Source: Fibrobacterales bacterium Fibro_02 (GTDB lineage Bacteria > Fibrobacterota > Fibrobacteria > Fibrobacterales > Fibrobacteraceae). From it: 64,000 bases of DNA. A model generated the notes under the pieces. It did not search any database. It saw nothing but the letters and a program-made list of their open reading frames with translations, and was not told the origin of the DNA. Position 1 is the stretch's first letter; each line of letters starts with the position of its first letter. The translations under genes were made by a program, and so were the position numbers. This document shows, piece after piece, positions 1-64,000 of this stretch. The stretch lies in assembly GCA_001603905.1 (NCBI GenBank), contig LVAE01000015.1, forward strand, positions 1-64,000. The letters are read 5' to 3'.

Positions 1-927
1 GGTTGGGGAAAGATTGATGCCGCAGCAACTTTGAATACCATTGAAAATTATAAAGCAAAGACAAAGGAGTTTCCCCGATTTAAGGAATTTGAAATTGCCA
101 ATGGAGTGGAAAAAAGATGGAATGTTTATGTAAATGGAAGTCCTGAAAAAATGAGAGCTACCCTTGTTTGGGATGATGCGCCTGGAATTTATGAAGTTGT
201 TACCAATGAACATAATTTTTTAGATTCGAAATTAATGAACGATTTGGATATGTATCTTGTTAGTCCATCTGGAAGATACTATTATCCGTGGCGGCTAGAC
301 CCGTTGCCGACGGATTTCATTGATATAAGTGGAAATTTTATTGATGATTTTTCATCTGGTCTTGAAAAAATAAGGATGCAGGATGTTCGAGATGCCTACA
401 ACAATTGTAATTCCTCGAATTTGTTAGATTCATTATGTTTTGACCATTTAAACAATGTCGAAGTTGTCGATGTGGAAAATCCTGAGAATGGAACTTGGCA
501 GGTTGTGGTTCGCGGAACACGAATTAGCTATGGAAATAATGAAACGGAGACCGCGCAAATCGCTTCTTTAGTGTCTGATTTTGAACTCAAAAAATCTCAA
601 TGTCAAACGGAGCATAACTATTTGCCCCAAAGTCGTTATGTGTGTGAATATCTATTTGATGGGAATTCTGCCAACTATGTTACTTTTGCCGAAAGTACCT
701 TTGTTGGAACAGGGGATACGATATCTCTTTATGATGCAAGTGAATCGTTGCTTGGAAAATATGTGGCAGATTCGCTTGCTGGAAAGAAATTAAAGGTAAA
801 GTCTACGAAACTGAAGGTTGTGCTTGATAGCGACAATGATGGTGTTCAGGGCTGGGGCTTTGGTGTAACTCAAATCCAGTCTATTCCATATTCTATATTG
901 AAAATGCCGTTTGAATTTGTAAATTGA
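1..927 (+). CDS. Subtilisin-like serine protease, C-terminal part (5' end outside window)
   Basis: The reading frame is open from base 1, so this is the tail of a longer gene. It opens with GWGKIDAAAT, which matches the end of a peptidase S8 catalytic domain. Next comes a beta-sandwich like that of KP-43-type subtilases (ATLVWDD, NDLDMYLVSPSG, NVEVVDVENPENGTWQVVV). The last ~100 residues (YLFDGNSANYVTFAEST, TGDTISLYD, VVLDSDNDGVQGWGFGV) look CUB-like. The catalytic triad lies upstream and cannot be judged. It is probably secreted or surface-exposed. It is more A/T-rich than the genes that follow. The family is fairly sure; the CUB-like label is tentative. Confidence 0.72.
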   Translation, partial: GWGKIDAAATLNTIENYKAKTKEFPRFKEFEIANGVEKRWNVYVNGSPEKMRATLVWDDAPGIYEVVTNEHNFLDSKLMNDLDMYLVSPSGRYYYPWRLDPLPTDFIDISGNFIDDFSSGLEKIRMQDVRDAYNNCNSSNLLDSLCFDHLNNVEVVDVENPENGTWQVVVRGTRISYGNNETETAQIASLVSDFELKKSQCQTEHNYLPQSRYVCEYLFDGNSANYVTFAESTFVGTGDTISLYDASESLLGKYVADSLAGKKLKVKSTKLKVVLDSDNDGVQGWGFGVTQIQSIPYSILKMPFEFVN

Positions 928-971
928 ACTTGTACATGAAAGTGGTAAATGTGAATATATAAAGTAAAATA

Positions 972-980
972 GGTATATTT
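972..980 (+). promoter_or_regulatory. Possible -10 element upstream of the RND efflux genes
   Basis: GTATATTTG lies about 35 bases before the adaptor gene start and resembles the TATATT elements in front of many genes here. No clear -35 element and no Shine-Dalgarno sequence next to the ATG are visible. Confidence 0.3.
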
Positions 981-1015
981 GGCAACCAAAAGGTTTTGAA
1001 AAGCATCTAAATTAT

Positions 1016-2107
1016 ATGAAGTTTTTTGTTTTGTTGTTTATTTCCTTGTACTTGATTGCCTGTGGAGGTAATGATTCCGCTCCCGGTGCGGGGGCGCCTG
1101 GTAAGGGTGGCTCTGGTGGCAAAGGCGGCAGGCCCGCTCGTGAAATCGCGGTAGAAGGCTACATTGCCGAAGCCCATGAATCGGGCAAGACGTTTTCTGC
1201 AATGGCGACGCTCGAACCGCTGAACAGCGTGCAGCTGACGGCGGCTACTTCGGGCAGGCTCATGAACCTTTATGCGAAGGATGGCGCCTCGGTACAGAAG
1301 GGTGCGCTGCTCGCTAAAATTGACGATTCCGAATTGAGAGCGCAGCTCAAGCAGGCTGAGTCGAACCAGCAACTGGCCCAGCAAAAATTTGACCGTACCA
1401 AGACCCTTCACGAAAAGGATGGTGCCACTCAGGCGGACATGGAAGCGGCGGAGGCTTCGCTCAAGTCCGCAGAAGCTTCTGTAGAACTCATTAAGGCGCA
1501 AATCGCGAAGACCGAAGTGCGTGCCCCGTTTGCAGGCAAGCTCGGCTTTGTGAATGTTTCTGTGGGCGCCTGGCTTACGACGGGCACGTCGATTGCAACG
1601 CTTAGCGAAGTGAAAAAGCTGAAGGCGAAGTTTGCTCTCCCACAGCGTTATGCCACCACGCTTAAGGTGGGCGACGCGGTAGACGTTAAGGACGAAGAGC
1701 GTAACATGGCCAAGTCCGGCAAGGTGAAGGCCTTGGAAGCTTCGCTTTCGGAAAGTAGCCGCACGCGCCAGGTCCTTGTTGAAATTGATAACGCAAACGG
1801 TGAATTGCTGGCGGGTTCCTATGCCAAGGTGAACGTGACCATGCAGGCGGGCGCTGCTAAAAGTATCCCGGTTCCTGCCGAAGCATTTACACTCGATAAA
1901 GATGGCGCCTACGTGTTTGTGGCGACCGGCGGCAAGGCAAAGATCAAGCATGTCGAGACGGGTCTCCGTACGCCGATTTCGGTCAATGTGACGGGAGGCC
2001 TCAACGAAGGCGATACGGTGATAACGTCCGGTTTGATTAGCCTTCGCGAAGGAACGTCTGTCCGAATCCGAGAAATCCGTCATAATACCGATTACGAAGT
2101 GGAGTAG
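1016..2107 (+). CDS. RND efflux periplasmic adaptor (membrane fusion lipoprotein)
   Basis: 363 residues. The N-terminus is a lipoprotein signal with the lipid-modified cysteine at residue 16 (LIAC). A Gly/Ala-rich linker follows, then a split lipoyl (barrel-sandwich) domain. Between its halves, residues ~100-160 form a charged helical hairpin (LKQAESNQQLAQQKFDRTK). VRAPFAGKLGFVNV re-enters the lipoyl domain; beta-barrel and membrane-proximal domains end the protein. This is the AcrA/MexA/HlyD plan: it should link the inner-membrane pump to an outer-membrane channel. The pump gene starts 7 bases downstream, so the two are one operon. No TolC-like channel gene is in the window. Substrate unknown. 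Confidence 0.9.
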   Translation: MKFFVLLFISLYLIACGGNDSAPGAGAPGKGGSGGKGGRPAREIAVEGYIAEAHESGKTFSAMATLEPLNSVQLTAATSGRLMNLYAKDGASVQKGALLAKIDDSELRAQLKQAESNQQLAQQKFDRTKTLHEKDGATQADMEAAEASLKSAEASVELIKAQIAKTEVRAPFAGKLGFVNVSVGAWLTTGTSIATLSEVKKLKAKFALPQRYATTLKVGDAVDVKDEERNMAKSGKVKALEASLSESSRTRQVLVEIDNANGELLAGSYAKVNVTMQAGAAKSIPVPAEAFTLDKDGAYVFVATGGKAKIKHVETGLRTPISVNVTGGLNEGDTVITSGLISLREGTSVRIREIRHNTDYEVE

Positions 2108-2114
2108 GTAAACG

Positions 2115-5100
2115 ATGAGTGTCGCTACCCTTTCCGTACGTCGCCCGGTGCTCATGACCGTGATGGCGCTCGTCATCATCTTGCTTGGCGCCTTTGGCGC
2201 GTCGAACTTGGGCGTGCGCGAATATCCGAACGTGGACTATCCGCTGATTCAGGTGCGTACTTCGTACCCGGGTGCAAACGCTGCCGTGGTCGAAGCCGAA
2301 GTGACCGAAATCCTGGAAGCTTCTATCAACAGTGCGTCCGGTATCAAGGCGTTGACCTCGACCAGCCGCGATGGTTACTCCTTTATCAATATTGAATTTG
2401 AAACAGGCATGGACCTGGAAGCAGCCGCCAACGAAATCCGCGACCGCGTGAGCCGCGTGCGCCGCAGGCTCCCGGACGATGTCGATGAACCGACGGTGTA
2501 CAAGTCCGACAGCGATAACGACCCGATTCTAATGGTGAGTCTCGTGAGCGATCGGCTTGACCCGATGGAAGTTTCGGAACTCGCGAACAACTTTGTCAAG
2601 GAACGTCTGCAGACCATCAACGGTGTTTCCGAAGTGGCTATCTGGGGTGAAAAGCGACCGACGGTGCGCTTGTGGATTGATCCGGTGCGCTTGCAGGCGC
2701 TAGGCGTTTCGGGTGCCGAAATGTCGGCTGCTCTCAAGAAGGGCAACCTGGAACTTCCTTCCGGTTCCATCGAAGGAAGCGAAACGACACTTTCCATCCG
2801 TACGCTCGGACGAATCCTTGACCCGAAGGCTTTCGAAAATATTGCGGTAAAAACTGCTGCCGACGGTACCGTGATTCGCATTTCCGATGTCGCGGACATC
2901 CATTATGAACCGAAGGATACGCGTACGGGCTTTAGACGCAACGGCAAGAATTCCATTACGCTTGCACTGATGGCGCAGCCCGGTTCCAACCACGTGGAAA
3001 TTGCAGACGAATTCTACAAGCGCGTCGAAGATATCCGCCGTGAAATTCCTGAAGGAGTTGATGTTCTTTATGGTCGCGATACTTCGGTGAATATCCGCGC
3101 CTCCATTCGAGAAGTGGTGGAGACAATCTTTATTGCGTTCCTTTTGGTGATTGCCATTATCTTTGCGTTCCTGCGCGAAGGTCGTACGACGCTTATCCCG
3201 ATGGTGGTGGTGCCGGTGTCTGTCATCGGTAGCTTCTTTGTACTTTACCTTTGCGGTTTCTCGATTAATGTGCTGACGCTTTTGGCGATGGTGCTTGCCA
3301 TTGGCCTTGTGGTAGATGATGCCATTGTGATTGTCGAAAACATTTACCATAAGATTGAACGCGGCATGACGCCCAAACAGGCTGCTGTTGCGGGAACGAA
3401 TGAAATCTTTTTTGCGGTGATTGCGACCTCGGTTGTGCTGATGGCCGTGTTTGTCCCGGTGCTTGCTTTGGGTGGCACGACGGGGCTTCTGTTCCGTGAA
3501 TTTGTTGCGGTGATGATCGGTACCGTGTTCCTTTCTACGTTGTGTGCCTTGACACTTTCGCCGATGCTTTGTTCCAAGTTCTTGAGAAAGCAAAAGCAGG
3601 GCTGGTTCTTCCGCGTCACGGAGCCGTTCTTCGATTGGCTGAACCGTATTTACTCTGTGTTGCTCGGAGGATTCCTTAGACTGAGAATTCTCCTGTTCCC
3701 GGTGGTGGCGGGGCTTTTGGTGGCTGCCTATTTCTGCTTCAATAACATGAGTAGCGAAATGGCTCCGACCGAAGATTCCAATGCGGTCATGGTGAACTTG
3801 AACATGCCCGAAGGTGTCACGCTTACTCGCACCAAGCGCATGGCCGACGCCTTTGCCGAAGAAGTGATTGCGCTCATGGATAGCAACGAATATTCCGAAA
3901 TCCAGGCGGGTGCTTGGAATGCGGGCAATTCCAGAATGCGCATTACGCTGAATGACGACAAAAAGGCTCGTCGGCCGCAGAGTGAAATCGCGCATGCCAT
4001 TCAGATTCTCGGAAACGAATATCCCGACTTGCGCGTGATGGTGTTCGAACCGCAGAGTATCAGTACGCAGCGCGGCGGACTCCCGGTGCAGTTTGTGCTG
4101 CAGGCTCCGAATATCGAAATTCTGCGAACCCTTGTGCCCAAGTTCGAAGAAGAAGCGAGCAAGAGCCCTGTGTTTAGCGTGGTGAATAGCAACTTGCGCT
4201 TTACCAAGCCGGAACTTCATATTGAAATTCTGCGTGACAAGGCGAACGAAGAAGGAGTGTCGGTGAACGATATCGCCCAGGCGGTGCAGCTTGCGATTAG
4301 TGACCAGAGTTATGGTGAATTCTACAAGGACGGTCGCCAGTACGATATTATCGGTGCGGTTGGTTATCAGTACCGCAGCATGCCCGAAAACATTTCGATG
4401 CTTACGGTCAAGAACGACAAGGGCGAGCTTGTGAGCCTCGATAACTTTATCACTTATAGCGAGCAGTCGGCATCGCCGTCGCTGCCGCGTTATAACCGAT
4501 TCAGTGCCGCGACGATTCAGGCGGGCCTTGTTCCCGGCAAGACGATTGGCGACGGCGTCGAAGAAATGCGCCGCATCGCGAAGCATTTGCTGAAGGATTA
4601 TCCGAATGTCAGTACGGCGCTGAGCGGATCTTCTAAGGAATTCGAGGAAAGCTCCAGCGGTCTTTACATTGTGTTCCTGCTGGCTTTGGCGCTTGTGTTC
4701 CTGGTGCTTGCGGGGCAGTTCGAAAGCTTCCGTGCGCCGTTCGTGATTTTCTTTACGGTGCCGCTTGCCTTGGCAGGTGCTTTGACTTGCTTGTTCCTTA
4801 CGGGACAGACGCTGAATATCTTCAGTGAAATTGCGCTAATTCTGCTGATTGCGCTTGTGACGAAGAACGGTATTCTGATTGTGGAATTTGCGAACCAGAT
4901 TGCGGCGAGTACCGGCTGCAGCAAGCTTGAGGCGGCTCGGCAGGCGGCGGAACGCCGCTTCCGCCCAATCCTCATGACGAGCCTTTCGACGGTATTGGGC
5001 GCGGTGCCGCTCATTCTGACCGGCACCCCGAGCCGCATTGCGATGGGTATCGCTATCGCCGGTGGACTCACCTTCGCGACGTTCATGACTCTCTTTATTG

Positions 5101-5180
5101 TGCCTGCCGCTTACAGCTTCTTTGCGGGTAAGGTCAGGCTTGACGCCATGAAGAGCACTGACGCTTCAAAAATGGCTTAA
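2115..5180 (+). CDS. RND family efflux pump, inner-membrane permease (AcrB/MexB-like)
   Basis: 1021 residues, the usual length for an HAE-type proton-driven exporter. TM1 is at residues ~12-32 and is followed by the periplasmic porter signature (VREYPNVDYPLIQVRTSYPGA). The TM4 motif GLVVDDAIVIVENI carries the two aspartates of the proton relay, and TM10 carries the matching lysine (LVTKNGILIVEFANQ). The C-terminal half repeats the porter/TM arrangement. The start ATG follows a GGAG purine run and lies 7 bases after the adaptor stop. It should expel toxic compounds with the adaptor and an unlinked outer-membrane channel. Sub-family and substrate cannot be told by eye. Confidence 0.93.
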   Translation: MSVATLSVRRPVLMTVMALVIILLGAFGASNLGVREYPNVDYPLIQVRTSYPGANAAVVEAEVTEILEASINSASGIKALTSTSRDGYSFINIEFETGMDLEAAANEIRDRVSRVRRRLPDDVDEPTVYKSDSDNDPILMVSLVSDRLDPMEVSELANNFVKERLQTINGVSEVAIWGEKRPTVRLWIDPVRLQALGVSGAEMSAALKKGNLELPSGSIEGSETTLSIRTLGRILDPKAFENIAVKTAADGTVIRISDVADIHYEPKDTRTGFRRNGKNSITLALMAQPGSNHVEIADEFYKRVEDIRREIPEGVDVLYGRDTSVNIRASIREVVETIFIAFLLVIAIIFAFLREGRTTLIPMVVVPVSVIGSFFVLYLCGFSINVLTLLAMVLAIGLVVDDAIVIVENIYHKIERGMTPKQAAVAGTNEIFFAVIATSVVLMAVFVPVLALGGTTGLLFREFVAVMIGTVFLSTLCALTLSPMLCSKFLRKQKQGWFFRVTEPFFDWLNRIYSVLLGGFLRLRILLFPVVAGLLVAAYFCFNNMSSEMAPTEDSNAVMVNLNMPEGVTLTRTKRMADAFAEEVIALMDSNEYSEIQAGAWNAGNSRMRITLNDDKKARRPQSEIAHAIQILGNEYPDLRVMVFEPQSISTQRGGLPVQFVLQAPNIEILRTLVPKFEEEASKSPVFSVVNSNLRFTKPELHIEILRDKANEEGVSVNDIAQAVQLAISDQSYGEFYKDGRQYDIIGAVGYQYRSMPENISMLTVKNDKGELVSLDNFITYSEQSASPSLPRYNRFSAATIQAGLVPGKTIGDGVEEMRRIAKHLLKDYPNVSTALSGSSKEFEESSSGLYIVFLLALALVFLVLAGQFESFRAPFVIFFTVPLALAGALTCLFLTGQTLNIFSEIALILLIALVTKNGILIVEFANQIAASTGCSKLEAARQAAERRFRPILMTSLSTVLGAVPLILTGTPSRIAMGIAIAGGLTFATFMTLFIVPAAYSFFAGKVRLDAMKSTDASKMA

Positions 5181-5181
5181 G

Positions 5182-5346
5182 CTATTTCTTTTTTTCGGAT
5201 TTTTCTGATTTAGAGGAGTTGTTGGCGGACTCGCTGAAGGGGAATACGAATCGTCCGCGCAGAACGCATCCGGGGGCGCCCGGGTCGCATTCTTTTTTGC
5301 GTTTGTTGCAGAAGGTATTCCGCAAATGTCTGCATTCGTAGCTCAT
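5182..5346 (-). CDS. Small cysteine-rich protein, 54 residues
   Basis: A short complete frame in the gap between the pump and malQ. The first half has four regularly placed cysteines (YEC, TFC, KEC, PGC) with the stretch CDPGAPGCVLRGRF. The second half is a Ser/Lys/Glu tail (SKSEKSEKKK). The Cys spacing suggests a small metal-binding or disulfide-stabilised protein. I recall small conserved bacterial proteins with a similar CxPG-GCVLxG ending but cannot name the family. There is no signal peptide. No Shine-Dalgarno is visible; the A/T-rich leader faces malQ divergently. Composition and Cys pattern favour a real gene. Confidence 0.55.
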   Translation of the reverse strand: MSYECRHLRNTFCNKRKKECDPGAPGCVLRGRFVFPFSESANNSSKSEKSEKKK

Positions 5347-5448
5347 AATTTTAATTTAATAAAATTATAACAAAATATAAAAAGAAAACAGAAAGAAGTT
5401 CACTTTTCTCGGTTTACGGATGCTTACGCACTTTGTTAAATTTGCAGC

Positions 5449-7422
5449 ATGCGATATGGTGACATTTCTTATTTTCAAAGTGGCGTAGCCGTTCCTCTCT
5501 TTAGCCTCTATAGCAAGCAGAGTATCGGCATCGGTGAGTTCCTGGATTTGATTCCGTTTGCCCGTTGGGCAAAGTTCTGCGATTTCAATATCATCCAGCT
5601 GTTGCCGGTAAATGACACTGGGGCGGAATCTAGCCCGTACAGTGCCCGTAGTGCTTTTGCATTGAATCCGGTGTTCATCAATGTACAGACGGTCGAAGGC
5701 TCTGCAGATGTCGAAGATGAGATTCGCACGGCGAAGCACGAATTTGACAAGTTGGGAAAGATTGACTATTACCATATCTCTTCTTGGAAGCGTTTTGTTC
5801 TCCGCAAGATCTTTGATAATCGTTATAGCGAACTCAAAAAGGACAAGCTGCTCCAGCGCTGGATTGACGATAATCCGTGGTCAAAGCCTTATTGCGTCTA
5901 TTGTACTCTGAAGGCGATGAACGGCGAAGCCAGCTGGAAGGATTGGCCCGAATTCCGCGATCCGTCGGCCAAGGATATCGAAAAGCTTTGGAAAAAGTTC
6001 GAGAAGGATAACCTGTTCCAGGCCTGGATGCAGTTCGAAGCCGAAAAGCAGTTCAGCGCCGTGATTGAAGAGATTTCGAAGATGGGCCTCCGCCTGAAGG
6101 GCGACATTCCCATTTTGATTAACGAAGATAGCGCCGATGTATGGGCGGACCGCAAGTACTTCTCTCTGGATGATCGTGCGGGTGCTCCTCCTGATATGTT
6201 CAGCTACAGCGGCCAGAACTGGGGCTTCCCGACTTACCGCTGGGATGTTATCGAGAAGGATGATTTTGCATGGTGGCGTAGCCGCCTCGCGCAGGCCAGC
6301 AAGTTCTATCACGCCTATCGCATTGACCATGTGCTCGGTTTCTTCCGCATCTGGTCGATTCCGCAGAAAGAAGTCACTGGTATTCTGGGCTACTTCAATC
6401 CGTGCGTGCCGCTTACCTGGGAAAAGCTCAGCTCTGCAGGCTTTATCCGCGAAACGCTTGAATACCTGCGTCGTCCGAATTACGGTTACGACCAACTTCG
6501 TGAATTCTTGGGAAACGATACCGACCGTCTGGCTCCGGTATGCTTTACCCAGCTCGAAGGTCACCCAGACCGCCTTATCCTGAAGCCGGAATACTCTTCC
6601 GAAAAGGCAATACTTGGAATGAACGAGCCGCAGGAAGTCAAGGACAAACTGCTGAAGGTTTATTGGAACCGCGTATTTGTTCCGTCGGGCGACGAAAATA
6701 CGTTCTACCCGTACTGGTACTGGTACAATGCGCCGGTGCTCTTCACCTTGCCGGATTACGAACAGGAAAAGCTGCGTAACCTGATCAAGGAAAACGAAAA
6801 TTCCCAGAACGACTTGTGGGATGCAAATGCGACGAAGCTTTTGACGGTGCTTTCGCAGGAAACCGATATGTTGGTCTGCGCCGAAGACCTCGGTGCCGTG
6901 CCGCCGTGCGTTCCCTCTGTGCTGCATAAGCTGAACATTCTCTCGCTGCGCATTGAACGTTGGGCCCGCAACTGGAATGCTCCGTATTCTCCGTATTACG
7001 AAATGGGCGAATACCCGCGCATGTCCGTGTGCGCTACGAGCTGCCACGATTCCTCGACGCTCCGTGGACTTTGGTACGAAAAGGATTTCGACCGCGATCT
7101 GTACTGGTCTCATGCCCATTTGCCGGGCAAGGCTCCCGAAGAAATTACCCCGTCTGTCGTGCGTCAGATTTTGACTCATGTGTATTCGGCAAACAGCTTG
7201 TTCTGCATTCTGCCGTTGCAGGATTACCTGGCGCTGTCGGCAAGCCTTTCCAAGGGGGCTCCGGAATCGGAACGCGTGAATGTCCCGGGAACGGTGGGCG
7301 GTTCTAACTGGTGCTATCGTATGCCTTGCTCGGTGGACGAACTGATGGATTACACATCGCTTAGCTCCGATATCCGCATGCTCGTGGATGTCCGCAAGCG
7401 CCGCCCCATGTGGAAAATCTAG
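5449..7422 (+). CDS. malQ: 4-alpha-glucanotransferase (amylomaltase, GH77)
   Basis: 657 residues. The enzyme transfers alpha-1,4-glucan segments between maltodextrins. GH77 signatures: IQLLPVNDTG near the N-terminus, the nucleophile region YRIDHVLGFFRIW, the acid/base region CAEDLG and the third acid in CHDSSTLRGLW. The insertion after the nucleophile (GYFNPCVPLTWEKL onward, ~150 residues) makes it longer than short amylomaltases and like the plant DPE2/Bacteroides type, but without N-terminal starch-binding modules. The amylase gene follows after one base, so they form an operon for maltodextrin or glycogen turnover. The start has no Shine-Dalgarno; TTAAATT lies 6 bases before the ATG, possibly a leaderless promoter. 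Confidence 0.93.
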   Translation: MRYGDISYFQSGVAVPLFSLYSKQSIGIGEFLDLIPFARWAKFCDFNIIQLLPVNDTGAESSPYSARSAFALNPVFINVQTVEGSADVEDEIRTAKHEFDKLGKIDYYHISSWKRFVLRKIFDNRYSELKKDKLLQRWIDDNPWSKPYCVYCTLKAMNGEASWKDWPEFRDPSAKDIEKLWKKFEKDNLFQAWMQFEAEKQFSAVIEEISKMGLRLKGDIPILINEDSADVWADRKYFSLDDRAGAPPDMFSYSGQNWGFPTYRWDVIEKDDFAWWRSRLAQASKFYHAYRIDHVLGFFRIWSIPQKEVTGILGYFNPCVPLTWEKLSSAGFIRETLEYLRRPNYGYDQLREFLGNDTDRLAPVCFTQLEGHPDRLILKPEYSSEKAILGMNEPQEVKDKLLKVYWNRVFVPSGDENTFYPYWYWYNAPVLFTLPDYEQEKLRNLIKENENSQNDLWDANATKLLTVLSQETDMLVCAEDLGAVPPCVPSVLHKLNILSLRIERWARNWNAPYSPYYEMGEYPRMSVCATSCHDSSTLRGLWYEKDFDRDLYWSHAHLPGKAPEEITPSVVRQILTHVYSANSLFCILPLQDYLALSASLSKGAPESERVNVPGTVGGSNWCYRMPCSVDELMDYTSLSSDIRMLVDVRKRRPMWKI

Positions 7423-7423
7423 A

Positions 7424-8683
7424 ATGTTCGCTCCTGCGTGGGTTAAAGACGCAATCTTCTATCAGATTTTTCCGGACCGCTTTTGCCGTTCGGAGCGTTA
7501 TCATGCCGTAGGCAAGTTTGTCGCGTGGGGAAGTAAGCCCACTCGCGAGAACATGTTCGGCGGGAACCTCGCAGGCATCGAAGACAAACTTGAATACATC
7601 GCGGGCCTCGGCGTCAACGCGATTTACCTGTGCCCGATTTTCAAGAGCAATTCGAATCATCGTTATCATACGGTGGACTACTTCGAGATTGACCCGGTGC
7701 TTGGTACGCTCGAAGATTTTGACCGCTTGGTCAAGAAGGCGCACAAGCTGAAACTACGTGTGATTCTGGATGGCGTGTTCAACCATTGCTCTCGCGGATT
7801 CTTCCAGTTCAATAGCCTGATGGAACTTGGGCAAAATTCGCCGTATGTGGATTGGTTCCATGTGAAGGGCTGGCCGCTGAACGCCTATACCGACAAGCCC
7901 AATTACGAATGCTGGTGGAATTTTCCGGCGCTCCCGAAATTCAATACGGACTGCCCCGATGTGCGCGAATACCTTTTTAGCGTAGGCGAGTACTGGATGA
8001 AGCGCGGCATTGACGGCTGGCGCCTCGATGTGCCGAATGAAATTGACGACGATAGCTTTTGGCAAGAATTCCGCCGCCGCGTGAAAAAGGTGAATCCGGA
8101 TGCCTACATTGTGGGCGAGATTTGGGACGAACCTTCTCGCTGGCTCAAGGGCGACCAGTTCGACGGCGTGATGAATTACGTGTTCCGCAAGGCGACGATG
8201 CAGTTCCTGTTCGACGAGAATCCGATTTCGATCAAGGAATTCGGCGAACGCTTGCAGAACGCATTCCCCGAAGGTCGCGGCGACATTCCCATGAACTTGC
8301 TAGGGAGCCACGATACCACGCGCCTCTTGTCGCAACCTTGCGCAAGCCTCGAACGGATCAAGCTCGCATATACGATTCTCTTCTTCTTGCCGGGGGCGCC
8401 GTGCATCTATTATGGCGAAGAACTCTCGATGAAGGGCGGCAAGGACCCCGATAACCGCCGTAGCGTACCGTGGAGCAAGCTTTCCGAGATGCAAGAGAAG
8501 CCTCTGTACGAATTTATCAAGCAGATGGTTGAACTCCGTAACAAGAATGCGGTCCTCCGCGACGGTTCGCTCGAAATCCGCGCAGCCGACAATGGCTTTG
8601 CCATTGAACGAACCCTCGGCAGAAAGACGATGACGCTCGTTGTGCTGCAAGACGGCACTGAATTTAAATTCAGCATTGTTTAA
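7424..8683 (+). CDS. Alpha-amylase family enzyme (GH13, neopullulanase/cyclomaltodextrinase-like)
   Basis: 419 residues from the ATG one base after the malQ stop; an upstream in-frame ATG at 7388 would overlap malQ and is less likely. The four GH13 regions are in order: DGVFNHC, GWRLDVPNE with the nucleophile Asp, VGEIWDE with the acid Glu, and LLGSHDTTR. The start VKDAIFYQIFPDRF is typical of cyclomaltodextrinase/neopullulanase-like enzymes. It has no signal peptide and no N-terminal dimerisation domain, so it is a compact cytoplasmic enzyme. It likely hydrolyses maltodextrins alongside MalQ. Exact specificity cannot be read from sequence. Confidence 0.9.
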   Translation: MFAPAWVKDAIFYQIFPDRFCRSERYHAVGKFVAWGSKPTRENMFGGNLAGIEDKLEYIAGLGVNAIYLCPIFKSNSNHRYHTVDYFEIDPVLGTLEDFDRLVKKAHKLKLRVILDGVFNHCSRGFFQFNSLMELGQNSPYVDWFHVKGWPLNAYTDKPNYECWWNFPALPKFNTDCPDVREYLFSVGEYWMKRGIDGWRLDVPNEIDDDSFWQEFRRRVKKVNPDAYIVGEIWDEPSRWLKGDQFDGVMNYVFRKATMQFLFDENPISIKEFGERLQNAFPEGRGDIPMNLLGSHDTTRLLSQPCASLERIKLAYTILFFLPGAPCIYYGEELSMKGGKDPDNRRSVPWSKLSEMQEKPLYEFIKQMVELRNKNAVLRDGSLEIRAADNGFAIERTLGRKTMTLVVLQDGTEFKFSIV

Positions 8684-8700
8684 AAACCTAAAACAATCAG

Positions 8701-8718
8701 ATTTTGCGTTAGCAAAAT
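8701..8718 (+). terminator. Hairpin after the GH13 gene
   Basis: A perfect 7-bp stem (ATTTTGC-GTTA-GCAAAAT) lies 17 bases after the amylase stop. It lacks a strong T-run, so terminator function is only likely. Confidence 0.4.
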
Positions 8719-8741
8719 TGAATTCGTGTGAATTTCGGCTT

Positions 8742-8777
8742 AAAAAGGAGATCCCGGCACAAGGCCGGGAAGACATT
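8742..8777 (+). repeat. REP-type palindromic repeat, AAAAGGAGAT class
   Basis: AAAAAGGAGA is followed by a stem TCCCGGC-ACAAG-GCCGGGA and then AGACATTA. The same flanks (AAAAGGAGAT before, GACATTA after) surround a different stem at 41481. Conserved edges with a covarying palindromic core are typical of dispersed intergenic REP elements. Confidence 0.65.
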
Positions 8778-8841
8778 AAGGCGTAACTTTTTCTACATTT
8801 GGGCGCAAAACTTAGTGAATAATGCCTTATAGGGATTACAA

Positions 8842-11496
8842 ATGAACAAGAAAAAATTCGGCATGCGAGAACTGATTATTCTCCTCGTCATTGTTTTGTC
8901 GGCCTACACGGTATGGCCTTCTATCCAGGTTCACACCAAGAAGGGCGAAGAAAAGCAGACCTTCCTCAAGGAAAATCCGAAGGTGGGCGCAAAGTCCATC
9001 AACTTCGGCTTGGACCTTGCCGGCGGTACGGCCATTACGCTCGAAATCGACAAGTCGAACGTCAAGGGCGACGATATCAAGGACATTCAGGAACAGTCCC
9101 TCGAAATCATCCGTAACCGCGTTGACCAGTACGGTCTTTCTGAACCGCAGATTTCCCCGTCTGGCGACGACCGAATCGTGGTTGAACTGGCAGGCGTGGA
9201 TGACTCCACTGCAAAGGCTCTCGTGGGTTCGACCGCTAAGCTCGAATTCAAGATTCTGGCCGAAGCCGAAAAGTTTACGCAGGTGGTTGGCCTCATCGAC
9301 CAGTACCTGACCCGCCAGACCACCGACATTGTGGCTGACTCTGCTGCTACGGATTCCACGGCTGCGCCTGCCAAGGATTCTACGGTTGCCAAGGCTGATT
9401 CCGCCAAGGACACGACTAAGGCCCTTTCTGATGACGAACTCCTCGGTAAGGCTCCTGCCGCTGAAGTCGCTGCTACCGATTCCGCCAAGGATTCTGCTGC
9501 AGTCGAGGCTCAACCGGCATCTGAGGTCGGCGTTGCCCTTTCCGCTTACTACCTGAGTTTTGGTAACGGTGGCTTTATCGCCGAAGAAAATGTCGAAAAG
9601 GTCAAGAAGCTCCTTGCTACCGAAGGTGTGCAGAAGCTGATCCCGCGCGATGTCGCTTTCGCTTTCGGCAGCGGTCTCGAACCGGTGCAGCGCGATTCCA
9701 AGATCAAGGCTAAGCGTCTTTACCTCCTCAAGCGCCGTGCTGAAATGGCCGGTGACGATGTGGTCGATGCTCGTCCGTACCGCGTGTCTGACGGTGTGAG
9801 CGCCGGTGAAGTGGCTGTGAGCCTCAAGTTCGGTGGCATCGGTCCGAAAAAGTTCTCTGCCGTGACTGCCGCTAACATTGGCAAGCAGATGGCTATCGTG
9901 CTCGACAACCAGGTGATTTCCGCTCCGGTGATCCGCGACCGTATCCCGAACGGCGAAGCCCAGATTACGGGTCTCGACGACATGGCCGAAGCTAACCGTC
10001 TCTCCGTGGTGCTCCGCGCTGGTGCCCTGAAGGCCCCGATGAAGATTATTGAAAGCCGCAGCGTGGGTGCAACCCTCGGTGAAGAAAACATTGTGCAGGG
10101 CTTCGGTTCCGGTGCTATCGGCCTTATCCTCTGCTTGGTGTTCATGGTTGCCTACTACCGCCTCGGTGGTTTGATTGCAAGCTTCGGTATGGTGATCAAC
10201 ACCTTGGTGACCGCCGCCGTGATGTCTGTGTTTAACGCTACGTTGACCTTGCCGGGTATCGCAGGCTTTATCCTCGTGGTCGGTATGTCTCTCGACGCCA
10301 ACGTGATTATTTACGAACGTATCCGTGAAGAACTCAAGAACGGCCTGACCGCCCGCGCCGCTGTGGCCAAGGGTTACGAACGCGCCTTCGGTGCCATCTT
10401 GGACTCCAACTTGACCACCGTGCTTACCGGCCTTATCCTTTATAAGATTGGTACCGGTTCCGTGAAGGGTTTCGGGCTTACGCTTACGATCGGTATCTTG
10501 ACCTCCTTGTTCTGCGCTATCACGGTGACCCGCTCCATCTTGGATTGGAAGCTTGCCAAGCGCGACGCTACGACACTTTCGATCGGTGGCGGCTTCAAGG
10601 CTATCAACGAAGCGAACCTCCAGATCATTCCGAACCGCCGTCGTTTCGGTCTCGTTTCTGCAATCCTCATTGTTGCTTCTATCGCTTTCATTGCCATCAA
10701 GGGCTTTGACTTCAGCATCGACTTCACGGGTGGCCAGGTCTACACCGTGCAGTATCAGGATAGCGACAAGCACGAAAAGGATTTGAGCAACGCTCTCTCC
10801 GCTGCCGGCATCTCTGGCACGAAGGTCCGTACGCTCGGCGGTACTTCCGCTAACTCCTACCAGATCAGCATGCGTGCCTCTGACGACGCCCAGTTCGAAC
10901 TCAAGATGGCTCAGGCCTTCGAAAAGGCCGGTCAGAAGTGCGAAATCGTCGCTAAGGACAATGTGGGTCCGACCATCGGTAAGGAACTCCGCTTTAACGC
11001 AATCCTTTCTGTGATTCTCGCATGGCTCGGCATTCTGATTTACGTGTGGTTCCGCTTCGGTAAGTTCGGTCTCGGCTTCGGTGTCGCTGCCGTGCTCGGC
11101 CTGGTGCACGATACCGTGATTACGCTCGGCTTCATCTCTGCCTTCGGTCTTTCCTTCGACGGCGCCTTGATTGCCTCGCTCCTCACCATGATCGGTTACT
11201 CCGTGAACGACACCATCGTGAACTTCGACCGCATTCGTGAAAATACTGCCGTGTATGGTTCCAGCAACTTCGCCGAAACCATCAACAAGTCTATGAACCA
11301 GTGCTTCAGCCGTACCATGGTGACCTCTCTCACGACCTTGTTCGTGTGCGTGATCCTCGCCGTGATGGGTGGTTCTTCCATCCGCGACTTCGGCTTGGTC
11401 CAGTGCTTCGGTATCCTTATCGGTACCTACTCTTCTGTGTGCATCTGCTCTCCGATCGTTCTGTGGTGGAGCAAGCGCTTCAAGAAGGGTGTGTAA
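8842..11496 (+). CDS. secDF: Fused protein translocase subunit SecDF
   Basis: 884 residues joining SecD and SecF, which use the proton gradient to help Sec-exported proteins across the inner membrane. The SecD part shows GLDLAGGTAITLEI, the P1 domain and a TM block with SLDANVIIYERIREE. The SecF part begins near residue 600 with FSIDFTGGQVY and ends with VNDTIVNFDRIRE. Residues ~160-225 of the first periplasmic domain are an inserted low-complexity stretch of Ala, Asp, Ser, Thr and Lys, probably a disordered linker. The gene stands alone and ends at a strong terminator. Confidence 0.95.
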   Translation: MNKKKFGMRELIILLVIVLSAYTVWPSIQVHTKKGEEKQTFLKENPKVGAKSINFGLDLAGGTAITLEIDKSNVKGDDIKDIQEQSLEIIRNRVDQYGLSEPQISPSGDDRIVVELAGVDDSTAKALVGSTAKLEFKILAEAEKFTQVVGLIDQYLTRQTTDIVADSAATDSTAAPAKDSTVAKADSAKDTTKALSDDELLGKAPAAEVAATDSAKDSAAVEAQPASEVGVALSAYYLSFGNGGFIAEENVEKVKKLLATEGVQKLIPRDVAFAFGSGLEPVQRDSKIKAKRLYLLKRRAEMAGDDVVDARPYRVSDGVSAGEVAVSLKFGGIGPKKFSAVTAANIGKQMAIVLDNQVISAPVIRDRIPNGEAQITGLDDMAEANRLSVVLRAGALKAPMKIIESRSVGATLGEENIVQGFGSGAIGLILCLVFMVAYYRLGGLIASFGMVINTLVTAAVMSVFNATLTLPGIAGFILVVGMSLDANVIIYERIREELKNGLTARAAVAKGYERAFGAILDSNLTTVLTGLILYKIGTGSVKGFGLTLTIGILTSLFCAITVTRSILDWKLAKRDATTLSIGGGFKAINEANLQIIPNRRRFGLVSAILIVASIAFIAIKGFDFSIDFTGGQVYTVQYQDSDKHEKDLSNALSAAGISGTKVRTLGGTSANSYQISMRASDDAQFELKMAQAFEKAGQKCEIVAKDNVGPTIGKELRFNAILSVILAWLGILIYVWFRFGKFGLGFGVAAVLGLVHDTVITLGFISAFGLSFDGALIASLLTMIGYSVNDTIVNFDRIRENTAVYGSSNFAETINKSMNQCFSRTMVTSLTTLFVCVILAVMGGSSIRDFGLVQCFGILIGTYSSVCICSPIVLWWSKRFKKGV

Positions 11497-11523
11497 TTTA
11501 GCACTAAACTCAAAAAAAGCTTT

Positions 11524-11554
11524 AAAAAACCTCGGTTTTGCCGAGGTTTTTTTT
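11524..11554 (+). terminator. Rho-independent terminator after secDF
   Basis: Stem AAAACCTCGG-TTTT-CCGAGGTTTT is followed by more T. A-rich and T-rich flanks on both sides would allow function in either direction. Confidence 0.85.
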
Positions 11555-11586
11555 ATATTTGAAGCCGTTCGATAAAGGGGGCTCCT

Positions 11587-12522
11587 ATGCTCAAGAAGTA
11601 CTACAAGATCGAATCGGGTCGCCTCGCTAGTGCCCCGAACGAAGACAGCGCCGACATCGTCATGATGGGTTCCTTGAGCCAAGAGCAACGAAGTGTGCTC
11701 GTTAAAGAGTACGAAATCACTGAACATACGATTGCCTCCGCATTCGACTCGGACGAACTTTCCCGTATCGAGTACGACGACGATTTTACTACCATCGTGT
11801 TTAAGAAGCCGAAGAACTATTCCGCGAGTGACAACTTCCAGTTCCGCGTGGAATCTTTCGGTATCTTCATCTTCAAGGACTGGGTGCTTTTGCTCACCGA
11901 CTCCGACATCCCGGTGATGGACGAAAAGCGCTTCTCGAAGATTGACAGCCTGAACACCTTTGTGCTTCGCGTGTTGAGCTACGCCATCTTCCACTTCAAC
12001 GAACACTTGAAGATTATCAACCGCATCAACGATGAGTTGGAACAGAAGCTGCGTACGGCCATGGAAAACAAGTACCTGCTTTCGATGTTCAGCTTGAACA
12101 AGGGCTTGATTTACTACGTGAGCGCCTTGAACAGCAACGACACGCTCCTGAAAAAGTTGCAGATTGGCCGCAGCCTGAACTGGACCGAGAGCGAACGGGA
12201 ACTGCTGGACGATATCGTGATTGAAAACCGCCAGAGCCTGCAGCAAGCTGAAATCTACGCCAACATTTTGACGTCCATGATGGATGCCCGCGCAAGCGTC
12301 ATCAGCAACAACGTGAACACGCTAATGAAGAACTTGACGATCGTGACGATTTCTATTTCGCTCCCGACGTTCTTCGCAAGCTTGTTCGGCATGAACGTGA
12401 AGCTGCCCTTTGGTATGAACGGCGACGCGACGGTCGGTTCGCCGATGGCCTTCTGGCTGATTATTGCGGTGTGTATTCTCTCGGTGCTTGTCTTTATGGC
12501 CTTCTGGATGCGCCGCAAGTAA
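11587..12522 (+). CDS. corA: CorA-family divalent cation transporter
   Basis: 311 residues. A soluble N-terminal domain and long helices (residues ~120-240) lead to two C-terminal TM segments. The family signature GMN occurs at the end of TM1 ([17 protein letters not shown]), and the protein ends with basic residues (WMRRK) after TM2. CorA proteins form pentameric Mg2+ channels; related members carry Co2+, Ni2+ or Zn2+. The ATG has a good AAGGGGG ribosome site 5 bases upstream. It sits between two terminator/promoter boundaries and appears to be transcribed alone. Confidence 0.88.
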
Positions 12523-12540
12523 AAGGCCGGCGAACTTTAC

Positions 12541-12547
12541 CTATATT
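12541..12547 (+). promoter_or_regulatory. Likely -10 element of purT
   Basis: CTATATT lies 24 bases before the purT start. Here a real Shine-Dalgarno (AAGGAG) lies between promoter and ATG, unlike the leaderless arrangement seen at other genes with the same element. Confidence 0.45.
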
Positions 12548-12571
12548 ATTCCTAAACTAAGGAGTTTTAGT

Positions 12572-13756
12572 ATGGCAGAAATCGGTACACCTCTAAGTTC
12601 TAGTGCAACCAAGGTCCTCTTTTGCGGGGCCGGCGAACTGGGTAAAGAAGTTATCATCGAAATGATGCGTCTCGGCATCGAAGTCATTGCCGTAGACCGT
12701 TATGCCAACGCTCCTGGTATGCAGGTGGCTCACCGTAGCCATGTCATCAACATGCTCGATGGGGCTGAACTCCGCCGTGTGATTGAACTGGAAAAGCCCG
12801 ACTACATCGTTCCCGAAGTCGAAGCCATTGCGACCGACACGCTCGTGGAACTCGAGAAGGAAGGCTACAACGTCATTCCGACCGCGAAGGCCACCAAGCT
12901 CACGATGAACCGCGAAGGGATTCGCCGACTCGCTGCTGAAGAACTCGGCATCAAGACGAGCCCGTACCGTTTCGCTGATAATTTTGAAGATTTCAAGGCG
13001 GCAGTCAAGGAAATCGGTATTCCGTGCGTGATCAAGCCGGTCATGAGTTCCTCGGGCCACGGCCAGAGCGTTATCAAGACCGAAGCCGACATCCAGAAGT
13101 CCTGGGACATTTCCCAGCACGAAGGCCGCACGGGCCATGCTAGCCGCGTGATTGTGGAAGGCTTTGTACCGTTCGATTACGAAATTACTTTGCTCACGGT
13201 TCGCCATGTGGCGGGCACGAGTTTCCTGGAACCGATCGGTCACCACCAGGTGGGCGGCGACTACCAGGAATCTTGGCAGCCGCAGCCGATGAAGCCGGAA
13301 CTGCTGGAACAGGCCAAGGTGATTGCAAAGAAGGTCACCGACGCTCTCGGCGGCCGTGGCATCTTTGGTGTGGAACTCTTTGTGTGCAAGGACGAAGTCT
13401 TGTTCAGCGAAGTGTCCCCGCGTCCGCACGATACTGGCATGGTGACACTCATTAGCCAGGACCTTTCTGAATTTGCGCTGCATGCCCGCGCCATTCTCGG
13501 CCTGCCTATTCCGAACATTGCATTCCACGGCCCGAGTGCTTCGAAGGCCATCGTGGTGGACGGCAATTCCGATCACGTGAAGTTTGGCGGCCTCGAAGAA
13601 GTGCTTGCAGAACCTGACACTGCGCTTCGCCTGTTTGGTAAGCCCGAGCTCAAGGGCCACCGCCGCCTGGGCGTGCTGCTTGCTCGCCGTAACACGGTGG
13701 AAGAAGCCAAGGCGCAAGTCATGGCCATGCGCGAAAAGGTGAAAGTGTCTTTATAA
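12572..13756 (+). CDS. purT: Phosphoribosylglycinamide formyltransferase 2 (formate-dependent)
   Basis: 394 residues, the usual PurT length. PurT uses formate and ATP to formylate GAR in purine synthesis. The order is a Rossmann-like pre-ATP-grasp domain ([16 protein letters not shown]), an ATP-grasp core ([36 protein letters not shown]) and metal-binding acidic residues ([28 protein letters not shown]). The start is the ATG preceded by AAGGAG with a 7-base spacer; an upstream in-frame start would run into the CorA gene. purC is on the opposite strand at 42.3 kb, so the purine genes are scattered. Confidence 0.95.
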
Positions 13757-13763
13757 AAATCAC

Positions 13764-13796
13764 GTCATCGCGAGGGGTGAAACCCCGCGGTGATCC
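13764..13796 (+). repeat. REP-type palindrome, GTCATYGCGAG class
   Basis: GTCATCGCGAG, then GGGTGAAACCCC, then GCGGTGATCC, between the converging purT and rsmE genes. The ends are complementary and the core is a GGGT/ACCC hairpin. It belongs to the same class as the copies inside the membrane-protein gene at 54.8 kb. It may also serve as a bidirectional terminator. Confidence 0.65.
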
Positions 13797-13797
13797 A

Positions 13798-14550
13798 TTA
13801 CAGTATTTTCCCTAAAGCAATGATTGCGGCAGTGCGCGCACGCAGGCGCGTGTTGCCGAGATTCAGCAAGTGGACCTTCCCGTTTTGGAAGGTCTTTATT
13901 GCTTCTATTTCGCGTAGTGAGAATCCACCTTCGGGGCCTACTAACAAAGTAATCGGAGCGGCGTTCTCGTTTGCGCCCGAGCTGTCGCTGCTAGCCGATG
14001 CGTTGTCTGAAGCGCTTAAATTAAGCTGGCGTTCTCCGTCGATGTCGCAGAGAATCAAGTCGCCCTTGTAGCTTTCAAGCCACTTGTCGAATTCGACGGG
14101 GCCTTCGATTGCGGTCATCCATGCTTTCTTCGATTGCTTGAGGCTCACGAGGCTCTTGAGTTCTGCGCGGCGCACGGTCTTTTTTAAGTCGGAGTTCTTG
14201 GGCTCCTGTGAAAAGTCCGTGCGCAAGAAGATAATCTTGTCAATTTCAGTCTGCGCTGCATGGAAGACGACTTCTTCCAAGGCGTCGTCCTTAAGACAGG
14301 CAATCCCGAGCGACACCTTGGGCCGCGGGTGCTCAGCCTCGATTACCGTATCGACTCGCACCTGGCAGGCTTTCGCGTCGGCAACCTCGATGATGGCGTC
14401 GGCGTAATGTCCCAAGCCATCGGACAGCTGCAAGACATCGCCGCTACACGCCCTGCACACGCGCACGGCGTGGCTGCTCTCGTTCTCGTCAAGGGTAATG
14501 GTGCCGACTGAAATCAGCGGGCAATAAAAGCGGCTATCAGGAGTCTTCAT
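13798..14550 (-). CDS. rsmE: 16S rRNA (uracil-1498-N3)-methyltransferase
   Basis: 250 residues. RsmE methylates U1498 of 16S rRNA using SAM. An N-terminal PUA-like domain (RFYCPLISVGTITLDENESSH, HAVRVCRACSGD) is followed by a SPOUT methyltransferase domain with the knot motifs LLVGPEGGFSLREIE and LGNTRLRARTAAI. Residues ~178-195 are a Ser/Ala-rich insertion (SASDNASASSDSSGANENA) just before the knot, probably a surface loop. The start has no Shine-Dalgarno; TTATTTT lies exactly 7 bases before the ATG, suggesting a leaderless mRNA. The upstream gap holds the inverted-repeat array. Confidence 0.92.
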   Translation of the reverse strand: MKTPDSRFYCPLISVGTITLDENESSHAVRVCRACSGDVLQLSDGLGHYADAIIEVADAKACQVRVDTVIEAEHPRPKVSLGIACLKDDALEEVVFHAAQTEIDKIIFLRTDFSQEPKNSDLKKTVRRAELKSLVSLKQSKKAWMTAIEGPVEFDKWLESYKGDLILCDIDGERQLNLSASDNASASSDSSGANENAAPITLLVGPEGGFSLREIEAIKTFQNGKVHLLNLGNTRLRARTAAIIALGKIL

Positions 14551-14557
14551 AGTTGTA

Positions 14558-14564
14558 AAAATAA
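14558..14564 (-). promoter_or_regulatory. Putative leaderless promoter -10 of rsmE
   Basis: TTATTTT followed by 7 bases and the ATG, matching the spacing of the CTATATT-N7-ATG arrangement seen at several genes here. Confidence 0.4.
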
Positions 14565-14637
14565 AAATGTTTTATGCGGAACATCATCTGTCGAACCGCG
14601 TAAAGTAGAGATGAAATGTCTTGGAAGCCTTCAAAAG

Positions 14638-14908
14638 TACCTATAAACCGAGTCAGTATAGAACTTTTATAGGTCCGACAAAGATTGTATTTTTCGACCG
14701 TACCTATAAAAAAGATAAAAACGCTTTGTTTATGGGTTCTCTTTTTATAATTTGTGAACAAACTAATATAAAAATACCTATAAAACCGTGCCGGTGAGCA
14801 GCATTTATAGGTAGCAGAATGTCTTTTATTTGTGGCTCTCTGTTTTTTGTTGCAAAATACATCCGTTTTGTACCTATAAAACAGCTGTAAGTTCTTTATT
14901 TATAGGTA
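14638..14908. repeat. Array of four 38-39 base inverted-repeat units (TACCTATAAA ... TTTATAGGTA)
   Basis: The 430-base gap 14551-14980 has no convincing gene. It holds four units, each a left arm TACCTATAAA, a spacer, and the inverted right arm. Unit 1: 14638-14647/14666-14675 (arm ends GGTC). Unit 2: 14701-14710/14729-14738 (TTTATGGGTT, a G:U-compatible change). Unit 3: 14775-14784/14804-14813. Unit 4: 14871-14880/14899-14908, whose arms extend to 12 bp. Spacers are 18, 18, 19 and 18 bases and unrelated in sequence. Units begin 63, 74 and 96 bases apart. Conserved arms, constant spacing and variable loops imply selection. Multi-site operator, RNA hairpin array or recombination sites are all possible. 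Confidence 0.8.
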
Positions 14909-14966
14909 CAGGTCGATGAAAAAGGGTCTTTAAACTCCTGTTCTTTTTAACATTGTCCTTGAATTA

Positions 14967-14973
14967 CTATATT
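14967..14973 (+). promoter_or_regulatory. Putative leaderless promoter -10 of the HAD gene
   Basis: CTATATT followed by exactly 7 bases and the ATG at 14981; no Shine-Dalgarno. Confidence 0.5.
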
Positions 14974-14980
14974 CGGTCAC

Positions 14981-15781
14981 ATGCAAAAGCGTTGCCCCGT
15001 AAAAGCAGTCGTATTCGATCTCGATGGAACCCTTTACCTGAGTGGTCGCCCGTACCCGAAGGCGGTCAAGACCGTCTGCCGCGTGGCAAAGCATGTGCCG
15101 GTCTACTACTTGAGTAACAATACCAGCAAGTCGCCGGTCTTCTACGAAAATCGTCTCAAGGTCATGGGCCTCCCGCTCACCGACGATGCCATTATCTCGG
15201 CGCTGTACCTGTCGCTCGATGCCATCCATGAAGAAGGCATCAAGAATGTATTCTTCTTTGCAAACCCTGAAGTCACGGAATGGTTTGCCGCACAAGATCC
15301 GACGCTCAACCTGCGCCCGGACGTTGCCGATACCGAACTCGTGCTGATTGCCTACCATAACAGCTTCGACTACCGCGAACTTTGCGAACTCTCATTCCGC
15401 GTGCAGCGCAAGATTCCGTTCTGGGTTACGCACACCGACTTTGTCTGCCCCGATGCCAATGGCCCTGTGCCTGACATCGGAAGTTTCATGGCTCTTCTCA
15501 AGACTGCTTACGGCGTAGAACCGGAACGCAGCTTCGGCAAGCCGAACCCTGCCATGCTATCGGGTCTTTTGAAAAAGTTTAAGCCCGAAGAGATTTTGTT
15601 TGTGGGCGACCGCCTGTATACCGACTTTGAACTCGCCAAGCGCAGCGGCTGCCGTTTTGTGCTTCCGCTCTGCGGCGAAACAAAACAGCAAGATTTGGAC
15701 AAGCTGATTGACAAACCCGAGTTTGTCGTCGATATGGTAAGTGATATAGACTTTGAATCATTCTTCAAGGGTGAAATCTGA
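14981..15781 (+). CDS. HAD superfamily phosphatase, NagD/phosphoglycolate phosphatase-like (HAD-IIA)
   Basis: 266 residues. Motif I FDLDGTLY has the nucleophile and acid aspartates. YYLSNNTSKS gives motif II, and the class IIA cap follows. RSFGKPNPAMLSGLL supplies the motif III lysine and ILFVGDRLYTDFELAKRSGC motif IV. Class IIA enzymes dephosphorylate small sugar or nucleotide phosphates; the substrate here is unknown. It is divergent from rsmE across the inverted-repeat array, so that array may control it. A lipoprotein gene follows 19 bases downstream, probably co-transcribed but with its own ribosome site. Confidence 0.85.
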   Translation: MQKRCPVKAVVFDLDGTLYLSGRPYPKAVKTVCRVAKHVPVYYLSNNTSKSPVFYENRLKVMGLPLTDDAIISALYLSLDAIHEEGIKNVFFFANPEVTEWFAAQDPTLNLRPDVADTELVLIAYHNSFDYRELCELSFRVQRKIPFWVTHTDFVCPDANGPVPDIGSFMALLKTAYGVEPERSFGKPNPAMLSGLLKKFKPEEILFVGDRLYTDFELAKRSGCRFVLPLCGETKQQDLDKLIDKPEFVVDMVSDIDFESFFKGEI

Positions 15782-15800
15782 TTTTATAAATGGAGAAAAT

Positions 15801-16778
15801 ATGATCAAGCACTTTGTTAATTCCGGAATCCTGGGCGCCTTCGCCCTGGTGTCGTCTGCGGCCTTGGTGGCTTGCGGCGACGACAGCTCCAGCTCTGGCG
15901 TTTTCAGTATGGAAAGTTCCTTTGAAATGGTATTGTCGAAGGCGAAGTACTCCTACAACAAGAAGGATTCCACGCTCAAGCAGATTTACCCTGTCTGTAA
16001 GGAAGGTACTCTCGGCAATCTGGTGGGCCCTAAGGATGCCGACGAATGGGATACGGTGACCTACAAGGCTTACGAGAACAAGGGAATCATCACTCTTAAA
16101 AAGGGTGCCGAAGAAATCAAGTACAGCTTGGATGACGGTGCTTTCCCGAGGGGCTTCTGGGCGGATCCTGATTACGATTCCAAACGCATCCAGAACGGGC
16201 TCCGCTTCGAGAAAAAGGACTTGTTCAAGAAGGTCGTCCGTTACGACGGCAACTGCCTGATGAAGGACTACTACTCGTTGTTCCGCAGCGGTGTTCCTGC
16301 CTTGGAAAATATGGATGCGACGCTTGCCGCTTTCTATGAACGTTTCCAGGCGGACGGAGCGAAGGTCGAAGAAAAGCAGATGCTTTCGGATATCCGCGCC
16401 CTGAACTGTAGCGAACTCTCGATGTACGACGGCCTTGTAAAGCTGAAGGCTGAAAACTTCAAGTCGTCTTCGGGTACGATCAAGGTAACTTATGCCAAGC
16501 GGACCTGTAACGTTTCTTTCCAGCTGCGCTATGCCTACGAACAGAAGGATTGCGAAGCCGCTTATGAAGAATACAAGAATGATACCAAGGCTGCCCCGAA
16601 GTTTAATTTCGACGATTACTACTTCGACGTGACCTACACCGGCAAGGATGACGAGTATTGCCTTGACTACCTGATTCTGGACCTCAAGAAAGAAAAGGGA
16701 ATCCCGACGACAAAGTCGATCAAGTCTGCTGATTTTGCCCGCGGTGTCGTGAAGCTGGTGGTCGACGGACTTAAGTAA
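15801..16778 (+). CDS. Predicted lipoprotein of unknown function
   Basis: 325 residues. The start chosen is the ATG after TGGAGAAAAT, which gives a clean lipoprotein signal (ALVSSAALVACGDDSSSS, lipid cysteine in VAC-G) followed by a Ser-rich tether. The mature part is Lys/Asp/Tyr-rich with spaced cysteines (YPVCKEG, DGNCLMKD, RALNCSEL, KRTCNV, QKDCEAAYEEY, DEYCLDYL), suggesting disulfides in an exported protein. I recognise no family. It follows the HAD gene and ends before a 16-bp-stem terminator. Confidence 0.7.
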   Translation: MIKHFVNSGILGAFALVSSAALVACGDDSSSSGVFSMESSFEMVLSKAKYSYNKKDSTLKQIYPVCKEGTLGNLVGPKDADEWDTVTYKAYENKGIITLKKGAEEIKYSLDDGAFPRGFWADPDYDSKRIQNGLRFEKKDLFKKVVRYDGNCLMKDYYSLFRSGVPALENMDATLAAFYERFQADGAKVEEKQMLSDIRALNCSELSMYDGLVKLKAENFKSSSGTIKVTYAKRTCNVSFQLRYAYEQKDCEAAYEEYKNDTKAAPKFNFDDYYFDVTYTGKDDEYCLDYLILDLKKEKGIPTTKSIKSADFARGVVKLVVDGLK

Positions 16779-16822
16779 CTGGGTTCAACCCCTTAAGGGG
16801 CTGGATGACAGAACGGAAACGT

Positions 16823-16856
16823 ATAAAGAAAGCCTCCCTTGGGAGGCTTTCTTTAT
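16823..16856. terminator. Bidirectional terminator with 16-bp perfect stem
   Basis: Arms 16823-16838 and 16841-16856 are perfect complements (ATAAAGAAAGCCTCCC) around a TT loop. The A-rich outer and T-rich inner flanks suit both converging genes. Confidence 0.85.
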
Positions 16857-16875
16857 GGAGGGATTTGAAAGATCG

Positions 16876-17571
16876 TTAGCGGAGGTCTGCCACGCAGCGC
16901 ACGTAGAGACCCTTGGAGAGACTTTCGTCGGTGCGGTTGATGCTGTGGGCGACGCTACGGAATTCCCAGGAGCGTGCGGTGTTCTTTTTCACCTTGGAGG
17001 CGGACCAGTAGTGACCAGTATTGTCGCCTTCGCAGTAGCCGTCCCAGTCCTTGCAGCCGCCCTTGCCCAGGTTGTTCCAGTCGAGCTTGGACTGGTCTTT
17101 CTGGTAGTCGCGCCATTCACCGTCGTTGGGGAGGTGCCAGCCAGCGGGGCAGGCCTTGGAGGCTTCCTTGTGGCTGTAGAAACGTCCGAACTTCTTGCAG
17201 TTGCCTTCGTCTTCGAGCAGGCACTGCTTGGGGGTAGAAAGGCTGAAGGCGAGGTTGTTCTTCATCCATGCCTTGTCGCCCTTGATTTCGACCTTGTAGG
17301 TCTTGCCGTCGCGCTTGTCGGTCAGCGTGTTGCCGTCTTTAGAAATGTTCTTGCTTTCAAGAGCAATGGCGAAAAGTTCTTCTTCGGAAAGATCCTGTTC
17401 GACAGGAACAATCTTCGCTTTCTTGCTGGAGTGCGTCATGTGGGATTTCTTGGCAGAAATCTTGGCGACCTTGTGCTGGCCCATCTTGGGACCTGCGGCG
17501 AAGGACGTGCCGCAACAGAATGCCATAACGGCAGCCGCAGCGACCAGTCGATTGAAGTTAATTCCAAACAT
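16876..17571 (-). CDS. Secreted protein with one FISUMP domain
   Basis: 231 residues from the ATG that follows AAGGAG with an 8-base spacer; an in-frame GTG three codons earlier lies too close to the ribosome site. A signal peptide ends near AAAVMAFCCGTSFAA. A Lys/Ser/His-rich linker leads to the Fibrobacter succinogenes major paralogous (FISUMP) domain: DKRDGKTYKVEIKGDKAWMK, CKKFGRFYSHKEA, ACPAGWHLPNDGEW, GHYWSASK and KGLYVRCVAD. FISUMP resembles formylglycine-generating/C-type-lectin folds; its role is not established. A single gene, terminated by the long hairpin downstream. Confidence 0.85.
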   Translation of the reverse strand: MFGINFNRLVAAAAVMAFCCGTSFAAGPKMGQHKVAKISAKKSHMTHSSKKAKIVPVEQDLSEEELFAIALESKNISKDGNTLTDKRDGKTYKVEIKGDKAWMKNNLAFSLSTPKQCLLEDEGNCKKFGRFYSHKEASKACPAGWHLPNDGEWRDYQKDQSKLDWNNLGKGGCKDWDGYCEGDNTGHYWSASKVKKNTARSWEFRSVAHSINRTDESLSKGLYVRCVADLR

Positions 17572-17656
17572 TACTCGCACTCCTTGTGGCGGAATTTACC
17601 GCCTACACTATTGAATATATACAGGAGTTTCTGAAAGCGAATCTTACAATTTTATG

Positions 17657-18478
17657 TTATATACGAAATGTGATTCCCGCTACACCCGGACCGGCCCAAA
17701 CTGAAAAGTTTTCGTTACGGTCCCGGTGCAATTCCAGGATTCCGATGCTCACGCCCGTTCCCACGAGCGCTCCTACGATGACATCGGTTAAGTAATGTTT
17801 ACCGGCGGCGACTCGTAGCATGCTTTCGAGACCAGCAAGAGAGTAGGCGGTTGCTCTCACGATTCCTTTGTATGGAGAATTCGGGTAAGTTGTCCTGAAC
17901 CACTCGTCGGTAAATGTGGCGACGGTAAAGGCGGCGGTGGCATGCCCCGAAAAGAACGACCTGTAGGCTTCCGGCTTAGCTTTTTCGGCTTTTTCCTTGC
18001 CGGCTTCGGTCCCCGAGCTTGTCGAAGGGGCGTACATGTAGGGGCGGGGCCAGATTTCGAGCGAGCGCATAGCCACGTTGATCCCGTTCCCGATACCGAC
18101 AGCTTGCAGGAGCATTACGGTAAAGGTGGCGAATTCACCTCCGGTAGAGTTTCCGTTGTACCAGGCGATACCCCCTATTGCTAGTGGGGCAATGGCCAAA
18201 ACGGAACCGATGTCGCTTGCCTTGTCGGCGGTTTCGCTGTAGCGGCCGGCCAGGGGCTTGTCCCAGGGCAAAAGGTCGTTTTTGTCTTTCAGAGTTTCGG
18301 GGGCGTCCATGCGGGAATAAAGGAACATCCCTATCCCGAACATGCCGCCTGCGGCCAAGGTCGTCGGTAAATCGTTTTCAAGGCTCAGTTTATATGTAGG
18401 GCGTGCTGCTTCGGAAGCTTGGGCGAAACCAGTCAGGAGCAGAATGCCTACAATCAGTGACCTTTTGAAAAAATACAT
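17657..18478 (-). CDS. PAP2-family phosphatase, exported or membrane-bound
   Basis: 273 residues with a signal peptide (residues 1-24) and several hydrophobic segments. The type 2 phosphatidic acid phosphatase motifs are present: RSLEIWPRPY for the first, FFSGHATAAF for the second, and LRVAAGKHYLTD for the third with catalytic His and Asp. Such enzymes dephosphorylate lipid phosphates, including undecaprenyl pyrophosphate or PgpB substrates. Between motifs 1 and 2 is a Lys/Glu-rich loop beginning APSTSSGTEAG, which is the translation of a palindromic TTCGACAAGCTC-type repeat. A GGGG ribosome site lies upstream of the ATG. Confidence 0.85.
   Translation of the reverse strand: MYFFKRSLIVGILLLTGFAQASEAARPTYKLSLENDLPTTLAAGGMFGIGMFLYSRMDAPETLKDKNDLLPWDKPLAGRYSETADKASDIGSVLAIAPLAIGGIAWYNGNSTGGEFATFTVMLLQAVGIGNGINVAMRSLEIWPRPYMYAPSTSSGTEAGKEKAEKAKPEAYRSFFSGHATAAFTVATFTDEWFRTTYPNSPYKGIVRATAYSLAGLESMLRVAAGKHYLTDVIVGALVGTGVSIGILELHRDRNENFSVWAGPGVAGITFRI
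18010..18030. repeat. TTCGACAAGCTC-type repeat inside the PAP2 gene
   Basis: On the minus strand CCCCTTCGACAAGCTCGGGG is translated as PSTSSG. This sequence is familiar as a dispersed intergenic repeat in many bacteria, and here it lies in frame in a loop between catalytic motifs. Confidence 0.5.
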
Positions 18479-18533
18479 ACAGCCCCTAAGCTAAAAAAAT
18501 TATATTGCTTCAAAGAAAACGAATGGAGCTTTT

Positions 18534-19481
18534 GTGGCTGAATCTTTAAGTAATCGCGAACCGATCGTACCTAGCATGGACCTGTTTGGAGCCATTTCCG
18601 ATGAAATGCGCCTCAAAATCCTGTTGCTTCTGGACCAGGCAGAATTTACCGTCAACGAAATCAAGGACATTCTGGATATTCACCAGAGTAATGCGAGCCG
18701 ACATTTGGCGAAGCTTTCTGCGTGCAACCTTCTCAAGGACCGTCGCGATGGCATCAAGGCGTATTACCGCCTGAGCGAGGAACTTTACCTGAGCACCCGA
18801 ATGCTCTCGATGATTCGCGACGCCTACGAGGCTCTTCCGGATAAGGATATTCTCAAGTGTCGCGCCGCCCAGGTGCTCGAAGACCGCACCGACAAGACCA
18901 AGGGACAGATTCATAAGCTGGACCAGGCCGGCGGAAGCCTCAAGGCGCAAATCAGCCTGTTCGGTCGCCTCATGTACCCGTTCGAAAACGCAGTCGATGT
19001 GGGCTGTGGCGAAGGCGGCGACCTCACGCTGATGCTTTGTCATCGTTGTAAGCACGTGACGGCACTCGACTACGACCCGAAGGTGGTGAGTGGCCTCCAG
19101 AAAATCTTGAAGCAGAAAAATATCCTGAACGTGACGCCCAAGGTGGCCGATATGGTGAACACGGGACTTCCCGACAATTTTGCGGATCTCGTCCTGATGA
19201 GCCAGGTGCTTCACCATGCAACGGATCCGCGCTTGGCCCTTAAGGAATCGGTGCGAATCCTCAAGCGCGGGGGAACTCTTGCACTCCTTGACTTGGCGCA
19301 GCACAAAGAAGAATCCTTCCGCATCACGCACGGTCACATTTGGCTCGGCTTTGAACGCAGCCAGCTTGAGTTTTTCGTGAAGGAACTCAACTGTGAAGTC
19401 GTTTCTAGCGAAATCATTCCGAGTGAAAACGAGGTCGACAAGAAACTCCCCGTTATCTGCCTGATCATTCAAAAAAAGTGA
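18534..19481 (+). CDS. ArsR-type HTH regulator fused to a SAM-dependent methyltransferase
   Basis: 315 residues from a GTG start with GGAG 5 bases upstream. Residues ~15-85 are an ArsR-like winged helix (ISDEMRLKILLLL, recognition helix IHQSNASRHLAKL). The classic CVC metal site is absent; the matching place reads SACNLLKDRR. Residues ~140-290 are a class I methyltransferase (AVDVGCGEGGDLTLM for SAM binding, SQVLHHATDPRLALKESVRILKRGG). Known fusions of this layout are often linked to methionine/SAM metabolism, but no such genes are adjacent here. It may sense its own cofactor or product. Function is inferred only. Confidence 0.82.
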   Translation: MAESLSNREPIVPSMDLFGAISDEMRLKILLLLDQAEFTVNEIKDILDIHQSNASRHLAKLSACNLLKDRRDGIKAYYRLSEELYLSTRMLSMIRDAYEALPDKDILKCRAAQVLEDRTDKTKGQIHKLDQAGGSLKAQISLFGRLMYPFENAVDVGCGEGGDLTLMLCHRCKHVTALDYDPKVVSGLQKILKQKNILNVTPKVADMVNTGLPDNFADLVLMSQVLHHATDPRLALKESVRILKRGGTLALLDLAQHKEESFRITHGHIWLGFERSQLEFFVKELNCEVVSSEIIPSENEVDKKLPVICLIIQKK

Positions 19482-19504
19482 CGCTCCTTGGATTAGGGCG
19501 TCAC
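19478..19504. terminator. Hairpin between converging genes
   Basis: GTGACGC and GCGTCAC pair across a 13-base loop; the left arm overlaps the stop codon of the methyltransferase fusion. An A7 run precedes it, so it should work best for the minus-strand gene. Confidence 0.55.
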
Positions 19505-19532
19505 CTACGATAGTCCTATTTTCGCGACAGAA

Positions 19533-20651
19533 TCACTTTCTCATACTTCTTCCGAAGCCACCCCGTGAGCTTCCGTTTGAACTGCTGCGGCTGGAGCTGT
19601 TGCGGTCGCTGTTCCTGTCGCTGCTGCGAGTGGCGGTGACATTGCCGTACGTTTGTCCGTGGCTCTGGTTATAGTAATCCTCCTGCCAGCTGTTGTTCTT
19701 GACGTTTGCTGTTCTGGAAACGGGTGCGTTCGTCTGGCTGTAGGTATGTTGCGGTTGTGGAGCGTAGGAGTGGCTTATGGGCGCGTTGCGGTGGTTCATC
19801 GGGGTTTTCGCCGGTTTGCTAGGTGGGACCGCGTAGCGGTCGCCCCTGGGCGGTGGCGGAGTGTGGCGGTCGGTTCGCGGAGGCGGCGCGTAACGGCGCG
19901 GCGGATGGTGCGGACGGGGCCTGTTGTGGTACCAGCGGTAGTCGTGAACGTAAATCAGGTGCGTATCCCATTCGAACCGGCTGCTGTTCCAGCCCCAGGG
20001 ATCGTAGTAGCTGCCGATCCAAACGCCGGTACGGTAACGCAGTCCCGAATAGCCGCTGGAATAGGTGTAGTAGACGACGTGCGGATTGTAGACTGGCACG
20101 TAGACATATTCCTTCTGGACGGGCTCAATGATAATCGTCTTTTGCTTGATGATCTTGACCTGGTCGTTGCTTTGCAGGTGGCCGTGGTTGTAGGCAGCGC
20201 TACGCATGCGCTGCACAGCGTCCATTACGGCTTCTTTCTGGGTGGCTACAGCGTCGCCCAGCTGGTCGGTCCATACTTGGTATTTTGCCATGGTGGCAAG
20301 GACGGTCGGGAAGGGGATGAGCGCCTGGACGCTTTCGTCGTAGGGGAGGTCTTCGAGCTTGATCCTTTCGGCGAGTTCCTGCCCCTTGAGATTCTTGTGC
20401 TGGTTGGCCCAGTCGGATGCTCCCGGAATTTCGTCACCGTGAACGGAGGCGGCGAGCACCTGTACTAGGAGCGGGTCCGGGTAGAGCGCAATAGTAGAAA
20501 CGAGTGTGTCAAGTTCCGCAGGCGTAAACTTGTCCTGTGCGCGGGTCGTGCCCGGCAGGCATAGTATGGCTGCAACCAAAAACCACAGCCAGGAAAGCCT
20601 GACGTTGAACGGTAGGGCGAAAACTTTTTGAGCTTTTGAATCGGTAAACAT
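19533..20651 (-). CDS. DUF3300-family exported protein
   Basis: 372 residues. A signal peptide with a long basic start is followed by the DUF3300 pattern: FTPAELDTLVSTIALYPDPL, LPYDESVQALIPFPTVLATM and QTKEAVMDAVQRMRSAAY-like helices. The middle is rich in Tyr (YVYVPVYNPHVVYYTY, YDPWGWNSS). The tail is low complexity: Pro/Arg/His-rich, then Ser/Arg-rich, ending RGGFGRSMRK. The function of the family is unknown; it is envelope-located. AGGAGG stands 7 bases before the ATG. It is transcribed alone, convergent with the methyltransferase gene. Confidence 0.85.
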   Translation of the reverse strand: MFTDSKAQKVFALPFNVRLSWLWFLVAAILCLPGTTRAQDKFTPAELDTLVSTIALYPDPLLVQVLAASVHGDEIPGASDWANQHKNLKGQELAERIKLEDLPYDESVQALIPFPTVLATMAKYQVWTDQLGDAVATQKEAVMDAVQRMRSAAYNHGHLQSNDQVKIIKQKTIIIEPVQKEYVYVPVYNPHVVYYTYSSGYSGLRYRTGVWIGSYYDPWGWNSSRFEWDTHLIYVHDYRWYHNRPRPHHPPRRYAPPPRTDRHTPPPPRGDRYAVPPSKPAKTPMNHRNAPISHSYAPQPQHTYSQTNAPVSRTANVKNNSWQEDYYNQSHGQTYGNVTATRSSDRNSDRNSSSRSSSNGSSRGGFGRSMRK

Positions 20652-20786
20652 GATTTACCTCCTGTAGCTTGTACATCTATTATTATACAAAAATTTTACA
20701 TCATTGGCTTGTATACGCCTATTTTGATGCCTAGACCGCCCTGATAGTTGCCCTAAACAGATTTATCCAAGGTGGATATAAAAGAT

Positions 20787-20826
20787 TTTACACAACAAAT
20801 ACCGTGGTGTTGTAAAATTACACAAC
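20787..20826. promoter_or_regulatory. Direct and inverted TTACACAAC repeats before the CotH gene
   Basis: TTTACACAAC (20787-20796) and ATTACACAAC (20817-20826) flank an inverted GTTGTAAAA (20809-20817) in the gap between the divergent DUF3300 and CotH genes. The arrangement suggests a regulator site. Nothing else is seen in this 246-base gap except the two ribosome sites. Confidence 0.4.
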
Positions 20827-20897
20827 GCGTAAATTGATTTTAACGATAATTTTTACACGTTTGGGTGTATTTTTATATTATCCAATTTGGAGGTTTT

Positions 20898-22667
20898 ATG
20901 GGCTATTGGGCTAAAGTCATTTCTGCCACGGCGCTATTGGCGTCTTTTTCGCTAGCGCAGACCTACGATCTGCCGATTGTGTTCATTGATACCAAGGGCG
21001 AGTGCCTCGATCAGAATGTGACCGAGAAAATCCTTGCCACCATGAAGGTTCTTGATGGCGCCACGAACAATGTGGCCGACAGTGCCAAGGGGACCCGCTA
21101 TGACATCGGTATCAAGGTTCGTGGGCAGTCCTCGGCCAAGTTCCCGAAACCGGGTTACAGCATCGAAGTCCGCGACGAGAAGGGCGAAGGCATGGATGTA
21201 AGCCTGTTCGGATTGCCTCCTGCCGACGACTGGGTCTTGCATGGTCCGTATGTGGACAAGAGCATGATGCGCAACGCCCTTGCCCATTGGTTGTTTAGGC
21301 AGGCTGGGCATTACAGCCCCCGCACCAGGCATTTCGACTTGTATATCAACGGCGTGTACCGCGGCGTCTACGTGCTCATCGAAAAAATCAAGCGCGGCAA
21401 GTATCGTGTAAACGTGAGCAAACTCAAGGAAACCGACATCAGTGGCGACGACGTGACTGGCGGCTACATCTGGGCATTCGACAAGACGGGCACCAATACC
21501 GGTGGCATGGGCATGGAAGATATCAACAAGGAAGGTTTCAGCACGGCTGATGGCCTGAATGTCATTATGCACTACCCCAAGAAGGAAAACCTGCAAACTC
21601 AGCAGCAGGCCTACCTGAAAAAGTACCTGGATGATCTCGAAAATCTGTTCAAGAACGGTAAGAATGGTAGCGGCTACGAAAATTATGTGGATATGACTTC
21701 TGCGCTTGACTATGTGCTGCACGAAGAAGTGACCAACAATTCCGACTCCTACTGGTGCAGTTTCTTCTTGCACAAGCCCAAGGACAGCAAGGGTGGCAAG
21801 GTGACTCTTGGCCCGGCTTGGGACTTTAACCTTGCCATGAGTAACGGTGGCGGCATGGGCTCGACATCGACCGACGGCTGGCAAATCGAGAATCCTCAGA
21901 AACAGGGTCAGGGTGGAATGATGATGATGGGTGGAGGTCTGAAAGCCCCTAATTGGCTTATCGGCATGTGGAAGGACAGCCATTATCAGAGTGAATTGAA
22001 GAAGCGCTGGGCGGAACTCCGCAGCGGAGTGTGGCATACCAAGACGATGGATGCGTACCTGGATTCCATGAAGGTCTACATCACCAAGGCGGCTGACCGC
22101 AACTTTAAGCGTTGGCCTAACCTGGGGCAGGGTAGTGGTCAGGGGGATCCCGATCCGGAGCCGATGAAATATTGCAGCAACCAGAACCAGGGTGGTCAGA
22201 ACCAGAACCCTTGGGGAATGTGGGGTGGCGGTGGTGGCGGCATCACCATGGGTGGCAATAACGCCGACACGTGGGACGGCGAATTCGAACATCTCCGCAA
22301 GAAGATGAAAGAAAGAATGCAGTGGATGGACCGGCAACTCGGATTTACCGAACCTGCGCAGCCCATTGTGACTGAGCCCGTGATTCATGATCCGGATTGG
22401 CAGAAGGATACCATAACGCAGTCAAATTACAGGAATGTTCAGATGGAAAATCTGAGCAGACTTTCTCCGACGAACTACTTTGCAGTGAATGGCGACCATC
22501 TCGAAATCCAGACGAGTCTGGGCGGAATGTTTGCCCTTGTCGACTTGAACGGAACGGTGCTGTACAAGACGCGAATTGGTAAGGGAATCACGACCTTGAA
22601 GGTTCCTGCCACGGCAATGAACAAGCACTGGATTGCGACTCTTAACGGCAAGATGATGAGCCACTAA
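20898..22667 (+). CDS. CotH-family protein kinase-like, secreted, type IX-like C-terminal tail
   Basis: 589 residues from the ATG after TTGGAGG. Signal peptide residues 1-20 (ALLASFSLAQ). The CotH domain (~25-360) shows IKVRGQSSAKFPKPGYSIE, DDWVLHGPYVDKSMMRNALAH, YINGVYRGVYVLIEKIK and the metal-binding region LGPAWDFNLAMSN. Residues ~420-470 are Gln/Asn/Gly-rich. The last ~60 residues (MFALVDLNGTVLYKTRI, LKVPATAMNKHWIATLNGK) resemble a Por secretion tail. CotH proteins are atypical kinases of secreted proteins, known from spore coats; Fibrobacter does not sporulate, so a secreted or surface substrate is likely. Single gene followed by a hairpin. Confidence 0.85.
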   Translation: MGYWAKVISATALLASFSLAQTYDLPIVFIDTKGECLDQNVTEKILATMKVLDGATNNVADSAKGTRYDIGIKVRGQSSAKFPKPGYSIEVRDEKGEGMDVSLFGLPPADDWVLHGPYVDKSMMRNALAHWLFRQAGHYSPRTRHFDLYINGVYRGVYVLIEKIKRGKYRVNVSKLKETDISGDDVTGGYIWAFDKTGTNTGGMGMEDINKEGFSTADGLNVIMHYPKKENLQTQQQAYLKKYLDDLENLFKNGKNGSGYENYVDMTSALDYVLHEEVTNNSDSYWCSFFLHKPKDSKGGKVTLGPAWDFNLAMSNGGGMGSTSTDGWQIENPQKQGQGGMMMMGGGLKAPNWLIGMWKDSHYQSELKKRWAELRSGVWHTKTMDAYLDSMKVYITKAADRNFKRWPNLGQGSGQGDPDPEPMKYCSNQNQGGQNQNPWGMWGGGGGGITMGGNNADTWDGEFEHLRKKMKERMQWMDRQLGFTEPAQPIVTEPVIHDPDWQKDTITQSNYRNVQMENLSRLSPTNYFAVNGDHLEIQTSLGGMFALVDLNGTVLYKTRIGKGITTLKVPATAMNKHWIATLNGKMMSH

Positions 22668-22674
22668 AAATAAA

Positions 22675-22696
22675 TCCTGTAGCGGAAGCTACAGGA
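22675..22696. terminator. Terminator hairpin between CotH and the UreE-like gene
   Basis: A 9-bp stem (TCCTGTAGC-GGAA-GCTACAGGA). On the minus strand it is followed by a T-rich stretch, so it probably serves both converging units. Confidence 0.7.
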
Positions 22697-22701
22697 AATC
22701 T

Positions 22702-22971
22702 TTATAGATAATGCTTGACCTTGTTTACGGGGTCAAGATTTTCTTTTGGCGGCTTCGGAACATAGATCTTCACCGCGTAAACATAGTGGTCCGTTTCGAC
22801 GAGGATGTCGCCTTCTTGTAGGTCTTCGTTGACTTCCACTTCGATTTCGACGCCGTCTCGCGCGATGCGGCGGATGGAATGTTCCTTGAGCTCGTGGCGT
22901 TCAAACAGAACGTCGATGACTTTTTTATAGGTGCCGTGGTGGGTGGTGCCTAGAATCCTGTCGCAAATCAT
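22702..22971 (-). CDS. UreE N-terminal-like small protein
   Basis: 89 residues. The central pattern HELKEHSIRRIARDGVEIEVEVNEDLQEGDILVETDHYVYAVKI resembles the N-terminal domain of the urease nickel chaperone UreE. The C-terminal metal-binding domain and His-rich tail of UreE are missing and no urease genes are near. It may be a stand-alone beta-domain with another job, or a dispensable chaperone fragment. The ATG has GAGGA upstream. It is the last gene of a tight minus-strand operon with the possible nucleotidyltransferase (12 bases upstream) and the TPM protein. Confidence 0.55.
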   Translation of the reverse strand: MICDRILGTTHHGTYKKVIDVLFERHELKEHSIRRIARDGVEIEVEVNEDLQEGDILVETDHYVYAVKIYVPKPPKENLDPVNKVKHYL

Positions 22972-22983
22972 GCATTCCTCGTG

Positions 22984-23673
22984 TTAAACTACATCCATCG
23001 TATCGACTTGGTTCACGATGTCGGTGACGGTCGCAATATAGTTATTTATGCTGTCGAGGAAAATCTTTTCGTTGCGGCTACTGATGGGAGCCTTGAGCGA
23101 GGGATATTCGTTAAAGATCTGCTGATGGTTTTCGGGGTAGGTGCGGTGGATCAAATAGTAGACACCGTACATAATCGGGAGCAGTGTCGCATTTGCCCGT
23201 GCGAAAAATCCGAGCGGGTTTCTGCTCTGCTGAATGTAGAGGAACGCTTCGCGCAGATGGATCAGGAGCCCGCGCAGCTCTCGTTCGCATTCCAGTCGCA
23301 GGCATTCCAAGTTCGGTTCGTAGTTGGGGAGCGGCTTGGCTCCGGCAAGGGCGACGTTTCTGTTGGCGATGTGCAGGAATTCTAGCGGGAAAACGTCTTC
23401 GGAGGTCTGGATTTCCTTGAGGGTAAAGAAGTAACGGAACTCGATGTTTTCTTTCTTGGCGTCGTGGAGCAGGTTCTGCAGGGCCTTGATGCTTGCTGTC
23501 GAATTGTCGCGCAGGATAAAGCTGACCGTCCAGGGCATTTCAAGCGCGTTGAACCCCTCCACGAGTCCGTCGCCGTGGATAAACGCTGAAATCAGGTTGT
23601 CGCCTAGAGCCTGCTGTAACATGCCTGGCCACTTGGATCTTTGCAGTTCTACGATACTCAAGTTCTTTTTCAT
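22984..23673 (-). CDS. Conserved hypothetical protein, possibly a divergent nucleotidyltransferase
   Basis: 229 residues, soluble. The N-terminal stretch ALGDNLISAFIHGDGLVEG followed by a beta-strand (WTVSFILRDN) recalls the GS-x10-D entry of MNT-type nucleotidyltransferases, but the GS pair and aspartates are not clearly kept. The C-terminal half is helical (LECLRLECERELRGLLIHLREAFLYI), like HEPN or substrate-binding helical domains. GAGGTAG precedes the ATG and the TPM gene ends 8 bases upstream, so it is an operon member. I would not assign a reaction. Confidence 0.5.
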   Translation of the reverse strand: MKKNLSIVELQRSKWPGMLQQALGDNLISAFIHGDGLVEGFNALEMPWTVSFILRDNSTASIKALQNLLHDAKKENIEFRYFFTLKEIQTSEDVFPLEFLHIANRNVALAGAKPLPNYEPNLECLRLECERELRGLLIHLREAFLYIQQSRNPLGFFARANATLLPIMYGVYYLIHRTYPENHQQIFNEYPSLKAPISSRNEKIFLDSINNYIATVTDIVNQVDTMDVV

Positions 23674-23681
23674 AATCTACC

Positions 23682-24548
23682 TCACCAAAGGTCATCCCTT
23701 TTCCCAAAACGTCCCATTCCACTGCCGAACGAAGAGCCTCCGCCCATTCCGCTGCTGAATCCTCCGCCGAGACCGTTTCCGAATCCGCCTCCGAAACCTT
23801 TCGGGGTGCCGCCGAATCCGCCGCCGAATCCGACTTCGGCTTCCTCTTTCTTCTTGTTCTTGATGGCGCCTCCGAACAGGAACCAGAGAATGCCGTTGCC
23901 ACGGCCTCCGCTGAATTTAGCCATGAGAACCAGGAAGAACACGAAGAGGATAAACAGGATCATGAGTGCGGGAACACTGTTCTCGCTCAACTTGTACGGG
24001 GTGGCGTCGATGTCGAGAACCTTCCCCTTGGCCTTGGCGCCTATTTGGGCGAGTGCGTAAGATAGGGAAAGAATTCCTTCGCCATAGTTGTATTCGCGGA
24101 ATGCCGGAATCAGGGTCTTCTGTTGAATCTTTGCGAGAGTCTTTTCGTCGAAGGTTTTCTCCAGAGCGGGTGTGACGACAATGTTTTTCCAGCGTTGCTT
24201 CTGGGCGACAAAGATCATGATTCCGTCGGCTTGCTTGCCGAGGTTCCATTCCTTGGCGGTATTCTGGGCGTAGAGTTCACTTTTTTCGAACTGATTCACG
24301 TGCCCGATGTCGTCTAGTAGGACGCAGGTGAGTTCAATCCCAGTCTTTTGGTAGAGTTCTACGGCAAGATTGTTGAAAAGGCTTGTCTCGGACGCGTTTA
24401 ATAGATGGTTGTCGTCGTAGATGTTGCTTTCGGAGGGTCTTTGCGGGTATCTAGGGGAGTCGGTCGATGTTTCTGCCCATGCGGAAAGCGCAAGGCTCAT
24501 GCAGCAAAAAAAGAAAAAACGAAGAATGAATTTATTTCTCTGAAACAT
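23682..24548 (-). CDS. TPM-domain membrane protein with Gly-rich tail
   Basis: 288 residues from the ATG; a GTG one codon earlier is possible. A signal peptide (FFFFCCMSLALSAWAE) is followed by a TPM domain (~35-175: IYDDNHLLNASETSLFNNL, TGIELTCVLLDDIGH, WNLGKQADGIMIFVA). One TM helix (~195-215) leads to a cytoplasmic tail rich in Gly/Phe (GFGGGFGGTPKGFGGG) ending GKRDDLW. TPM proteins (YgcG type) are membrane-anchored; some are linked to phosphatase activity or photosystem repair, but the bacterial role is unclear. First gene of a three-gene operon. Confidence 0.82.
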   Translation of the reverse strand: MFQRNKFILRFFFFCCMSLALSAWAETSTDSPRYPQRPSESNIYDDNHLLNASETSLFNNLAVELYQKTGIELTCVLLDDIGHVNQFEKSELYAQNTAKEWNLGKQADGIMIFVAQKQRWKNIVVTPALEKTFDEKTLAKIQQKTLIPAFREYNYGEGILSLSYALAQIGAKAKGKVLDIDATPYKLSENSVPALMILFILFVFFLVLMAKFSGGRGNGILWFLFGGAIKNKKKEEAEVGFGGGFGGTPKGFGGGFGNGLGGGFSSGMGGGSSFGSGMGRFGKRDDLW

Positions 24549-24611
24549 CACCTAGAAAATATAATGATTATCACCAAAAAGTGAACTATGAACTTTATTT
24601 TTCATTCGGAA

Positions 24612-24628
24612 TATTCCATGTTGGAATA
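24612..24628. promoter_or_regulatory. Palindromic operator candidate (site A)
   Basis: TATTCCATGTTGGAATA, a 17-base palindrome with one imperfect pair, about 100 bases before the hydrolase-like gene. The left half overlaps a second palindrome, GGAATATTCC (24608-24617). The same 17-mer with two changes is found at 34243 before the FIST-GGDEF gene. Confidence 0.6.
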
Positions 24629-24730
24629 TAAAAAACAGGTGAATTTGAATTTTTTTTTGGAGAATTGTTCCATTTCAAAAAAACTCTGTATATTTAGGAA
24701 TGTATTACGAACAGAATTTAGGAACGCGCT

Positions 24731-25372
24731 ATGAAAGAAAAATGGATATGGCTCCCGGATTTTGCCTCGGATATGGGGTTGTGGGAAGACGAGCTGGCGG
24801 CTATATCGCCAGAGGCGGACCATCTTTTTGTTCCTTACGAAAAAATGGTTTCGAGTCTTGATCATTTGTTTGGTGAATCGGAACTTGCTTCTGCATCGAC
24901 CGTTGTCGGGTGGGGCCTGGGTGCCTTTGCCCTGTTGAAGAATGCTTCCTCTCGGCCTAAAGGTCAACATTGGATTCTCTTGTCTCCTTTTGCGGATTAC
25001 TGTTCCGAAGAAAGCGAGTGGACTACGGAAAATCTGTCCTTTATTGCGCACCAGACCCTGACGGCGTCGGATGCGACAATCAATGCGTTTTATGAACTGC
25101 TGGAAGATGAACTGGGTGAATGGCAGGACGACTGGTTGAAATGTGCCAAGCGCATGAATCCTGATGCGTTGCGCATCGGTCTGGAGTATATGGCGAAAAA
25201 TCGCATAGAATCCTCGATCGATACGGAAACGGGGGACGTGCAGGTCTTCTATGGGCGTATGGATAGGGCGATTCCTCCTTCAATGACGATGGCCTTGGCC
25301 GATTTTATGCCTGGAGCGGAATTCAAGGAGCGCCCGAAGGCGGGACATTGGCCTCCGATGCTCTTGTTTTAG
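24731..25372 (+). CDS. Alpha/beta-hydrolase-fold protein lacking the catalytic serine
   Basis: 213 residues, cytoplasmic. The layout follows BioH-like small hydrolases: WIWLPDFASDMGLWEDEL at the start, a nucleophile elbow, a cap, an acid strand (VQVFYGRMDRAIPP) and a late histidine (KAGHWPP). The elbow reads VVGWGLGAFALL, so the position that should be Ser in GWSLGG is Gly62; the Asp and His remain. It may be a binding or scaffold protein rather than an esterase. No biotin genes are near. It is transcribed alone from a region with a palindromic operator and ends at a good terminator. Confidence 0.7.
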   Translation: MKEKWIWLPDFASDMGLWEDELAAISPEADHLFVPYEKMVSSLDHLFGESELASASTVVGWGLGAFALLKNASSRPKGQHWILLSPFADYCSEESEWTTENLSFIAHQTLTASDATINAFYELLEDELGEWQDDWLKCAKRMNPDALRIGLEYMAKNRIESSIDTETGDVQVFYGRMDRAIPPSMTMALADFMPGAEFKERPKAGHWPPMLLF

Positions 25373-25424
25373 CGGATTTCCCGTTTGATTGGTGGTTGAA
25401 AAAGCTTTTTACAATATCTTCGGT

Positions 25425-25444
25425 GCCCCTGTCGGGGCTTTTTT
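25425..25444 (+). terminator. Rho-independent terminator
   Basis: GCCCC-TGTC-GGGGC followed by six T, 52 bases after the hydrolase-like gene stop. Confidence 0.8.
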
Positions 25445-25490
25445 GCTATATTGAAATTAATTGTAAGTATATTGTGAGGTCCTTGTAACG

Positions 25491-26324
25491 ATGAAACAAA
25501 AATGGGTGCTGGGGGCACTGATTGCATTTTTCGTTTGCTTCACGGGATGTGGGAAGTCCGACACCCCGGAAAATCGTGTCTTTGCAATTAAGGATTTAGC
25601 GAATAAGAAGGTTGGTGTGCTGGAGGCAAGCACCGCTGAGGTATATGCTGCAGATTTTGGTGGTGATACGGCGAAGATCCTGGTGGAAAAGTATCCTACC
25701 TTGGAAGAGGCCGTTCAGGCGCTTCGTCGTGGCGACGTGGATGCCGTTCTGGGTGACGATGCTCCTGCTTCTGTCTTTGAAGGCAAATATCAGTCCCTGC
25801 GCATTCTTGATGAAGTCTTTATGGAAGAATCGTATGCGGGAATTGTCGCCAAGAAGAATTGGGGACTCCTCGATACGGTGAACATGGCCCTTATCCAAAT
25901 GCGGACGATGGGCGTCTATGATTCTATTTTCGGGTCGTATATTGGCGGTTCGGGCGATTACCATTTTAAGCCGGATTCTGCGAGCGGTCCTGTATTGAGA
26001 ATTGCGACCAATGCCGAGTTCCCGCCGTACGAGTTCAGAACCGAAAATGGTCCCCAGGGAATAGATATAGAGATTGCGCGTTACATCGCGGATTTTATGG
26101 AACGTCCGCTTGAAATTGTCGATATCGATTTTGACGAAATCATTGCTGCGGTGGATTCTGGAAAGGCCGATATCGGTCTTGCGGCACTTTCAGTCACCGA
26201 AGAACGCGAACGGATCGTGAATTTCACGGATCATTACGCGAAGTCAAAGATTGTGGTGATGGTGCGTAGCGGCGAAGAAGAGTCTACCTTCCAGCGCATC
26301 AAGGATACCCTGTTCGGTGACTAA
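25491..26324 (+). CDS. Circularly permuted SBP_bac_3-type solute-binding lipoprotein
   Basis: 277 residues; lipoprotein signal with Cys20 (CFTGCGKS). Parts of an amino-acid-binding protein (GlnH/HisJ family) occur in swapped order. Residues ~30-148 match the normal C-terminal half (IKDLANKKVGVLEASTAEVY, EAVQALRRGDVDAVLGDD, MRTMGVYDSIFGSYI). Residues ~162-265 match the normal N-terminal half (LRIATNAEFPPYEF, GIDIEIARYIADF, GKADIGLAALSVTEERE, VNFTDHYAKSKIVVMV). Ligand residues (TEERER arginine, DAVLGDD aspartate) are kept. The frame ends cleanly and no extra half lies outside it. No ABC permease or ATPase genes are near. It could bind an amino acid or act as a sensor. Confidence 0.85.
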   Translation: MKQKWVLGALIAFFVCFTGCGKSDTPENRVFAIKDLANKKVGVLEASTAEVYAADFGGDTAKILVEKYPTLEEAVQALRRGDVDAVLGDDAPASVFEGKYQSLRILDEVFMEESYAGIVAKKNWGLLDTVNMALIQMRTMGVYDSIFGSYIGGSGDYHFKPDSASGPVLRIATNAEFPPYEFRTENGPQGIDIEIARYIADFMERPLEIVDIDFDEIIAAVDSGKADIGLAALSVTEERERIVNFTDHYAKSKIVVMVRSGEEESTFQRIKDTLFGD

Positions 26325-27238
26325 CTGAAGTTTCCGTGGTAATTCCAGCTCCACTGTTCGGGGTGCTCGGAAATCCACGATTCAATTTCTTTTGCGATAC
26401 TTGAGACGAGTGCACTGTGCTCGTCTTTTTGCAATTTGTGGTCCACGTGCGTTTTGTCGAATTGAGGCGGATAGTATTTTTCGAAGCGAATCACGATGCG
26501 CTTTTGGGGGGCGTATTCGGTCCATGTGCGGAAGAGGACGATGCCTGCACCCATCTCGTTCACCTTTTGCGGAAGGCGTAGGTACAGTGTACTCTTTTGT
26601 CCGAAGAGTTCGACGGAGTTGCCCTTGGTGTTCTTGCCTTGGTCGAATACCATCGCGAGAATTCCTTTGGTGTGGAACAGGTCACGGAGAAGTTTTCCTG
26701 TTTCTTCGGGGTGGTATTCGGTGAGGTGCGGGGCGCTGCGGAGATCCTTGAGGACTTCGCGGAAGGCTTCGTCGCCAACGGAATCGGTAATCAGGTGCAC
26801 GTGTTCGCTGTAGCGGCAAAGAGCCCGATGCAGCAGCTCAAATGCGCCTTGATGGATGCTGATGCCAGCAATGGGCTTGCCGTTCTTGGCGCATTCCGCG
26901 ATTGCATCACGGATGATTTCTTCGTTCTCGTAGACGATCCTGCTTTCGACACTTTTGAAGCGGGCGAGTCCACGGTACGAATCCAACGCGTTCCAGAAGA
27001 TTCCCTTGAAAACGTCGCGGGCCGTAGTGCTTATTTTCAAATAGGCCTTCGCATTTTTGAGGTGCTTTACCGTGCGGCCGTAAGCTCGCTTGGTGTGGAG
27101 TGCCTTGTAGACTGGAAAAGCAACCGCAAAAAGTGCCGAATAGAAAACATCCGGCACTCTCAACAAAACGTTCAGCAGAATCTTGTATGTCTTACTCTTC
27201 GTCAAATTCCAGAATGTTTCTGCCGAGTTCACGTTCAA
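26321..27238 (-). CDS. Lipid A biosynthesis (LpxL/HtrB-like) acyltransferase family protein
   Basis: 305 residues. An N-terminal hydrophobic anchor (VFYSALFAVAFPVY) is followed by the catalytic HxxxxE motif (SIHQGAFELLH), a second conserved block (AMVFDQGKNTKG) and the family ending HPEQWSWNYHGNF. Relatives add acyl chains to lipid A precursors on the inner-membrane face; the exact acceptor is unknown. The start is uncertain: no ATG fits, and TTG or GTG codons at 27238/27232 lie inside the end of the UDP-sugar pyrophosphorylase gene, so translational coupling is likely. Its stop overlaps that of the converging binding protein. Confidence 0.8.
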   Translation of the reverse strand: MNVNSAETFWNLTKSKTYKILLNVLLRVPDVFYSALFAVAFPVYKALHTKRAYGRTVKHLKNAKAYLKISTTARDVFKGIFWNALDSYRGLARFKSVESRIVYENEEIIRDAIAECAKNGKPIAGISIHQGAFELLHRALCRYSEHVHLITDSVGDEAFREVLKDLRSAPHLTEYHPEETGKLLRDLFHTKGILAMVFDQGKNTKGNSVELFGQKSTLYLRLPQKVNEMGAGIVLFRTWTEYAPQKRIVIRFEKYYPPQFDKTHVDHKLQKDEHSALVSSIAKEIESWISEHPEQWSWNYHGNFS

Positions 27239-28532
27239 ACACGCGGCGGCTGAGTCCTTCGCCGGCGTAGCTCAACGTGGGCGACACTTCGTACAGTTTG
27301 TTCGGGGTCACTTCGACGTGGGCCTTGCGCAACCATTCGCGGTGAAGGCGGCCAATCATGGTACGAGCGGTCTTCGGGCTGTCGTTTCCTTCGGCGTTCT
27401 TCACGGGCGAAAATTCTTCTTCGCGGACCACGCCGAACGGCATCATCGTGCCCAGTTGCGGGAAGGCGTCAAACAGGAACTGTTCGAACTTCCAGCATTT
27501 TTCGATGCCGCAAACGGTCTTACGGGCAGTGTGCCACGGGAGCTTGCTTGTCTGCAACTTGCGCAGGCCCTCAAGCTTGAACAGGTGAATGGCGATGTTG
27601 CCACCGTCGAATGTGAGGCTTCCGTCGGCGTTTGTCATGTCGCGGTAGTTTTCGGGAAGGTCGCTGTATTCGACGACGCCGGGCTTGCCGTTCTGCAAGG
27701 CGAAGATGCCCACTTTTTCGTTGGGTCCCGCCTTGTGTACCACCTTGGATGCCGACATGCTGCGACCTTCGCTCGCGAGAGCACCGATGAAGGCGGGGTC
27801 GCAAATGCGGCAGAGTGCGTTATCGACGCTATAAAGGAATACGTAGCGCACGCCCTTTTCAATCAACCAGGCGAGGGTTCCGCTCTGGGCGAGCGCGCGG
27901 AAGCAGCCGCCGTTTCCATCGGGAACGAGTGCCAAACGGTTGTTTTCGTCTACGACGGCCTTTCCGTTCGGGTCGAGCGCGCAAATGGTGCCCTGTTCAA
28001 AGAATCGAATGTTTTCGCGGGCGTAACCGAAAAAGTTGTGTTCGGTAAAGAAGTTGACCGTTGCTTCGTGGTTCAGCGGACTCGTCATGATGCACCACGG
28101 AATGGGGTGGCCGACTTGTGCGGCCAGGTTCTGCAAGCGTTCCGCCTGCAACTGGAACAGGCTCTTGTGGCTCGGAAGACCGATATCGAACATGCCCTTC
28201 GGACCATCGAAACCGAGGCGGGAACCTTGACCGCCTGCAACCAAGAATGCGGCCACCTGACCCTTGCCGAGAAGAATTTCTCCTGTTTCTTTCCAGAAGT
28301 CGTAACGCAAGTCGTCGGTTGCAATCTTGAACGGCATAGGCTTCAAGTCGCCCGACACGTTGTCGTCGAGCGAGGCGTTCGATTTTTCGGTGTAAAGAGC
28401 CTTGAGTTCTTCCCAGTCCTGGCTAGCAATGTCGCGTTCCAGATTCTTGCGGGCATCCCCGCTCAAAGATTCAAGCTTGGCGACCAGCTCTTGCTGCCCC
28501 GCCGCATTCAAAGTTTCGATAATGTCGTTCAT
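27192..28532 (-). CDS. UDP-N-acetylglucosamine/UDP-sugar pyrophosphorylase (UAP1/UDPGP type)
   Basis: 446 residues. The eukaryote-like UDPGP family signature is clear: LVAGGQGSRLGFDGPKGMFD near residue 98, then PIPWCIMTSPLNHEAT, VPDGNGGCFRAL and the uridine/metal region VFLYSVDNALCRICDP. It makes a UDP-sugar, probably UDP-GlcNAc or a related hexosamine, from UTP and sugar-1-phosphate, unlike the bacterial GlmU. The lipid A-type acyltransferase gene overlaps its 3' end, suggesting envelope precursor supply. No Shine-Dalgarno; CTATATT lies exactly 7 bases before the ATG. Confidence 0.88.
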   Translation of the reverse strand: MNDIIETLNAAGQQELVAKLESLSGDARKNLERDIASQDWEELKALYTEKSNASLDDNVSGDLKPMPFKIATDDLRYDFWKETGEILLGKGQVAAFLVAGGQGSRLGFDGPKGMFDIGLPSHKSLFQLQAERLQNLAAQVGHPIPWCIMTSPLNHEATVNFFTEHNFFGYARENIRFFEQGTICALDPNGKAVVDENNRLALVPDGNGGCFRALAQSGTLAWLIEKGVRYVFLYSVDNALCRICDPAFIGALASEGRSMSASKVVHKAGPNEKVGIFALQNGKPGVVEYSDLPENYRDMTNADGSLTFDGGNIAIHLFKLEGLRKLQTSKLPWHTARKTVCGIEKCWKFEQFLFDAFPQLGTMMPFGVVREEEFSPVKNAEGNDSPKTARTMIGRLHREWLRKAHVEVTPNKLYEVSPTLSYAGEGLSRRVFERELGRNILEFDEE

Positions 28533-28539
28533 ATGGAAT

Positions 28540-28546
28540 AATATAG
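28540..28546 (-). promoter_or_regulatory. Putative leaderless promoter -10 of the UDP-sugar pyrophosphorylase gene
   Basis: On the minus strand CTATATT, then 7 bases (ATTCCAT), then the ATG at 28532. No ribosome site. Confidence 0.5.
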
Positions 28547-28632
28547 AAATGTAACACTACATTTGCCTAAAAAGGTATATTTATATCAACGAGAAATCTC
28601 GTCTGAAAAAAACTTTATGCATGGGGTGTCTT

Positions 28633-29994
28633 ATGAAATGTGTCTTATCTACAATATTTTCGCTTACGGCTGCTATGTTGGCGGCTTGCTCTAATTCGTC
28701 TACTTCTTCTGCGGAAGAACCTTCTACGATGCTTGACTCGTCTTCTTCGGAAGAATTGTCTTCGTCAGATGAGAAATACATCGTTGATGGACGTGACGGC
28801 CAGAAGTACCGTGTCGTTACCATTGGTTCGCAAACCTGGATGGCCGAAAACCTGAACTTTAAGACGGAAAAGAGCCATTGCTACAATGATGTGGACAGCA
28901 ACTGCACTAAATATGGGCGACTTTACACTTGGGCTGATGCAATGGATAGTGCGGGGGTGTTCAGTTCAACAGGAAAGGGTTGCGGATTTGGGGCTTATTG
29001 TTCGAAAGGTCATGATCTCGGTCGCGTCCGTGGAATCTGCCCCAAAGGTTGGCATCTGCCGGATGATGAATTTGCCTCTCTGCTGGATGCAGCTGGTGGT
29101 GGGTTTGGAGAAGACACTTGGCGTAAACTCAAATCAACCTCTGGTTGGCCTTGTTATTTCTGTGATGACTCTGATGAATATGATATGCGAGATGATTATA
29201 ATGGCACGGACGATTTTGGGTTCTCTATTCTACCCGCAGGCCTTTCTGATAGGGGTACATTTGCTAGTAGGGGTGCCAGTGCGTGTTTCTGGATGTCTGT
29301 TGAAATAAGTTTTGATGAAGCAAATCATCGAGGTCCTAGATGTGACTCTGGGGAACATTATTGGGCTATGCACGATCACTTCAAGGACAATGGCCTTTCC
29401 ATTCGTTGTGTCAAGGACGAACCGGAATCATCGAGTTCCGTTGCTCCGTCAAGTAGCAGCAAGATAGAGCCCATTGAAGGCACTTGGGTCGATCCGCGGG
29501 ATCATCAAACATACAAGACTGTTACTATAGGGACTCAGACATGGCTTGCCCAAAATATGAACTATAAAGACGAAAAAAGTTCCTGCTACAATAATGAGGA
29601 CAGTAATTGTGTCAAGTATGGGCGTTTATATAGCTGGATTAGAGCGATGGATGCATGCCTGGGGGCAGGCCTTGATTTTCCTAGCGACTACGATTATGAA
29701 GTCTTGTTTGCCAATGTAGGGGGACAAGCGATAGCGGGGAAAATGCTTAAATCGGGTGCTGGCTGGGAAAGTTCTGAGAAGGGAAACGGTACTGACGAAT
29801 ATCTCTTTTCTGTCTTGCCTACGGGTTTTGGGACTGATGGGAGCGAAATGGGGCAAAATGCATATTTTTGGATATATGCGGGCGGTGGGATAAATGAAGG
29901 TTATGTGGGGGTACTAGGTAATACTGATGAGGTTTTTTGGAGCGTAGATAGTAAATTCCTCAATGAGAAACTTCCCGTCCGTTGCTTGTTATAA
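28633..29994 (+). CDS. Lipoprotein with two FISUMP domains
   Basis: 453 residues from the second in-frame ATG (28633), preceded by GGGGTG and giving a compact lipoprotein signal (LTAAMLAACSNSS). A Ser/Glu-rich tether leads to two FISUMP domains at ~45-255 and ~280-453. Both contain VTIGxQTWxAxNxNxK, KSxCYNxxDSNCxKYGRLYxW and a late IRC/VRC cysteine. The Ser-rich linker SSSVAPSSSSK joins them. The second domain lacks the GWHLP segment seen in the first and is more A/T-rich, so the duplicate may be decaying or has diverged. Surface-exposed; function unknown. Confidence 0.85.
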   Translation: MKCVLSTIFSLTAAMLAACSNSSTSSAEEPSTMLDSSSSEELSSSDEKYIVDGRDGQKYRVVTIGSQTWMAENLNFKTEKSHCYNDVDSNCTKYGRLYTWADAMDSAGVFSSTGKGCGFGAYCSKGHDLGRVRGICPKGWHLPDDEFASLLDAAGGGFGEDTWRKLKSTSGWPCYFCDDSDEYDMRDDYNGTDDFGFSILPAGLSDRGTFASRGASACFWMSVEISFDEANHRGPRCDSGEHYWAMHDHFKDNGLSIRCVKDEPESSSSVAPSSSSKIEPIEGTWVDPRDHQTYKTVTIGTQTWLAQNMNYKDEKSSCYNNEDSNCVKYGRLYSWIRAMDACLGAGLDFPSDYDYEVLFANVGGQAIAGKMLKSGAGWESSEKGNGTDEYLFSVLPTGFGTDGSEMGQNAYFWIYAGGGINEGYVGVLGNTDEVFWSVDSKFLNEKLPVRCLL

Positions 29995-29998
29995 ATCA

Positions 29999-30024
29999 AA
30001 AAAGCCAGCGTAAGCTGGCTTTTT
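29999..30024. terminator. Bidirectional terminator
   Basis: Perfect 11-bp stem AAAAAGCCAGC-GTAA-GCTGGCTTTTT between the FISUMP lipoprotein and mraY, which converge. Confidence 0.85.
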
Positions 30025-30047
30025 ACTTATGCAAAAATGATTGTCGG

Positions 30048-31196
30048 CTAACGAATGCCGAAGAAAATTACCATGCTCACGATGAGGGCGAAGATGCTCA
30101 CGAGGTGCATGCGCCACACGATCTTGGAATTCATGAGCGGCTTGCTCGGGAAGCGTCCTTCCCACTTCTTTTGGTAGTGGTGGTGGAGCGGGGCGCAAAG
30201 GAAAATGCGCTTGCCTTCGCCGGTGGTCTTCTTGGTGAACTTGAACCAGCTGATCTGCAGGAGCACGGAGCAGGCTTCGGCGATGATGATAATGCACACG
30301 ATGGGGAGGAATAGTCCTGCTTGCACCAGGATGAACATAATGCCAATCGCTGCGCCAAAGCCCACGGAACCTGCATCGCCCATGTAGATTTCGGCCGGAG
30401 GGCTATTGAACCACAAGTAGGCGAGGAGTGCGCCTGCAATGGACATGGCGAGCGGGAAAAGTTCGTCGCAGCCTGGCAGGTAAGGAACACTCAAGTACTG
30501 GCTAAAGATAAAGTTGCCGCTCACATAGGCCACGAGGCCCACAAACACCATGCTTGAAAGAATCGGTACAGAGACAAGGCTGTCGAGACCGTCGGTGAAG
30601 TTCGTTCCGTTGGCAGAAGCTGCAATCACGAAGGTCATGAATCCGACGAAAATCCAGTTGGGCAGGTGAATCTGGAAAACACTAATGGGGCAGAAGGGAA
30701 TGGTCAGGTCGCCCTTGAGTTCGGGAATGAACTTGTAGCAGAAAATGGCAACGACCAGGCTAAACAAGAAATAGAGGAACAGACGAAGGCTGCTGGAAAT
30801 GCCGTCGGCCTTGTCCATGTAGTCGGCGGCCTTGAGCTTGCCGAGCTTGATCAGGCGCTTGGCCTTGACCTTTGCGATATCGTCGATGGCGCCCACGGCA
30901 GAAAATGCCGCTAGCACGATCAGGGTCGAAATGGTGTACCCGTTCATCTTGCACACCAGGAGCGACACGATTTCTACAACGATTACTAGGAGGAGGCCCC
31001 CCATGATCGGGGGAGACTTGGATTTTCCGTCCTTATCGAAGTCGGAGGTTGCGTCAAGGCTCTGGAGCTTGCGGATATAGACCGGCATAAGGCACATGAC
31101 TAAGATGATGGAAAGCATGGCGGCGGTACCTGCACGGAACAGACGACCGTCGAAAAGATCAATACTAGTTAAATGATAAAGCCATTGACAAAGCAT
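30048..31196 (-). CDS. mraY: Phospho-N-acetylmuramoyl-pentapeptide transferase
   Basis: 382 residues from the ATG at 31196 (MLCQWLYHLTSIDLFD), which matches the usual MraY start; an in-frame TTG at 31241 is less likely. MraY moves phospho-MurNAc-pentapeptide to undecaprenyl phosphate, making lipid I of peptidoglycan. Ten TM segments and the catalytic motifs are present: KSPPIMGG, ANGTNFTDGLDSL, YMGDAGSVGFG and FLCAPLHHHYQKKW. It is unlinked to other division/cell-wall genes, although in many bacteria it lies in the dcw cluster. The 65-base gap to the divergent zinc-ribbon gene holds both promoters. Confidence 0.95.
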   Translation of the reverse strand: MLCQWLYHLTSIDLFDGRLFRAGTAAMLSIILVMCLMPVYIRKLQSLDATSDFDKDGKSKSPPIMGGLLLVIVVEIVSLLVCKMNGYTISTLIVLAAFSAVGAIDDIAKVKAKRLIKLGKLKAADYMDKADGISSSLRLFLYFLFSLVVAIFCYKFIPELKGDLTIPFCPISVFQIHLPNWIFVGFMTFVIAASANGTNFTDGLDSLVSVPILSSMVFVGLVAYVSGNFIFSQYLSVPYLPGCDELFPLAMSIAGALLAYLWFNSPPAEIYMGDAGSVGFGAAIGIMFILVQAGLFLPIVCIIIIAEACSVLLQISWFKFTKKTTGEGKRIFLCAPLHHHYQKKWEGRFPSKPLMNSKIVWRMHLVSIFALIVSMVIFFGIR

Positions 31197-31247
31197 GTCG
31201 CAAAGATAAAATATTGTGGCCGTGTTGGCCTGAATTGTCAAAAATTT

Positions 31248-31254
31248 CTACATT
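31248..31254 (+). promoter_or_regulatory. Putative leaderless promoter -10 of the zinc-ribbon gene
   Basis: CTACATT followed by 7 bases and the ATG at 31262; no Shine-Dalgarno. Confidence 0.45.
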
Positions 31255-31261
31255 ATAGGGC

Positions 31262-31759
31262 ATGAGCGAATTGCATATTGACTGCCCCCACTGCGGCACT
31301 TCTTTTGACGCACAGATTCAAGGCGATAAGGCCAATATGATGGTTTTTTGCTGTGCCCGCTGCAAGACTCCCCTGATGTACTATCATGGAGAGGTTGCCG
31401 AGCTTGACCGTGACGAATTTGCGGGGCTCCGCAAGAAGCTCAGCCGAGCCATTGACGCCGTCGTCAGCAACGGTGGTGCCATGGGTGCAGTCGCCGAGGC
31501 GCTTAAGAAGATGGTTGATGCATCCGATGCTCTTGCCGAAGAACGCTCCGTCGAGAAAAACGAGAACCTGCCGCAACCGCGAGCAGGGTCTGCTCCGTCG
31601 GAATTCGATGATGCTGCCGAAAACATCGCCGGAGCCATGGCTCCGAACGATTCAGCTCGCGAACCGGTGCATAAGGAAGCTCTCTCGGACGATATGCTGG
31701 CAGGTCTGCAGAAAGATCTCGACGAACTCGATGTCGACAGCTTCCTGGATAAGCTGTAG
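31262..31759 (+). CDS. Zinc-ribbon protein of unknown function
   Basis: 165 residues. The N-terminus holds a CxxC...CxxC zinc ribbon (DCPHCGTSFDAQIQ, then FCCARCKTPLMYY), like MJ0042-type zinc fingers. The rest is acidic and helical (LRKKLSRAIDAVV, LQKDLDELDVDSFLDKL) with no TM segment. No enzyme motif is seen. The LysE-type exporter gene begins 5 bases after the stop, so the two are co-transcribed, but a shared role is not evident. Confidence 0.65.
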   Translation: MSELHIDCPHCGTSFDAQIQGDKANMMVFCCARCKTPLMYYHGEVAELDRDEFAGLRKKLSRAIDAVVSNGGAMGAVAEALKKMVDASDALAEERSVEKNENLPQPRAGSAPSEFDDAAENIAGAMAPNDSAREPVHKEALSDDMLAGLQKDLDELDVDSFLDKL

Positions 31760-31764
31760 TTTTT

Positions 31765-32373
31765 ATGCTTGAATTCTTTATTGCTGCCTTGGTGGTAGCG
31801 GTCGCTCCCGGTCCCGACAACCTGTTTGTGCTTGCCCAAAGTGCAACTCATGGAGCCAAGGCGGGCTTTTGCGTGATTTGCGGCCTTTGCACGGGTATTG
31901 TAATCCAGGTGACCTTGCTGGTGCTCGGAGTTTCCGCGTTGATTGCCGCAAGTCCGAAGGCGTTCTTTGTGATGCAGTGCCTTGGGGCGGCTTACCTGCT
32001 ATACCTGGCGTACAAAAGTTTCAGGGTGCGTGCGGGGACCGTGAAGTTGAATGAAGGCGGCGAACGCTTGCCTCTTCGCAAGCTTTACCTGCGCGGAATT
32101 ATCATGAACATCACGAACCCGAAGGCGGTTCTTTTTGCGCTTTCGTTCATTCCGCCGGCAGTCAAGATGGATAGTCCGTTGAACCCGACCGTTCAGATGG
32201 TGATTCTCGGGGCGGAATTCATTCTGGCGACTTTTATAGTGTTCGGTTCTGTTGCGCTTTTGGCGGGTGCCGTCAAGAAGTTTATGCTCAAGAGCCCGAA
32301 GGCGAACCGCAACCTCAACTGGTTCAGTGGGGCTGTGTTCGTTCTTCTTGCTGTCGCATTGTTTGCTCTATAG
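31765..32373 (+). CDS. LysE/RhtB-family amino acid exporter
   Basis: 202 residues with the six-TM layout of the LysE/RhtB family. The N-terminus carries VAVAPGPDNLFVLAQSATHGAKAGFCV, the conserved PGP motif and following loop. FxxG-xNxxNPKA-type residues appear as RGIIMNITNPKAVLFALSF. These proteins export amino acids or derivatives by proton exchange; the substrate is unknown. It is the second gene of an operon with the zinc-ribbon protein. Its last codons overlap the 3' end of the converging DHH gene by 6 bases. Confidence 0.85.
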   Translation: MLEFFIAALVVAVAPGPDNLFVLAQSATHGAKAGFCVICGLCTGIVIQVTLLVLGVSALIAASPKAFFVMQCLGAAYLLYLAYKSFRVRAGTVKLNEGGERLPLRKLYLRGIIMNITNPKAVLFALSFIPPAVKMDSPLNPTVQMVILGAEFILATFIVFGSVALLAGAVKKFMLKSPKANRNLNWFSGAVFVLLAVALFAL

Positions 32374-33327
32374 TTGCTGACGGATCAATCCGAGAATCTT
32401 CTCAATCGTAATTTCAGGAGCATCGCTGGAGTCGCCGCCTGCAGCGCGGGTGTGGCCGCCTCCGCCGAATTCGCGGGCGATGGCGTTAACATCTACGATA
32501 TAGTTGCTGCGCAGGCTAATCTTGTACTTGCCGTTCACGGGGTACAGGAATAAGGCCACTTCGGTGCCGCCGACTTCGCGGATGGTATCGATGACATTCG
32601 AAAGCTCAACCGGCGTCACGTCAAAGCGGGCCATGTCCTCGGGCGTAATGTAGGCGTAAACTACCTTGCCGTCGAGTCCGAGCTTGCAATGCTCCATGAC
32701 GAATCCAGTTACGAGCGTCTGCTTGTAGGTGCGCGTGTAGTAGGTCTCGTTTACGATTTTCGCGAAGTCGATTCCCTTTTCGATCAGGTCGCCGACGACT
32801 TGCATGGTGCGCTTGCCGGTGCAGCTGAACTTGAAGGCACCCGTGTCGTGCACGATGCCCAGGTACATGCTGTTGGCCGCTTCTTTTGAAACCTTGCTCT
32901 TGTCGAGGTTGACGTAAAGCTCTTCGCTCGCGGAACTTGCCTCGGGTTCCACCAGGTTCAGGGTGCAAAGGTTCAGCGGGTTCGAAATATGGTGGTCGAT
33001 GTTGATGGTCTTTTTAGCGGAACGAATGCATTCGGCTCCGTTTGCTCCTACGCGCTCGAAGCTCGGCGTATCCATCAGGAACACAAGGTCATAGGGCTTG
33101 CCGTTGTTGCTTTCTGCTGTCCATGCGGAGTGGGCGTCGCTTGCTCCGCGCAGAATCTTGTAGCTTTCGGGAAAATTCTCAAGATACAGGTCCACGCCGA
33201 TGCCTGGGTAGTTGTCCTTGATGTAGTTGTAGATACCCGTGGTAGATCCTACGCAGTCGCCGTCCGGGCGGACATGCCCGAAAATGGCTACAGAACTTGC
33301 TTCGCTTAAAAATTCATCGATTTTCAT
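32368..33327 (-). CDS. DHH-family phosphoesterase (NrnA-like)
   Basis: 319 residues from the ATG at 33327; the frame stays open further upstream but would enter the divergent gene. DHH motifs: FGHVRPDGDCVGS, LMDTPSFERVG, INIDHHISNP and LGIVHDTGAF. The DHHA1 domain ends with FGGGGHTRAAGG. NrnA-like enzymes degrade very short RNA oligonucleotides and the nucleotide pAp; relatives degrade cyclic di-nucleotide products such as pGpG, which would suit the c-di-GMP pair at 34-38 kb (inference). The start has no ribosome site; CTATATT lies exactly 7 bases before the ATG. Confidence 0.85.
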   Translation of the reverse strand: MKIDEFLSEASSVAIFGHVRPDGDCVGSTTGIYNYIKDNYPGIGVDLYLENFPESYKILRGASDAHSAWTAESNNGKPYDLVFLMDTPSFERVGANGAECIRSAKKTINIDHHISNPLNLCTLNLVEPEASSASEELYVNLDKSKVSKEAANSMYLGIVHDTGAFKFSCTGKRTMQVVGDLIEKGIDFAKIVNETYYTRTYKQTLVTGFVMEHCKLGLDGKVVYAYITPEDMARFDVTPVELSNVIDTIREVGGTEVALFLYPVNGKYKISLRSNYIVDVNAIAREFGGGGHTRAAGGDSSDAPEITIEKILGLIRQQL

Positions 33328-33334
33328 GTCAAGG

Positions 33335-33341
33335 AATATAG
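33335..33341 (-). promoter_or_regulatory. Putative leaderless promoter -10 of the DHH gene
   Basis: On the minus strand CTATATT, CCTTGAC, ATG: 7-base spacing. It shares a 37-base gap with the opposite promoter at 33351. Confidence 0.5.
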
Positions 33342-33350
33342 TAAACATTT

Positions 33351-33357
33351 CTATATT
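33351..33357 (+). promoter_or_regulatory. Putative leaderless promoter -10 of the Cof-type HAD gene
   Basis: CTATATT, GCGACCC, ATG: 7-base spacing, no Shine-Dalgarno. Confidence 0.5.
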
Positions 33358-33364
33358 GCGACCC

Positions 33365-34225
33365 ATGAAACTTCTTTTTACCGACCTTGACGGTACGCTC
33401 CTGACCGACGACAAGACCATTCTCGATGTGGACATGAAGGCAATCGAGGGAATGCTTGATCGTGGGCACAAGTTGGTGCTTTGCACGGGCCGTCCGCTGA
33501 CGAGTGCCAAAAAATTGGCACAAAAGTACGGCTTCGACAAGCCGGGGTTCTTTCTGGTGAGTTTCAATGGTGGCCTTATCTACGATTATACTACCGAACA
33601 GTCTATCCTTACGCGCCGCATTCCGGTGGAATCGGTCAAGTTCATCATGGACGAGGCTCATAAGCGGGGGATGCATGCGCATACCTACGCTGGCGACTTG
33701 GTGGTGTCGGAATACGAGACCGAACAGCTCAAGACTTATTGCCGCCTGATGCAGATGGATTATGCGGTCGTGGACGATATCCGCGAATACTTTGGCTTGG
33801 CGGATGTGGTTTCGGGGAATGCTCCTACGGCACCGATCAACGTGGTGGTGAAGCCGCCTATCAAGGTGAACATCATTACTCCGTTCGACCATGATAGTTT
33901 GGTGCAGTTCCGTGCCGATATGCGCAAGACGACGGCGGGGAAGCTCTTTGACGTGTTCAGCAAGCCTGAAATGCTCGAATTTTCTCATATGCAGTCCAAT
34001 AAGGGCGATGCGGTGCGGTTTATGGCGGATTTTTACAAGGTTCCGCTGTCTGACACGGTTGCCGTGGGTGACGAAGAAAACGATTGCCCCATGATCGAGG
34101 CTGCTGGGGTGGGAATTGCCATGGCGAATGCTTCTGAAGTGGCCAAGTCCGTTGCCGACTACGTGACGGTCGCGGATAACAACCACGGCGGAATTGCCGA
34201 AATTGTCCAAAAATTCGTAATTTAG
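33365..34225 (+). CDS. Cof-type HAD phosphatase (HAD-IIB)
   Basis: 286 residues from the ATG at 33365. Motif I is LLFTDLDGTLLTDDK, motif II LCTGRPLTSAKKL, and motifs III/IV SNKGDAVRFMADF and VAVGDEENDCPMIEAAGVGIAMANA. A class IIB cap lies at ~80-190. Cof-type enzymes dephosphorylate sugar phosphates and cofactors such as FMN or pyridoxal phosphate; specificity cannot be told. It is divergent from the DHH gene with only 37 bases between starts, so the two promoters must overlap. Confidence 0.87.
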   Translation: MKLLFTDLDGTLLTDDKTILDVDMKAIEGMLDRGHKLVLCTGRPLTSAKKLAQKYGFDKPGFFLVSFNGGLIYDYTTEQSILTRRIPVESVKFIMDEAHKRGMHAHTYAGDLVVSEYETEQLKTYCRLMQMDYAVVDDIREYFGLADVVSGNAPTAPINVVVKPPIKVNIITPFDHDSLVQFRADMRKTTAGKLFDVFSKPEMLEFSHMQSNKGDAVRFMADFYKVPLSDTVAVGDEENDCPMIEAAGVGIAMANASEVAKSVADYVTVADNNHGGIAEIVQKFVI

Positions 34226-34242
34226 GGCATTTTAATCCCAAA

Positions 34243-34259
34243 TATTCCAAATTGGAATA
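34243..34259. promoter_or_regulatory. Palindromic operator candidate (site B)
   Basis: TATTCCAAATTGGAATA, a perfect 8-bp inverted repeat around one central base, 81 bases before the FIST-GGDEF start. It differs from site A at 24612 in only two bases. Both are followed by A/T-rich runs. Confidence 0.65.
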
Positions 34260-34340
34260 ACTTACGCAAATTTTTTTTGAACAAAATCAAAAACAATATG
34301 GTATCTTATGTATATATTTTTGTACGGGGATGCCATATAT

Positions 34341-36194
34341 ATGAAACAGTTCCAGTTCGATTATCATAGCATTACGTCTTTAAAACGGGATCTGGATAAG
34401 ATTAGTCTTTGGTGCAAGTCGAAGATTTTTTCGCATGTGGTATTCCAAATTTATTCTGATTCGCTGGATAGGGGGCAGATTGACCTTGTTTGCGACGTGA
34501 TTTCTCAAAATTTCCCCAATGCGATTTACATGGGCTGCTCCACGAACGGAAATATCGTGGAGGGGCGCCTTTCTTCGGCTTCTATTTCGGTCATCTGTAC
34601 GATTTTTGAATATCCGACAACCAAGCTAAAACTGTTGCAGTATACCTTGAATTCGGAAACGGCTCTCGATGTGGTCGAAGATGTTAAAAAGGAAATCAAG
34701 AGAAATCCGTGGGTCAAGGCAGTTGAAATGCAGTTGACCATTCGTGGAATGTCCCTGACTCCGTTCTGCGATGCTTTCAAGGGAATTGAACCATCTGTAG
34801 CCTTTTTTGGTGGCGGGGCGTTTAATCCGGATTTGAACCGCAATGATGCTTGCGTCTTCTCGAATGTCAAGGGGTATTCCGAGAAGGGGGTTATTTTTCT
34901 TTTGATGGGTGGTGAAGATTTCAATGTATACACGACCCATATTACGGGATGGAAGCCGCTGGGTAGAGAATTTCAGGTGACGAAGGCAAAAAATGCAATT
35001 CTTTATGAATTGGATGGCAAGCCTGCTTACGACGCCTACCATCGTTATCTGAATATCTTGAAGGACGAGCATTTTTTCAATAATTCCTTGGAGTTCCCGT
35101 TCTTCTATAGCCATCATGGAATCAATATCTTGCGTGCCCCGATTGCCTGTAACGAAGATGGTTCCTTGGTCATGACGGCCGATATTGATGAAAACGTGAA
35201 GGCGCGCCTTGCTTACGGTGATCCGTGGACCATTCTTGCGAGTGTCCGAAAAGACGGAAAGAAGATTGGCGAATTCAATCCTGAAATCATTAAGGTCTTT
35301 TCTTGTGCGGCCAGGCGCACTTTTTGGGGCAAGGAAGAAATCAGTAGCGAAACACTTCCGCTCCAAAGCCTAGCGTCAACATCGGGTTTTTATACTTCAG
35401 GCGAGTTCTTGCGCACGGGCGAATATGTGAACCAGCATAATGTGACTCTTGTGGTTGCTGCTATGCGCGAAGGAAAAAATGGGGACCATTGCGATTTTGA
35501 TATGGAACAGGAGGCTTTCTCCGGCAAGGTTTCGATGATCAACCGCCTTGCGACATTTATCGATGCTGCTACCCAGGAACTGGCCGAAGCGAACCAGAAA
35601 CTATCTTTGATGGCGATTACGGACCCGCTCTCAAGTCTCTTTAACCGTGGCGAAATTCAACGACGCATTAACCAGTGCGTTTCCGAAAAAATTCCGGGAT
35701 GCCTGGTGATGCTTGATATTGATAACTTTAAACAAATTAATGATACGTTTGGGCATCAGGAAGGAGACAATGTTATCAAGGGCATCTCGTACGTGATGCG
35801 TAAGGTTGTTGATGAATGTGGTCTTTCGGGAGTGAAAGCCCATAATGTGACATTTGACGATATTGACGGCATGTATGCGGATACGGCTGTGGAGGATCTT
35901 GCAGATGCACCGCAGTTCGAAATCTTTAACGTGAAAACGCCAATTGGCCGTTGGGGTGGCGAAGAATTTATGGTCCTGCTCCAGGAGGTTTCGAAAGAGG
36001 CGGCGATTGATTTTGCCGAGCGTGTCCGCAAGGCGTTTAATGAGATAGCCTTTGAAAGTGCGGGACACCGTTCCGTGAGTGTGGGTGTCACAGAAATCAA
36101 GAAGGGCGAAAGTGCCGATGCTGCTTGTGTCCGAGTAGACCAGGCCCTTTACCAGGCAAAAGACGGCGGCAAGAACCGTGTGGTCGTATTGTAA
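34341..36194 (+). CDS. FIST-domain sensor with diguanylate cyclase (GGDEF) domain
   Basis: 617 residues from the ATG at 34341, preceded by GGGGA at ~11 bases; an in-frame ATG at 34308 is possible. Residues ~1-385 form FIST N and C sensor domains (FSHVVFQIYSDS, NAIYMGCSTNGNIVEG, SVAFFGGGAFNPD, GWKPLGREFQVTKA), thought to bind small ligands such as amino acids. A coiled linker (ATFIDAATQELAEANQKL) leads to the GGDEF domain: LDIDNFKQINDTFGHQEGD, then RWGGEEF at ~537-543. About 40 extra residues lie between these motifs. No RxxD inhibitory site is visible. Predicted c-di-GMP synthase, operon with the EAL protein 12 bases downstream. Confidence 0.85.
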   Translation: MKQFQFDYHSITSLKRDLDKISLWCKSKIFSHVVFQIYSDSLDRGQIDLVCDVISQNFPNAIYMGCSTNGNIVEGRLSSASISVICTIFEYPTTKLKLLQYTLNSETALDVVEDVKKEIKRNPWVKAVEMQLTIRGMSLTPFCDAFKGIEPSVAFFGGGAFNPDLNRNDACVFSNVKGYSEKGVIFLLMGGEDFNVYTTHITGWKPLGREFQVTKAKNAILYELDGKPAYDAYHRYLNILKDEHFFNNSLEFPFFYSHHGINILRAPIACNEDGSLVMTADIDENVKARLAYGDPWTILASVRKDGKKIGEFNPEIIKVFSCAARRTFWGKEEISSETLPLQSLASTSGFYTSGEFLRTGEYVNQHNVTLVVAAMREGKNGDHCDFDMEQEAFSGKVSMINRLATFIDAATQELAEANQKLSLMAITDPLSSLFNRGEIQRRINQCVSEKIPGCLVMLDIDNFKQINDTFGHQEGDNVIKGISYVMRKVVDECGLSGVKAHNVTFDDIDGMYADTAVEDLADAPQFEIFNVKTPIGRWGGEEFMVLLQEVSKEAAIDFAERVRKAFNEIAFESAGHRSVSVGVTEIKKGESADAACVRVDQALYQAKDGGKNRVVVL

Positions 36195-36206
36195 GGAGTG
36201 GAGAAA

Positions 36207-37862
36207 ATGGAAGAAATCTACAAGGTTAAGCTGGATTCTTTGTACGGGGCATTTGCCATTATGGCGAATGGTGCCTACACGTATCTTACTGATATCAAGC
36301 ACAATTATTCGCGCTGGTCAAAGGAAGCGGTAGATTATTTCGGCTTGCCTAGCGAGTATATGGAAAATGCCGGGGATGTCTGGATGGAGAATGTTCATCC
36401 GGACGATAGGGCTATCTACGCGGCAAGCATTAAAGAGCTGTTTGGTGGAAAAGTCAGCGAACATAATTTGCAATATCGTGCCCGTACCAAGGATGGAAAG
36501 TACATTGTTTGTACCTGTCGTGGTGTGGTGATTCGCGATGAACGTGGTGAACCTGATTATTTTGGCGGTACCATCAGGAATAATGATACGTTAAGTTATT
36601 TTGATGATATCTCGAATTTTAGGAGCCTTTACGGGTTCCTCGAAGATTTGCAGTCGGCGCAGTGGAAGGGCGAAAGCATCCAGATTATGCTGCTCGGCAT
36701 CAACGAATTCTCTCGCTTGAACGACATTTACGGTTATACCTTCGGAAACCGCGTGCTGCAGGAATTTGCGAAGATGATCGATACCGAGGCTCACGGCATG
36801 GGCGAATGGTACCGAATGGATGGAACCAAGTTCGCCATTGTCTGCAAGAAGTCCTCTGCCGATGACCTTAAGAATCTTTACAAGCGAATCCAGTACAATT
36901 CTATTCATGACTTTGAGGTGGATGGAAACCGCATTGTGCTTTCGTTTGTTGCTGGGGCCATCAACCTGGATAGTTTGGAAGTCTCGGCGGAAACCGTGTA
37001 TTCTTGCCTGCGTTTTGCCTATTACGAATCGAAGAATAACCACTTGGGCGAACTTTTTGTCCTGAAGAACAATGTGGGCGATGACAAGCGCTTTGCGATT
37101 GAACGCATCAACGTGATTCGCAACAGTATCGTGAACAACTGCGAAGGATTCTTCCTCTGTTACCAGCCGATTGTCGATGCGACTACCGAAAAGATTATCG
37201 GGGCAGAAGCGCTTATCCGTTGGAAAAATGATGAATATGGCGTGGTGCCGCCGGTGCAGTTCGTGGATGTGCTGGAACAGGACAACTTGTTCCCTGAATT
37301 GGGTAAGTGGATTTTGCGGACGGCGTTGGTCGATGCCAAAAAGTTCCTCGCTCGTTATCCGGGCTTTATCGTGAACGTAAACTTGTCTTATACGCAGCTG
37401 GAAAAGTCCGACTTTGTGGAAGACGTCCTTGCGATTATCGAGGATGTGAATTTCCCGCCGCAGAACCTGTGCCTGGAAATTACGGAACGTTGTCGCCTTT
37501 TGGACATGGGACTCCTGAAGGATATCTTTACGCGTCTCCGCAAGCATGGCATTAAGGTGGCGCTCGATGATTTTGGAACGGGCTTCAGTTCGATCGGCGT
37601 GCTGCGTGAACTCCCGGTGACGACGGTGAAGATTGACCGCAGTTTCGTGATGAATATCGAACAGAACAATTCGGACCAGAATACGGTGCGCTTCATTTCG
37701 GAACTGGCGGATTCGTTCTCGTCGTCGGTGACGGCTGAAGGTATCGAAACGCCTGAAATGCGTGAATTGCTGTTACGCTTCAAGATCAAGAGCTTGCAGG
37801 GTTTCTACTATTCTAAGCCGCTTCCGATGGACGAATTCATGGACAAGTACGTGAATGCATAG
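36207..37862 (+). CDS. PAS - degenerate GGDEF - EAL c-di-GMP phosphodiesterase
   Basis: 551 residues from the ATG with AAGGAG 8 bases upstream. A PAS domain (~25-125: VDYFGLPSEYMENAGDVWMENVHPDD) is followed by a GGDEF-like domain whose signature reads EWYRMDGTKFAIV, so it should not make c-di-GMP. The EAL domain is intact: GAEALIRW, FIVNVNLSYTQLE, LCLEITE, VALDDFGTGFSS, TVKIDRSFV and TAEGIETPEMREL. It should hydrolyse c-di-GMP to pGpG. Paired with the FIST-GGDEF gene in one operon, it makes an opposing synthase/hydrolase couple with two different sensor domains. Confidence 0.9.
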   Translation: MEEIYKVKLDSLYGAFAIMANGAYTYLTDIKHNYSRWSKEAVDYFGLPSEYMENAGDVWMENVHPDDRAIYAASIKELFGGKVSEHNLQYRARTKDGKYIVCTCRGVVIRDERGEPDYFGGTIRNNDTLSYFDDISNFRSLYGFLEDLQSAQWKGESIQIMLLGINEFSRLNDIYGYTFGNRVLQEFAKMIDTEAHGMGEWYRMDGTKFAIVCKKSSADDLKNLYKRIQYNSIHDFEVDGNRIVLSFVAGAINLDSLEVSAETVYSCLRFAYYESKNNHLGELFVLKNNVGDDKRFAIERINVIRNSIVNNCEGFFLCYQPIVDATTEKIIGAEALIRWKNDEYGVVPPVQFVDVLEQDNLFPELGKWILRTALVDAKKFLARYPGFIVNVNLSYTQLEKSDFVEDVLAIIEDVNFPPQNLCLEITERCRLLDMGLLKDIFTRLRKHGIKVALDDFGTGFSSIGVLRELPVTTVKIDRSFVMNIEQNNSDQNTVRFISELADSFSSSVTAEGIETPEMRELLLRFKIKSLQGFYYSKPLPMDEFMDKYVNA

Positions 37863-37884
37863 TAAGAGCTCCGTTTAACTCTTA

Positions 37885-37891
37885 CTATATT
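37885..37891 (+). promoter_or_regulatory. Putative leaderless promoter -10 of the membrane glycosyltransferase gene
   Basis: CTATATT, TCCCTGC, ATG: 7-base spacing, no Shine-Dalgarno. Confidence 0.5.
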
Positions 37892-37898
37892 TCCCTGC

Positions 37899-40388
37899 AT
37901 GAAGAATATTCTTGAACGCCTGGGTAACAGCCGCAGGCATTTTATTGCGTTGGGAATCACACTAGCCGTTTTGGTGGGTGCGTTCCTTATTTTCAACAAT
38001 TTGACGGTTTCTTACGCCCGCCGTTGGGATATCGACTGGGGCTATTATGCTATCCTTTCGACATTTATCCTGCTGGTCGTGGGTGTAGTGGTGAACCTGC
38101 CCGTGATTTGGCGCGGCTGGAAGGACTTCAAGCCTTCGGGAAAAAGCATCTGTGCCTTTGCCGGAATTGCTCTCGTGTTCTCGGTGTTCATGTTCGGCAA
38201 TATCAGCAACATGCACCGTGTGCTGAGCGACGAGACCAGCTGGGAGTCGATGGGACTCCAGATGTATTTCGAACATACGGGGGGCATCTGTAACGAAGGT
38301 CTCTGGAATGACGGAGTGCTCGATTGCAAGACCGAAGTGAACAATTTTAAGGGAAAGGCGCTCGGGTTCGTCTATTCGCTGGTTTTCAACTTTATGGAAC
38401 CGGGGCGCGATACGGCTTTGCTGGTCAACTATCCTTTCTACCTGTTGAGCCTCCTGTTCTTCTTCTTTGCGCTTTCCAAGTGGTTCAAGAATGACTGGGC
38501 AGCCCTCGCGGCGACCGCTTTCCTGGGCGGAATGCCGATTTATCTTTTGCAGGCCAGGTCGGCCTCGACGGAAGTGCTTTATATCTTCTTGCTCGCAGCT
38601 CTGATGGCGTGGTATGCCTTTGTCCCGGCAAACAAGGTGAACTGGAAACATTTCCTGTTGACGGTCCCGCTGCTCGGTTTCTTTGCGCAGACTCGTCAGG
38701 AGACTGTCTTTGCCTTTATTCCGTTCGCGCTTTATTACTACAAGTACTTCTTTGAACGTCCGCATAGGCTTCCGCTTTTTGTGGCCTCTGTGATTGCGGT
38801 GAGCTGGCCCTCGGTGAACACAATGGCGGCCTACCGTGGCTATGATTTCCAGGGTGGGGAACACGCGGCCCATTCGCTTGAGAATCTGTGGTTCAATTTG
38901 AAGACGAATATCGAGATCATGTTGAACCTGAAAGAAGATCCGTCTTTCGGCGGAATCATGATGAACCCGTTCTACACGACCTTTACGATTATTCTTCTGG
39001 CGGCGACGGCGTGGCTCCTGTTCCGCTTGATTTATTCCCGTCGCTACTGGCGCGGTGCGTTGCTCGGAATCACGTTCTGCGTGCAGATTTTTGTAATCCT
39101 CCTGAACGTGTCGGGAACGTTTACGATCGATATCAACCAACGTTACGTGCTGGTGGCGCTTCCGTTGTTTGCCCTGATTATGGCCTTAGGTCTGTTCGAT
39201 GCTCTCGCTTTTACGACCAAGATGAAGCCGGAAGCGGCTGGAAAGATTGTTCTTGCGATTTCTGTGGTGCTTTCGGTGGGGCTCATGGTTTACCATGGGG
39301 ACAGCTTCCGTCACAATATGCTTTATTACAAGAATAAGCTTCTGGGTGAAGAAGACTATCTGGACAAGTCCCTGGAGTCTTTCCCCGAAAAGTCCATATT
39401 CATTTACTCGCGCCCCTGGCAGATGCTTGCCTCTAGGCATAGTTCCTTTAGCGAACGCACCTTTATGGGATGGGATACTGAGACCTTTGCCAAGTGGCAG
39501 CAACTGTCCGGTGGAAATATCTACATGGTGCGCGGACAGGATGGTTACGGCGAACTTAACCGTAAGTCCCGCGTGGTGGGTTTCAAGACGACGGACCAGG
39601 TGGACGAAATCCTGAAGGATTACAAGAGTGAGCGCGTGCTGATTGAGCCGAAACTGTTCGGCTATCCGCTTGCGATTTACAAGATTTCTGCGAAGAAGGG
39701 TGTATCGACTTACCAGCAGAATTTCTTCGTGAGCGATATGGCCGACGGGGCGATGGTCGTGAACAAGCGTTTCCCCGAGGCGATTACCTGTAACTACTCG
39801 CTGAATGGCGAGCTGCAGGAGGAATTGGTCATTACGCAGGAAGCCGACACCTTGCTGCTGGATTCTGCGAAGATTACGGCGGGTATGAACCGCGTGAAGT
39901 TTGAATGCATGATGCCCGATTCTGATACGCTTGGACTTGTGAAGGATTTCTTTGTGGAAACTCCGGAAGTGTTGCTGCTTTCGAAGTTGAAAATCGATGC
40001 GTTTGAACAGGCGTGGGGACAACCGCAGATGAATGCGACGGTTGAACATCGCAAGTTGACGCTCGACAAGGAAGTTTTCCGCTACGGTATCGGTTCGCAT
40101 GCCCCTGCATTTATCCGCTACAGTTTGCCGCGCAGCTATTCGACGCTGCATGCGACGGTGGGCCTGGATGACGAAAGTGCCTGCGGCGATGGCGCCTCGT
40201 TTATTGTGATGGGCGACAACCGTGAACTTTTCCGCAGCAAGCGCTTGTACTCGACGGAAAAGCAGAATATCAATGTCGACGTGTCTGGCGTGAAGGTGCT
40301 GGAACTCCGTCTGGATGAAGGTGACAAGAAGGACAAGGACTGCGATCACGGCGACTGGGCGAATGTCTGGCTGGAGGCCACTCGTTGA
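37899..40388 (+). CDS. Membrane glycosyltransferase-like (GT-C) protein with C-terminal NPCBM domain
   Basis: 829 residues. About a dozen TM segments in residues ~15-470, with an acidic loop after the third (VLSDETSWESMGLQM) as in GT-C/GT39 enzymes using lipid-linked sugars. A soluble extracytoplasmic region (~470-695) follows. Residues ~697-829 match an NPCBM carbohydrate-binding module: FEQAWGQPQMN, YGIGSHAPAFIRYSLPR, LHATVGLDDESACGDG and KDCDHGDWANVWLEA. Linking a GT-C membrane part to NPCBM suggests a glycan-transfer enzyme that also binds its sugar acceptor. The next gene overlaps its stop (TTGA), indicating tight coupling with the GT28-like enzyme. Confidence 0.78.
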   Translation: MKNILERLGNSRRHFIALGITLAVLVGAFLIFNNLTVSYARRWDIDWGYYAILSTFILLVVGVVVNLPVIWRGWKDFKPSGKSICAFAGIALVFSVFMFGNISNMHRVLSDETSWESMGLQMYFEHTGGICNEGLWNDGVLDCKTEVNNFKGKALGFVYSLVFNFMEPGRDTALLVNYPFYLLSLLFFFFALSKWFKNDWAALAATAFLGGMPIYLLQARSASTEVLYIFLLAALMAWYAFVPANKVNWKHFLLTVPLLGFFAQTRQETVFAFIPFALYYYKYFFERPHRLPLFVASVIAVSWPSVNTMAAYRGYDFQGGEHAAHSLENLWFNLKTNIEIMLNLKEDPSFGGIMMNPFYTTFTIILLAATAWLLFRLIYSRRYWRGALLGITFCVQIFVILLNVSGTFTIDINQRYVLVALPLFALIMALGLFDALAFTTKMKPEAAGKIVLAISVVLSVGLMVYHGDSFRHNMLYYKNKLLGEEDYLDKSLESFPEKSIFIYSRPWQMLASRHSSFSERTFMGWDTETFAKWQQLSGGNIYMVRGQDGYGELNRKSRVVGFKTTDQVDEILKDYKSERVLIEPKLFGYPLAIYKISAKKGVSTYQQNFFVSDMADGAMVVNKRFPEAITCNYSLNGELQEELVITQEADTLLLDSAKITAGMNRVKFECMMPDSDTLGLVKDFFVETPEVLLLSKLKIDAFEQAWGQPQMNATVEHRKLTLDKEVFRYGIGSHAPAFIRYSLPRSYSTLHATVGLDDESACGDGASFIVMGDNRELFRSKRLYSTEKQNINVDVSGVKVLELRLDEGDKKDKDCDHGDWANVWLEATR

Positions 40389-41476
40389 GAGTCCTTGTTG
40401 CACCACTCGACTGGGGGCTCGGACACGCGACTCGTTGCGTGCCTGTGGTTCGGGAGTTCCTGAACCAGGGCGCCGAAGTTGAACTTGCCGTGGTGCGGTC
40501 TAATGCGGGACTCTTGCGTGGTATTTTCCCGGAACTTCGTCAACGGTTGGTGCCCTCATATAACATCGTGTACCCGAAGCATGGCTACAATATGGGACTC
40601 TGGCTCGTAAAGAATGGAGCCCACTTGCGGACGGTGATGAACTATGAGCATCGTATTGCCGAGGAAATGGTGAAGCGTTTCCATTACGATGTTCTGGTGT
40701 CCGATAACCGTTTTGGTTTCTATAGCCGGAACGCAAAGTCAATTTATATGACGCACCAGCGGCGAATTGCCTTTCCTCGTGTGCTGTCGGCGTTTGAACC
40801 GCTTGGAATGCTTTGGCATGCTTCGGTGATGAAGCGCTTTGATGAGGTCTGGGTGCCTGATTTGCCTGAATTTCCGGGGTATGCGGGCGCGCTTTCGCAT
40901 GTGGCAAAAGCGCCGGTCCCTGTAAAGTACGTGGGCGCGTTGTCGAGGTTTAGCGGAATGGATGCGGAAGCGCCTGCTAGTTTGAATGGTCGCGGTCCCT
41001 ATTGCTTTGTTGCGGTCGTTTCGGGAGTGGAACCTGCGCGAACGCGTTTCGAGAACCTGTTACGGGAGACTCTCGTCAAGATCCCGGGACGCCATGCGAT
41101 TATCCTTGGCAAGCCATCGCTCGGAGTGAAAAGTTCCAACGAACGTAATCTGGATTTGTTCACGCACTTGCCAGATGACCAGTTTGCTTCTGTGGTGCGG
41201 TCGGCACAGTGGGTGATTTCGCGTGGCGGCTACAGCACCGTGATGGATATGGCTGTTCTTGGCGCCCGGTGCGTATTTGTACCGACGCCTGGTCAGTATG
41301 AACAGGTGATTCTAGGGCGCGATCTTGCCCGCGAAGGCTATGCCGCGACCATCGATGAATCCAAGTTCTCAACAGAAACTCTGGTTGCTGCTGTTAGCGA
41401 AAAAGCACACGTCGCCCTTCCGAAACCAAGTGACAATAATCTGCTTAAAGATGCTGTTAGAGAAATAAAAATTTAA
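40385..41476 (+). CDS. GT28/MurG-like glycosyltransferase
   Basis: 363 residues from a TTG start that overlaps the previous stop in TTGA. The N-terminal domain begins VLVAPLDWGLGHATRCVPVVREFL, the Gly-rich loop of GT-B enzymes. The C-terminal domain ends with a nucleotide-sugar site (AQWVISRGGYSTVMDMAVLGARCVFVPTPGQYEQ), typical of MurG/GT28 and related transferases. It is cytoplasmic. With the upstream GT-C/NPCBM protein it probably makes and transfers a lipid-linked or surface glycan; donor and acceptor are unknown. Confidence 0.82.
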   Translation: MRVLVAPLDWGLGHATRCVPVVREFLNQGAEVELAVVRSNAGLLRGIFPELRQRLVPSYNIVYPKHGYNMGLWLVKNGAHLRTVMNYEHRIAEEMVKRFHYDVLVSDNRFGFYSRNAKSIYMTHQRRIAFPRVLSAFEPLGMLWHASVMKRFDEVWVPDLPEFPGYAGALSHVAKAPVPVKYVGALSRFSGMDAEAPASLNGRGPYCFVAVVSGVEPARTRFENLLRETLVKIPGRHAIILGKPSLGVKSSNERNLDLFTHLPDDQFASVVRSAQWVISRGGYSTVMDMAVLGARCVFVPTPGQYEQVILGRDLAREGYAATIDESKFSTETLVAAVSEKAHVALPKPSDNNLLKDAVREIKI

Positions 41477-41480
41477 ATAG

Positions 41481-41513
41481 AAAAGGAGATGCCCGCCTTC
41501 GCGGGCATGACAT
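41481..41513 (+). repeat. REP-type palindromic repeat, AAAAGGAGAT class
   Basis: AAAAGGAGAT, stem TGCCCGC-CTTC-GCGGGCA, then TGACATTA. It ends 5 bases before the next start codon, so its AAGGAG lies 31 bases from the ATG with the hairpin between. Second copy of the element at 8742. Confidence 0.65.
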
Positions 41514-41518
41514 TAGTT

Positions 41519-42205
41519 ATGCCTCAATTCATTCTAGCTTTTCCCCTTACGAAAGAAGTTGGCGAACCGCTCGCCATTACCGAAACAGTGACTCTCGCTG
41601 CCGATGCGACCTCTGCGATTATTCCCGGTTGCAGCGTGATGTTCAAGGTGGTCCGCAAGGAACATGTGGACGGTCTTGCTGATATTTTCAAGGAACATCA
41701 GGATATCTCTGCTGAAACGGCGGCTGCAATCGAGGCGCACAAGTCACTCTTGTTCTTGCTCGGCGAAGTCAAGAACATCGAAGAAGTGACCCAGGTGAAC
41801 ATGGCAATCCTGAAGGTCTTTAACGCGGGTGCGCTTGGCGTGTACATGCAGCAGTGTGGCGCTGCCTGGACCGATGTGGGCTTCCGCGAAGAAGTGGGTG
41901 ATGGTGAATACCCGATGGATCCGTGGATTAATTTTGTGGAAGCGGGCGATACGATTTATACGCTCGGACTTGCAACGTTTGTGTTGCCGGATTTGTGCAT
42001 CGCGGCGAGTGCCGAAGACCCGCAAGAAGCTTTGCTGATGGCGGCCGATTCCTTGTTTGGCGATGGAGTTCCCGCCAAGTCTGGTTCTGAAGTCGACCTC
42101 GGCGAGGGCGTGCATTACGTGCTCCGCTCCGAAGCCAAGAATCCGTTCCCGAAAGACTCCCCTGAATACAACAAGCAGGGAATCTTAAGGCTAATTAAAA
42201 AGTAG
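41519..42205 (+). CDS. DUF4261-like hypothetical protein
   Basis: 228 residues from the ATG just after the REP hairpin. It is soluble and acidic. Landmarks: HKSLLFLLGEVKNIEEVTQVNMAILKVFNAGALGVYMQQCGAAW, PWINFVEAGDTIYTLGL and LGEGVHYVLRSEAKNPFPKDSPEYNKQG. The pattern of a small helical domain followed by an alpha/beta part recalls DUF4261 proteins of unknown function. No catalytic motif is recognised. The only ribosome-site-like purine run is inside the REP element, so translation may depend on folding of that hairpin. Confidence 0.65.
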   Translation: MPQFILAFPLTKEVGEPLAITETVTLAADATSAIIPGCSVMFKVVRKEHVDGLADIFKEHQDISAETAAAIEAHKSLLFLLGEVKNIEEVTQVNMAILKVFNAGALGVYMQQCGAAWTDVGFREEVGDGEYPMDPWINFVEAGDTIYTLGLATFVLPDLCIAASAEDPQEALLMAADSLFGDGVPAKSGSEVDLGEGVHYVLRSEAKNPFPKDSPEYNKQGILRLIKK

Positions 42206-42248
42206 CGGTGAGCGATGAGGTCGCTTCGCTCTGAGGTCTGATAAAATG

Positions 42249-42280
42249 AAAAAGAACCTAGTTGATACTAGGTTCTTTTT
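42249..42280. terminator. Bidirectional terminator with 13-bp perfect stem
   Basis: AAAAAGAACCTAG and CTAGGTTCTTTTT pair around TTGATA. Short repeats (GCTCAAAGCTCATTGCTCAAAG, broken here as GCTCAAAGCTCA / TTGCTCAAAG) follow at ~42281-42302, before purC. Confidence 0.85.
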
Positions 42281-42329
42281 GCTCAAAGCTCATTGCTCAA
42301 AGGGCGCATAGCGCCCGAGCTCATTCCTC

Positions 42330-43214
42330 TTACAGTTCCGGTTGCTTTCCGGTGAGGCGCACGAAGATTTCTTCGTACTTGGCGAGCGTGTTCTTCACGA
42401 CTTCAGGCGGAATTTCTGGACCCGGGTAGGTCTTGCCCCAGTCGAGAGTTTCGAGCCAGTCGCGAACGTACTGCTTGTCGAAGCTTTCCTGGTTCTTGCC
42501 CACCTGGTACTTGTCGGCCGGCCAGTAACGGCTGGAGTCCGGAGTGAGCACTTCGTCGATGAGGATGGTTTCGCCATCGATTTCACCGAATTCGAACTTG
42601 GTGTCGGCGAGGATGATGCCCTTGGAGGCAGCGTAGTCGCGAGCCTTCGTGTAGATGTCGAGGGACATGCTCTTGAGTTCGGTGGCGACCTTTTCGCCCA
42701 CGATGTCGAAGGTCTGTTCGAAGCTGATGTTTTCGTCGTGGCCAACGTCGGGCTTGGTGCTCGGCGTGTAGAGCGGCTTTTCAAGCTTCTGGCAGAGCTG
42801 CAGGCCTTCGGGGAGGACGTGACCGCAGATTTTGCCGGTCTTCTGGTAGTCCTTCCAGCCGGAACCCACGATGTAGCCGCGGACGATGCATTCCACGGAA
42901 TGGCGGTGAGCCTTCTTCACGATCATGGAACGGCCGCGGAGGTAGTCGGCGTGCTTCTTGAGCACGGCCGGGTATTCGTTCACGTCGGCGGTGATGAGGT
43001 GGTTCTTCATGCCGAGGTGCTGGAACCAGAACAGCGAAAGCTGGTTGAGGATTTTGCCCTTACCAGGAATCGGGGTGGGGAGCACCACGTCAAAAGCGGA
43101 AAGACGGTCGCTGGCGACCATCAGGAAGCTGTCGCCCAGGTCGTACATGTCGCGTACTTTGCCCTGGTGGAACAGCGGAACTTCGGTAATGGGGGTTTCA
43201 AATTTTAAGCTCAT
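42330..43214 (-). CDS. purC: Phosphoribosylaminoimidazole-succinocarboxamide synthase
   Basis: 294 residues, the longer PurC type. SAICAR synthetase joins aspartate to CAIR in purine synthesis. Signatures: LFHQGKVRDMYDLGDSFLMVASDRLSAFDVVLP at the start, VECIVRGYIVGSGWKDYQ, GHDENISFEQ, GIILADTKFEFG and ILIDEVLTPDSSRYWP. GAGGT precedes the ATG by 4 bases. A single gene, convergent with the DUF4261-like gene across the strong terminator. Confidence 0.96.
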   Translation of the reverse strand: MSLKFETPITEVPLFHQGKVRDMYDLGDSFLMVASDRLSAFDVVLPTPIPGKGKILNQLSLFWFQHLGMKNHLITADVNEYPAVLKKHADYLRGRSMIVKKAHRHSVECIVRGYIVGSGWKDYQKTGKICGHVLPEGLQLCQKLEKPLYTPSTKPDVGHDENISFEQTFDIVGEKVATELKSMSLDIYTKARDYAASKGIILADTKFEFGEIDGETILIDEVLTPDSSRYWPADKYQVGKNQESFDKQYVRDWLETLDWGKTYPGPEIPPEVVKNTLAKYEEIFVRLTGKQPEL

Positions 43215-43277
43215 AGTACCTCAAATTTAGTAATTTGAAGCGTTCTTTTTTCTATTTTCACTAAAACACGGTGCGTT

Positions 43278-43370
43278 ATGAACTTATTGAAAACCCTATT
43301 TTTGTCTTTAACTGTAGCCTCTGTCGCATTTGTGGGGACTTTTAGGGCGGCCCGGTACCTTTCAAAGTAA
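43278..43370 (+). CDS. Possible 30-residue hydrophobic peptide
   Basis: A short frame (MNLLKTLFLSLTVASVAFVG then a basic end) in front of the AlgX-like gene. It looks like a signal peptide without a mature protein. It may be a leader peptide, a relic of a lost gene, or chance. There is no convincing ribosome site. Confidence 0.2.
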   Translation: MNLLKTLFLSLTVASVAFVGTFRAARYLSK

Positions 43371-43380
43371 GGTTTGAAAT

Positions 43381-45342
43381 ATGAATTTTTCTATGAAGAA
43401 GATGTTTGGCTTGACGGTGGTCGCTTCTGTGGCGGCTTCTGCGGTGTGGCTTTCCGCCTGTGCCTCCAGTAAGCCGGATGCCGTGGAAAGTTCTGCTGCG
43501 GTGCAGGAATCGGAACGCCCGAAGGTGATGCCGCCGCAACCTTCTACGCCGGTTACGGTTTTTGAACTGAAGGTGATGAGTGCCGACAAGCAGGTGCGTG
43601 TAGTCGATAAGCCGACCATGGCGGCGCTTGACTTTGCGGCGTATTTCAACAATCCGATCCGCCAGGCGGGCAAGGACGAAAAGCCTGAAAATTACGCGGG
43701 AAAGATGTCGTCGGCAAAACTGGCGGAATATCCGTTCCCGATGCTCGATTCGCTTTCGGAACATGAACCCGCCGTAGTTGCAGAAAGGCAGCCCCTGGCT
43801 TGGGAGCCGCTGTCGAAGCTTCTCTATGCGCAGACCGGGAATGATTCGCTGGGTGTCTTGTTGAATGCGGTCGAGGCGGTCAAGTGGAATGAACCCGAGG
43901 TATTCCGTGCGTTCCAGACGGTTTCTCGCTTGTGGGGTGTGCCCTTGAGCGATGGTTCCGTGGAATGGTGGGTGGAAGTGATGCCTGCCTTGTGGACAGG
44001 GCGTACCGTGTTCTACGGAAAGTTGAAGTTGGCCTCGAAGGGTGAAACTGCCGAAATTTTGAATTACTACTTGACGGGCGAAATGAATATTGACGATGCC
44101 ATGAACTGGGCGAGAACGTTGTCGTCCTATTGGTATCCGACCCTGAATACGGACTTGGAACCGCATACGGCGGGATCTCCTTGGGAAGGCGATAAGAACA
44201 GGCCGTTTGCGGTGATGCGCGGCAATCCGATGGGAACTCCGATGTGGATCGCGTTTGAGGCTCCTGCCTTCCGCTTGAGTGACGAGGCGTTGCGTGCAAA
44301 GCGTACAGCCGATTCCCTGGCCGAGGCGGGTGAGGTGGTTCCCGTGAATCGCATGCTTGATACGAGTTCCGCGTTCCGCCTGCAGACGCTTGCTTCGGTC
44401 GAAGGTTCCTGCCCGGAGAACGATGCAACGAAAAAGTTCCGCGACGAACTTTCGAAAACCCTTAAGAAATTGCCGAAGGAACAGAATGCGTGGGCATCGA
44501 ATGGAATGCTCTGGTTCCGCCGCAATGCTAACTATCTGACTGCAGACAAGATTACGGCGCAGGATAGCTTGCACAATCCGCTGCCGCGCCTCCTGGAACT
44601 CAAGAAGTATCTTGATTCCCTTGGCGTCCAGCTGCTGGTGGTTCCGATTCCCGTGAAGGAAGAAATTTATGGGGAACGCCTTGTGGAGGGGACTGCTGCG
44701 GATCTTTGCGTGAATCCGGCGGGCCGTGAATTTACCCGCGAAATGCTTGCCGCGGGACTCGATGTCCTGGATGTCTACCCAGCGCTCATGGCGGCAAAGG
44801 CGGGGGATGAACCGCCCCACTTTAGTTACCAGCGCTACGATACGCACTGGGCGCTTCCGGGAATGCTTGCTGCGCTTGAACAGTTGGCTTCCCGCGTGAC
44901 GCAGTATTCCTGGTACAGCGAATCTGGAGCTCAACCGGGAACGCTCAATATGCAGGAAACCAAGACACTTCGCGAGGGCGACCTTGTGGCTCATATGCCC
45001 GATGCCGAAAAGTCCAAGTATCCTGCTGACACTTTGTCTGTAATGAAGATTTTCAAGGGCACCGAAGCTTACAAGGGCGGCAAGAATGCGCCGATTCTCT
45101 TGATGGGCGATTCGTTTACGGGTGTGTTTGAATCCGTGGACCAGAAGAGCGGTGGCCCTGGGTCGCTCCTGGCCTATGCAACGGGCCTCGATGTGCAGGT
45201 GCTTACTAGTTGGGGTGGCGGCCCCGGCGTGTATCACCGTATGATGAAAATGAAGAAGGATATGCAGAGCAAGCGACTGGTCATTTACATGATGACCGCC
45301 CGTGACTTCTGGCAATCCCCGATGGAATGGGACGGATTGTAG
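43381..45342 (+). CDS. AlgX/AlgJ-like SGNH acetyltransferase-family lipoprotein
   Basis: 653 residues; lipoprotein signal (AVWLSACASSK) then a Ser/Pro tether. Residues ~60-360 are of unknown fold. The C-terminal part follows the alginate acetylation proteins AlgJ/AlgX: RYDTHWALPG supplies Asp487 and His489, and MGDSFTGVF supplies Ser578, in the DxH-before-Ser order typical of that family. RLLELKKYLDSLGVQLLVVPIP also fits. AlgX-type enzymes O-acetylate exopolysaccharide in the periplasm. No MBOAT acetyl carrier gene is present nearby, so another acyl donor or hydrolysis is possible. First gene of the surface-polymer cluster; the next gene begins 6 bases after its stop. Confidence 0.75.
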   Translation: MNFSMKKMFGLTVVASVAASAVWLSACASSKPDAVESSAAVQESERPKVMPPQPSTPVTVFELKVMSADKQVRVVDKPTMAALDFAAYFNNPIRQAGKDEKPENYAGKMSSAKLAEYPFPMLDSLSEHEPAVVAERQPLAWEPLSKLLYAQTGNDSLGVLLNAVEAVKWNEPEVFRAFQTVSRLWGVPLSDGSVEWWVEVMPALWTGRTVFYGKLKLASKGETAEILNYYLTGEMNIDDAMNWARTLSSYWYPTLNTDLEPHTAGSPWEGDKNRPFAVMRGNPMGTPMWIAFEAPAFRLSDEALRAKRTADSLAEAGEVVPVNRMLDTSSAFRLQTLASVEGSCPENDATKKFRDELSKTLKKLPKEQNAWASNGMLWFRRNANYLTADKITAQDSLHNPLPRLLELKKYLDSLGVQLLVVPIPVKEEIYGERLVEGTAADLCVNPAGREFTREMLAAGLDVLDVYPALMAAKAGDEPPHFSYQRYDTHWALPGMLAALEQLASRVTQYSWYSESGAQPGTLNMQETKTLREGDLVAHMPDAEKSKYPADTLSVMKIFKGTEAYKGGKNAPILLMGDSFTGVFESVDQKSGGPGSLLAYATGLDVQVLTSWGGGPGVYHRMMKMKKDMQSKRLVIYMMTARDFWQSPMEWDGL

Positions 45343-45348
45343 ATCAGG

Positions 45349-46092
45349 ATGTTCTCTAGGTTATCCCGTCTTGCGAAGCGCCTGTTTTGGCCGGTGCTGA
45401 TTCTCGTGTTTGCGATGTCCTTGGCATTGGTGCTTTGGAGTGGTCGCGCCGAGACGATGGGGTTCCGCGATGCGGCCTGTTCCTTTGAAGACAAAATGCC
45501 CGGCTGCATGGATTCGGTTGTGGCGTGGAAGGCGGGACTCGCTTTTTTTGACAGTTCGCTTGCTCAGTCTGGGGACACCCTGCATAGTCTAAAGTCCCTT
45601 TTGTGGGAATACTGGAACATTGAATTTGCGGGGGCGGGCGATTCCGCTGTTTCAGAAAATGCAATATTACCTCTTCGTGTGCTAAATACAAGAAAATCCG
45701 GCTGCATGGGACTTTCGTGGCTTGCGATGATGGTGGCCGAGGAACGGAAAATTCCGCTTTCGGTGATTCTCCTTCCGGGGCATGTGTTCTTGCGTTACGG
45801 AAATTCGGAGTCGGCTGTCAATTTGGAACCCAACCGACGGGGATTTTCCTATACGGATGCCGAGTACCGGGAAAAGTACAAGGCTGGCCCCTGGACGGGG
45901 CTTGAATTCAAGCCGCTGACCTCCACGCAGTTTGTGGGATTGGCCGCTTTTGATATGGGAAATCTTTACCTAGATACGGATTTGCGCAGGGCCTTGACCT
46001 GGTATCGCATGGCCGAAGAATTTTTCTCGGAGTATCCAGGAATCAAGGTGAATCAGGAAATCGCGAAAAGTCGTTTGCCGGACCATTTGTAG
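45349..46092 (+). CDS. Transglutaminase-like (SirB1-type) membrane-anchored protein
   Basis: 247 residues. One N-terminal membrane anchor (FWPVLILVFAMSLALVLW) is followed by a transglutaminase-like core. The catalytic Cys119 lies in KSGCMGLSWLAMMVAEE, the His145 in ILLPGHVFLRY, and the third residue is probably Glu160 in NLEPNRRG. A TPR-like helix pair ends it (FDMGNLYLDTDLRRALTWYRMAEEFF). Such domains act as proteases, amidases or cross-linking enzymes; SirB1-type members are poorly understood. It is co-transcribed with the AlgX-like gene and faces the periplasm. Confidence 0.72.
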   Translation: MFSRLSRLAKRLFWPVLILVFAMSLALVLWSGRAETMGFRDAACSFEDKMPGCMDSVVAWKAGLAFFDSSLAQSGDTLHSLKSLLWEYWNIEFAGAGDSAVSENAILPLRVLNTRKSGCMGLSWLAMMVAEERKIPLSVILLPGHVFLRYGNSESAVNLEPNRRGFSYTDAEYREKYKAGPWTGLEFKPLTSTQFVGLAAFDMGNLYLDTDLRRALTWYRMAEEFFSEYPGIKVNQEIAKSRLPDHL

Positions 46093-46125
46093 CTTTTTTG
46101 TAAGGGTGCCGGTAGGGCAAAATTG

Positions 46126-46132
46126 CTATTTT
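46126..46132 (+). promoter_or_regulatory. Putative leaderless promoter -10 of the first FGE/SGNH lipoprotein
   Basis: CTATTTT, 6 bases, ATG at 46139; no Shine-Dalgarno. An internal promoter in the cluster. Confidence 0.4.
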
Positions 46133-46138
46133 TAGCAA

Positions 46139-48904
46139 ATGCGATTATTCCTAGTCTTTGTCATAACATCGTTGTTGCTAGCCTGCTCAAATTCGGTAGG
46201 GCCGGAAACTCCCGATGAAATGCGTGTGGAACTTAAGCAGGATTATCTTCCGGGAATGCTCCGCGTGAAGACTTCGAACGCATCTGTTGTCCTGGGGACG
46301 AACGCACCCTTGTCGCTGAACCGTGAACATCCTGCCTTGACAGTAAAGATTGATTACGATTTTTCTTTAGGGCGTCATGAGGTCACTTGTGCCGAATTCA
46401 ACGAAATAATGGTCCCTGCGACGGGACTTGAGCTGGAATGTGAGAACGATGACCTTCCTGCGACAAATGTTACCTATTACGATGCGGTCCTCTATTCGAA
46501 TGAAATGAGTAAGGCAATTGGCTTGGATACGGTCTATTCCTATACCGATGTGTCGTTTGATGACTTGCATCATTGCGTCGGAATCGAGGGCTTTGTTTTT
46601 CACCCTGAAGTAGATGCGTTCCGTTTGCCCACCGAGGCAGAATGGGTACTTGTTGCAAATAAGAATTGGAATACGAAAAAGGGATGGCTTGCTGAAAATT
46701 CGGATTATAAGTTGCACAAGGTCTGTTCCCTGGAAAAACATGAAAATGTTCCGTGCGATATGGTGGGAAACGCCATGGAATGGTCCAATGATTGGCTTGG
46801 CCAGTTCCTTGATACGACTGTCGTGAATTATGTGGGGGCGCCGGATGGGGGAAGTCTCGGCGAAAGGGTTATTAAGGGTGGCTCTTATCAGACAACGCAA
46901 AAGAACCTTTTCATCTTCAGCCGTGGAGATGTCTATGCGGTGACGTCGTCGACGCGTGCTGCGTATGTGGGTTTCCGTCTTGGTTTCGGTAGTATTCCTG
47001 AAGCGACATGGATTGACTATAAGGGAAATACGATTGTGAGCCGTGCCTTGCCGCTCTTGAATACGGCGTCCATCCGAAAATACACGAATACCTATAAGAT
47101 GCGACTTGCCTTCAGGAATAATATATCGGGCAACCTCTCGCTTCTGGATTATTCCAGTGGGGTGCTTTATGTCTCTGAAATTGCGGATACGATGCCGGTC
47201 TACCATCCTGAGATTTCGCCGGATGGTCGGTTTGTTGCCTTCTGCACGGGGCTTGAGGGTGTTTCGGGAAAATCGGAAATATACGTGAGGTCTCTGGACA
47301 TTGAAGATGGAAGCGTAGTGAAACTCGATGTCGAAAATGCTGCCATTCCGAGATGGCGCATCCTTGAAAACGGTGACACTGTGATCGTTTATGTGACCGA
47401 TGCGGGAAATAACAAGGAAAATTCTACCTTTGCAAAAATGGAAACTTGGCAAGTCCCGTTTAGAAAAGGAAGTTTTAGGAAACCGAAAAAACTGTTTGAT
47501 GGAGCCTATCACGGAGGAATATCAACGGATCGGCGGCTTGCCGTAACGGGGGCGCGTCTGCTTCGTGCAAGAATTGCAGAACAGGGATCTACAGTGACGG
47601 GTAATGCTCGCGATACGGTTTGGTATGGTGGTGAACAGGCTTGCAACGTATCGCTTTCGCAGGATTCTGCAAAAAAGACGTTGTTCCTTGATTTCGGAGG
47701 AAAAGTGGGGCAGGAATTCGTGGGCGAAAGCTACAGGACTCACGAGCGAATTCTTGTCGCTGATAGCACCGGAAAATTGATTCAATCGGTGGCTGCTCCG
47801 GACGGATATACTTTTGACCACGCGGAATGGGTGCGTGGCCGTTCGGATTTGGCTGTAGCGACTCTCTCGAATTCGAATGGCTCCCACGAAAAAATTGTTC
47901 TTGTCCAGATGGATGACGGTAAGGTCGTGGACCTTGTGGAAGGGGATGACCTTTGGCATCCAAATTTCTGGGCGTATACGCCGATGAATTTTTCAAAATT
48001 TAAAGTTGAACCTGACAGTGCGGGCGTCTATATGAAGGCTGATGACGATGTGGGCGCCGTTTTAATGCGCTTCAACATGGAATTGATTTGGCGCTATCGC
48101 GATACGGCGAATGTGGTTGTCGTAGGTTCTTCGAGGCCGCTGAATTCGGTTTCTCCTTGGTCTTTAGACAGGGGATTTTTTGCAGTCAATTTGGCCCAAA
48201 CGCCGAATTCGATTTATACGTCAAGGGACATTCTTGACCTGTATGTGTACAGGCATTTTAAGAAACTGAAGTATATCATCATCTCTCTGGATATTGATTT
48301 CTGGTATAAAATCGACGGTCCCAAGGGCGATAACTTCTTTGCGACCCGTTATGCCGATTATCCAGGCTATGTTTATGATATGAATCATGGGTATTGGGAA
48401 TCGGGATATCCGGAGGGCTTGCTGGAGTATACTGAAAATTATTTGACTGTTTCGGATGAACCTAATTTTGTGAGAGACCGCGGGCGCCTTCTAGGGATAA
48501 ATTGCCGTTCGTGGGGGGAAGATGTAGAAGCAGAAATGGATTCGACTCTCTATGATAATCAGCAGTATCTGTTAGATGATAATATGGCTGCCTTGGAAGG
48601 GATTATCAAAAAAGCGCAAGAACACGATGTCAATGTGGTCGGGGTGATTTTCCCACAAAGTCCCGCTTTCAAGGAAACGGGAGCATTTGGTCGCTATGGA
48701 CTTCGCAGGAGTACCGCCAAGAAACTGATTGAAAAATTTGAGAAACTGGATGAGGCTTATCCCAATTTCAAGTTCATGGATGAAAATAAGATGGGCGACC
48801 ACGATTATCCTGATGGGTATGCAGCCGACACAGACCACTTGTGTTTTCTCGGTGCAACGACTATGACGCGACGGATTAACGCCGTGTTGAAGACTTTTGA
48901 GTAG
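46139..48904 (+). CDS. FGE-like / PD40 propeller / SGNH-like lipoprotein, paralog 1
   Basis: 921 residues, a Fibrobacter paralogous family. Lipid cysteine in LLLACSNS. Residues ~45-300 are a formylglycine-generating (SUMF1-type) domain: DYDFSLGRHEVTCAEFN, FRLPTEAEWVLVA, GNAMEWSNDW and KGGSY...YVGFRLGFG, lacking the catalytic cysteines after GGS. Residues ~330-600 carry PD40/TolB-type propeller repeats (VYHPEISPDGRFVAFCTG). The C-terminal part looks SGNH-like: VVGSSRPLNS with Ser664, KKLKYIIISLDIDFW, NVVGVIFPQSP and ADTDHL with Asp899/His900. Predicted outer-surface protein that binds and trims or acylates a polymer. First of three tandem copies. Confidence 0.82.
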   Translation: MRLFLVFVITSLLLACSNSVGPETPDEMRVELKQDYLPGMLRVKTSNASVVLGTNAPLSLNREHPALTVKIDYDFSLGRHEVTCAEFNEIMVPATGLELECENDDLPATNVTYYDAVLYSNEMSKAIGLDTVYSYTDVSFDDLHHCVGIEGFVFHPEVDAFRLPTEAEWVLVANKNWNTKKGWLAENSDYKLHKVCSLEKHENVPCDMVGNAMEWSNDWLGQFLDTTVVNYVGAPDGGSLGERVIKGGSYQTTQKNLFIFSRGDVYAVTSSTRAAYVGFRLGFGSIPEATWIDYKGNTIVSRALPLLNTASIRKYTNTYKMRLAFRNNISGNLSLLDYSSGVLYVSEIADTMPVYHPEISPDGRFVAFCTGLEGVSGKSEIYVRSLDIEDGSVVKLDVENAAIPRWRILENGDTVIVYVTDAGNNKENSTFAKMETWQVPFRKGSFRKPKKLFDGAYHGGISTDRRLAVTGARLLRARIAEQGSTVTGNARDTVWYGGEQACNVSLSQDSAKKTLFLDFGGKVGQEFVGESYRTHERILVADSTGKLIQSVAAPDGYTFDHAEWVRGRSDLAVATLSNSNGSHEKIVLVQMDDGKVVDLVEGDDLWHPNFWAYTPMNFSKFKVEPDSAGVYMKADDDVGAVLMRFNMELIWRYRDTANVVVVGSSRPLNSVSPWSLDRGFFAVNLAQTPNSIYTSRDILDLYVYRHFKKLKYIIISLDIDFWYKIDGPKGDNFFATRYADYPGYVYDMNHGYWESGYPEGLLEYTENYLTVSDEPNFVRDRGRLLGINCRSWGEDVEAEMDSTLYDNQQYLLDDNMAALEGIIKKAQEHDVNVVGVIFPQSPAFKETGAFGRYGLRRSTAKKLIEKFEKLDEAYPNFKFMDENKMGDHDYPDGYAADTDHLCFLGATTMTRRINAVLKTFE

Positions 48905-48938
48905 GACTTGTCACTGCTAGGGAAAAGGAAATTTGAAT

Positions 48939-51683
48939 ATGAAATGGCTTGCGTTGATATGCGGATTCTTTTCCCTGCTGGTTTGTTCCTGTTCGAATTC
49001 GGTGGGCGTGCAGGCTGAAAAAAAGCCTTCGGTGGACGTTTCCTCGGATACCCTCGCGGGAATGCAGCGTGTGCAGACGCTAAAATCCGTTACGGTTCTT
49101 GGGACTCTAGAATCCAAGGCAAAGGTGAATGAACGCCCCAAAATGAAAGTCCGCTTTGATTACGATTTCTCGATGGGACGCCATGAGGTGACCTGTGGTG
49201 AATTTAATGCGGTGATGGAAAATGTTTCTGAACTTGTTTTAGATTGTGAAAACGATAGTCTTCCGGCGACGAACCTCACTTTCTATGATGCGGTTCTCTT
49301 TGCGAATGCTCGGAGCAAGAAAGAGGGCTTTGATACGGCCTATACCTATACATCGGCCGTGTTTGATACCGAAAAGCATTGTACGGCCTTGGACGGTTTT
49401 GCCTATCGACCGGAGGTGAATGCCTACCGTTTGCCGACGGAAGCCGAATGGGTTCTGGTGGCGTCGTCCGAATGGAATGAGGAGTATAGCTGGACAGCCG
49501 AAAATTCTGATTACAAACTGCACCGCGTTTGCGAAAAGACGGATTCGACGATGCAGTTCTGCGACATGATGGGAAATGCCATGGAATGGGTCAACGATTG
49601 GCTGGGCCTTTTCCGTGACACGACGGTTTTGGACTATGTGGGCGCTCCTGATGGAGGATCCCTGGGACAGCGCATTGTCAAGGGAGGTAGCTACCGCAAT
49701 CCCGCCACGTCGATTACCTTGTATGGTCGAGGCGACGTGTATACGGTGACTTCATCGAGTCGCGCGGATTATGTTGGTTTTCGACTCGCTTTTGGTGCAA
49801 TTCCTTCTGCAGTATGGATGGGAAATAACGGAAAGGCTGCATCAAGCAGAATTGTGCCACTTGCAAGTTCTGCAACTTTGCGTTCTGTGTTGGGAACATA
49901 CCAGGCTCGTCTCGCCTTCCGAAACGATTTGACGGGGAATTTGGCTTATGTGGATTATTCTAGCGGAATTCTTTCGGTGAATGAAATTGCGGATACGATG
50001 TCGGTCTACCATCCGGAAATTTCTCCTGACGGAAAGCGGGTGGCTTTCTGTACAGGTCTCGAAGGTGTGTCGGGAAGGTCGACTCTTTATGTTCGCGACT
50101 TGAACGCCGATGGCTCGAATCTGGTCAAGCTGGATGTCGTATCGGCGGCGATTCCGCGCTGGCGCGTGCTTGCTTCGGGAGATACGGTCATTGTCTACGT
50201 GACCGATGCGGGAAACAATAAGGAAGAATCTGCGTTCAAAAAGACGTCTACTTGGCAGGTCTCTTTTGCAAAGGGTAAATTCGGTAAGCCGCAGAAACTT
50301 TTTGACGGGGCTTATCATGGGGGAATCAGCGAAGATGATGCCCTTGCTGTAACGGGAGCGAGACTTTTGCGTACACGAGTTTCTGGACAAGAAGCCGTAT
50401 GGTACGAGGGTGAACAGGCCTGCAACGTATCTCTCGCCAAGGATGGTTCCAAGCGAACCTTGTTCCTTGATTTCGGCGGTAAGACAGGACGCAAGTATGT
50501 CGGAGAAAATTATGGAACGCACGAGCGGCTTCTTGTCGTCGACAGTATCGGCAACCTGATTCAGAGCTTGGCGGCGCCGGCGGGGTATTCCTTTGACCAT
50601 AGCGAATGGGCTTCGAACGGAAACTTTGCCGTTGCGACTCTTTCGAATGTGAACGGCGCCCATACGAAAATGGTGCTGATTGATTTGACTGAAGGAAATG
50701 TGGTGGAACTTGCCGAAGGAGATGAACTTTGGCACCCGAACTTGTGGGTCTATCAAGAAAAAAATAGTGAAGTGAATTTCTCGCTGGATTCGGATAGTGC
50801 TGGAATTTACATGAACGATGGCGATGACTGGGGTGTGGCCCTGATGCGCTACAATATGGAGCTGCTGTGGCAATACAAGGATTCCATCAATGTGGCCGTG
50901 GTAGGCTCTTCGAGACCGCTGTACGCCTTGTTGCCGTCGTTGATGAGCGAGCGATTCTTTATGGTGAATTTTGCGCAGACTCCCAATAGCATTCATATGT
51001 CAAGGGATTTCCTGGAACTTTACCTGTTCCCTCATCTGAAAAAGCTGAAATACGTTGTGCTGTCTTTGGATATTGACTTCTGGAATAAACCTGATGGCGA
51101 GAAAAGCGATAACTTTTTCCAGAATGCTTATCGCAGATATCCGGGCTATGTTTATGATAAAAATCATAACTACTGGCGCGATGGTTATCCGGAAGGGTTG
51201 CTGGAGTATACGACAAAGTATTTGGATGTAAAGCCGTACTTGGTGCACGAAGTAGACCGTGGCGCGACAATGTTCCAGTACTGTGGCGGTTGGGCAAACC
51301 CTCCGTTGGTTGAAGGCGATAGCACTGCGTATGATTCGGAAAAGAATCTGTACGAAAAAAGTCTTGAGTCTCTTGTAGACATTATCCAAAGCGCCCAAAA
51401 TAAGAATATCGTTGTCGTTGGAATCCTCTTCCCTCAAAATCCGGCTTATCAGAATACGGGGGCTTATGGCCGTTATGGGTTACGCAGGAGTGCTGCGGAA
51501 CAACTTATTTCCCGTTTTGTGGAGCTCGAAAAAAATTATCCCAATTTTAAGTTCCTTGATAGAAATAGAATGGGAAATCACGGCTATCCGAGCGAGTGGT
51601 TCGTAGATGACGATCATTTGTGCATCGAAGGTGCCAAGTCCCTTACGGAAACAGTTGATATCCTTTTAAATGGCTTGGAATAG
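48939..51683 (+). CDS. FGE-like / PD40 propeller / SGNH-like lipoprotein, paralog 2
   Basis: 914 residues from the ATG after AAGGAA; a TTG two codons earlier is less likely. Lipid cysteine in LVCSCSNS. Same three-part plan as its neighbours: DYDFSMGRHEVTCGEFN, YRLPTEAEWVLVAS, GNAMEWVNDW and KGGSYRN for the FGE-like part (again without the catalytic cysteines), SVYHPEISPDGKRVAFCTG for the propeller, and VVGSSRPL (Ser657) with VDDDHLC (Asp892/His893) for the SGNH-like part. It is closest to paralog 3 in the first two domains and to paralog 1 in the last (both have GSSRPL and DIDFW), so domains may have been exchanged between copies. Confidence 0.82.
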   Translation: MKWLALICGFFSLLVCSCSNSVGVQAEKKPSVDVSSDTLAGMQRVQTLKSVTVLGTLESKAKVNERPKMKVRFDYDFSMGRHEVTCGEFNAVMENVSELVLDCENDSLPATNLTFYDAVLFANARSKKEGFDTAYTYTSAVFDTEKHCTALDGFAYRPEVNAYRLPTEAEWVLVASSEWNEEYSWTAENSDYKLHRVCEKTDSTMQFCDMMGNAMEWVNDWLGLFRDTTVLDYVGAPDGGSLGQRIVKGGSYRNPATSITLYGRGDVYTVTSSSRADYVGFRLAFGAIPSAVWMGNNGKAASSRIVPLASSATLRSVLGTYQARLAFRNDLTGNLAYVDYSSGILSVNEIADTMSVYHPEISPDGKRVAFCTGLEGVSGRSTLYVRDLNADGSNLVKLDVVSAAIPRWRVLASGDTVIVYVTDAGNNKEESAFKKTSTWQVSFAKGKFGKPQKLFDGAYHGGISEDDALAVTGARLLRTRVSGQEAVWYEGEQACNVSLAKDGSKRTLFLDFGGKTGRKYVGENYGTHERLLVVDSIGNLIQSLAAPAGYSFDHSEWASNGNFAVATLSNVNGAHTKMVLIDLTEGNVVELAEGDELWHPNLWVYQEKNSEVNFSLDSDSAGIYMNDGDDWGVALMRYNMELLWQYKDSINVAVVGSSRPLYALLPSLMSERFFMVNFAQTPNSIHMSRDFLELYLFPHLKKLKYVVLSLDIDFWNKPDGEKSDNFFQNAYRRYPGYVYDKNHNYWRDGYPEGLLEYTTKYLDVKPYLVHEVDRGATMFQYCGGWANPPLVEGDSTAYDSEKNLYEKSLESLVDIIQSAQNKNIVVVGILFPQNPAYQNTGAYGRYGLRRSAAEQLISRFVELEKNYPNFKFLDRNRMGNHGYPSEWFVDDDHLCIEGAKSLTETVDILLNGLE

Positions 51684-51698
51684 GGTAGGGAGGACTTC

Positions 51699-54425
51699 TT
51701 GAGATTTGTTTTTCTGGTCCTAGTTTTCATCTTTTGGGCGGCTTGTTCCAATTCTGAAGGGGTGTCTTCGGGAAATTCCTCGAAAATCGAAGTGGAGGAG
51801 GATTCTCTTGCGGGAATGCTCCGTATCAAGGCTGTCGGCGAAACGGTTCTCTTGGGAACCAACGAGGTGACGGCGAAAGTCAATGAGCGTCCGTCGATGA
51901 AGTCTCGCTTTGACTATGATTTTTCGATGGGTCGCACCGAAGTTACCTGTGCTGAATTTAACGATTTGATGACGGCAAAGGGACTTTCCCTGTCGTGCGA
52001 AGCATCTGTTCCTGCGACGAATATTACCTACTACGACGCAGTCCTTTTTGCGAATGAACGAAGCAAGTCCGAGGGCTTTGATACGGCCTATACTTACAGC
52101 CGCGCAGTTTTTGATTCGGAAGGACACTGCACGAACCTGGAAGGTTTTGCGTACCGCCCCGAAGAGGATGCGTATCGTTTGCCGACCGAAGCGGAATGGA
52201 TTTTGGTGGCGAAGGCGAATTGGAATGTGTCTGGCGCTTGGACTTCCGAAAATTCGGATTACAAGTTGCATCCTGTCTGCGAAAAGGCGGATTCGTCTAG
52301 TCAAGTCTGCGATATCGCGGGGAATGCTATGGAGTGGGTGAATGACTGGCTTGGAAAATTCCGCGATACGACAGTGACGAACTTTGTCGGAGCACCCGAT
52401 GGAGGCGCGCTTGGCCAGCGCATCGTGAAAGGCGGTAGTTATCGGAATTCGGCAGAATCCATTACACTTTACAGTCGCGGGGATGTGTACACGGTGACTT
52501 CGTCGACGCGAGCTGATTATGTGGGCTTTCGTCTGGCATTCGGTGCAATTCCTGGAGCGATCTGGATGAGGAACGATGGCAAGGTTGCATCAAGCCGCGT
52601 CGTTCCTTTGGCGAGTTCTGCAGCGATGCGCTCCTTGTTTCAGACCTATAAGGCGAAGTTGGCTTTTCGGGATGAAAATTCGGGAAACTTGGCGTATATT
52701 GACTATTCTAGTGGAAATCTCTCTGTGCATGAAATAGAAGATTCGCTTGATGTCCACCATCCTGAAATTTCTCCTGACGGCAAATATGTCGCTTTTTGCA
52801 CGGGACTCGAAGGTGTGTCGGAAAAGTCGGAACTCTATGTTCGGGACTTGAATGCGACGGGTTCCAATTTGGTCAAGCTAGAGGTTGAATCGGCTGCGAT
52901 TCCGCGCTGGCGTGTACTTGAGTCGGGTGATACGGTGATTGTCTATGTGACAGATGCGGGTAGCAATAAAGAGGAATCTGCTTTCAAGTCCGCATCGACC
53001 TGGCAGGTGCCTTTTGCGAATGGTAAATTCGGCAAACCGCAAAAGCTTTTTGACGGAGCTTATCATGGCGGCATTAGCGCGGACAATGCCCTTGCCGTAA
53101 CGGGGGCGAAACTTTTGCGTGCCCGCGTTTCTGGGCGTGATACTGTTTGGTATGGTGGTGAGCAGGCTTGCAACGCATCGCTTGCCAAGGATAGGTCCAA
53201 GCGTACCTTATTCCTTGACTTCGGCGGGAAAACGGGCCGCGAATATGCGGGTGTGAATTACGGTACGCACGAACGTCTTCTCGTTGTCGATAGTGTTGGC
53301 AATTTGGTTCAGACTCTTGCTGCTCCTGCGGGTTATTCCTTTGACCATAGCGAATGGGTTTCGAATGGTAATTTTGCCGTGGCGACCCTCACGAATGCGA
53401 ACGGGGCTCATACGAAGATTGTTCTTGTCAATCTGACGGATGGTTCCCTCGTGGAACTTGTCGAAGGGGACGAACTTTGGCATCCGACCTTGTGGATTAG
53501 CGAAATTCAATCTTCTGCGGATACTTCGGTAGGGGAGCATCTCTTTGAACCAGACAGTGCGGGGGTGTATTTTGTGGAAGGCCAGGATTGGCCGCACGAG
53601 GCTTTGGGTTATAAGATGAACCTGATGTGGAAATATGCAAATCAGGTGGAAATTCTTTGCGTCGGTAGCTCCAGAACCGAGGACGGGATTGTCGCGAACA
53701 AGATTCAGTCGGGATTCGCCTTGAATATGGGACATTCGGGAAATGATATGAACGCCTCTCTCTTTGTTGCCGAAAATTACGGGGTGAATCATCTGAAAAA
53801 GTTGAAGACGATCGTTGTTTCGCTCGACTTTGATTTATGGCAAAATGAAACAGCTTTTTCTGATTACCTGTTTCTGAATACACCTGGTTATATTTATGAC
53901 AAGAACCATTCCTTCTGGAAAAATGAGGATATGGCTGATTTCTCGCAGATTGTCGAGGCCGTTTCGCCTTTTTCTATGGAAGCAATCAATGCATACGGGA
54001 AATCGAGGGGCTGGCTCGAAAACGAATCGGTTGAATGGGGCACCCCTTTGGTGGAATCCGATTCCAACTGGTCTTTGACGAACACCAACTCGTTGGATTG
54101 GAATCTGAAACGCTTGGAATCTTTTGTGAAGGAAATGGATCGCTTGCAAATCAATGTGGTTGGTGTGATATTCCCCCAGAATCCCCGTTATCGCGAAACT
54201 GGTTCCTGGGGCCGTTATGGTCCACAGCGTTCCGCTGCTGAAAAGTATATAGAATCCGTTCAGGCCTTGGCGGGGCGTATTTCTCGATTTGAGGTTCTCG
54301 ATGAAAATCGAAATGGAAATCATGATTATACCGACCAGATGGCGCTCAATACGGATCATTTGAGTGTTAGTGGTGCAGAATACTTGACGGCTCGATTGGA
54401 TTCGCTCTTGAATACGTTGGAATAG
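51699..54425 (+). CDS. FGE-like / PD40 propeller / SGNH-like lipoprotein, paralog 3
   Basis: 908 residues from a TTG start with GGGAGG 6-7 bases upstream, 15 bases after paralog 2. Lipid cysteine in FWAACSNS. FGE-like and propeller parts are nearly those of paralog 2 (FDYDFSMGRTEVTCAEFN, HHPEISPDGKYVAFCTG). The SGNH-like part differs: CVGSSRTEDGIVANKI (Ser657), LNMGHSGNDMNASLF, TIVVSLDFDLW and NTDHLSVSGA (Asp886/His887). The different residues after the nucleophile suggest a different substrate or partner from paralogs 1 and 2. Confidence 0.82.
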   Translation: MRFVFLVLVFIFWAACSNSEGVSSGNSSKIEVEEDSLAGMLRIKAVGETVLLGTNEVTAKVNERPSMKSRFDYDFSMGRTEVTCAEFNDLMTAKGLSLSCEASVPATNITYYDAVLFANERSKSEGFDTAYTYSRAVFDSEGHCTNLEGFAYRPEEDAYRLPTEAEWILVAKANWNVSGAWTSENSDYKLHPVCEKADSSSQVCDIAGNAMEWVNDWLGKFRDTTVTNFVGAPDGGALGQRIVKGGSYRNSAESITLYSRGDVYTVTSSTRADYVGFRLAFGAIPGAIWMRNDGKVASSRVVPLASSAAMRSLFQTYKAKLAFRDENSGNLAYIDYSSGNLSVHEIEDSLDVHHPEISPDGKYVAFCTGLEGVSEKSELYVRDLNATGSNLVKLEVESAAIPRWRVLESGDTVIVYVTDAGSNKEESAFKSASTWQVPFANGKFGKPQKLFDGAYHGGISADNALAVTGAKLLRARVSGRDTVWYGGEQACNASLAKDRSKRTLFLDFGGKTGREYAGVNYGTHERLLVVDSVGNLVQTLAAPAGYSFDHSEWVSNGNFAVATLTNANGAHTKIVLVNLTDGSLVELVEGDELWHPTLWISEIQSSADTSVGEHLFEPDSAGVYFVEGQDWPHEALGYKMNLMWKYANQVEILCVGSSRTEDGIVANKIQSGFALNMGHSGNDMNASLFVAENYGVNHLKKLKTIVVSLDFDLWQNETAFSDYLFLNTPGYIYDKNHSFWKNEDMADFSQIVEAVSPFSMEAINAYGKSRGWLENESVEWGTPLVESDSNWSLTNTNSLDWNLKRLESFVKEMDRLQINVVGVIFPQNPRYRETGSWGRYGPQRSAAEKYIESVQALAGRISRFEVLDENRNGNHDYTDQMALNTDHLSVSGAEYLTARLDSLLNTLE

Positions 54426-54430
54426 CATAG

Positions 54431-55999
54431 ATGCCGTTGCTGCCGATTGCCGTCATACTTTTTTCCATCTTTCCGTTGACCGATACGGATATTTGGTGGC
54501 ATTTGGCCTGCGCTCGTGAGTGGGTAACGACATGGACTCCAGTGCGAATGCCCGTCGTGAATGTGCATGAATATTTTCAGCTGGTGGTAGGCTTTGTCTA
54601 CAGCCTCGGTGGTGCCCCGCTTCTCGTTGCGTTCAAGGCAATTCTTTGGGGGACGGTGTTTGCTTTGTTTGGATGTCGGGCGTGGCAATCTCTCGTTGCG
54701 GTTGTTCTTCTCTTTATATTCCGCTACCATTTTGAAATTCGCCCGGTGCTGTTTTCGCTCCTGTTCCTCGGAATCTATTGGAACATCTTGCCACGTATTT
54801 TTGAAGATTGTCGTAGCGATTCCCGCAAGGGCGCGGTAACTGCGTCGTTTGAATGTGAGGCTTGTCATTGCGAGCCCCGTAGGGGCGCGGCAATCTCTCG
54901 TTGCTGTTTTGTTGCCTTAATTCTTGCGATTCAATGGCTCTGGTGCAAGTTTCAGGGGCTTTATATTCTCGGCCCGCTTTTTGCGTTGCTTGTGCTGTTT
55001 GCGAAAATATGGAATTCGCACCAGTCAGGAGAAAAAATATCGTCAAAGGCCGTTGCGTGGCGTAGCGCTTTTGTGCTTGCATTGTTTGCGATGCCGTTCT
55101 TGCACCGTGAGGGGCTGAATCTATTCCTGTATCCGTTCGGCCTGCTGGACCGTCTGCTGGGCCTGACTCCTTCTGCAGCAATCTTTGCGAGTGAAATCGC
55201 CGAGAACCGTTCTCCGATAACCCTGCTGCTGGCGGGGGAGAATGTTCTGGAAAGTGTACTGATGATTGCACTTTGTATGACGGGAATTTTTGTAGGTCTG
55301 CGTTGCCTTCGTCATTTTGGAGCGACCGAAGGGAGTGAAGCAACCTCTAGAAACCATCTCGGAATCCAGTGTGTGGCACTCCTTGTGACATCGGTTCTTG
55401 CCCTTGTCGCCGAGCGCAACTTTGTGTTGCTTCTGCCAGTGCTTTTAGGAATAAAAAATGATCACGACCATTTTTCGTTTAAACATCTCGGCTCAAAATT
55501 CTACAATCTACTAGAGACCCCTCGACTTCGCAACAGTGTTGCTCCGCTTAGGATGCCGCGCTCGTGTTTCTTTCTGCTACCTGTTTTTTTTCTTCTCGGT
55601 CTCTGGGCGCGTTCCCTTTCCGCATATGATTTCTCGATGGTCGCTTACCAGCGTGTTCCCGTAGATGCGGCGAACTGGATGCAGAAACACCCGCATTCTG
55701 GCAGGCTTTTCAACGATGATCGTGCTGGCGGTTATCTCGCTTTCGTGAATCCCGACGATTCAACTTATATTGACGGCAGGTTTATCCTGAAAACGGCGGA
55801 GTTCTTTGAAAATTATCTCGCATACGCAGCCTATCCGGAACGCTTCCTGTCGGATGCCGATTCTTTGAACATGGACCGCGCAATTTTCCCGTTGCGTTAC
55901 TATGCCCGCTGGGAAACATTGCTGCAATCGCTAGAGAAGGATTCCCGCTGGCATCCTGTTTACCGTGACGAGTATTTCGTAGTATTTGATAAACATTAA
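54431..55999 (+). CDS. Polytopic membrane protein of the surface cluster, with repeat-derived insertions
   Basis: 522 residues, about ten TM segments. The early loop LTDTDIWWHLACAREW has the acidic/aromatic look of GT-C-type glycosyltransferases, and a C-terminal extracytoplasmic domain (~395-522) contains RLFNDDRAGGYLAF and TYIDGRFILK. Three loops are translated palindromic repeats: residues ~126-160 (DCRSDSRKGAVTA and ACHCEPRRGAAIS, a tandem pair), ~294-306 (RHFGATEGSEATS) and ~361-378 (ETPRLRNSVAPLRMPRS). The frame survives all of them. Last gene of the run after three FGE/SGNH lipoproteins, starting 5 bases after paralog 3. Role unknown; glycan or lipid-linked transfer is a guess. Confidence 0.65.
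   Translation: MPLLPIAVILFSIFPLTDTDIWWHLACAREWVTTWTPVRMPVVNVHEYFQLVVGFVYSLGGAPLLVAFKAILWGTVFALFGCRAWQSLVAVVLLFIFRYHFEIRPVLFSLLFLGIYWNILPRIFEDCRSDSRKGAVTASFECEACHCEPRRGAAISRCCFVALILAIQWLWCKFQGLYILGPLFALLVLFAKIWNSHQSGEKISSKAVAWRSAFVLALFAMPFLHREGLNLFLYPFGLLDRLLGLTPSAAIFASEIAENRSPITLLLAGENVLESVLMIALCMTGIFVGLRCLRHFGATEGSEATSRNHLGIQCVALLVTSVLALVAERNFVLLLPVLLGIKNDHDHFSFKHLGSKFYNLLETPRLRNSVAPLRMPRSCFFLLPVFFLLGLWARSLSAYDFSMVAYQRVPVDAANWMQKHPHSGRLFNDDRAGGYLAFVNPDDSTYIDGRFILKTAEFFENYLAYAAYPERFLSDADSLNMDRAIFPLRYYARWETLLQSLEKDSRWHPVYRDEYFVVFDKH
54806..54898. repeat. Tandem pair of GTCATTGCGAG-class REP elements inside the membrane-protein gene
   Basis: Copy 2 at 54863-54898 begins TGTCATTGCGAG, has core CCCC-GTA-GGGG and ends GCGGCAATCTC. 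Copy 1 at 54806-54840 is a diverged version (TTGTCGTAGCGA, CCCGCAAGGGCGCGG). Both are read in the same frame. Same class as the intergenic copy at 13764. Confidence 0.65.
55311..55348. repeat. Third REP-like element in the same gene
   Basis: CGTCATTTTGGAGCGACC, then GAAGGGAGTGAAGCAACCTC; matches the GTCATTGCGAGCGAAGCGAAGCAATCTC-type repeat common in many bacteria, in diverged form. Confidence 0.5.
55511..55560. repeat. Fourth REP-like element in the same gene (GAGACCCCTCGACTTCG type)
   Basis: CTAGAGACCCCTCGACTTCG, then a short spacer and GCTCCGCTTAGGATGCCGCG. It resembles the dispersed GAGATCCTTCGACTTCGCTCAGGATGAC repeat with an internal spacer. Confidence 0.5.
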
Positions 56000-56004
56000 A
56001 AAAA

Positions 56005-56028
56005 GAGGTGCGACCGATGTCGCACCTC
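56005..56028. terminator. Bidirectional terminator
   Basis: Perfect 10-bp stem GAGGTGCGAC-CGAT-GTCGCACCTC between the membrane-protein gene and the GH5 gene, with A-rich and T/C-rich flanks. Confidence 0.8.
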
Positions 56029-56053
56029 CTTCTCTCTCGTTTGTGTAACGAAG

Positions 56054-57433
56054 TTACTTGATCTGGAATGCTCGCGTCAACTTAGAAGAACCTCTGTTGA
56101 TGCGTGCGAGATACTTGCCTGCAGGGAGGCTTGCGAGCGAAAGTGTTCCACTCACATTATCAATGACCATCAGACGGTTGCCCTGAATGCTGAATATTTC
56201 AACGGTTGCTGGAGCTCCTGCAATGTGGAGCGTCTTACCCGCAAAGGCTACGTTGTGGTTCAGGTCGGCCTTTGTAAATATCGGGGTTTCACCACCGTTA
56301 TTGCCACCATCGTTGTTGCCGTTTGCACACTTGGTGTAGCTCGTGGGATTGGAGGCAAGGTAGCCCTTGACCATATTACCGGAAGTGGTGTACTGGAGCG
56401 AGGACTTGCTCGAAGAACCCTGGAATGCGGCGGTTCCTTCACTAATTTTGGAAGCGGACCAGTTCGCCCAGGAAAGCTTATTGCCGTCAATCCAATTTTG
56501 CCAGCCCGTGTTCTTGCTCTGGTCCGGTTCGCCACCGCCATCGGCGTTACCCGTGCCCCATTCGGAAACGAATACGGAAAGGCCAGCGTCGATTGCCTGC
56601 TGTGCATTAGCGCCTTCGCAAGCGGATCCCCAGGTGGTCTGTCCGCTCCAGCAATGGGAATTGGCGTAATAATGGAAGGTGTATGCGATGTTTTCTCCAG
56701 AAACTGTATTGCCGATGGCTTCTTGCGGATTCTGGTCGTACTGCCTGTTGCCAACAAGAATCAGGTTGTCGGAATGCTGACGGATGACGGGTACGATTTT
56801 TTCGGCATAAGTCTTGATCTCGCTCCAAGATGTAGATATGGGCTCGTTATAAAGTTCAAAGATGACGTTGTCGTACTTACCCCATTTTTGGGCCATTTCG
56901 GTAAAGAACTTGGTGGCGTTGTCAACTTCGGTGTGTGCCTGGTGAGAATGCCAGTCAATAATGACGTAAATGTCGTTTTCGATAGCGGCCTGTACGACCG
57001 TGTTCATGAGGTTCGTTTGGAATTCCGCATCCGATGCGTAACCGGTAATATGGGCGGACTTGTCATCGCCGCAACTTTCTGAACCATCCTTGCAGCCCCA
57101 CCAGTCATCGCTGCCAGTTGCCATGGCTGCTCGCACAATCTGGATGTTCATGTCGCGCACCATGGTGCTGACACCTTCTTCGGTCCAAAATTCAGTTGCC
57201 TTGGGCAACAGGCTCCAGTAAAGGCTCATGCCGCGCACTTGGACTTCCGCACCGTCCTTGACGCCTTCGCAGCTGCCGTAGATGCGGCCTTTGCCTTGCG
57301 AGTTCTTGCCGGTTATCAGCTGACCGTACTGGCTGACAGGACCCACGCGGGTGGGGGTGATGTCTTGGGCTACAGCAAGCGAGGTACACAGGGCCAAAGA
57401 CGACAGAAATGCAATTTTAGGTGTTTTTTTCAT
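56054..57433 (-). CDS. Secreted GH5 endoglucanase with type IX-like secretion tail
   Basis: 459 residues from the ATG at 57433 (AAAGGG 10 bases upstream; an ATG three codons earlier sits on top of the ribosome site). Signal peptide 1-23. The GH5 domain (~28-355) carries VRAAMATG, VIIDWHSH, the acid/base Glu197 in FELYNEP, TFHYYANSH and the nucleophile Glu291 in VSEWGTG. An Asn/Gly linker (NGNNDGGNNGGE) leads to an ~80-residue tail with VEIFSIQGNRLMVID and LPAGKYLARI, as in Por secretion/type IX sorting domains. It cleaves beta-1,4-glucan (cellulose or mixed-linkage). Transcribed alone. Confidence 0.92.
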   Translation of the reverse strand: MKKTPKIAFLSSLALCTSLAVAQDITPTRVGPVSQYGQLITGKNSQGKGRIYGSCEGVKDGAEVQVRGMSLYWSLLPKATEFWTEEGVSTMVRDMNIQIVRAAMATGSDDWWGCKDGSESCGDDKSAHITGYASDAEFQTNLMNTVVQAAIENDIYVIIDWHSHQAHTEVDNATKFFTEMAQKWGKYDNVIFELYNEPISTSWSEIKTYAEKIVPVIRQHSDNLILVGNRQYDQNPQEAIGNTVSGENIAYTFHYYANSHCWSGQTTWGSACEGANAQQAIDAGLSVFVSEWGTGNADGGGEPDQSKNTGWQNWIDGNKLSWANWSASKISEGTAAFQGSSSKSSLQYTTSGNMVKGYLASNPTSYTKCANGNNDGGNNGGETPIFTKADLNHNVAFAGKTLHIAGAPATVEIFSIQGNRLMVIDNVSGTLSLASLPAGKYLARINRGSSKLTRAFQIK

Positions 57434-57602
57434 GATAGGCATCCCTTTTTACGTTGAAAATAAATTTTCATTCGGTAAATAGGAAAAAAATGTGCTTTTT
57501 TTTTGTTTACGGATGTGTAAAGTGTGCGTTCTGTCATGTTTTTGGGGCTTTGGGTGCCGTTTTTTAGAGGCATTTTACTAGATTACGCAGTATAGTATGG
57601 TC

Positions 57603-57628
57603 CGTTCTCCTAGGAACGAACCCTTTTT
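57603..57628 (+). promoter_or_regulatory. Hairpin with T-run in the leader of the PD40 gene
   Basis: CGTTC-TCCTAG-GAACG followed at once by AACCC and six T, 11 bases before the start codon. It resembles an intrinsic terminator in the 5' leader, possibly an attenuator. The rest of the 57434-57638 gap shows only A/T-rich promoter-like sequence. Confidence 0.35.
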
Positions 57629-57638
57629 TGAGGTTTAT

Positions 57639-58832
57639 ATGAACGTGATGAAGTTTGCGATTCCCGCTTTGTTGGCTTTCTCGGCTACTTTTGCCCAGCA
57701 GGGGGCTCCGACGGGTGCCGCCGTTGACCCGACTGCCGAGGAACAGAAGGCGCTCGATGCTCTCAAGGGTAAGCTTGAAGGTGCCATTGTCTGGGCCACG
57801 AGCCGCGCCAACAGTCATCACGATATCTGGATGATGAATGCAGACGGTTCGAATCCGCATGCTCTTACGAGTGGCGACAACGTGGACTGGTTCCCGCGCA
57901 TTTCTCCCGATGGATCGACGGTGCTCTTTAACCGCAGCAAGGGTGGCTGGGTTCCCGAAAATGATGCCAACTATCCTGAAAAGTGGGACTTGTGGATGGT
58001 CGACATTTCTGGTGAAAATGCTCGCAAGGTGGTGGACAACGCCACATGGGGCACTTGGAGACCCGACGGCAAGTCGATTGTGTTTAGCCGCGCCGGCAAG
58101 GTGTTCACTATGGATCTCGCAAGTAAGGCGGAAACCTTGGTGCTTGATGGCGAAAAGGCTTTCAACAAGTCCGGTGTGATTCTGCAGGAACCGAACATGA
58201 GCCCCGACGGAAAGCATCTGGCAATTACGCTCCGCGGTTCCATGCGCGAAACGGGCGTCTGGGATTTGTCGAAGAACGTATGGACCAAGTCTGGCGACGG
58301 TTGCCAGATTGACTGGAACTTTGACGGCAGCAAGCTTTACCGCGTGAATCCGACGGGTAACGGCGGCACGGCTGCTCCGAGTGAAATCCTCTGGTTCAGT
58401 GCCAAGGATGGCAAGCAGATTGAAAAGGTGGGCTTCTTTGGCATTCCGAAGAACGTGAAGCTGATGGATCTGCCTGGTCGTCGCAGTCACGAATATTTCC
58501 CTCGCCTTTCTCCCGACGGCAAGTGGCTTGTGTGGGGTGCAACCGACAAGGGGCATGACCACGACTTGTTCGACTACGAACTGTACATTTGGAAAATTGG
58601 CGAACCTGTTGAATCTGCAACGCGTATCACGTATCACACGGGTAACGACCGCTGGCCGGACATTTGGCTTGGCAAGGTTCCGGTGAAGGAAGCTCCCGCA
58701 GCTGCGCAGGTTGCTGCTACGGCCGCCAATGCCGCTGCTGTCGTGCAGGGTGGCGTCAGCGAAGCCAAGATGGATGAACTCATCCAGGCGATTGATCGCC
58801 TGACCGAAGCAGTGAAGTCGCTGGCGAAGTAG
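57639..58832 (+). CDS. Exported PD40/TolB-like beta-propeller protein
   Basis: 397 residues from the ATG with GAGG 5 bases upstream. Signal peptide ends at ATFAQQ. PD40-type repeats run through ~45-345: DIWMMNADGSNPHALT, WFPRISPDGSTVLFNR, GTWRPDGKSIVFSR, EPNMSPDGKHLAITL and YFPRLSPDGKWLVWGA. An Ala-rich linker (~360-380) precedes a C-terminal coiled coil (AKMDELIQAIDRLTEAVKSLAK) that could oligomerise it. The propeller is like that inside the FGE/SGNH lipoproteins nearby. Probably a periplasmic or surface binding protein; ligand unknown. Confidence 0.8.
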   Translation: MNVMKFAIPALLAFSATFAQQGAPTGAAVDPTAEEQKALDALKGKLEGAIVWATSRANSHHDIWMMNADGSNPHALTSGDNVDWFPRISPDGSTVLFNRSKGGWVPENDANYPEKWDLWMVDISGENARKVVDNATWGTWRPDGKSIVFSRAGKVFTMDLASKAETLVLDGEKAFNKSGVILQEPNMSPDGKHLAITLRGSMRETGVWDLSKNVWTKSGDGCQIDWNFDGSKLYRVNPTGNGGTAAPSEILWFSAKDGKQIEKVGFFGIPKNVKLMDLPGRRSHEYFPRLSPDGKWLVWGATDKGHDHDLFDYELYIWKIGEPVESATRITYHTGNDRWPDIWLGKVPVKEAPAAAQVAATAANAAAVVQGGVSEAKMDELIQAIDRLTEAVKSLAK

Positions 58833-58865
58833 TAGGCAGTAAACAGTTAGGAAGTAGACAGTAGG

Positions 58866-58891
58866 AAGTAGGAAGGTAAGATTTCCTACTT
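58866..58891. terminator. Hairpin between converging genes
   Basis: AAGTAGGAA and TTCCTACTT pair around GGTAAGAT, next to short tandem GTAGGAAGTAG repeats (58834-58875). The right arm overlaps the stop of the methyltransferase gene. Confidence 0.5.
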
Positions 58892-59647
58892 TCTGTTTCC
58901 GACATCTGAACGAATCTTAAAGCACATGATGGCATACGCTCCGGCGACATTCATGCTTGCCTTGCGACCTGCCATCGGGATGGTCACCTTCATCGTTGCT
59001 TCGGCCATCAGCTCTGGAGCGATTCCGAGTTCCTCGTTTCCGAGAATGATCAAGCCTTTTTCGGGCCACTTGACTTCGTTGATGCTAGGGATGTCTTCGC
59101 CAGTTTCAAGTGCGATAATTTCGTAGCCGTTTTCCTTATGCCACTTGACACAATCGAATGGCGATTCCCAGCGCTTGATTGGAATCCATTCCTGGCATCC
59201 TCGGGCAGCGCTCTTGACCGTCACATGGTCGGGGCCGCAGCTGTAGCCACTCAGGTGGACTCCTTCGAGCCCGAAGCAGTCCGTGCTGCGAATGATGGAG
59301 CCTACGTTAAAGGCGCTGCGTAAGTTATGCACGAGTACGGCGAACGGGAGCGGAGCTTCGTTAGCGACTTCTCTGTCGCCCGGCTCTTGCTCCAGGTACA
59401 CGTCTCGTTCAAACCCGAGCCCGGCTCTGGTGCGGAAAGTCTTGTACAGGTCGATCATCTGGGCCTGATTCTTGCCCGTCAGGCGTTCGTTTTCGGGAAG
59501 TTTCATCCATTCGGCGTAAGTCTCGAATTCGCGTTTTGCGCGGGGCACGTCGTCGCCCAGCTGCAAAATGATGACGCGCAAAAGTTCGGCCATGCGCTTG
59601 GCCTTGGATGTCTCTTTGGTGGCGAGGAATTTCTTTTCGGAAAACAT
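58886..59647 (-). CDS. TrmH/SpoU-family RNA 2'-O-methyltransferase
   Basis: 253 residues from the ATG at 59647. SPOUT motifs: FAVLVHNLRSAFNVGSIIRSTDCFGLEGVHLSG (motif 1 with Asn and Arg), GLIILGNEELGIAPELM (motif 2) and VTIPMAGRKASMNVAGAYAIM (motif 3 with the knot). An N-terminal helical extension (~1-90) lies before the catalytic domain. It methylates the 2'-OH of a ribose in tRNA or rRNA; the target cannot be read. CTACATT lies 6 bases before the ATG. The divergent lipoprotein start is only 33 bases away. Confidence 0.88.
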   Translation of the reverse strand: MFSEKKFLATKETSKAKRMAELLRVIILQLGDDVPRAKREFETYAEWMKLPENERLTGKNQAQMIDLYKTFRTRAGLGFERDVYLEQEPGDREVANEAPLPFAVLVHNLRSAFNVGSIIRSTDCFGLEGVHLSGYSCGPDHVTVKSAARGCQEWIPIKRWESPFDCVKWHKENGYEIIALETGEDIPSINEVKWPEKGLIILGNEELGIAPELMAEATMKVTIPMAGRKASMNVAGAYAIMCFKIRSDVGNRK

Positions 59648-59653
59648 GAAAAA

Positions 59654-59660
59654 AATGTAG
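59654..59660 (-). promoter_or_regulatory. Putative leaderless promoter -10 of the TrmH-family gene
   Basis: On the minus strand CTACATT, 6 bases, ATG. Shares the 33-base gap with the opposite promoter at 59667. Confidence 0.4.
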
Positions 59661-59666
59661 AAAAAA

Positions 59667-59673
59667 GTATATT
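59667..59673 (+). promoter_or_regulatory. Putative leaderless promoter -10 of FGE/SGNH paralog 4
   Basis: GTATATT, TGCGTTT, ATG: 7-base spacing; no Shine-Dalgarno. Confidence 0.45.
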
Positions 59674-59680
59674 TGCGTTT

Positions 59681-62392
59681 ATGAAAAAGACTTATTATAT
59701 TGCGCTTCTTCTTGTGGAGTTTGTCTTGTGCGCTTGTTCGAATTCGGAATCGGTTCACGATACCCGTCCCCCTGTAGAGTATTTGGATACACTCTCGTTA
59801 AAAGATATGGTCTTGATTCGTTCTAAAGGCCAGTCGGTGACTTTAGGAACCGACGACGAATCGGCACCGGTTAATGAACGCCCTGCGATGAAGGTTTCTT
59901 TTGATTATGATTTTCTTATTGGAATACACGAAGTTTCTTGCGAAGAAATGAATCTTGTTTGTGATGCGGCAGATTTGCCTGCAACCAATGTGACGTTCTT
60001 TGATGCGGTGCTATTTGCAAACAAACGAAGCCTCGCCGAAGGCTTTGATACAGCCTATTCCTATACGAAGGCAATTTTTGATGCAACGGGTTCTTGCATT
60101 GGCTTGGAACGGTTTAACTTCAATCCGAAAAAGAACGCTTATCGTTTGCCGACCGAGGCCGAATGGGCTTATGCAGCATCATTAGATTGGGCTCCGGAAC
60201 AGTCATGGAATAATGTAAACTCCGAATACAACCTGCATTCTGTCTGTACGGCGAAAATAGACACGAACGGAATTTGTGATTTGGCAGGCAATGCGATGGA
60301 GTGGGTGGGGGATTTTCTGGTCCCGTTTGTCAATTCGCCGGTAAATGACTTTATGGGTGGTAAAAATAGTGCCGGAATGGAGGAACGCGTTTTGAAGGGT
60401 GGTAGCTATCGTAACGATCCCGCGTTAATCCATCTGCATAGTCGCGGAGATGTCTATATGGTGACATCCTCGACAAAGGCTCCTTATGTGGGGTTCCGTT
60501 TAGCATTCGGCGCGATTCCGGCTCCGATTTATCTGGATGCAAATGGCCGAAGTGTTGAAGGAGGAAACACGCTGTTGACAATCGAGAATGAATTGCGAAC
60601 TTTTGTGGGTAAACCTTTGACAAAGCTTGTATTTAGGGACGACTTTAACGGAAACCTGGTCTATGTTGATTTTCGTGCCGCTAAACCGAGTATGCAGGAG
60701 TTGGATTTGGGTGTTTCGGCATATCATCCGGAAATCTCGCCTAACGGGAAATACATTGCGTTTTGTACCGGTCTTGAGGGCGTGCCTGGAGAATCGGATG
60801 TCTATGTGAAAGGCCTAGATGAAAATGCGGATGTGTTTGTGAAATTGTCGGCGAAGTCGGCGGCGATTCCGCGCTGGCGGATTCTTGAAAATGGTGATAC
60901 TGCCATTGTGTATGTGACTGATGCTGGAAACAATAAGGATGATGCAAATTTCTTGTCGCAAGAAACATGGCAGGTTCGCTTTTCGAACGGCAAATTTGGT
61001 GAACCTGAAAAGCTTTTTGAGGGCGCGTACCATGGGGGTGTTGCCGATGACAACAATTTGGCTGTGACAGGTGCTAGACTTCTGCGTGCGAGAGTTCATG
61101 GAAAAAATGAAATTTGGTACAACGGCGAACAGGCCTGTAATGTATCATTAAGTCGTGGGGATGCGAACCTTACGTTGTTCCTTGATTTTGGAGGCAAGAC
61201 TGGTCATGAATTTGTGGGTGCCTCGTATGTCACTCATGAACGAGCCTTGGTCGCAGACAGTACTGGAAAACTGATTGCTTCGGTGGCAGCACCTGAAGGC
61301 TACACATTTGACCATACGGAATGGGTCTCGTTTTCGGATTCGTTTTTTGTGGCGACTTTGACTAATGCCAAGGGGAGCCATCAAAAAATTGTTTTGACGA
61401 ATGCTTATACGGGAGAAATGTTGCCCTTGGTCGAAGGCGAGGAATTGTGGCATCCGAGCTTGTGGACTCATGATCGAAAAGTTGACACTCAATGGGATAA
61501 CGATAGCCTAGGGCTTTATTACACTGAAAATGGTCAAGCAACGCATTATCTGTCGCAGAAGATGCCTGTTCTATGGAAGTACCGTGATTCAGCCGAAGTG
61601 GTGTGCTTGGGTAACTCTCACATACAGGCGGGAGTTGCTCCGGCTCATTTGAGTTTTTTTGCAATCAATATTGCGACCGTTCCCTGTGATATGCACTGCA
61701 TTGAATATCTTTATGAAACCTACATTTCGACACAAGTATCGCACCTTAAATATTTGATTATCGGAATAGATTTTGACTTGTGGAACGAATTTGAGCCTGG
61801 CGAAAGTATTCAGCTCAATATGGGCGATGCCCCTGGATTTCAGTACGATATCCATCATGACTACTGGCGAGATGGCGTAGACAATGCTTTTGTGGAACGT
61901 ACTATTGAAATAGCTTCGGCCTATGAAGTATATGCCTCGATTCGCGATGAAAGAGGTTGGATGATGCAAACATGTATTGAGGATTGGGGTTCCGAAGGTA
62001 GAGGCTTTGCAGAGGTGCTTGTGGACAGTACTTGGAAAGATGATAGTCACCGGTATGAACAGAACTATGCGCAATTGGATAATATTTTAAAGATTGCAGA
62101 ACTGCACGGAGTGAAAGTTGTTGGGTTGATTTTACCATTGAGTCCTTATTACAGGAATACGGGAAGTTATGGCCGCCATGGTATGCGTCGCTCCGTTGCG
62201 GAACAACTGATTGAGAGACTGAAAAAGGTGGCGGCGGAATCAGAAAATTTTGTGCTGATGGATGAGAATAAAATGGGAAATCACGATTATTTGGGTGATG
62301 TTGCTAACGATTATGACCACCTGTGTGATGTAGGGGCAAAAAAGCTGACTTTGCGCCTTGATTCGTTGCTAAAAACACTTGAAAATCAATGA
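59681..62392 (+). CDS. FGE-like / PD40 propeller / SGNH-like lipoprotein, paralog 4
   Basis: 903 residues from the ATG at 59681; the frame is open further upstream, inside the opposite TrmH gene, but only this start gives a lipoprotein signal (FVLCACSNS). Same plan as the copies at 46-54 kb: FDYDFLIGIHEVSCEEMN, YRLPTEAEWAYAAS, GNAMEWVGDF and KGGSYRN (no catalytic cysteines), AYHPEISPNGKYIAFCTG, then an SGNH-like part. Here the nucleophile region is CLGNSHIQAG (Ser646), with YDHLCDVGA (Asp879/His880). The GNSH form is nearer AlgJ/acetyltransferase-type SGNH proteins. It lies apart from the tandem cluster and has its own promoter. Confidence 0.82.
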   Translation: MKKTYYIALLLVEFVLCACSNSESVHDTRPPVEYLDTLSLKDMVLIRSKGQSVTLGTDDESAPVNERPAMKVSFDYDFLIGIHEVSCEEMNLVCDAADLPATNVTFFDAVLFANKRSLAEGFDTAYSYTKAIFDATGSCIGLERFNFNPKKNAYRLPTEAEWAYAASLDWAPEQSWNNVNSEYNLHSVCTAKIDTNGICDLAGNAMEWVGDFLVPFVNSPVNDFMGGKNSAGMEERVLKGGSYRNDPALIHLHSRGDVYMVTSSTKAPYVGFRLAFGAIPAPIYLDANGRSVEGGNTLLTIENELRTFVGKPLTKLVFRDDFNGNLVYVDFRAAKPSMQELDLGVSAYHPEISPNGKYIAFCTGLEGVPGESDVYVKGLDENADVFVKLSAKSAAIPRWRILENGDTAIVYVTDAGNNKDDANFLSQETWQVRFSNGKFGEPEKLFEGAYHGGVADDNNLAVTGARLLRARVHGKNEIWYNGEQACNVSLSRGDANLTLFLDFGGKTGHEFVGASYVTHERALVADSTGKLIASVAAPEGYTFDHTEWVSFSDSFFVATLTNAKGSHQKIVLTNAYTGEMLPLVEGEELWHPSLWTHDRKVDTQWDNDSLGLYYTENGQATHYLSQKMPVLWKYRDSAEVVCLGNSHIQAGVAPAHLSFFAINIATVPCDMHCIEYLYETYISTQVSHLKYLIIGIDFDLWNEFEPGESIQLNMGDAPGFQYDIHHDYWRDGVDNAFVERTIEIASAYEVYASIRDERGWMMQTCIEDWGSEGRGFAEVLVDSTWKDDSHRYEQNYAQLDNILKIAELHGVKVVGLILPLSPYYRNTGSYGRHGMRRSVAEQLIERLKKVAAESENFVLMDENKMGNHDYLGDVANDYDHLCDVGAKKLTLRLDSLLKTLENQ

Positions 62393-62426
62393 CTTTTTTA
62401 CCCGAATTTTCTATCTTTTTTCTTAC

Positions 62427-63236
62427 ATGCAAGACTACCCGAAGACACGTGTCCTCATCGCAAACGATGACGGAATCCAGAGTGGCTATATGCTTGCTTT
62501 GGCGTGTGCGCTCGTCCCTTATGCGGACGTGTGCGTTTTTGCGCCCGAAGTGGAGCAGAGCGGGGTAGGGCACGCCTTTACAGTTCGGCGTGGGCTTTCG
62601 GTCAAAAAGGTGAAAATTGCAGAGAGTGCGTCAATCGAGGCGTATTCGATGTCTGGAACACCTGCCGATTGTGTCAAGTTTGCTTTGGGTCATTTTGCTA
62701 CCCATGGGCTTTCCACCGAGGGGGCCGGTTCGGGGCTAGACCAAAGGCCGTTTGACGTGTGTTTTTCGGGAGTCAATCTCGGTGAAAATTCCGGCGTGTC
62801 GTCACTCTATTCGGGGACGGTCGCTGGCGCCCGCGAAGCAGCCCTCTGGGGCGTGCCGGGCATTGCGCTTTCACTCCGAGGCACTACCGCAAACATGCTC
62901 GAAACCGCAAAGGAATTCGCCGTGAAGGTGGTCAAGGACCGCCTGTTTGAACGGATTCCCGTTGGTGTTTTCTGGAACGTGAATTTTCCAAAGGCTACCG
63001 CCGAGACCTTCAAGGGGTACAAGGCGACCAAGATGGCTCTTGGAATGTTTACGGACCACTACTCCCACGAAAATGGACTGTGGCAACTGGATGGCGATAA
63101 ACTGTGGGATGAACAGCCCAAGGATAGCGACGACTATCTGCTGAATCAGGGCTATGCGACGATTACTCCCCACCGCATCGACCAGACCGACGAAGAAAGT
63201 TTAGAAGTAATAAGTGAAATGATAGAGGAAATCTAA
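62427..63236 (+). CDS. surE: 5'-nucleotidase SurE
   Basis: 269 residues from the ATG at 62427. SurE is a metal-dependent nucleotidase/acid phosphatase for nucleoside monophosphates. Motifs: [17 protein letters not shown] with the metal aspartates, [13 protein letters not shown], and [22 protein letters not shown] followed by [20 protein letters not shown] lies 9 bases upstream, a looser version of the start arrangement seen elsewhere. The gyrA start overlaps its stop (TAATG), so the two are translationally coupled. Confidence 0.93.
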
Positions 63237-64000
63237 TGTCAGAAGAATTGGTACCAGGTTCGCAAATCAGGTCCTTGATTGAAAAGGACATGCAGGATTG
63301 CTACTTGCGCTATTCCATGAGCGTGATTGTTGCACGTGCCTTGCCTGATGCGCGTGACGGTTTTAAGCCGGTGCACCGCCGTGTGATGTACAGTATGCAT
63401 AAGCTCGGCGTGGTGCCGAACAAGCCGACGGTGAAGTCTGCCCGTATCGTGGGTGACGTGATCGGTAAGTACCACCCGCATGGCGACTCTGCCGTGTACG
63501 AAACCTTGGTGCGTATGGCGCAGGACTTCTCGCTGCGCTACCCGCTGGTGTTCGGGCAGGGTAACTTCGGTTCTATCGACGGTGACGGCGCTGCTGCAAT
63601 GCGTTACACCGAAGCCAAGATGAACAACATGGGTGCCCTCATGCTCGAAGATCTTGAAAAAGATACCGTCGACATGGGTCCGAACTTCGACGAATCCTTG
63701 GAAGAACCGAAGGTGCTGCCTTCCGCTCTCCCGAACATGTTGGTGAATGGTACCACGGGTATTGCCGTGGGTATGGCGACTTCCATGGCTCCGCATAACT
63801 TGCGCGAAATTGCAAATGCAATTCATGCGGTGGCTGAAAATCCGGATATCTCTGGCGAAGACCTCTTGCAGTACGTGTCTGGTCCGGACTTCCCGACCGG
63901 TGGCGTGATTTGTGGCCGCGCAGGCATCCGTGATGCTTATTTGACTGGCCATGGCCGCGTGCGTGTGCGTGCCCGTACCGAAATCGATGTCGATAGCCGC
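63236..64000 (+). CDS. gyrA: DNA gyrase subunit A, N-terminal part (runs off the window)
   Basis: 255 residues are visible. Type IIA topoisomerase A subunit: [21 protein letters not shown], the quinolone-resistance region [18 protein letters not shown] (Ser and Glu at the usual positions 83/87) and the catalytic tyrosine in [29 protein letters not shown] follows. GyrA and ParC are hard to separate from this part, but the sequence reads more like GyrA. The start codon overlaps the surE stop; GAGGAA lies upstream of it. Confidence 0.92.

Follow-up and report, generated by a model that had tools for sequence, protein, structure and literature searches.

The four inverted-repeat units of the stretch studied here belong to a family of intergenic arrays which, with a probability that we put at roughly 0.78 from sequence comparison, would be platforms on which a cognate PD-(D/E)XK nuclease-like protein of ~270 amino acids binds cooperatively and bends the DNA. 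Seen by sequence, arrays and protein co-occur, the arms of the units are specific to protein clades, the units are phased on the DNA helix and held by purifying selection, and the array is exchanged jointly with the first ~51 codons of the gene. Together these findings point to an as yet undescribed system of DNA recognition on the chromosomes of Fibrobacter and gut clostridia.

The array between the rsmE-like and HAD genes

The window, that is the whole 64,000-nt stretch analysed, carries its array at 14638..14908 (no strand assigned), where all four units described in the initial annotation were found, with the form TACCTATAAA-N18/19-TTTATAGGTA and loops of 18, 18, 19 and 18 nt. Unit 1 (14638..14675) joins TACCTATAAA at 14638-14647 through the 18-nt loop CCGAGTCAGTATAGAACT to TTTATAGGTC at 14666-14675, a right arm that ends in C instead of A, and its orthologue in the relative G051 (C2:149031-149066) has a mutated loop. 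In unit 2 (14701..14738; arms at 14701-14710 and 14729-14738), TACCTATAAA is followed by the 18-nt loop AAAGATAAAAACGCTTTG and an imperfect right arm, TTTATGGGTT, with two changes; the counterpart in G051 is a perfect ACCTATAAA/TTTATAGGT. Unit 3 (14775..14813; arms at 14775-14784 and 14804-14813, 19-nt loop) and unit 4 (14871..14908; arms at 14871-14880 and 14899-14908, 18-nt loop) both have the arms TACCTATAAA and TTTATAGGTA. The start-to-start spacings of 63, 74 and 96 bp are multiples of the helical repeat, and the full 20-base pattern is exact in two of the window units but never appeared when the window was shuffled 100 times with its dinucleotides kept, so that the units lie well outside what chance would give.

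On the left, a 250-aa rsmE-like gene (13798..14550, minus strand; the name is that of the initial annotation) starts 88 bp from the array, and on the right a 266-aa HAD-family hydrolase-like gene lies at 14981..15781 on the plus strand. Of 80 Fibrobacter genomes, 78 have the HAD gene, with or without an array at that place, and both genes are mere neighbours of the array, outside the system. Elsewhere in the window, a 1136-aa open frame (8836-12246, minus strand) runs antisense to other frames and is probably a shadow ORF.

A family of dispersed arrays

That the unit has no further copy in the window, as had been noted before, is correct, yet 13 arrays occur across the source genome (G000; 3.23 Mb in 122 contigs, its sequence being read in stretches around arrays). 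Exact ACCTATAAA-N-TTTATAGGT units number 35 in this genome, where a control search with the pattern reversed gave 0. Together with near-perfect units they amount to ~50, grouped in the 13 arrays of 3-5 units, all of them intergenic and at a density of about one per 250 kb. Counts over the whole genome are far above chance and the orthologous locus has kept the arms, so that the refutation proposed in the initial annotation (counts at chance level, and arms unconserved in other strains) did not come about. Relatives have further arrays, and the same arrays were found by a named scan in Fibrobacter MAGs, in accord with the genus presumed in the initial annotation, and in rumen and gut Clostridia and Lachnospiraceae. 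Inside the genus exact matches are patchy, with many in G000, G051, G106, G114, G135 and G141 and none in most genomes. The FISUMP-type lipoproteins that lie near many arrays were put down to the abundance of that family, and a phage or plasmid origin was rejected, viral contigs having isolated single units only.

Several Lachnospiraceae loci (L125, L255, L256 and L257) show very regular tandem arrays with a spacing of 75 or 53 bp, and the nearly identical loops of L125 suggest that clostridial arrays grow as their units duplicate in tandem. At L025, L026, L028 and L286, units with TACCCATAAA/TTTATGGGTA arms stand beside TACCTATAAA units and may represent an intermediate specificity.

Conservation of the arms and helical phasing

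In 13 orthologous arrays compared between the source genome and G051, substitutions affected 7 of 900 arm positions (0.8%), 51 of 894 in the loops (5.7%), 80 of 1510 in the inter-unit spacers (5.3%) and 176 of 3079 in the flanks (5.7%). Between these two species the rate of change in the arms is thus 7-fold below that of loops, spacers or flanks (p=1.4e-11) and, by this comparison, purifying selection holds the arms across arrays and the loop sequence is free to drift. The neutrality of the loops removes the guide-RNA reading and likewise the earlier suggestion of recombination sites with exchangeable centres, given that the loops stay orthologous and drift at the rate of the flanks. It had also been claimed that the loops share no sequence, which is right in that their sequence is otherwise free but overlooks an A/T-rich centre common to them: the AT content is 0.82-0.94 at the middle positions vs ~0.5 four bases off. 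A second A/T rise is found 13-15 bp outside the arms.

Unit-to-unit distances in the source genome are confined to ~62-64, 74-76, 85-86, 95-97 and 105-107 bp. A set of 134 non-redundant spacings from Fibrobacter arrays is fitted best by a period of 10.6 bp (R = 0.917 vs a 99% null value of 0.244 for random spacings), and array spacing in Clostridia is very regular (73-75 or 84 bp). In its pattern, this combination of helical phasing and A/T centres is the imprint expected if a protein complex contacts bent DNA on one side of the helix, and RNA hairpins are not its expected source. These sequences support the earlier proposal that arms and spacers keep their lengths because of a constraint on binding, a protein reading several sites whose half-sites are ~28 bp apart.

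The adjacent nuclease-like protein

When all ORFs around arrays were compared, one protein family was found to adjoin the array directly at 8 loci in Fibrobacter and Clostridia. Its members are ~270 aa long, share 36-72% identity between clades and have no match in Pfam, NCBIfam or PHROG; the gene that matches the window array lies outside the window on the plus strand at G000:C48:37543-38364 (= L038:7544-8365), right after a five-unit array. The C-terminal half carries a conserved PD-(D/E)XK pattern (SKSE 167-170, E187, PDF 200-202 and E216-H217-x-G219) that is kept in at least 95% of 56 proteins, E170, P200-D201 and E216-H217 included, with H replacing the usual K, and this corresponds to the superfamily motif (E ... 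PD ... E-x-K or variant). The C-terminus matches that of the PADLOC candidate defence protein PDC-S68 (E 1e-25) and also HEAT_CxxC_PDDEXK; the C-terminal PD-(D/E)XK domain is homologous, but these are proteins of ~1,200 aa or containing HEAT. The structure model is moderate (pLDDT 81, pTM 0.57) and its best neighbour among solved structures is the Bax1 nuclease, a weak match (E 0.046, TM 0.25); an alignment-based sequence search of solved structures returned nothing. Nuclease activity is thus a prediction from motif conservation and a weak fold match. Around 26 family members there is no recurrent partner gene, methylase included, syntenic housekeeping genes apart. The whole-length protein was found 0 times in the plasmid collection and once in the phage collection. 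The family is multi-copy: among 151 genomes sampled from the phylum, 45 contain it, with up to eight copies apiece.

A true pairing of array and protein predicts that paralogues come with arrays of other arms, and this was borne out. A fixed detector placed an array next to every one of the 34 Fibrobacter family members examined (33 upstream and 1 downstream) and found none in shuffled sequence, and the arms differ by protein clade, a dozen or more kinds being present. These include GGGGCATATAA, GGGGCGTATAA, TTACATACTA, ATGCATATAA, TTACGGACTA and TTACGTACTA, as well as TGGGTATAAA, TGTGGGTAAA, TGTAGGCTAA, TGCTACTAAA, GGTTACTAAA, TAGGACTAAA and others, and in all of them arms and loops are as long as before and the units are phased in the same way. 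Arrays of other specificities are dispersed as well, those with TTACATACT occurring in 15 genomes (five arrays in the source genome) and those with GGGGCATATA in nine. A second, independent nuclease/array pair of the source genome is located at C105:6013-6813 (L175:6013-6813) and has arms TTACATACT(A/G); its dispersed arrays lie at C30:17868, C40:3273, C44:19812 and C48:45355, with spacings of 63 and 136-148 bp.

In Clostridia, the protein is present in 11 of 11 tested array-bearing genomes and absent in all four that have a lone chance unit, and in Fibrobacter the eight top-scoring proteins cover all six genomes with at least 12 exact TACCTATAAA units. A family member was not detected in some genomes with TACCTATAA arrays, such as G130 and G149 (both MAGs, for which incompleteness is a caveat), and GGGGCRTATAA arrays are retained where the family members known from the genome have other arms. 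The same arms go in Clostridia with rather distant proteins (36-44% identity), so that the arm code of the N-terminus is not a simple one. In some cases (L166/L178, L168/L179 and L189) the nuclease gene is bracketed by arrays on both sides.

Probable exchange of specificity

The proteins of G144 (arms TACCTATAA) and G120/G121 (arms GGGGCATATAA) are sisters with full support, and their differences are found at 31 of 40 positions in aa 1-40, at 6 in aa 45-51 and at 4 in aa 52-273. At the DNA level, identity is 98% ahead of the array and 95.6% from codon ~51 on, and the block in between, made up of the array and the first ~51 codons, is unrelated. With surroundings that are near-identical, this indicates that array and N-terminal block were replaced as one cassette. 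Since the swap left the rest of the locus 95-98% identical, the N-terminus very probably reads the arms, residues 1-51 being the simplest reading; in the structure model they fold into a helix followed by the initial strands of a hairpin. Other species have at this chromosomal site a family member with yet other arms.

Units of the TACCTATAA kind number 0 in G120, 3 in G121, as a relic, and 11 in G144, where they are cognate, all three genomes being incomplete; a relaxation of the arm constraint after the specificity switch is suggestive only. Mixed arrays were seen at L303:2083-2436 and L305 (G144:C14:213733-214055), in which TACCTATAA is interleaved with GGGGCATATAA or hybrid units have one arm of each, and they look as if converted unit by unit.

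Proposed mode of action

If the arrays are binding platforms, an N-terminal helix/beta-hairpin module would read one ~10-bp arm and two subunits would occupy the two inverted arms of a unit, ~28 bp apart, with the DNA bending at the A/T tract of the loop centre, and 3-5 phased units could then form one wrapped complex on a single face of the helix. The nuclease gene would probably have its autoregulatory operator in the array that directly precedes it, and the dispersed arrays, that of the window included, may load or hold the same protein at further places along the chromosome. The most likely benefit would be a nuclease that is kept bound, positioned and in check, and in some lineages the arrays would have multiplied in a REPIN-like manner, this being the weakest step of the scheme. 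If holding were the only role, strong selection on every dispersed array would be surprising. The arrays resemble iterons and the multi-site operator complexes of DNA-wrapping proteins in their helical register, A/T tracts at likely bends and probable autoregulation, but their partner has a nuclease fold, they are genome-wide, and no origin or common regulon was seen.

Copying, gain and loss of arrays

In RUG10790, several arrays at different loci are copies of each other even with the arms masked (z up to 31), their flanks are unrelated and the homology stops near the array ends; the arrays of the source genome are weakly similar to each other (max z 5.4). The rsmE-HAD gap measures 430 bp in the source genome and G051 and mostly 30-100 bp, array-free, in relatives, and a 437-bp array segment of G144 is reduced to 7 bp in G120. 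These copies and empty sites imply that arrays have multiplied and have been gained or lost. With respect to insertion sequences and MITEs, the single clear junction (G120/G144, a clean empty site) has neither a target-site duplication nor a fixed element end, and at the rsmE-HAD gap the species differ too much for the array ends to be placed. A different GC-rich repeat, around cttcgggggcgttacggggg, fills the gap in G095, G124 and G045 (L199, L203 and L206).

It is quite possible, at somewhat less than even odds, that the arrays are non-autonomous elements copied by the nuclease or by repair of its breaks, as in a REPIN/RAYT-like mobile pair, the array-adjacent nuclease gene being the autonomous or domesticated source; this is compatible with binding and adds dispersal by mobilisation. 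The RUG10790 copies, the relatives that lack an array at the same place and the genes flanked by arrays on both sides all agree with it. However, the clear junction shows neither of the two marks just named, the arrays of the source genome itself are weakly similar, the arms are under selection at every site, unlike those of dead copies, and the nuclease fold by itself does not account for insertion. REPINs are dispersed intergenic inverted repeats with a nuclease-type gene partner, mostly vertically inherited and not on plasmids (PMC8049555; PMC3116915), and the present arrays are like them in all this, in having two inverted conserved arms with a diverse spacer and, in RUG10790, in their within-genome copies. 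The enzyme of REPIN/RAYT, however, is a Y1 HUH tyrosine transposase, whereas the partner here is a PD-(D/E)XK-type protein with no Y1/HUH family match, the 3-5 units keep an exact helical phase, copies are in the tens and not the hundreds, and the arms swap together with the protein N-terminus. Given these differences in enzyme fold, array geometry and cassette switching, the arrays fall outside REPIN/RAYT, although it is the closest organisation.

Defence, regulation and RNA

Tentatively, and as something we hold possible but would not bet on, the nuclease gene and its dispersed DNA-wrapping arrays could be an undescribed, horizontally spread chromosomal system in which both co-evolve, an exchangeable array plus ~51-codon cassette switches specificity and several orthogonal copies per cell serve defence or self-marking. 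No published description was found in the open-access literature, and one may exist in the subscription papers and preprints outside that scope. If true, annotation would have missed an extensive family of DNA-recognition systems, each small and made of one gene, which over half of the sampled Fibrobacter genomes and also gut Clostridia possess. The natural cassette swaps would then show which ~51 residues set a specificity of ~10 bp, with the swap pairs as ready material for deriving a recognition code, and it would become testable why bacteria keep tens of phased platforms for a nuclease-like protein, be it for defence, mobility or chromosome organisation.

Defence or self-marking of the genome taken by itself, with the putative nuclease attacking foreign DNA and chromosomal arrays that hold, inhibit or steer it and mark the host as self, seems to us rather unlikely. 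It would fit a nuclease domain shared with the candidate anti-phage proteins PDC-S68 and HEAT_CxxC_PDDEXK, specificity modules that diversify fast and are swapped as cassettes, as in restriction systems, the array density of about one per 250 kb, the many paralogues per genome and their patchy distribution; against it, no methylase or other recurrent partner gene lies beside the nuclease gene. Type II restriction endonucleases are alike in their PD-(D/E)XK-type core, fast-changing recognition part and palindromic sites, but the lack of an adjacent methylase departs from restriction-modification, and the sites here are ~38-bp interrupted palindromes in arrays that are kept by host selection and not avoided.

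The initial annotation had also considered a multi-site operator for a regulator of neighbouring genes such as rsmE and HAD, which we regard as improbable, although the geometry fits cooperative multi-site binding, the window array sits between divergent genes and the array by the nuclease gene is nearly always upstream. Multi-unit arrays occur in every gene orientation (convergent 21, divergent 10 and tandem 33), with convergent gaps twice the divergent ones, which puts many arrays off promoters; in addition, no target function common to the array neighbours was found, and the HAD gene is retained in array-free relatives.

A multi-hairpin RNA or a set of guide RNAs in the manner of CRISPR, TIGR or sRNAs, which conserved arms and variable loops do recall, is highly improbable given that loops and flanks change at the same rate, the spacing keeps the 10.6-bp phase of DNA, an Rfam scan at a permissive threshold gave chance hits only, and the partner protein is outside all the RNA-guided nuclease families searched. 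TIGR-Tas (PMC12045711) and CRISPR arrays likewise place repeats with variable stretches next to a nuclease gene, but the loops here are neutral, and thus not guides, the spacing is helical and there is no Tas or Cas match. Arm combinations that would be unpaired in RNA also occur, for instance a C:C at G000:C113:2969.

Follow-up and report, generated by a model that had tools for sequence, protein, structure and literature searches.

A free-standing, circularly permuted SBP_bac_3 lipoprotein in Fibrobacterales and its permuted relatives in gut bacteria

Sequence comparison of the protein encoded at positions 25491-26324 (plus strand) of the window, the 64,000-nucleotide stretch of DNA that was analysed, revealed one whole amino-acid-binding protein in which each half was present once and the order of the halves was swapped. 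The best PDB sequence match was AncQR (4zv1), and phmmer aligned residues 168-263 of the query with AncQR residues 11-107 and residues 30-152 with AncQR residues 109-232 (i-Evalues 3.3e-17 and 2.5e-14). Normal SBP_bac_3 proteins run from lobe 1 through lobe 2 and back to lobe 1, with the first half (h1) before the second (h2), whereas h2 preceded h1 in the window protein. The Pfam model of the family (PF00497) matched in two stretches (E 1.6e-28; 99.6 bits against a gathering cut-off of 26.4). TIGR01096 and GlnH, which are ready-made NCBIfam models not built for the present analysis, likewise gave two stretches on this protein and one on the normal-order relative L183. The Pfam and NCBIfam models used name the family and stay silent on chain order. 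In a profile search of the PDB (E up to 1e-10), only the tandem protein 6h30 spanned both halves in one stretch among the 60 of 98 matches listed. At E values up to 1, the Pfam matches were SBP_bac_3, Lig_chan-Glu_bd, and LysR_substrate only; none was to a type I (sugar) SBP family or to OpuAC, for which the match was structural only. The circular permutation itself is near certain, and the initial annotation, which had described the SBP_bac_3 halves as reversed, was correct in this respect. An assembly error or a frameshift fusing two truncated genes, which that annotation had named as the possible refutation, was rejected and has a negligible probability. The same order was found in many independent assemblies, including those of the isolates Roseburia inulinivorans DSM 16841 and Hespellia stercorisuis DSM 15480, and the orthologues kept both the order and the synteny. 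When the whole genome was searched with PF00497, the contig of the window gave one match, and no stray half or second copy of h1 or h2 was found near the gene.

The gene encoded 277 amino acids from an ATG to a TAA codon. The lipoprotein signal peptide (25491-25550) ended at the lipobox FTGC, identified by eye, with Cys20 as the likely lipidated residue, in agreement with the good start, lipoprotein signal, and clean stop noted initially. The h2 segment (residues 30-152; 25578-25946) contained Thr48 and Asp89 and presumably comprises lobe 2, one hinge strand (predicted at residues 111-120), and the C-terminal helices of lobe 1, following the topology of GlnH. The former C-terminus was joined to the former N-terminus by a linker (residues 153-166; 25947-25988). 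The h1 segment (residues 167-261; 25989-26273) contained Thr173-Asn174, Phe177, Phe214, Thr236, and Arg239, and ended in the other hinge strand, predicted at residues 250-259. The chain stopped 16 residues past h1, after a C-terminal tail (26274-26321) that ended in STFQRIKDTLFGD and was predicted with lower confidence to be helical, and the permease domain was absent. All of these features were on the plus strand.

The structure prediction suggested in the initial annotation gave a confident fold. The AlphaFold2 model of residues 20-277, calculated with 60 relatives kept of 72 candidates after the removal of near-copies, had a mean pLDDT of 92.1 and a pTM of 0.81. Both long hinge strands were present in the model, and the confidence dropped over the last 18 residues (block means 66 and 73). 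The location of the cut at a hinge strand was assumed from the topology of GlnH. A cut at this place would leave each lobe as one unbroken stretch of chain, with a single covalent crossing between them. Since one hinge crossing is cut, the lobes of two chains could also pair with each other in a partner-swapped dimer, and swapped elements were reported for permuted constructs of a ribose-binding protein (PMC10601554). However, AlphaFold2 was confident on the monomer, which was the form modelled, and the swapped dimer is considered improbable. The top structural match of the model was OpuAC (2b4m; Z 12.1, rmsd 4.5, 202 aligned residues), and normal amino-acid SBPs aligned with a Z of about 10 (Foldseek, VIA; alignments taken as sequential), which is probably due to the pseudo-symmetry of the lobes if the alignments are indeed sequential.

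Residues Thr48, Asp89, Thr173, Asn174, Phe177, Phe214, Thr236, and Arg239 were unchanged in all 61 aligned permuted sequences, an alignment that left aside the paralogues L026 and L027, so the ligand-binding signatures recognised at first were indeed retained. Arg239 and Asp89, whose positions were assigned through the AncQR alignment, are assumed to bind the alpha-carboxylate and alpha-amino groups of the amino acid, with roles as in GlnH. The position of Asn174, which we take to be equivalent to Asp10 of GlnH, was occupied by Cys in L026 and Tyr in L027, and that of Thr236 by Ser in L026. The change at the Asn174 position suggests that these two paralogues may bind a different ligand.

The window gene would thus encode an amino-acid receptor of the GlnH/HisJ (SBP_bac_3) family that is anchored to the membrane in the periplasm. 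A break in its chain at one hinge strand would put lobe 2 ahead of lobe 1 and leave the other hinge strand ending close to the C-terminus. Such a receptor would close on its amino acid as ordinary Venus-flytrap proteins do, with one covalent crossing between the lobes. The ancestor would have been a permuted receptor fused to a permease, a form retained elsewhere in the genome, and the permease would then have been lost. The free-standing receptor would pass its ligand, as an additional receptor, to the fused transporter with its GlnQ-like ATPase. We infer the hinge geometry, the loss of the permease, the binding of an amino acid, and the delivery to the fused transporter, and we assign a probability of about 0.6 to this role as an accessory amino-acid receptor that serves the fused transporter encoded in the same genome. 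A candidate for this transporter was found on contig C91, which carried a 499-aa h2-h1-permease fusion (SBP_bac_3 and BPD_transp_1) followed by a 248-aa GlnQ-like ABC ATPase. Contig C14 contained a 278-aa paralogue of the window gene, and a third relative of 785 aa, from a divergent subfamily, had the order h2-h1-h2-h1-permease, with only 19 bits for its first h2.

The two genes flanking the window gene were unrelated to it: the upstream one gave a weak, below-cut-off match to Abhydrolase_6, and the downstream one matched Lip_A_acyltrans, so the initial statement that no ABC partner is adjacent held. A hairpin with a T run resembling an intrinsic terminator (25425-25445, plus strand) lay between the upstream hydrolase-like gene and the window gene; by pattern match only, the region had five such sites against 1.2 expected. 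Downstream, the LpxL-like gene and the UAP gene (27192-28532 in the window, presumably a UDP-sugar pyrophosphorylase) were present in 17 of the 18 loci examined, which correspond to 11 distinct genomes once apparently duplicate records are dropped; the exception was the paralogue L027.

Within Fibrobacterota, close free-standing permuted copies occurred in 13 of 167 genomes, all in the genus of the window, single-copy permuted permease fusions in 35, and fusions with two permuted copies in 10; these are hand counts based on the span of the match and the length of the frame, and only part of the copies were classified by half-profiles. Twelve of the 13 genomes with a close free-standing copy also listed a single-copy fusion, with G107 (81% complete) as the exception; common descent confounds this co-occurrence. 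In a tree rooted on six chosen outgroup sequences, all of them fused, the 11 close free-standing sequences formed one clade (100/100) beside 15 fused sequences within Fibrobacteraceae (96/99). In a larger tree, the nearest sequences from outside Fibrobacter were fused proteins of the Succinivibrionaceae type (support 95). Because the free-standing clade lies beside fused forms and its nearest outside relatives are fused as well, its ancestor was probably fused and the permease was lost; this loss rests on parsimony since the branching order of the Fibrobacteraceae groups was not resolved in the tree. By eye, the tail of the window protein, STFQRIKDTLFGD, sits where the fused proteins enter the permease linker, and some clostridial free-standing copies, such as L071 and L073, stop at the hinge strand; the tail may be a remnant of that linker. 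Free-standing forms are not restricted to the clade of the window gene, since all seven weaker matches fetched from genus g22 of another Fibrobacterota family (L194-L200, six genomes) were divergent free-standing receptors with the order h2-h1. One of the g22 loci, L198, had a separate permease gene directly behind the permuted receptor. In the Fibrobacter fusions L010-L012, the two permuted SBP copies were almost identical to each other, which implies a recent duplication or gene conversion.

The free-standing clade stood on a long branch (0.61), and its function may have shifted. The long branch and the lack of an attached permease would also fit a decaying, functionless remnant of a permease fusion. 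Against such decay, the dN/dS of the window gene was 0.063-0.140 in five of nine comparisons, in which dS was near saturation (1.75-3.16; the other four were saturated), and Cys20, Thr48, Asp89, and Arg239 were unchanged in all 13 aligned sequences, the window protein included. The conserved synteny and the retention of further paralogues also argue against decay, which makes a remnant very improbable.

A scan of genome contigs confirmed 313 stretches, of which the best 80 were kept; they lay in 79 loci, whose order and neighbours were determined with half-profiles. Among these best 80, permuted copies were found in Lachnospiraceae, Ruminococcus, Eubacterium, Oscillospiraceae, Succinivibrionaceae, and one Methanocorpusculum record, and outside Fibrobacter the permuted domain was both free and fused to a permease. 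By hand count among the same best 80 of 313, all 27 free-standing hinge-cut copies outside Fibrobacter had a permease directly downstream; an ATPase was present too in 26 of them, and the permease was itself a fusion in four. These neighbours bear on whether the window protein could act as a scavenger or sensor independently of any ABC transporter, for example by buffering an amino acid or relaying a signal. The initial annotation had offered a sensor role, which found no support: neither flanking gene is a sensor gene, the same genome encodes a related permuted transporter with its ATPase, and the free-standing copies elsewhere adjoin permeases as described. A scavenger or sensor would nevertheless agree with the long branch after the split from the fused forms, with the altered pocket residue in the paralogues L026 and L027, and with the finding that neither a permease (by profile) nor an ATPase (by motif) lay within 4 kb of the Fibrobacter copies L039-L043 or in the shorter flank of L038. 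It is regarded as unlikely, and the accessory receptor for the fused transporter is preferred.

Of the 299 genomes from the family to which Roseburia inulinivorans (L070) belongs, 63 had a best match with an E value of 1e-85 or better, or 62 by hand count when G366, a normal-order tandem array by its matches, is set aside. All 19 loci taken from this set (L155-L173) had the order h2-h1. At the class level, an E value of 1e-80 was reached in 12 of 391 genomes, and in the family of L091 an E value of 1e-60 was reached in nine of 56. The permuted receptors form a widespread group in gut bacteria, apparently not described before. The L103 locus, a permuted SBP-permease-ATPase operon, is on a contig that its record assigns to the archaeon Methanocorpusculum, which reflects either a transfer or a mis-binned contig.

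The window protein resembled GlnH/HisJ-type SBPs in both halves, in its signature residues, and in its family, and differed from them in the reversed halves and in the position of the new termini, at a hinge strand. The fused relatives of the window gene resemble the GlnPQ-type fusions with tandem SBDs (6h30) in having one or more SBPs ahead of a permease and an ATPase; in contrast, the SBP order is swapped in the fusions of Fibrobacter and in many of the clostridial ones, and the window gene has no permease. Circular permutation was reported for SBPs of other families. TpMglB-2 (Tp0684), termed "Type Ic", is a natural circular permutation of a type I glucose SBP and, like the window protein, a membrane-anchored permuted SBP; it keeps ligand binding and has a type I sugar fold with a fourth crossover, compared with fewer crossovers in the window protein (PMC4990184). 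Among type II SBPs, structural circular permutation was described for glycine-betaine and molybdate SBPs and CysB, including OpuAC/ProX, which the window protein resembles in this respect; that set has less than 24% identity and its SBPs bind betaines or molybdate (PMC2395249), whereas here members of a single family that share as much as 79.6% identity differ in order. No report of natural permutation in SBP_bac_3 proteins was found among the matches listed in a search of open-licence PMC papers, nor in passages of PMC9732360 and PMC10601554. Permuted SBPs of other families are already published, and permutation in SBP_bac_3 is apparently new as far as the literature search goes.

The permuted order was older than the window gene because it is common to the SBP-permease fusions of Fibrobacteraceae, Clostridia, and Succinivibrionaceae and to the g22 receptors; the initial proposal of a local tandem duplication that lost its outer halves was thus not borne out. 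As to the intermediates whose search was recommended at that time, unpermuted relatives and tandem arrays that may represent such intermediates were found in the wider family. In the Lachnospiraceae set, all 12 normal-order relatives fetched (L174-L185, picked for split matches) had a permease gene beside them. The closest pair of normal and permuted forms was L183 (912-1748; normal order) and L110 (3980-4819; the permuted receptor of Hespellia stercorisuis), with 79.6% identity over 206 residues and 83.8% identity between their permeases. This matched pair offers a natural test of whether closure, affinity, and transport of a type II SBP need both covalent hinge crossings.

A second permuted order (CP2), cut inside lobe 2, was found beside permease genes in L111, L112, L114-L116, and L186-L190, and also in L090 (447-1328), which belongs to a different SBP subfamily and adjoins its own permease and ATPase. 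The closest normal-order relative of the CP2 form was 68.3% identical, and the AlphaFold2 model of this form, from five sequences only, had a pLDDT of 60.1 and a pTM of 0.48. The ingroup tree contained 107 of the 171 units collected, after the removal of divergent subfamilies, of outgroups, and of sequences that 3-mer similarity marked as near-copies. The quick tree required three changes for the hinge-cut order (CP1), and the first FastTree likewise hinted at a repeated origin of CP1. A repeated origin is not claimed here, since the AU test did not reject a single clade (p 0.508), and the single-clade tree was slightly better. The two CP2 groups were on one side of a branch in the quick tree (support 89) and apart in FastTree. 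The permease tree gave eight changes in the order of the partner, four of them forced by starred branches; this sign of more order changes is only suggestive because of six long branches and because SBP and permease genes can re-pair. Tentatively, and with less than even odds, the order in this gut-bacterial receptor family may have changed repeatedly between the normal, hinge-cut, and lobe-2-cut forms; tandem arrays may have supplied the material for these changes, and in the permuted form the unconnected hinge strand may couple lobe closure directly to the fused permease.

Matched normal and permuted pairs allow the origin of circular permutations to be studied, perhaps through tandem arrays. 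Such arrays were found in normal order in L084, L094, L095, and L099, and in permuted order in L010-L012, L035, and L109. The L109 protein (2359-5625; 1089 aa) combined a permease with three permuted SBP units, of which the first and third scored below the middle one.
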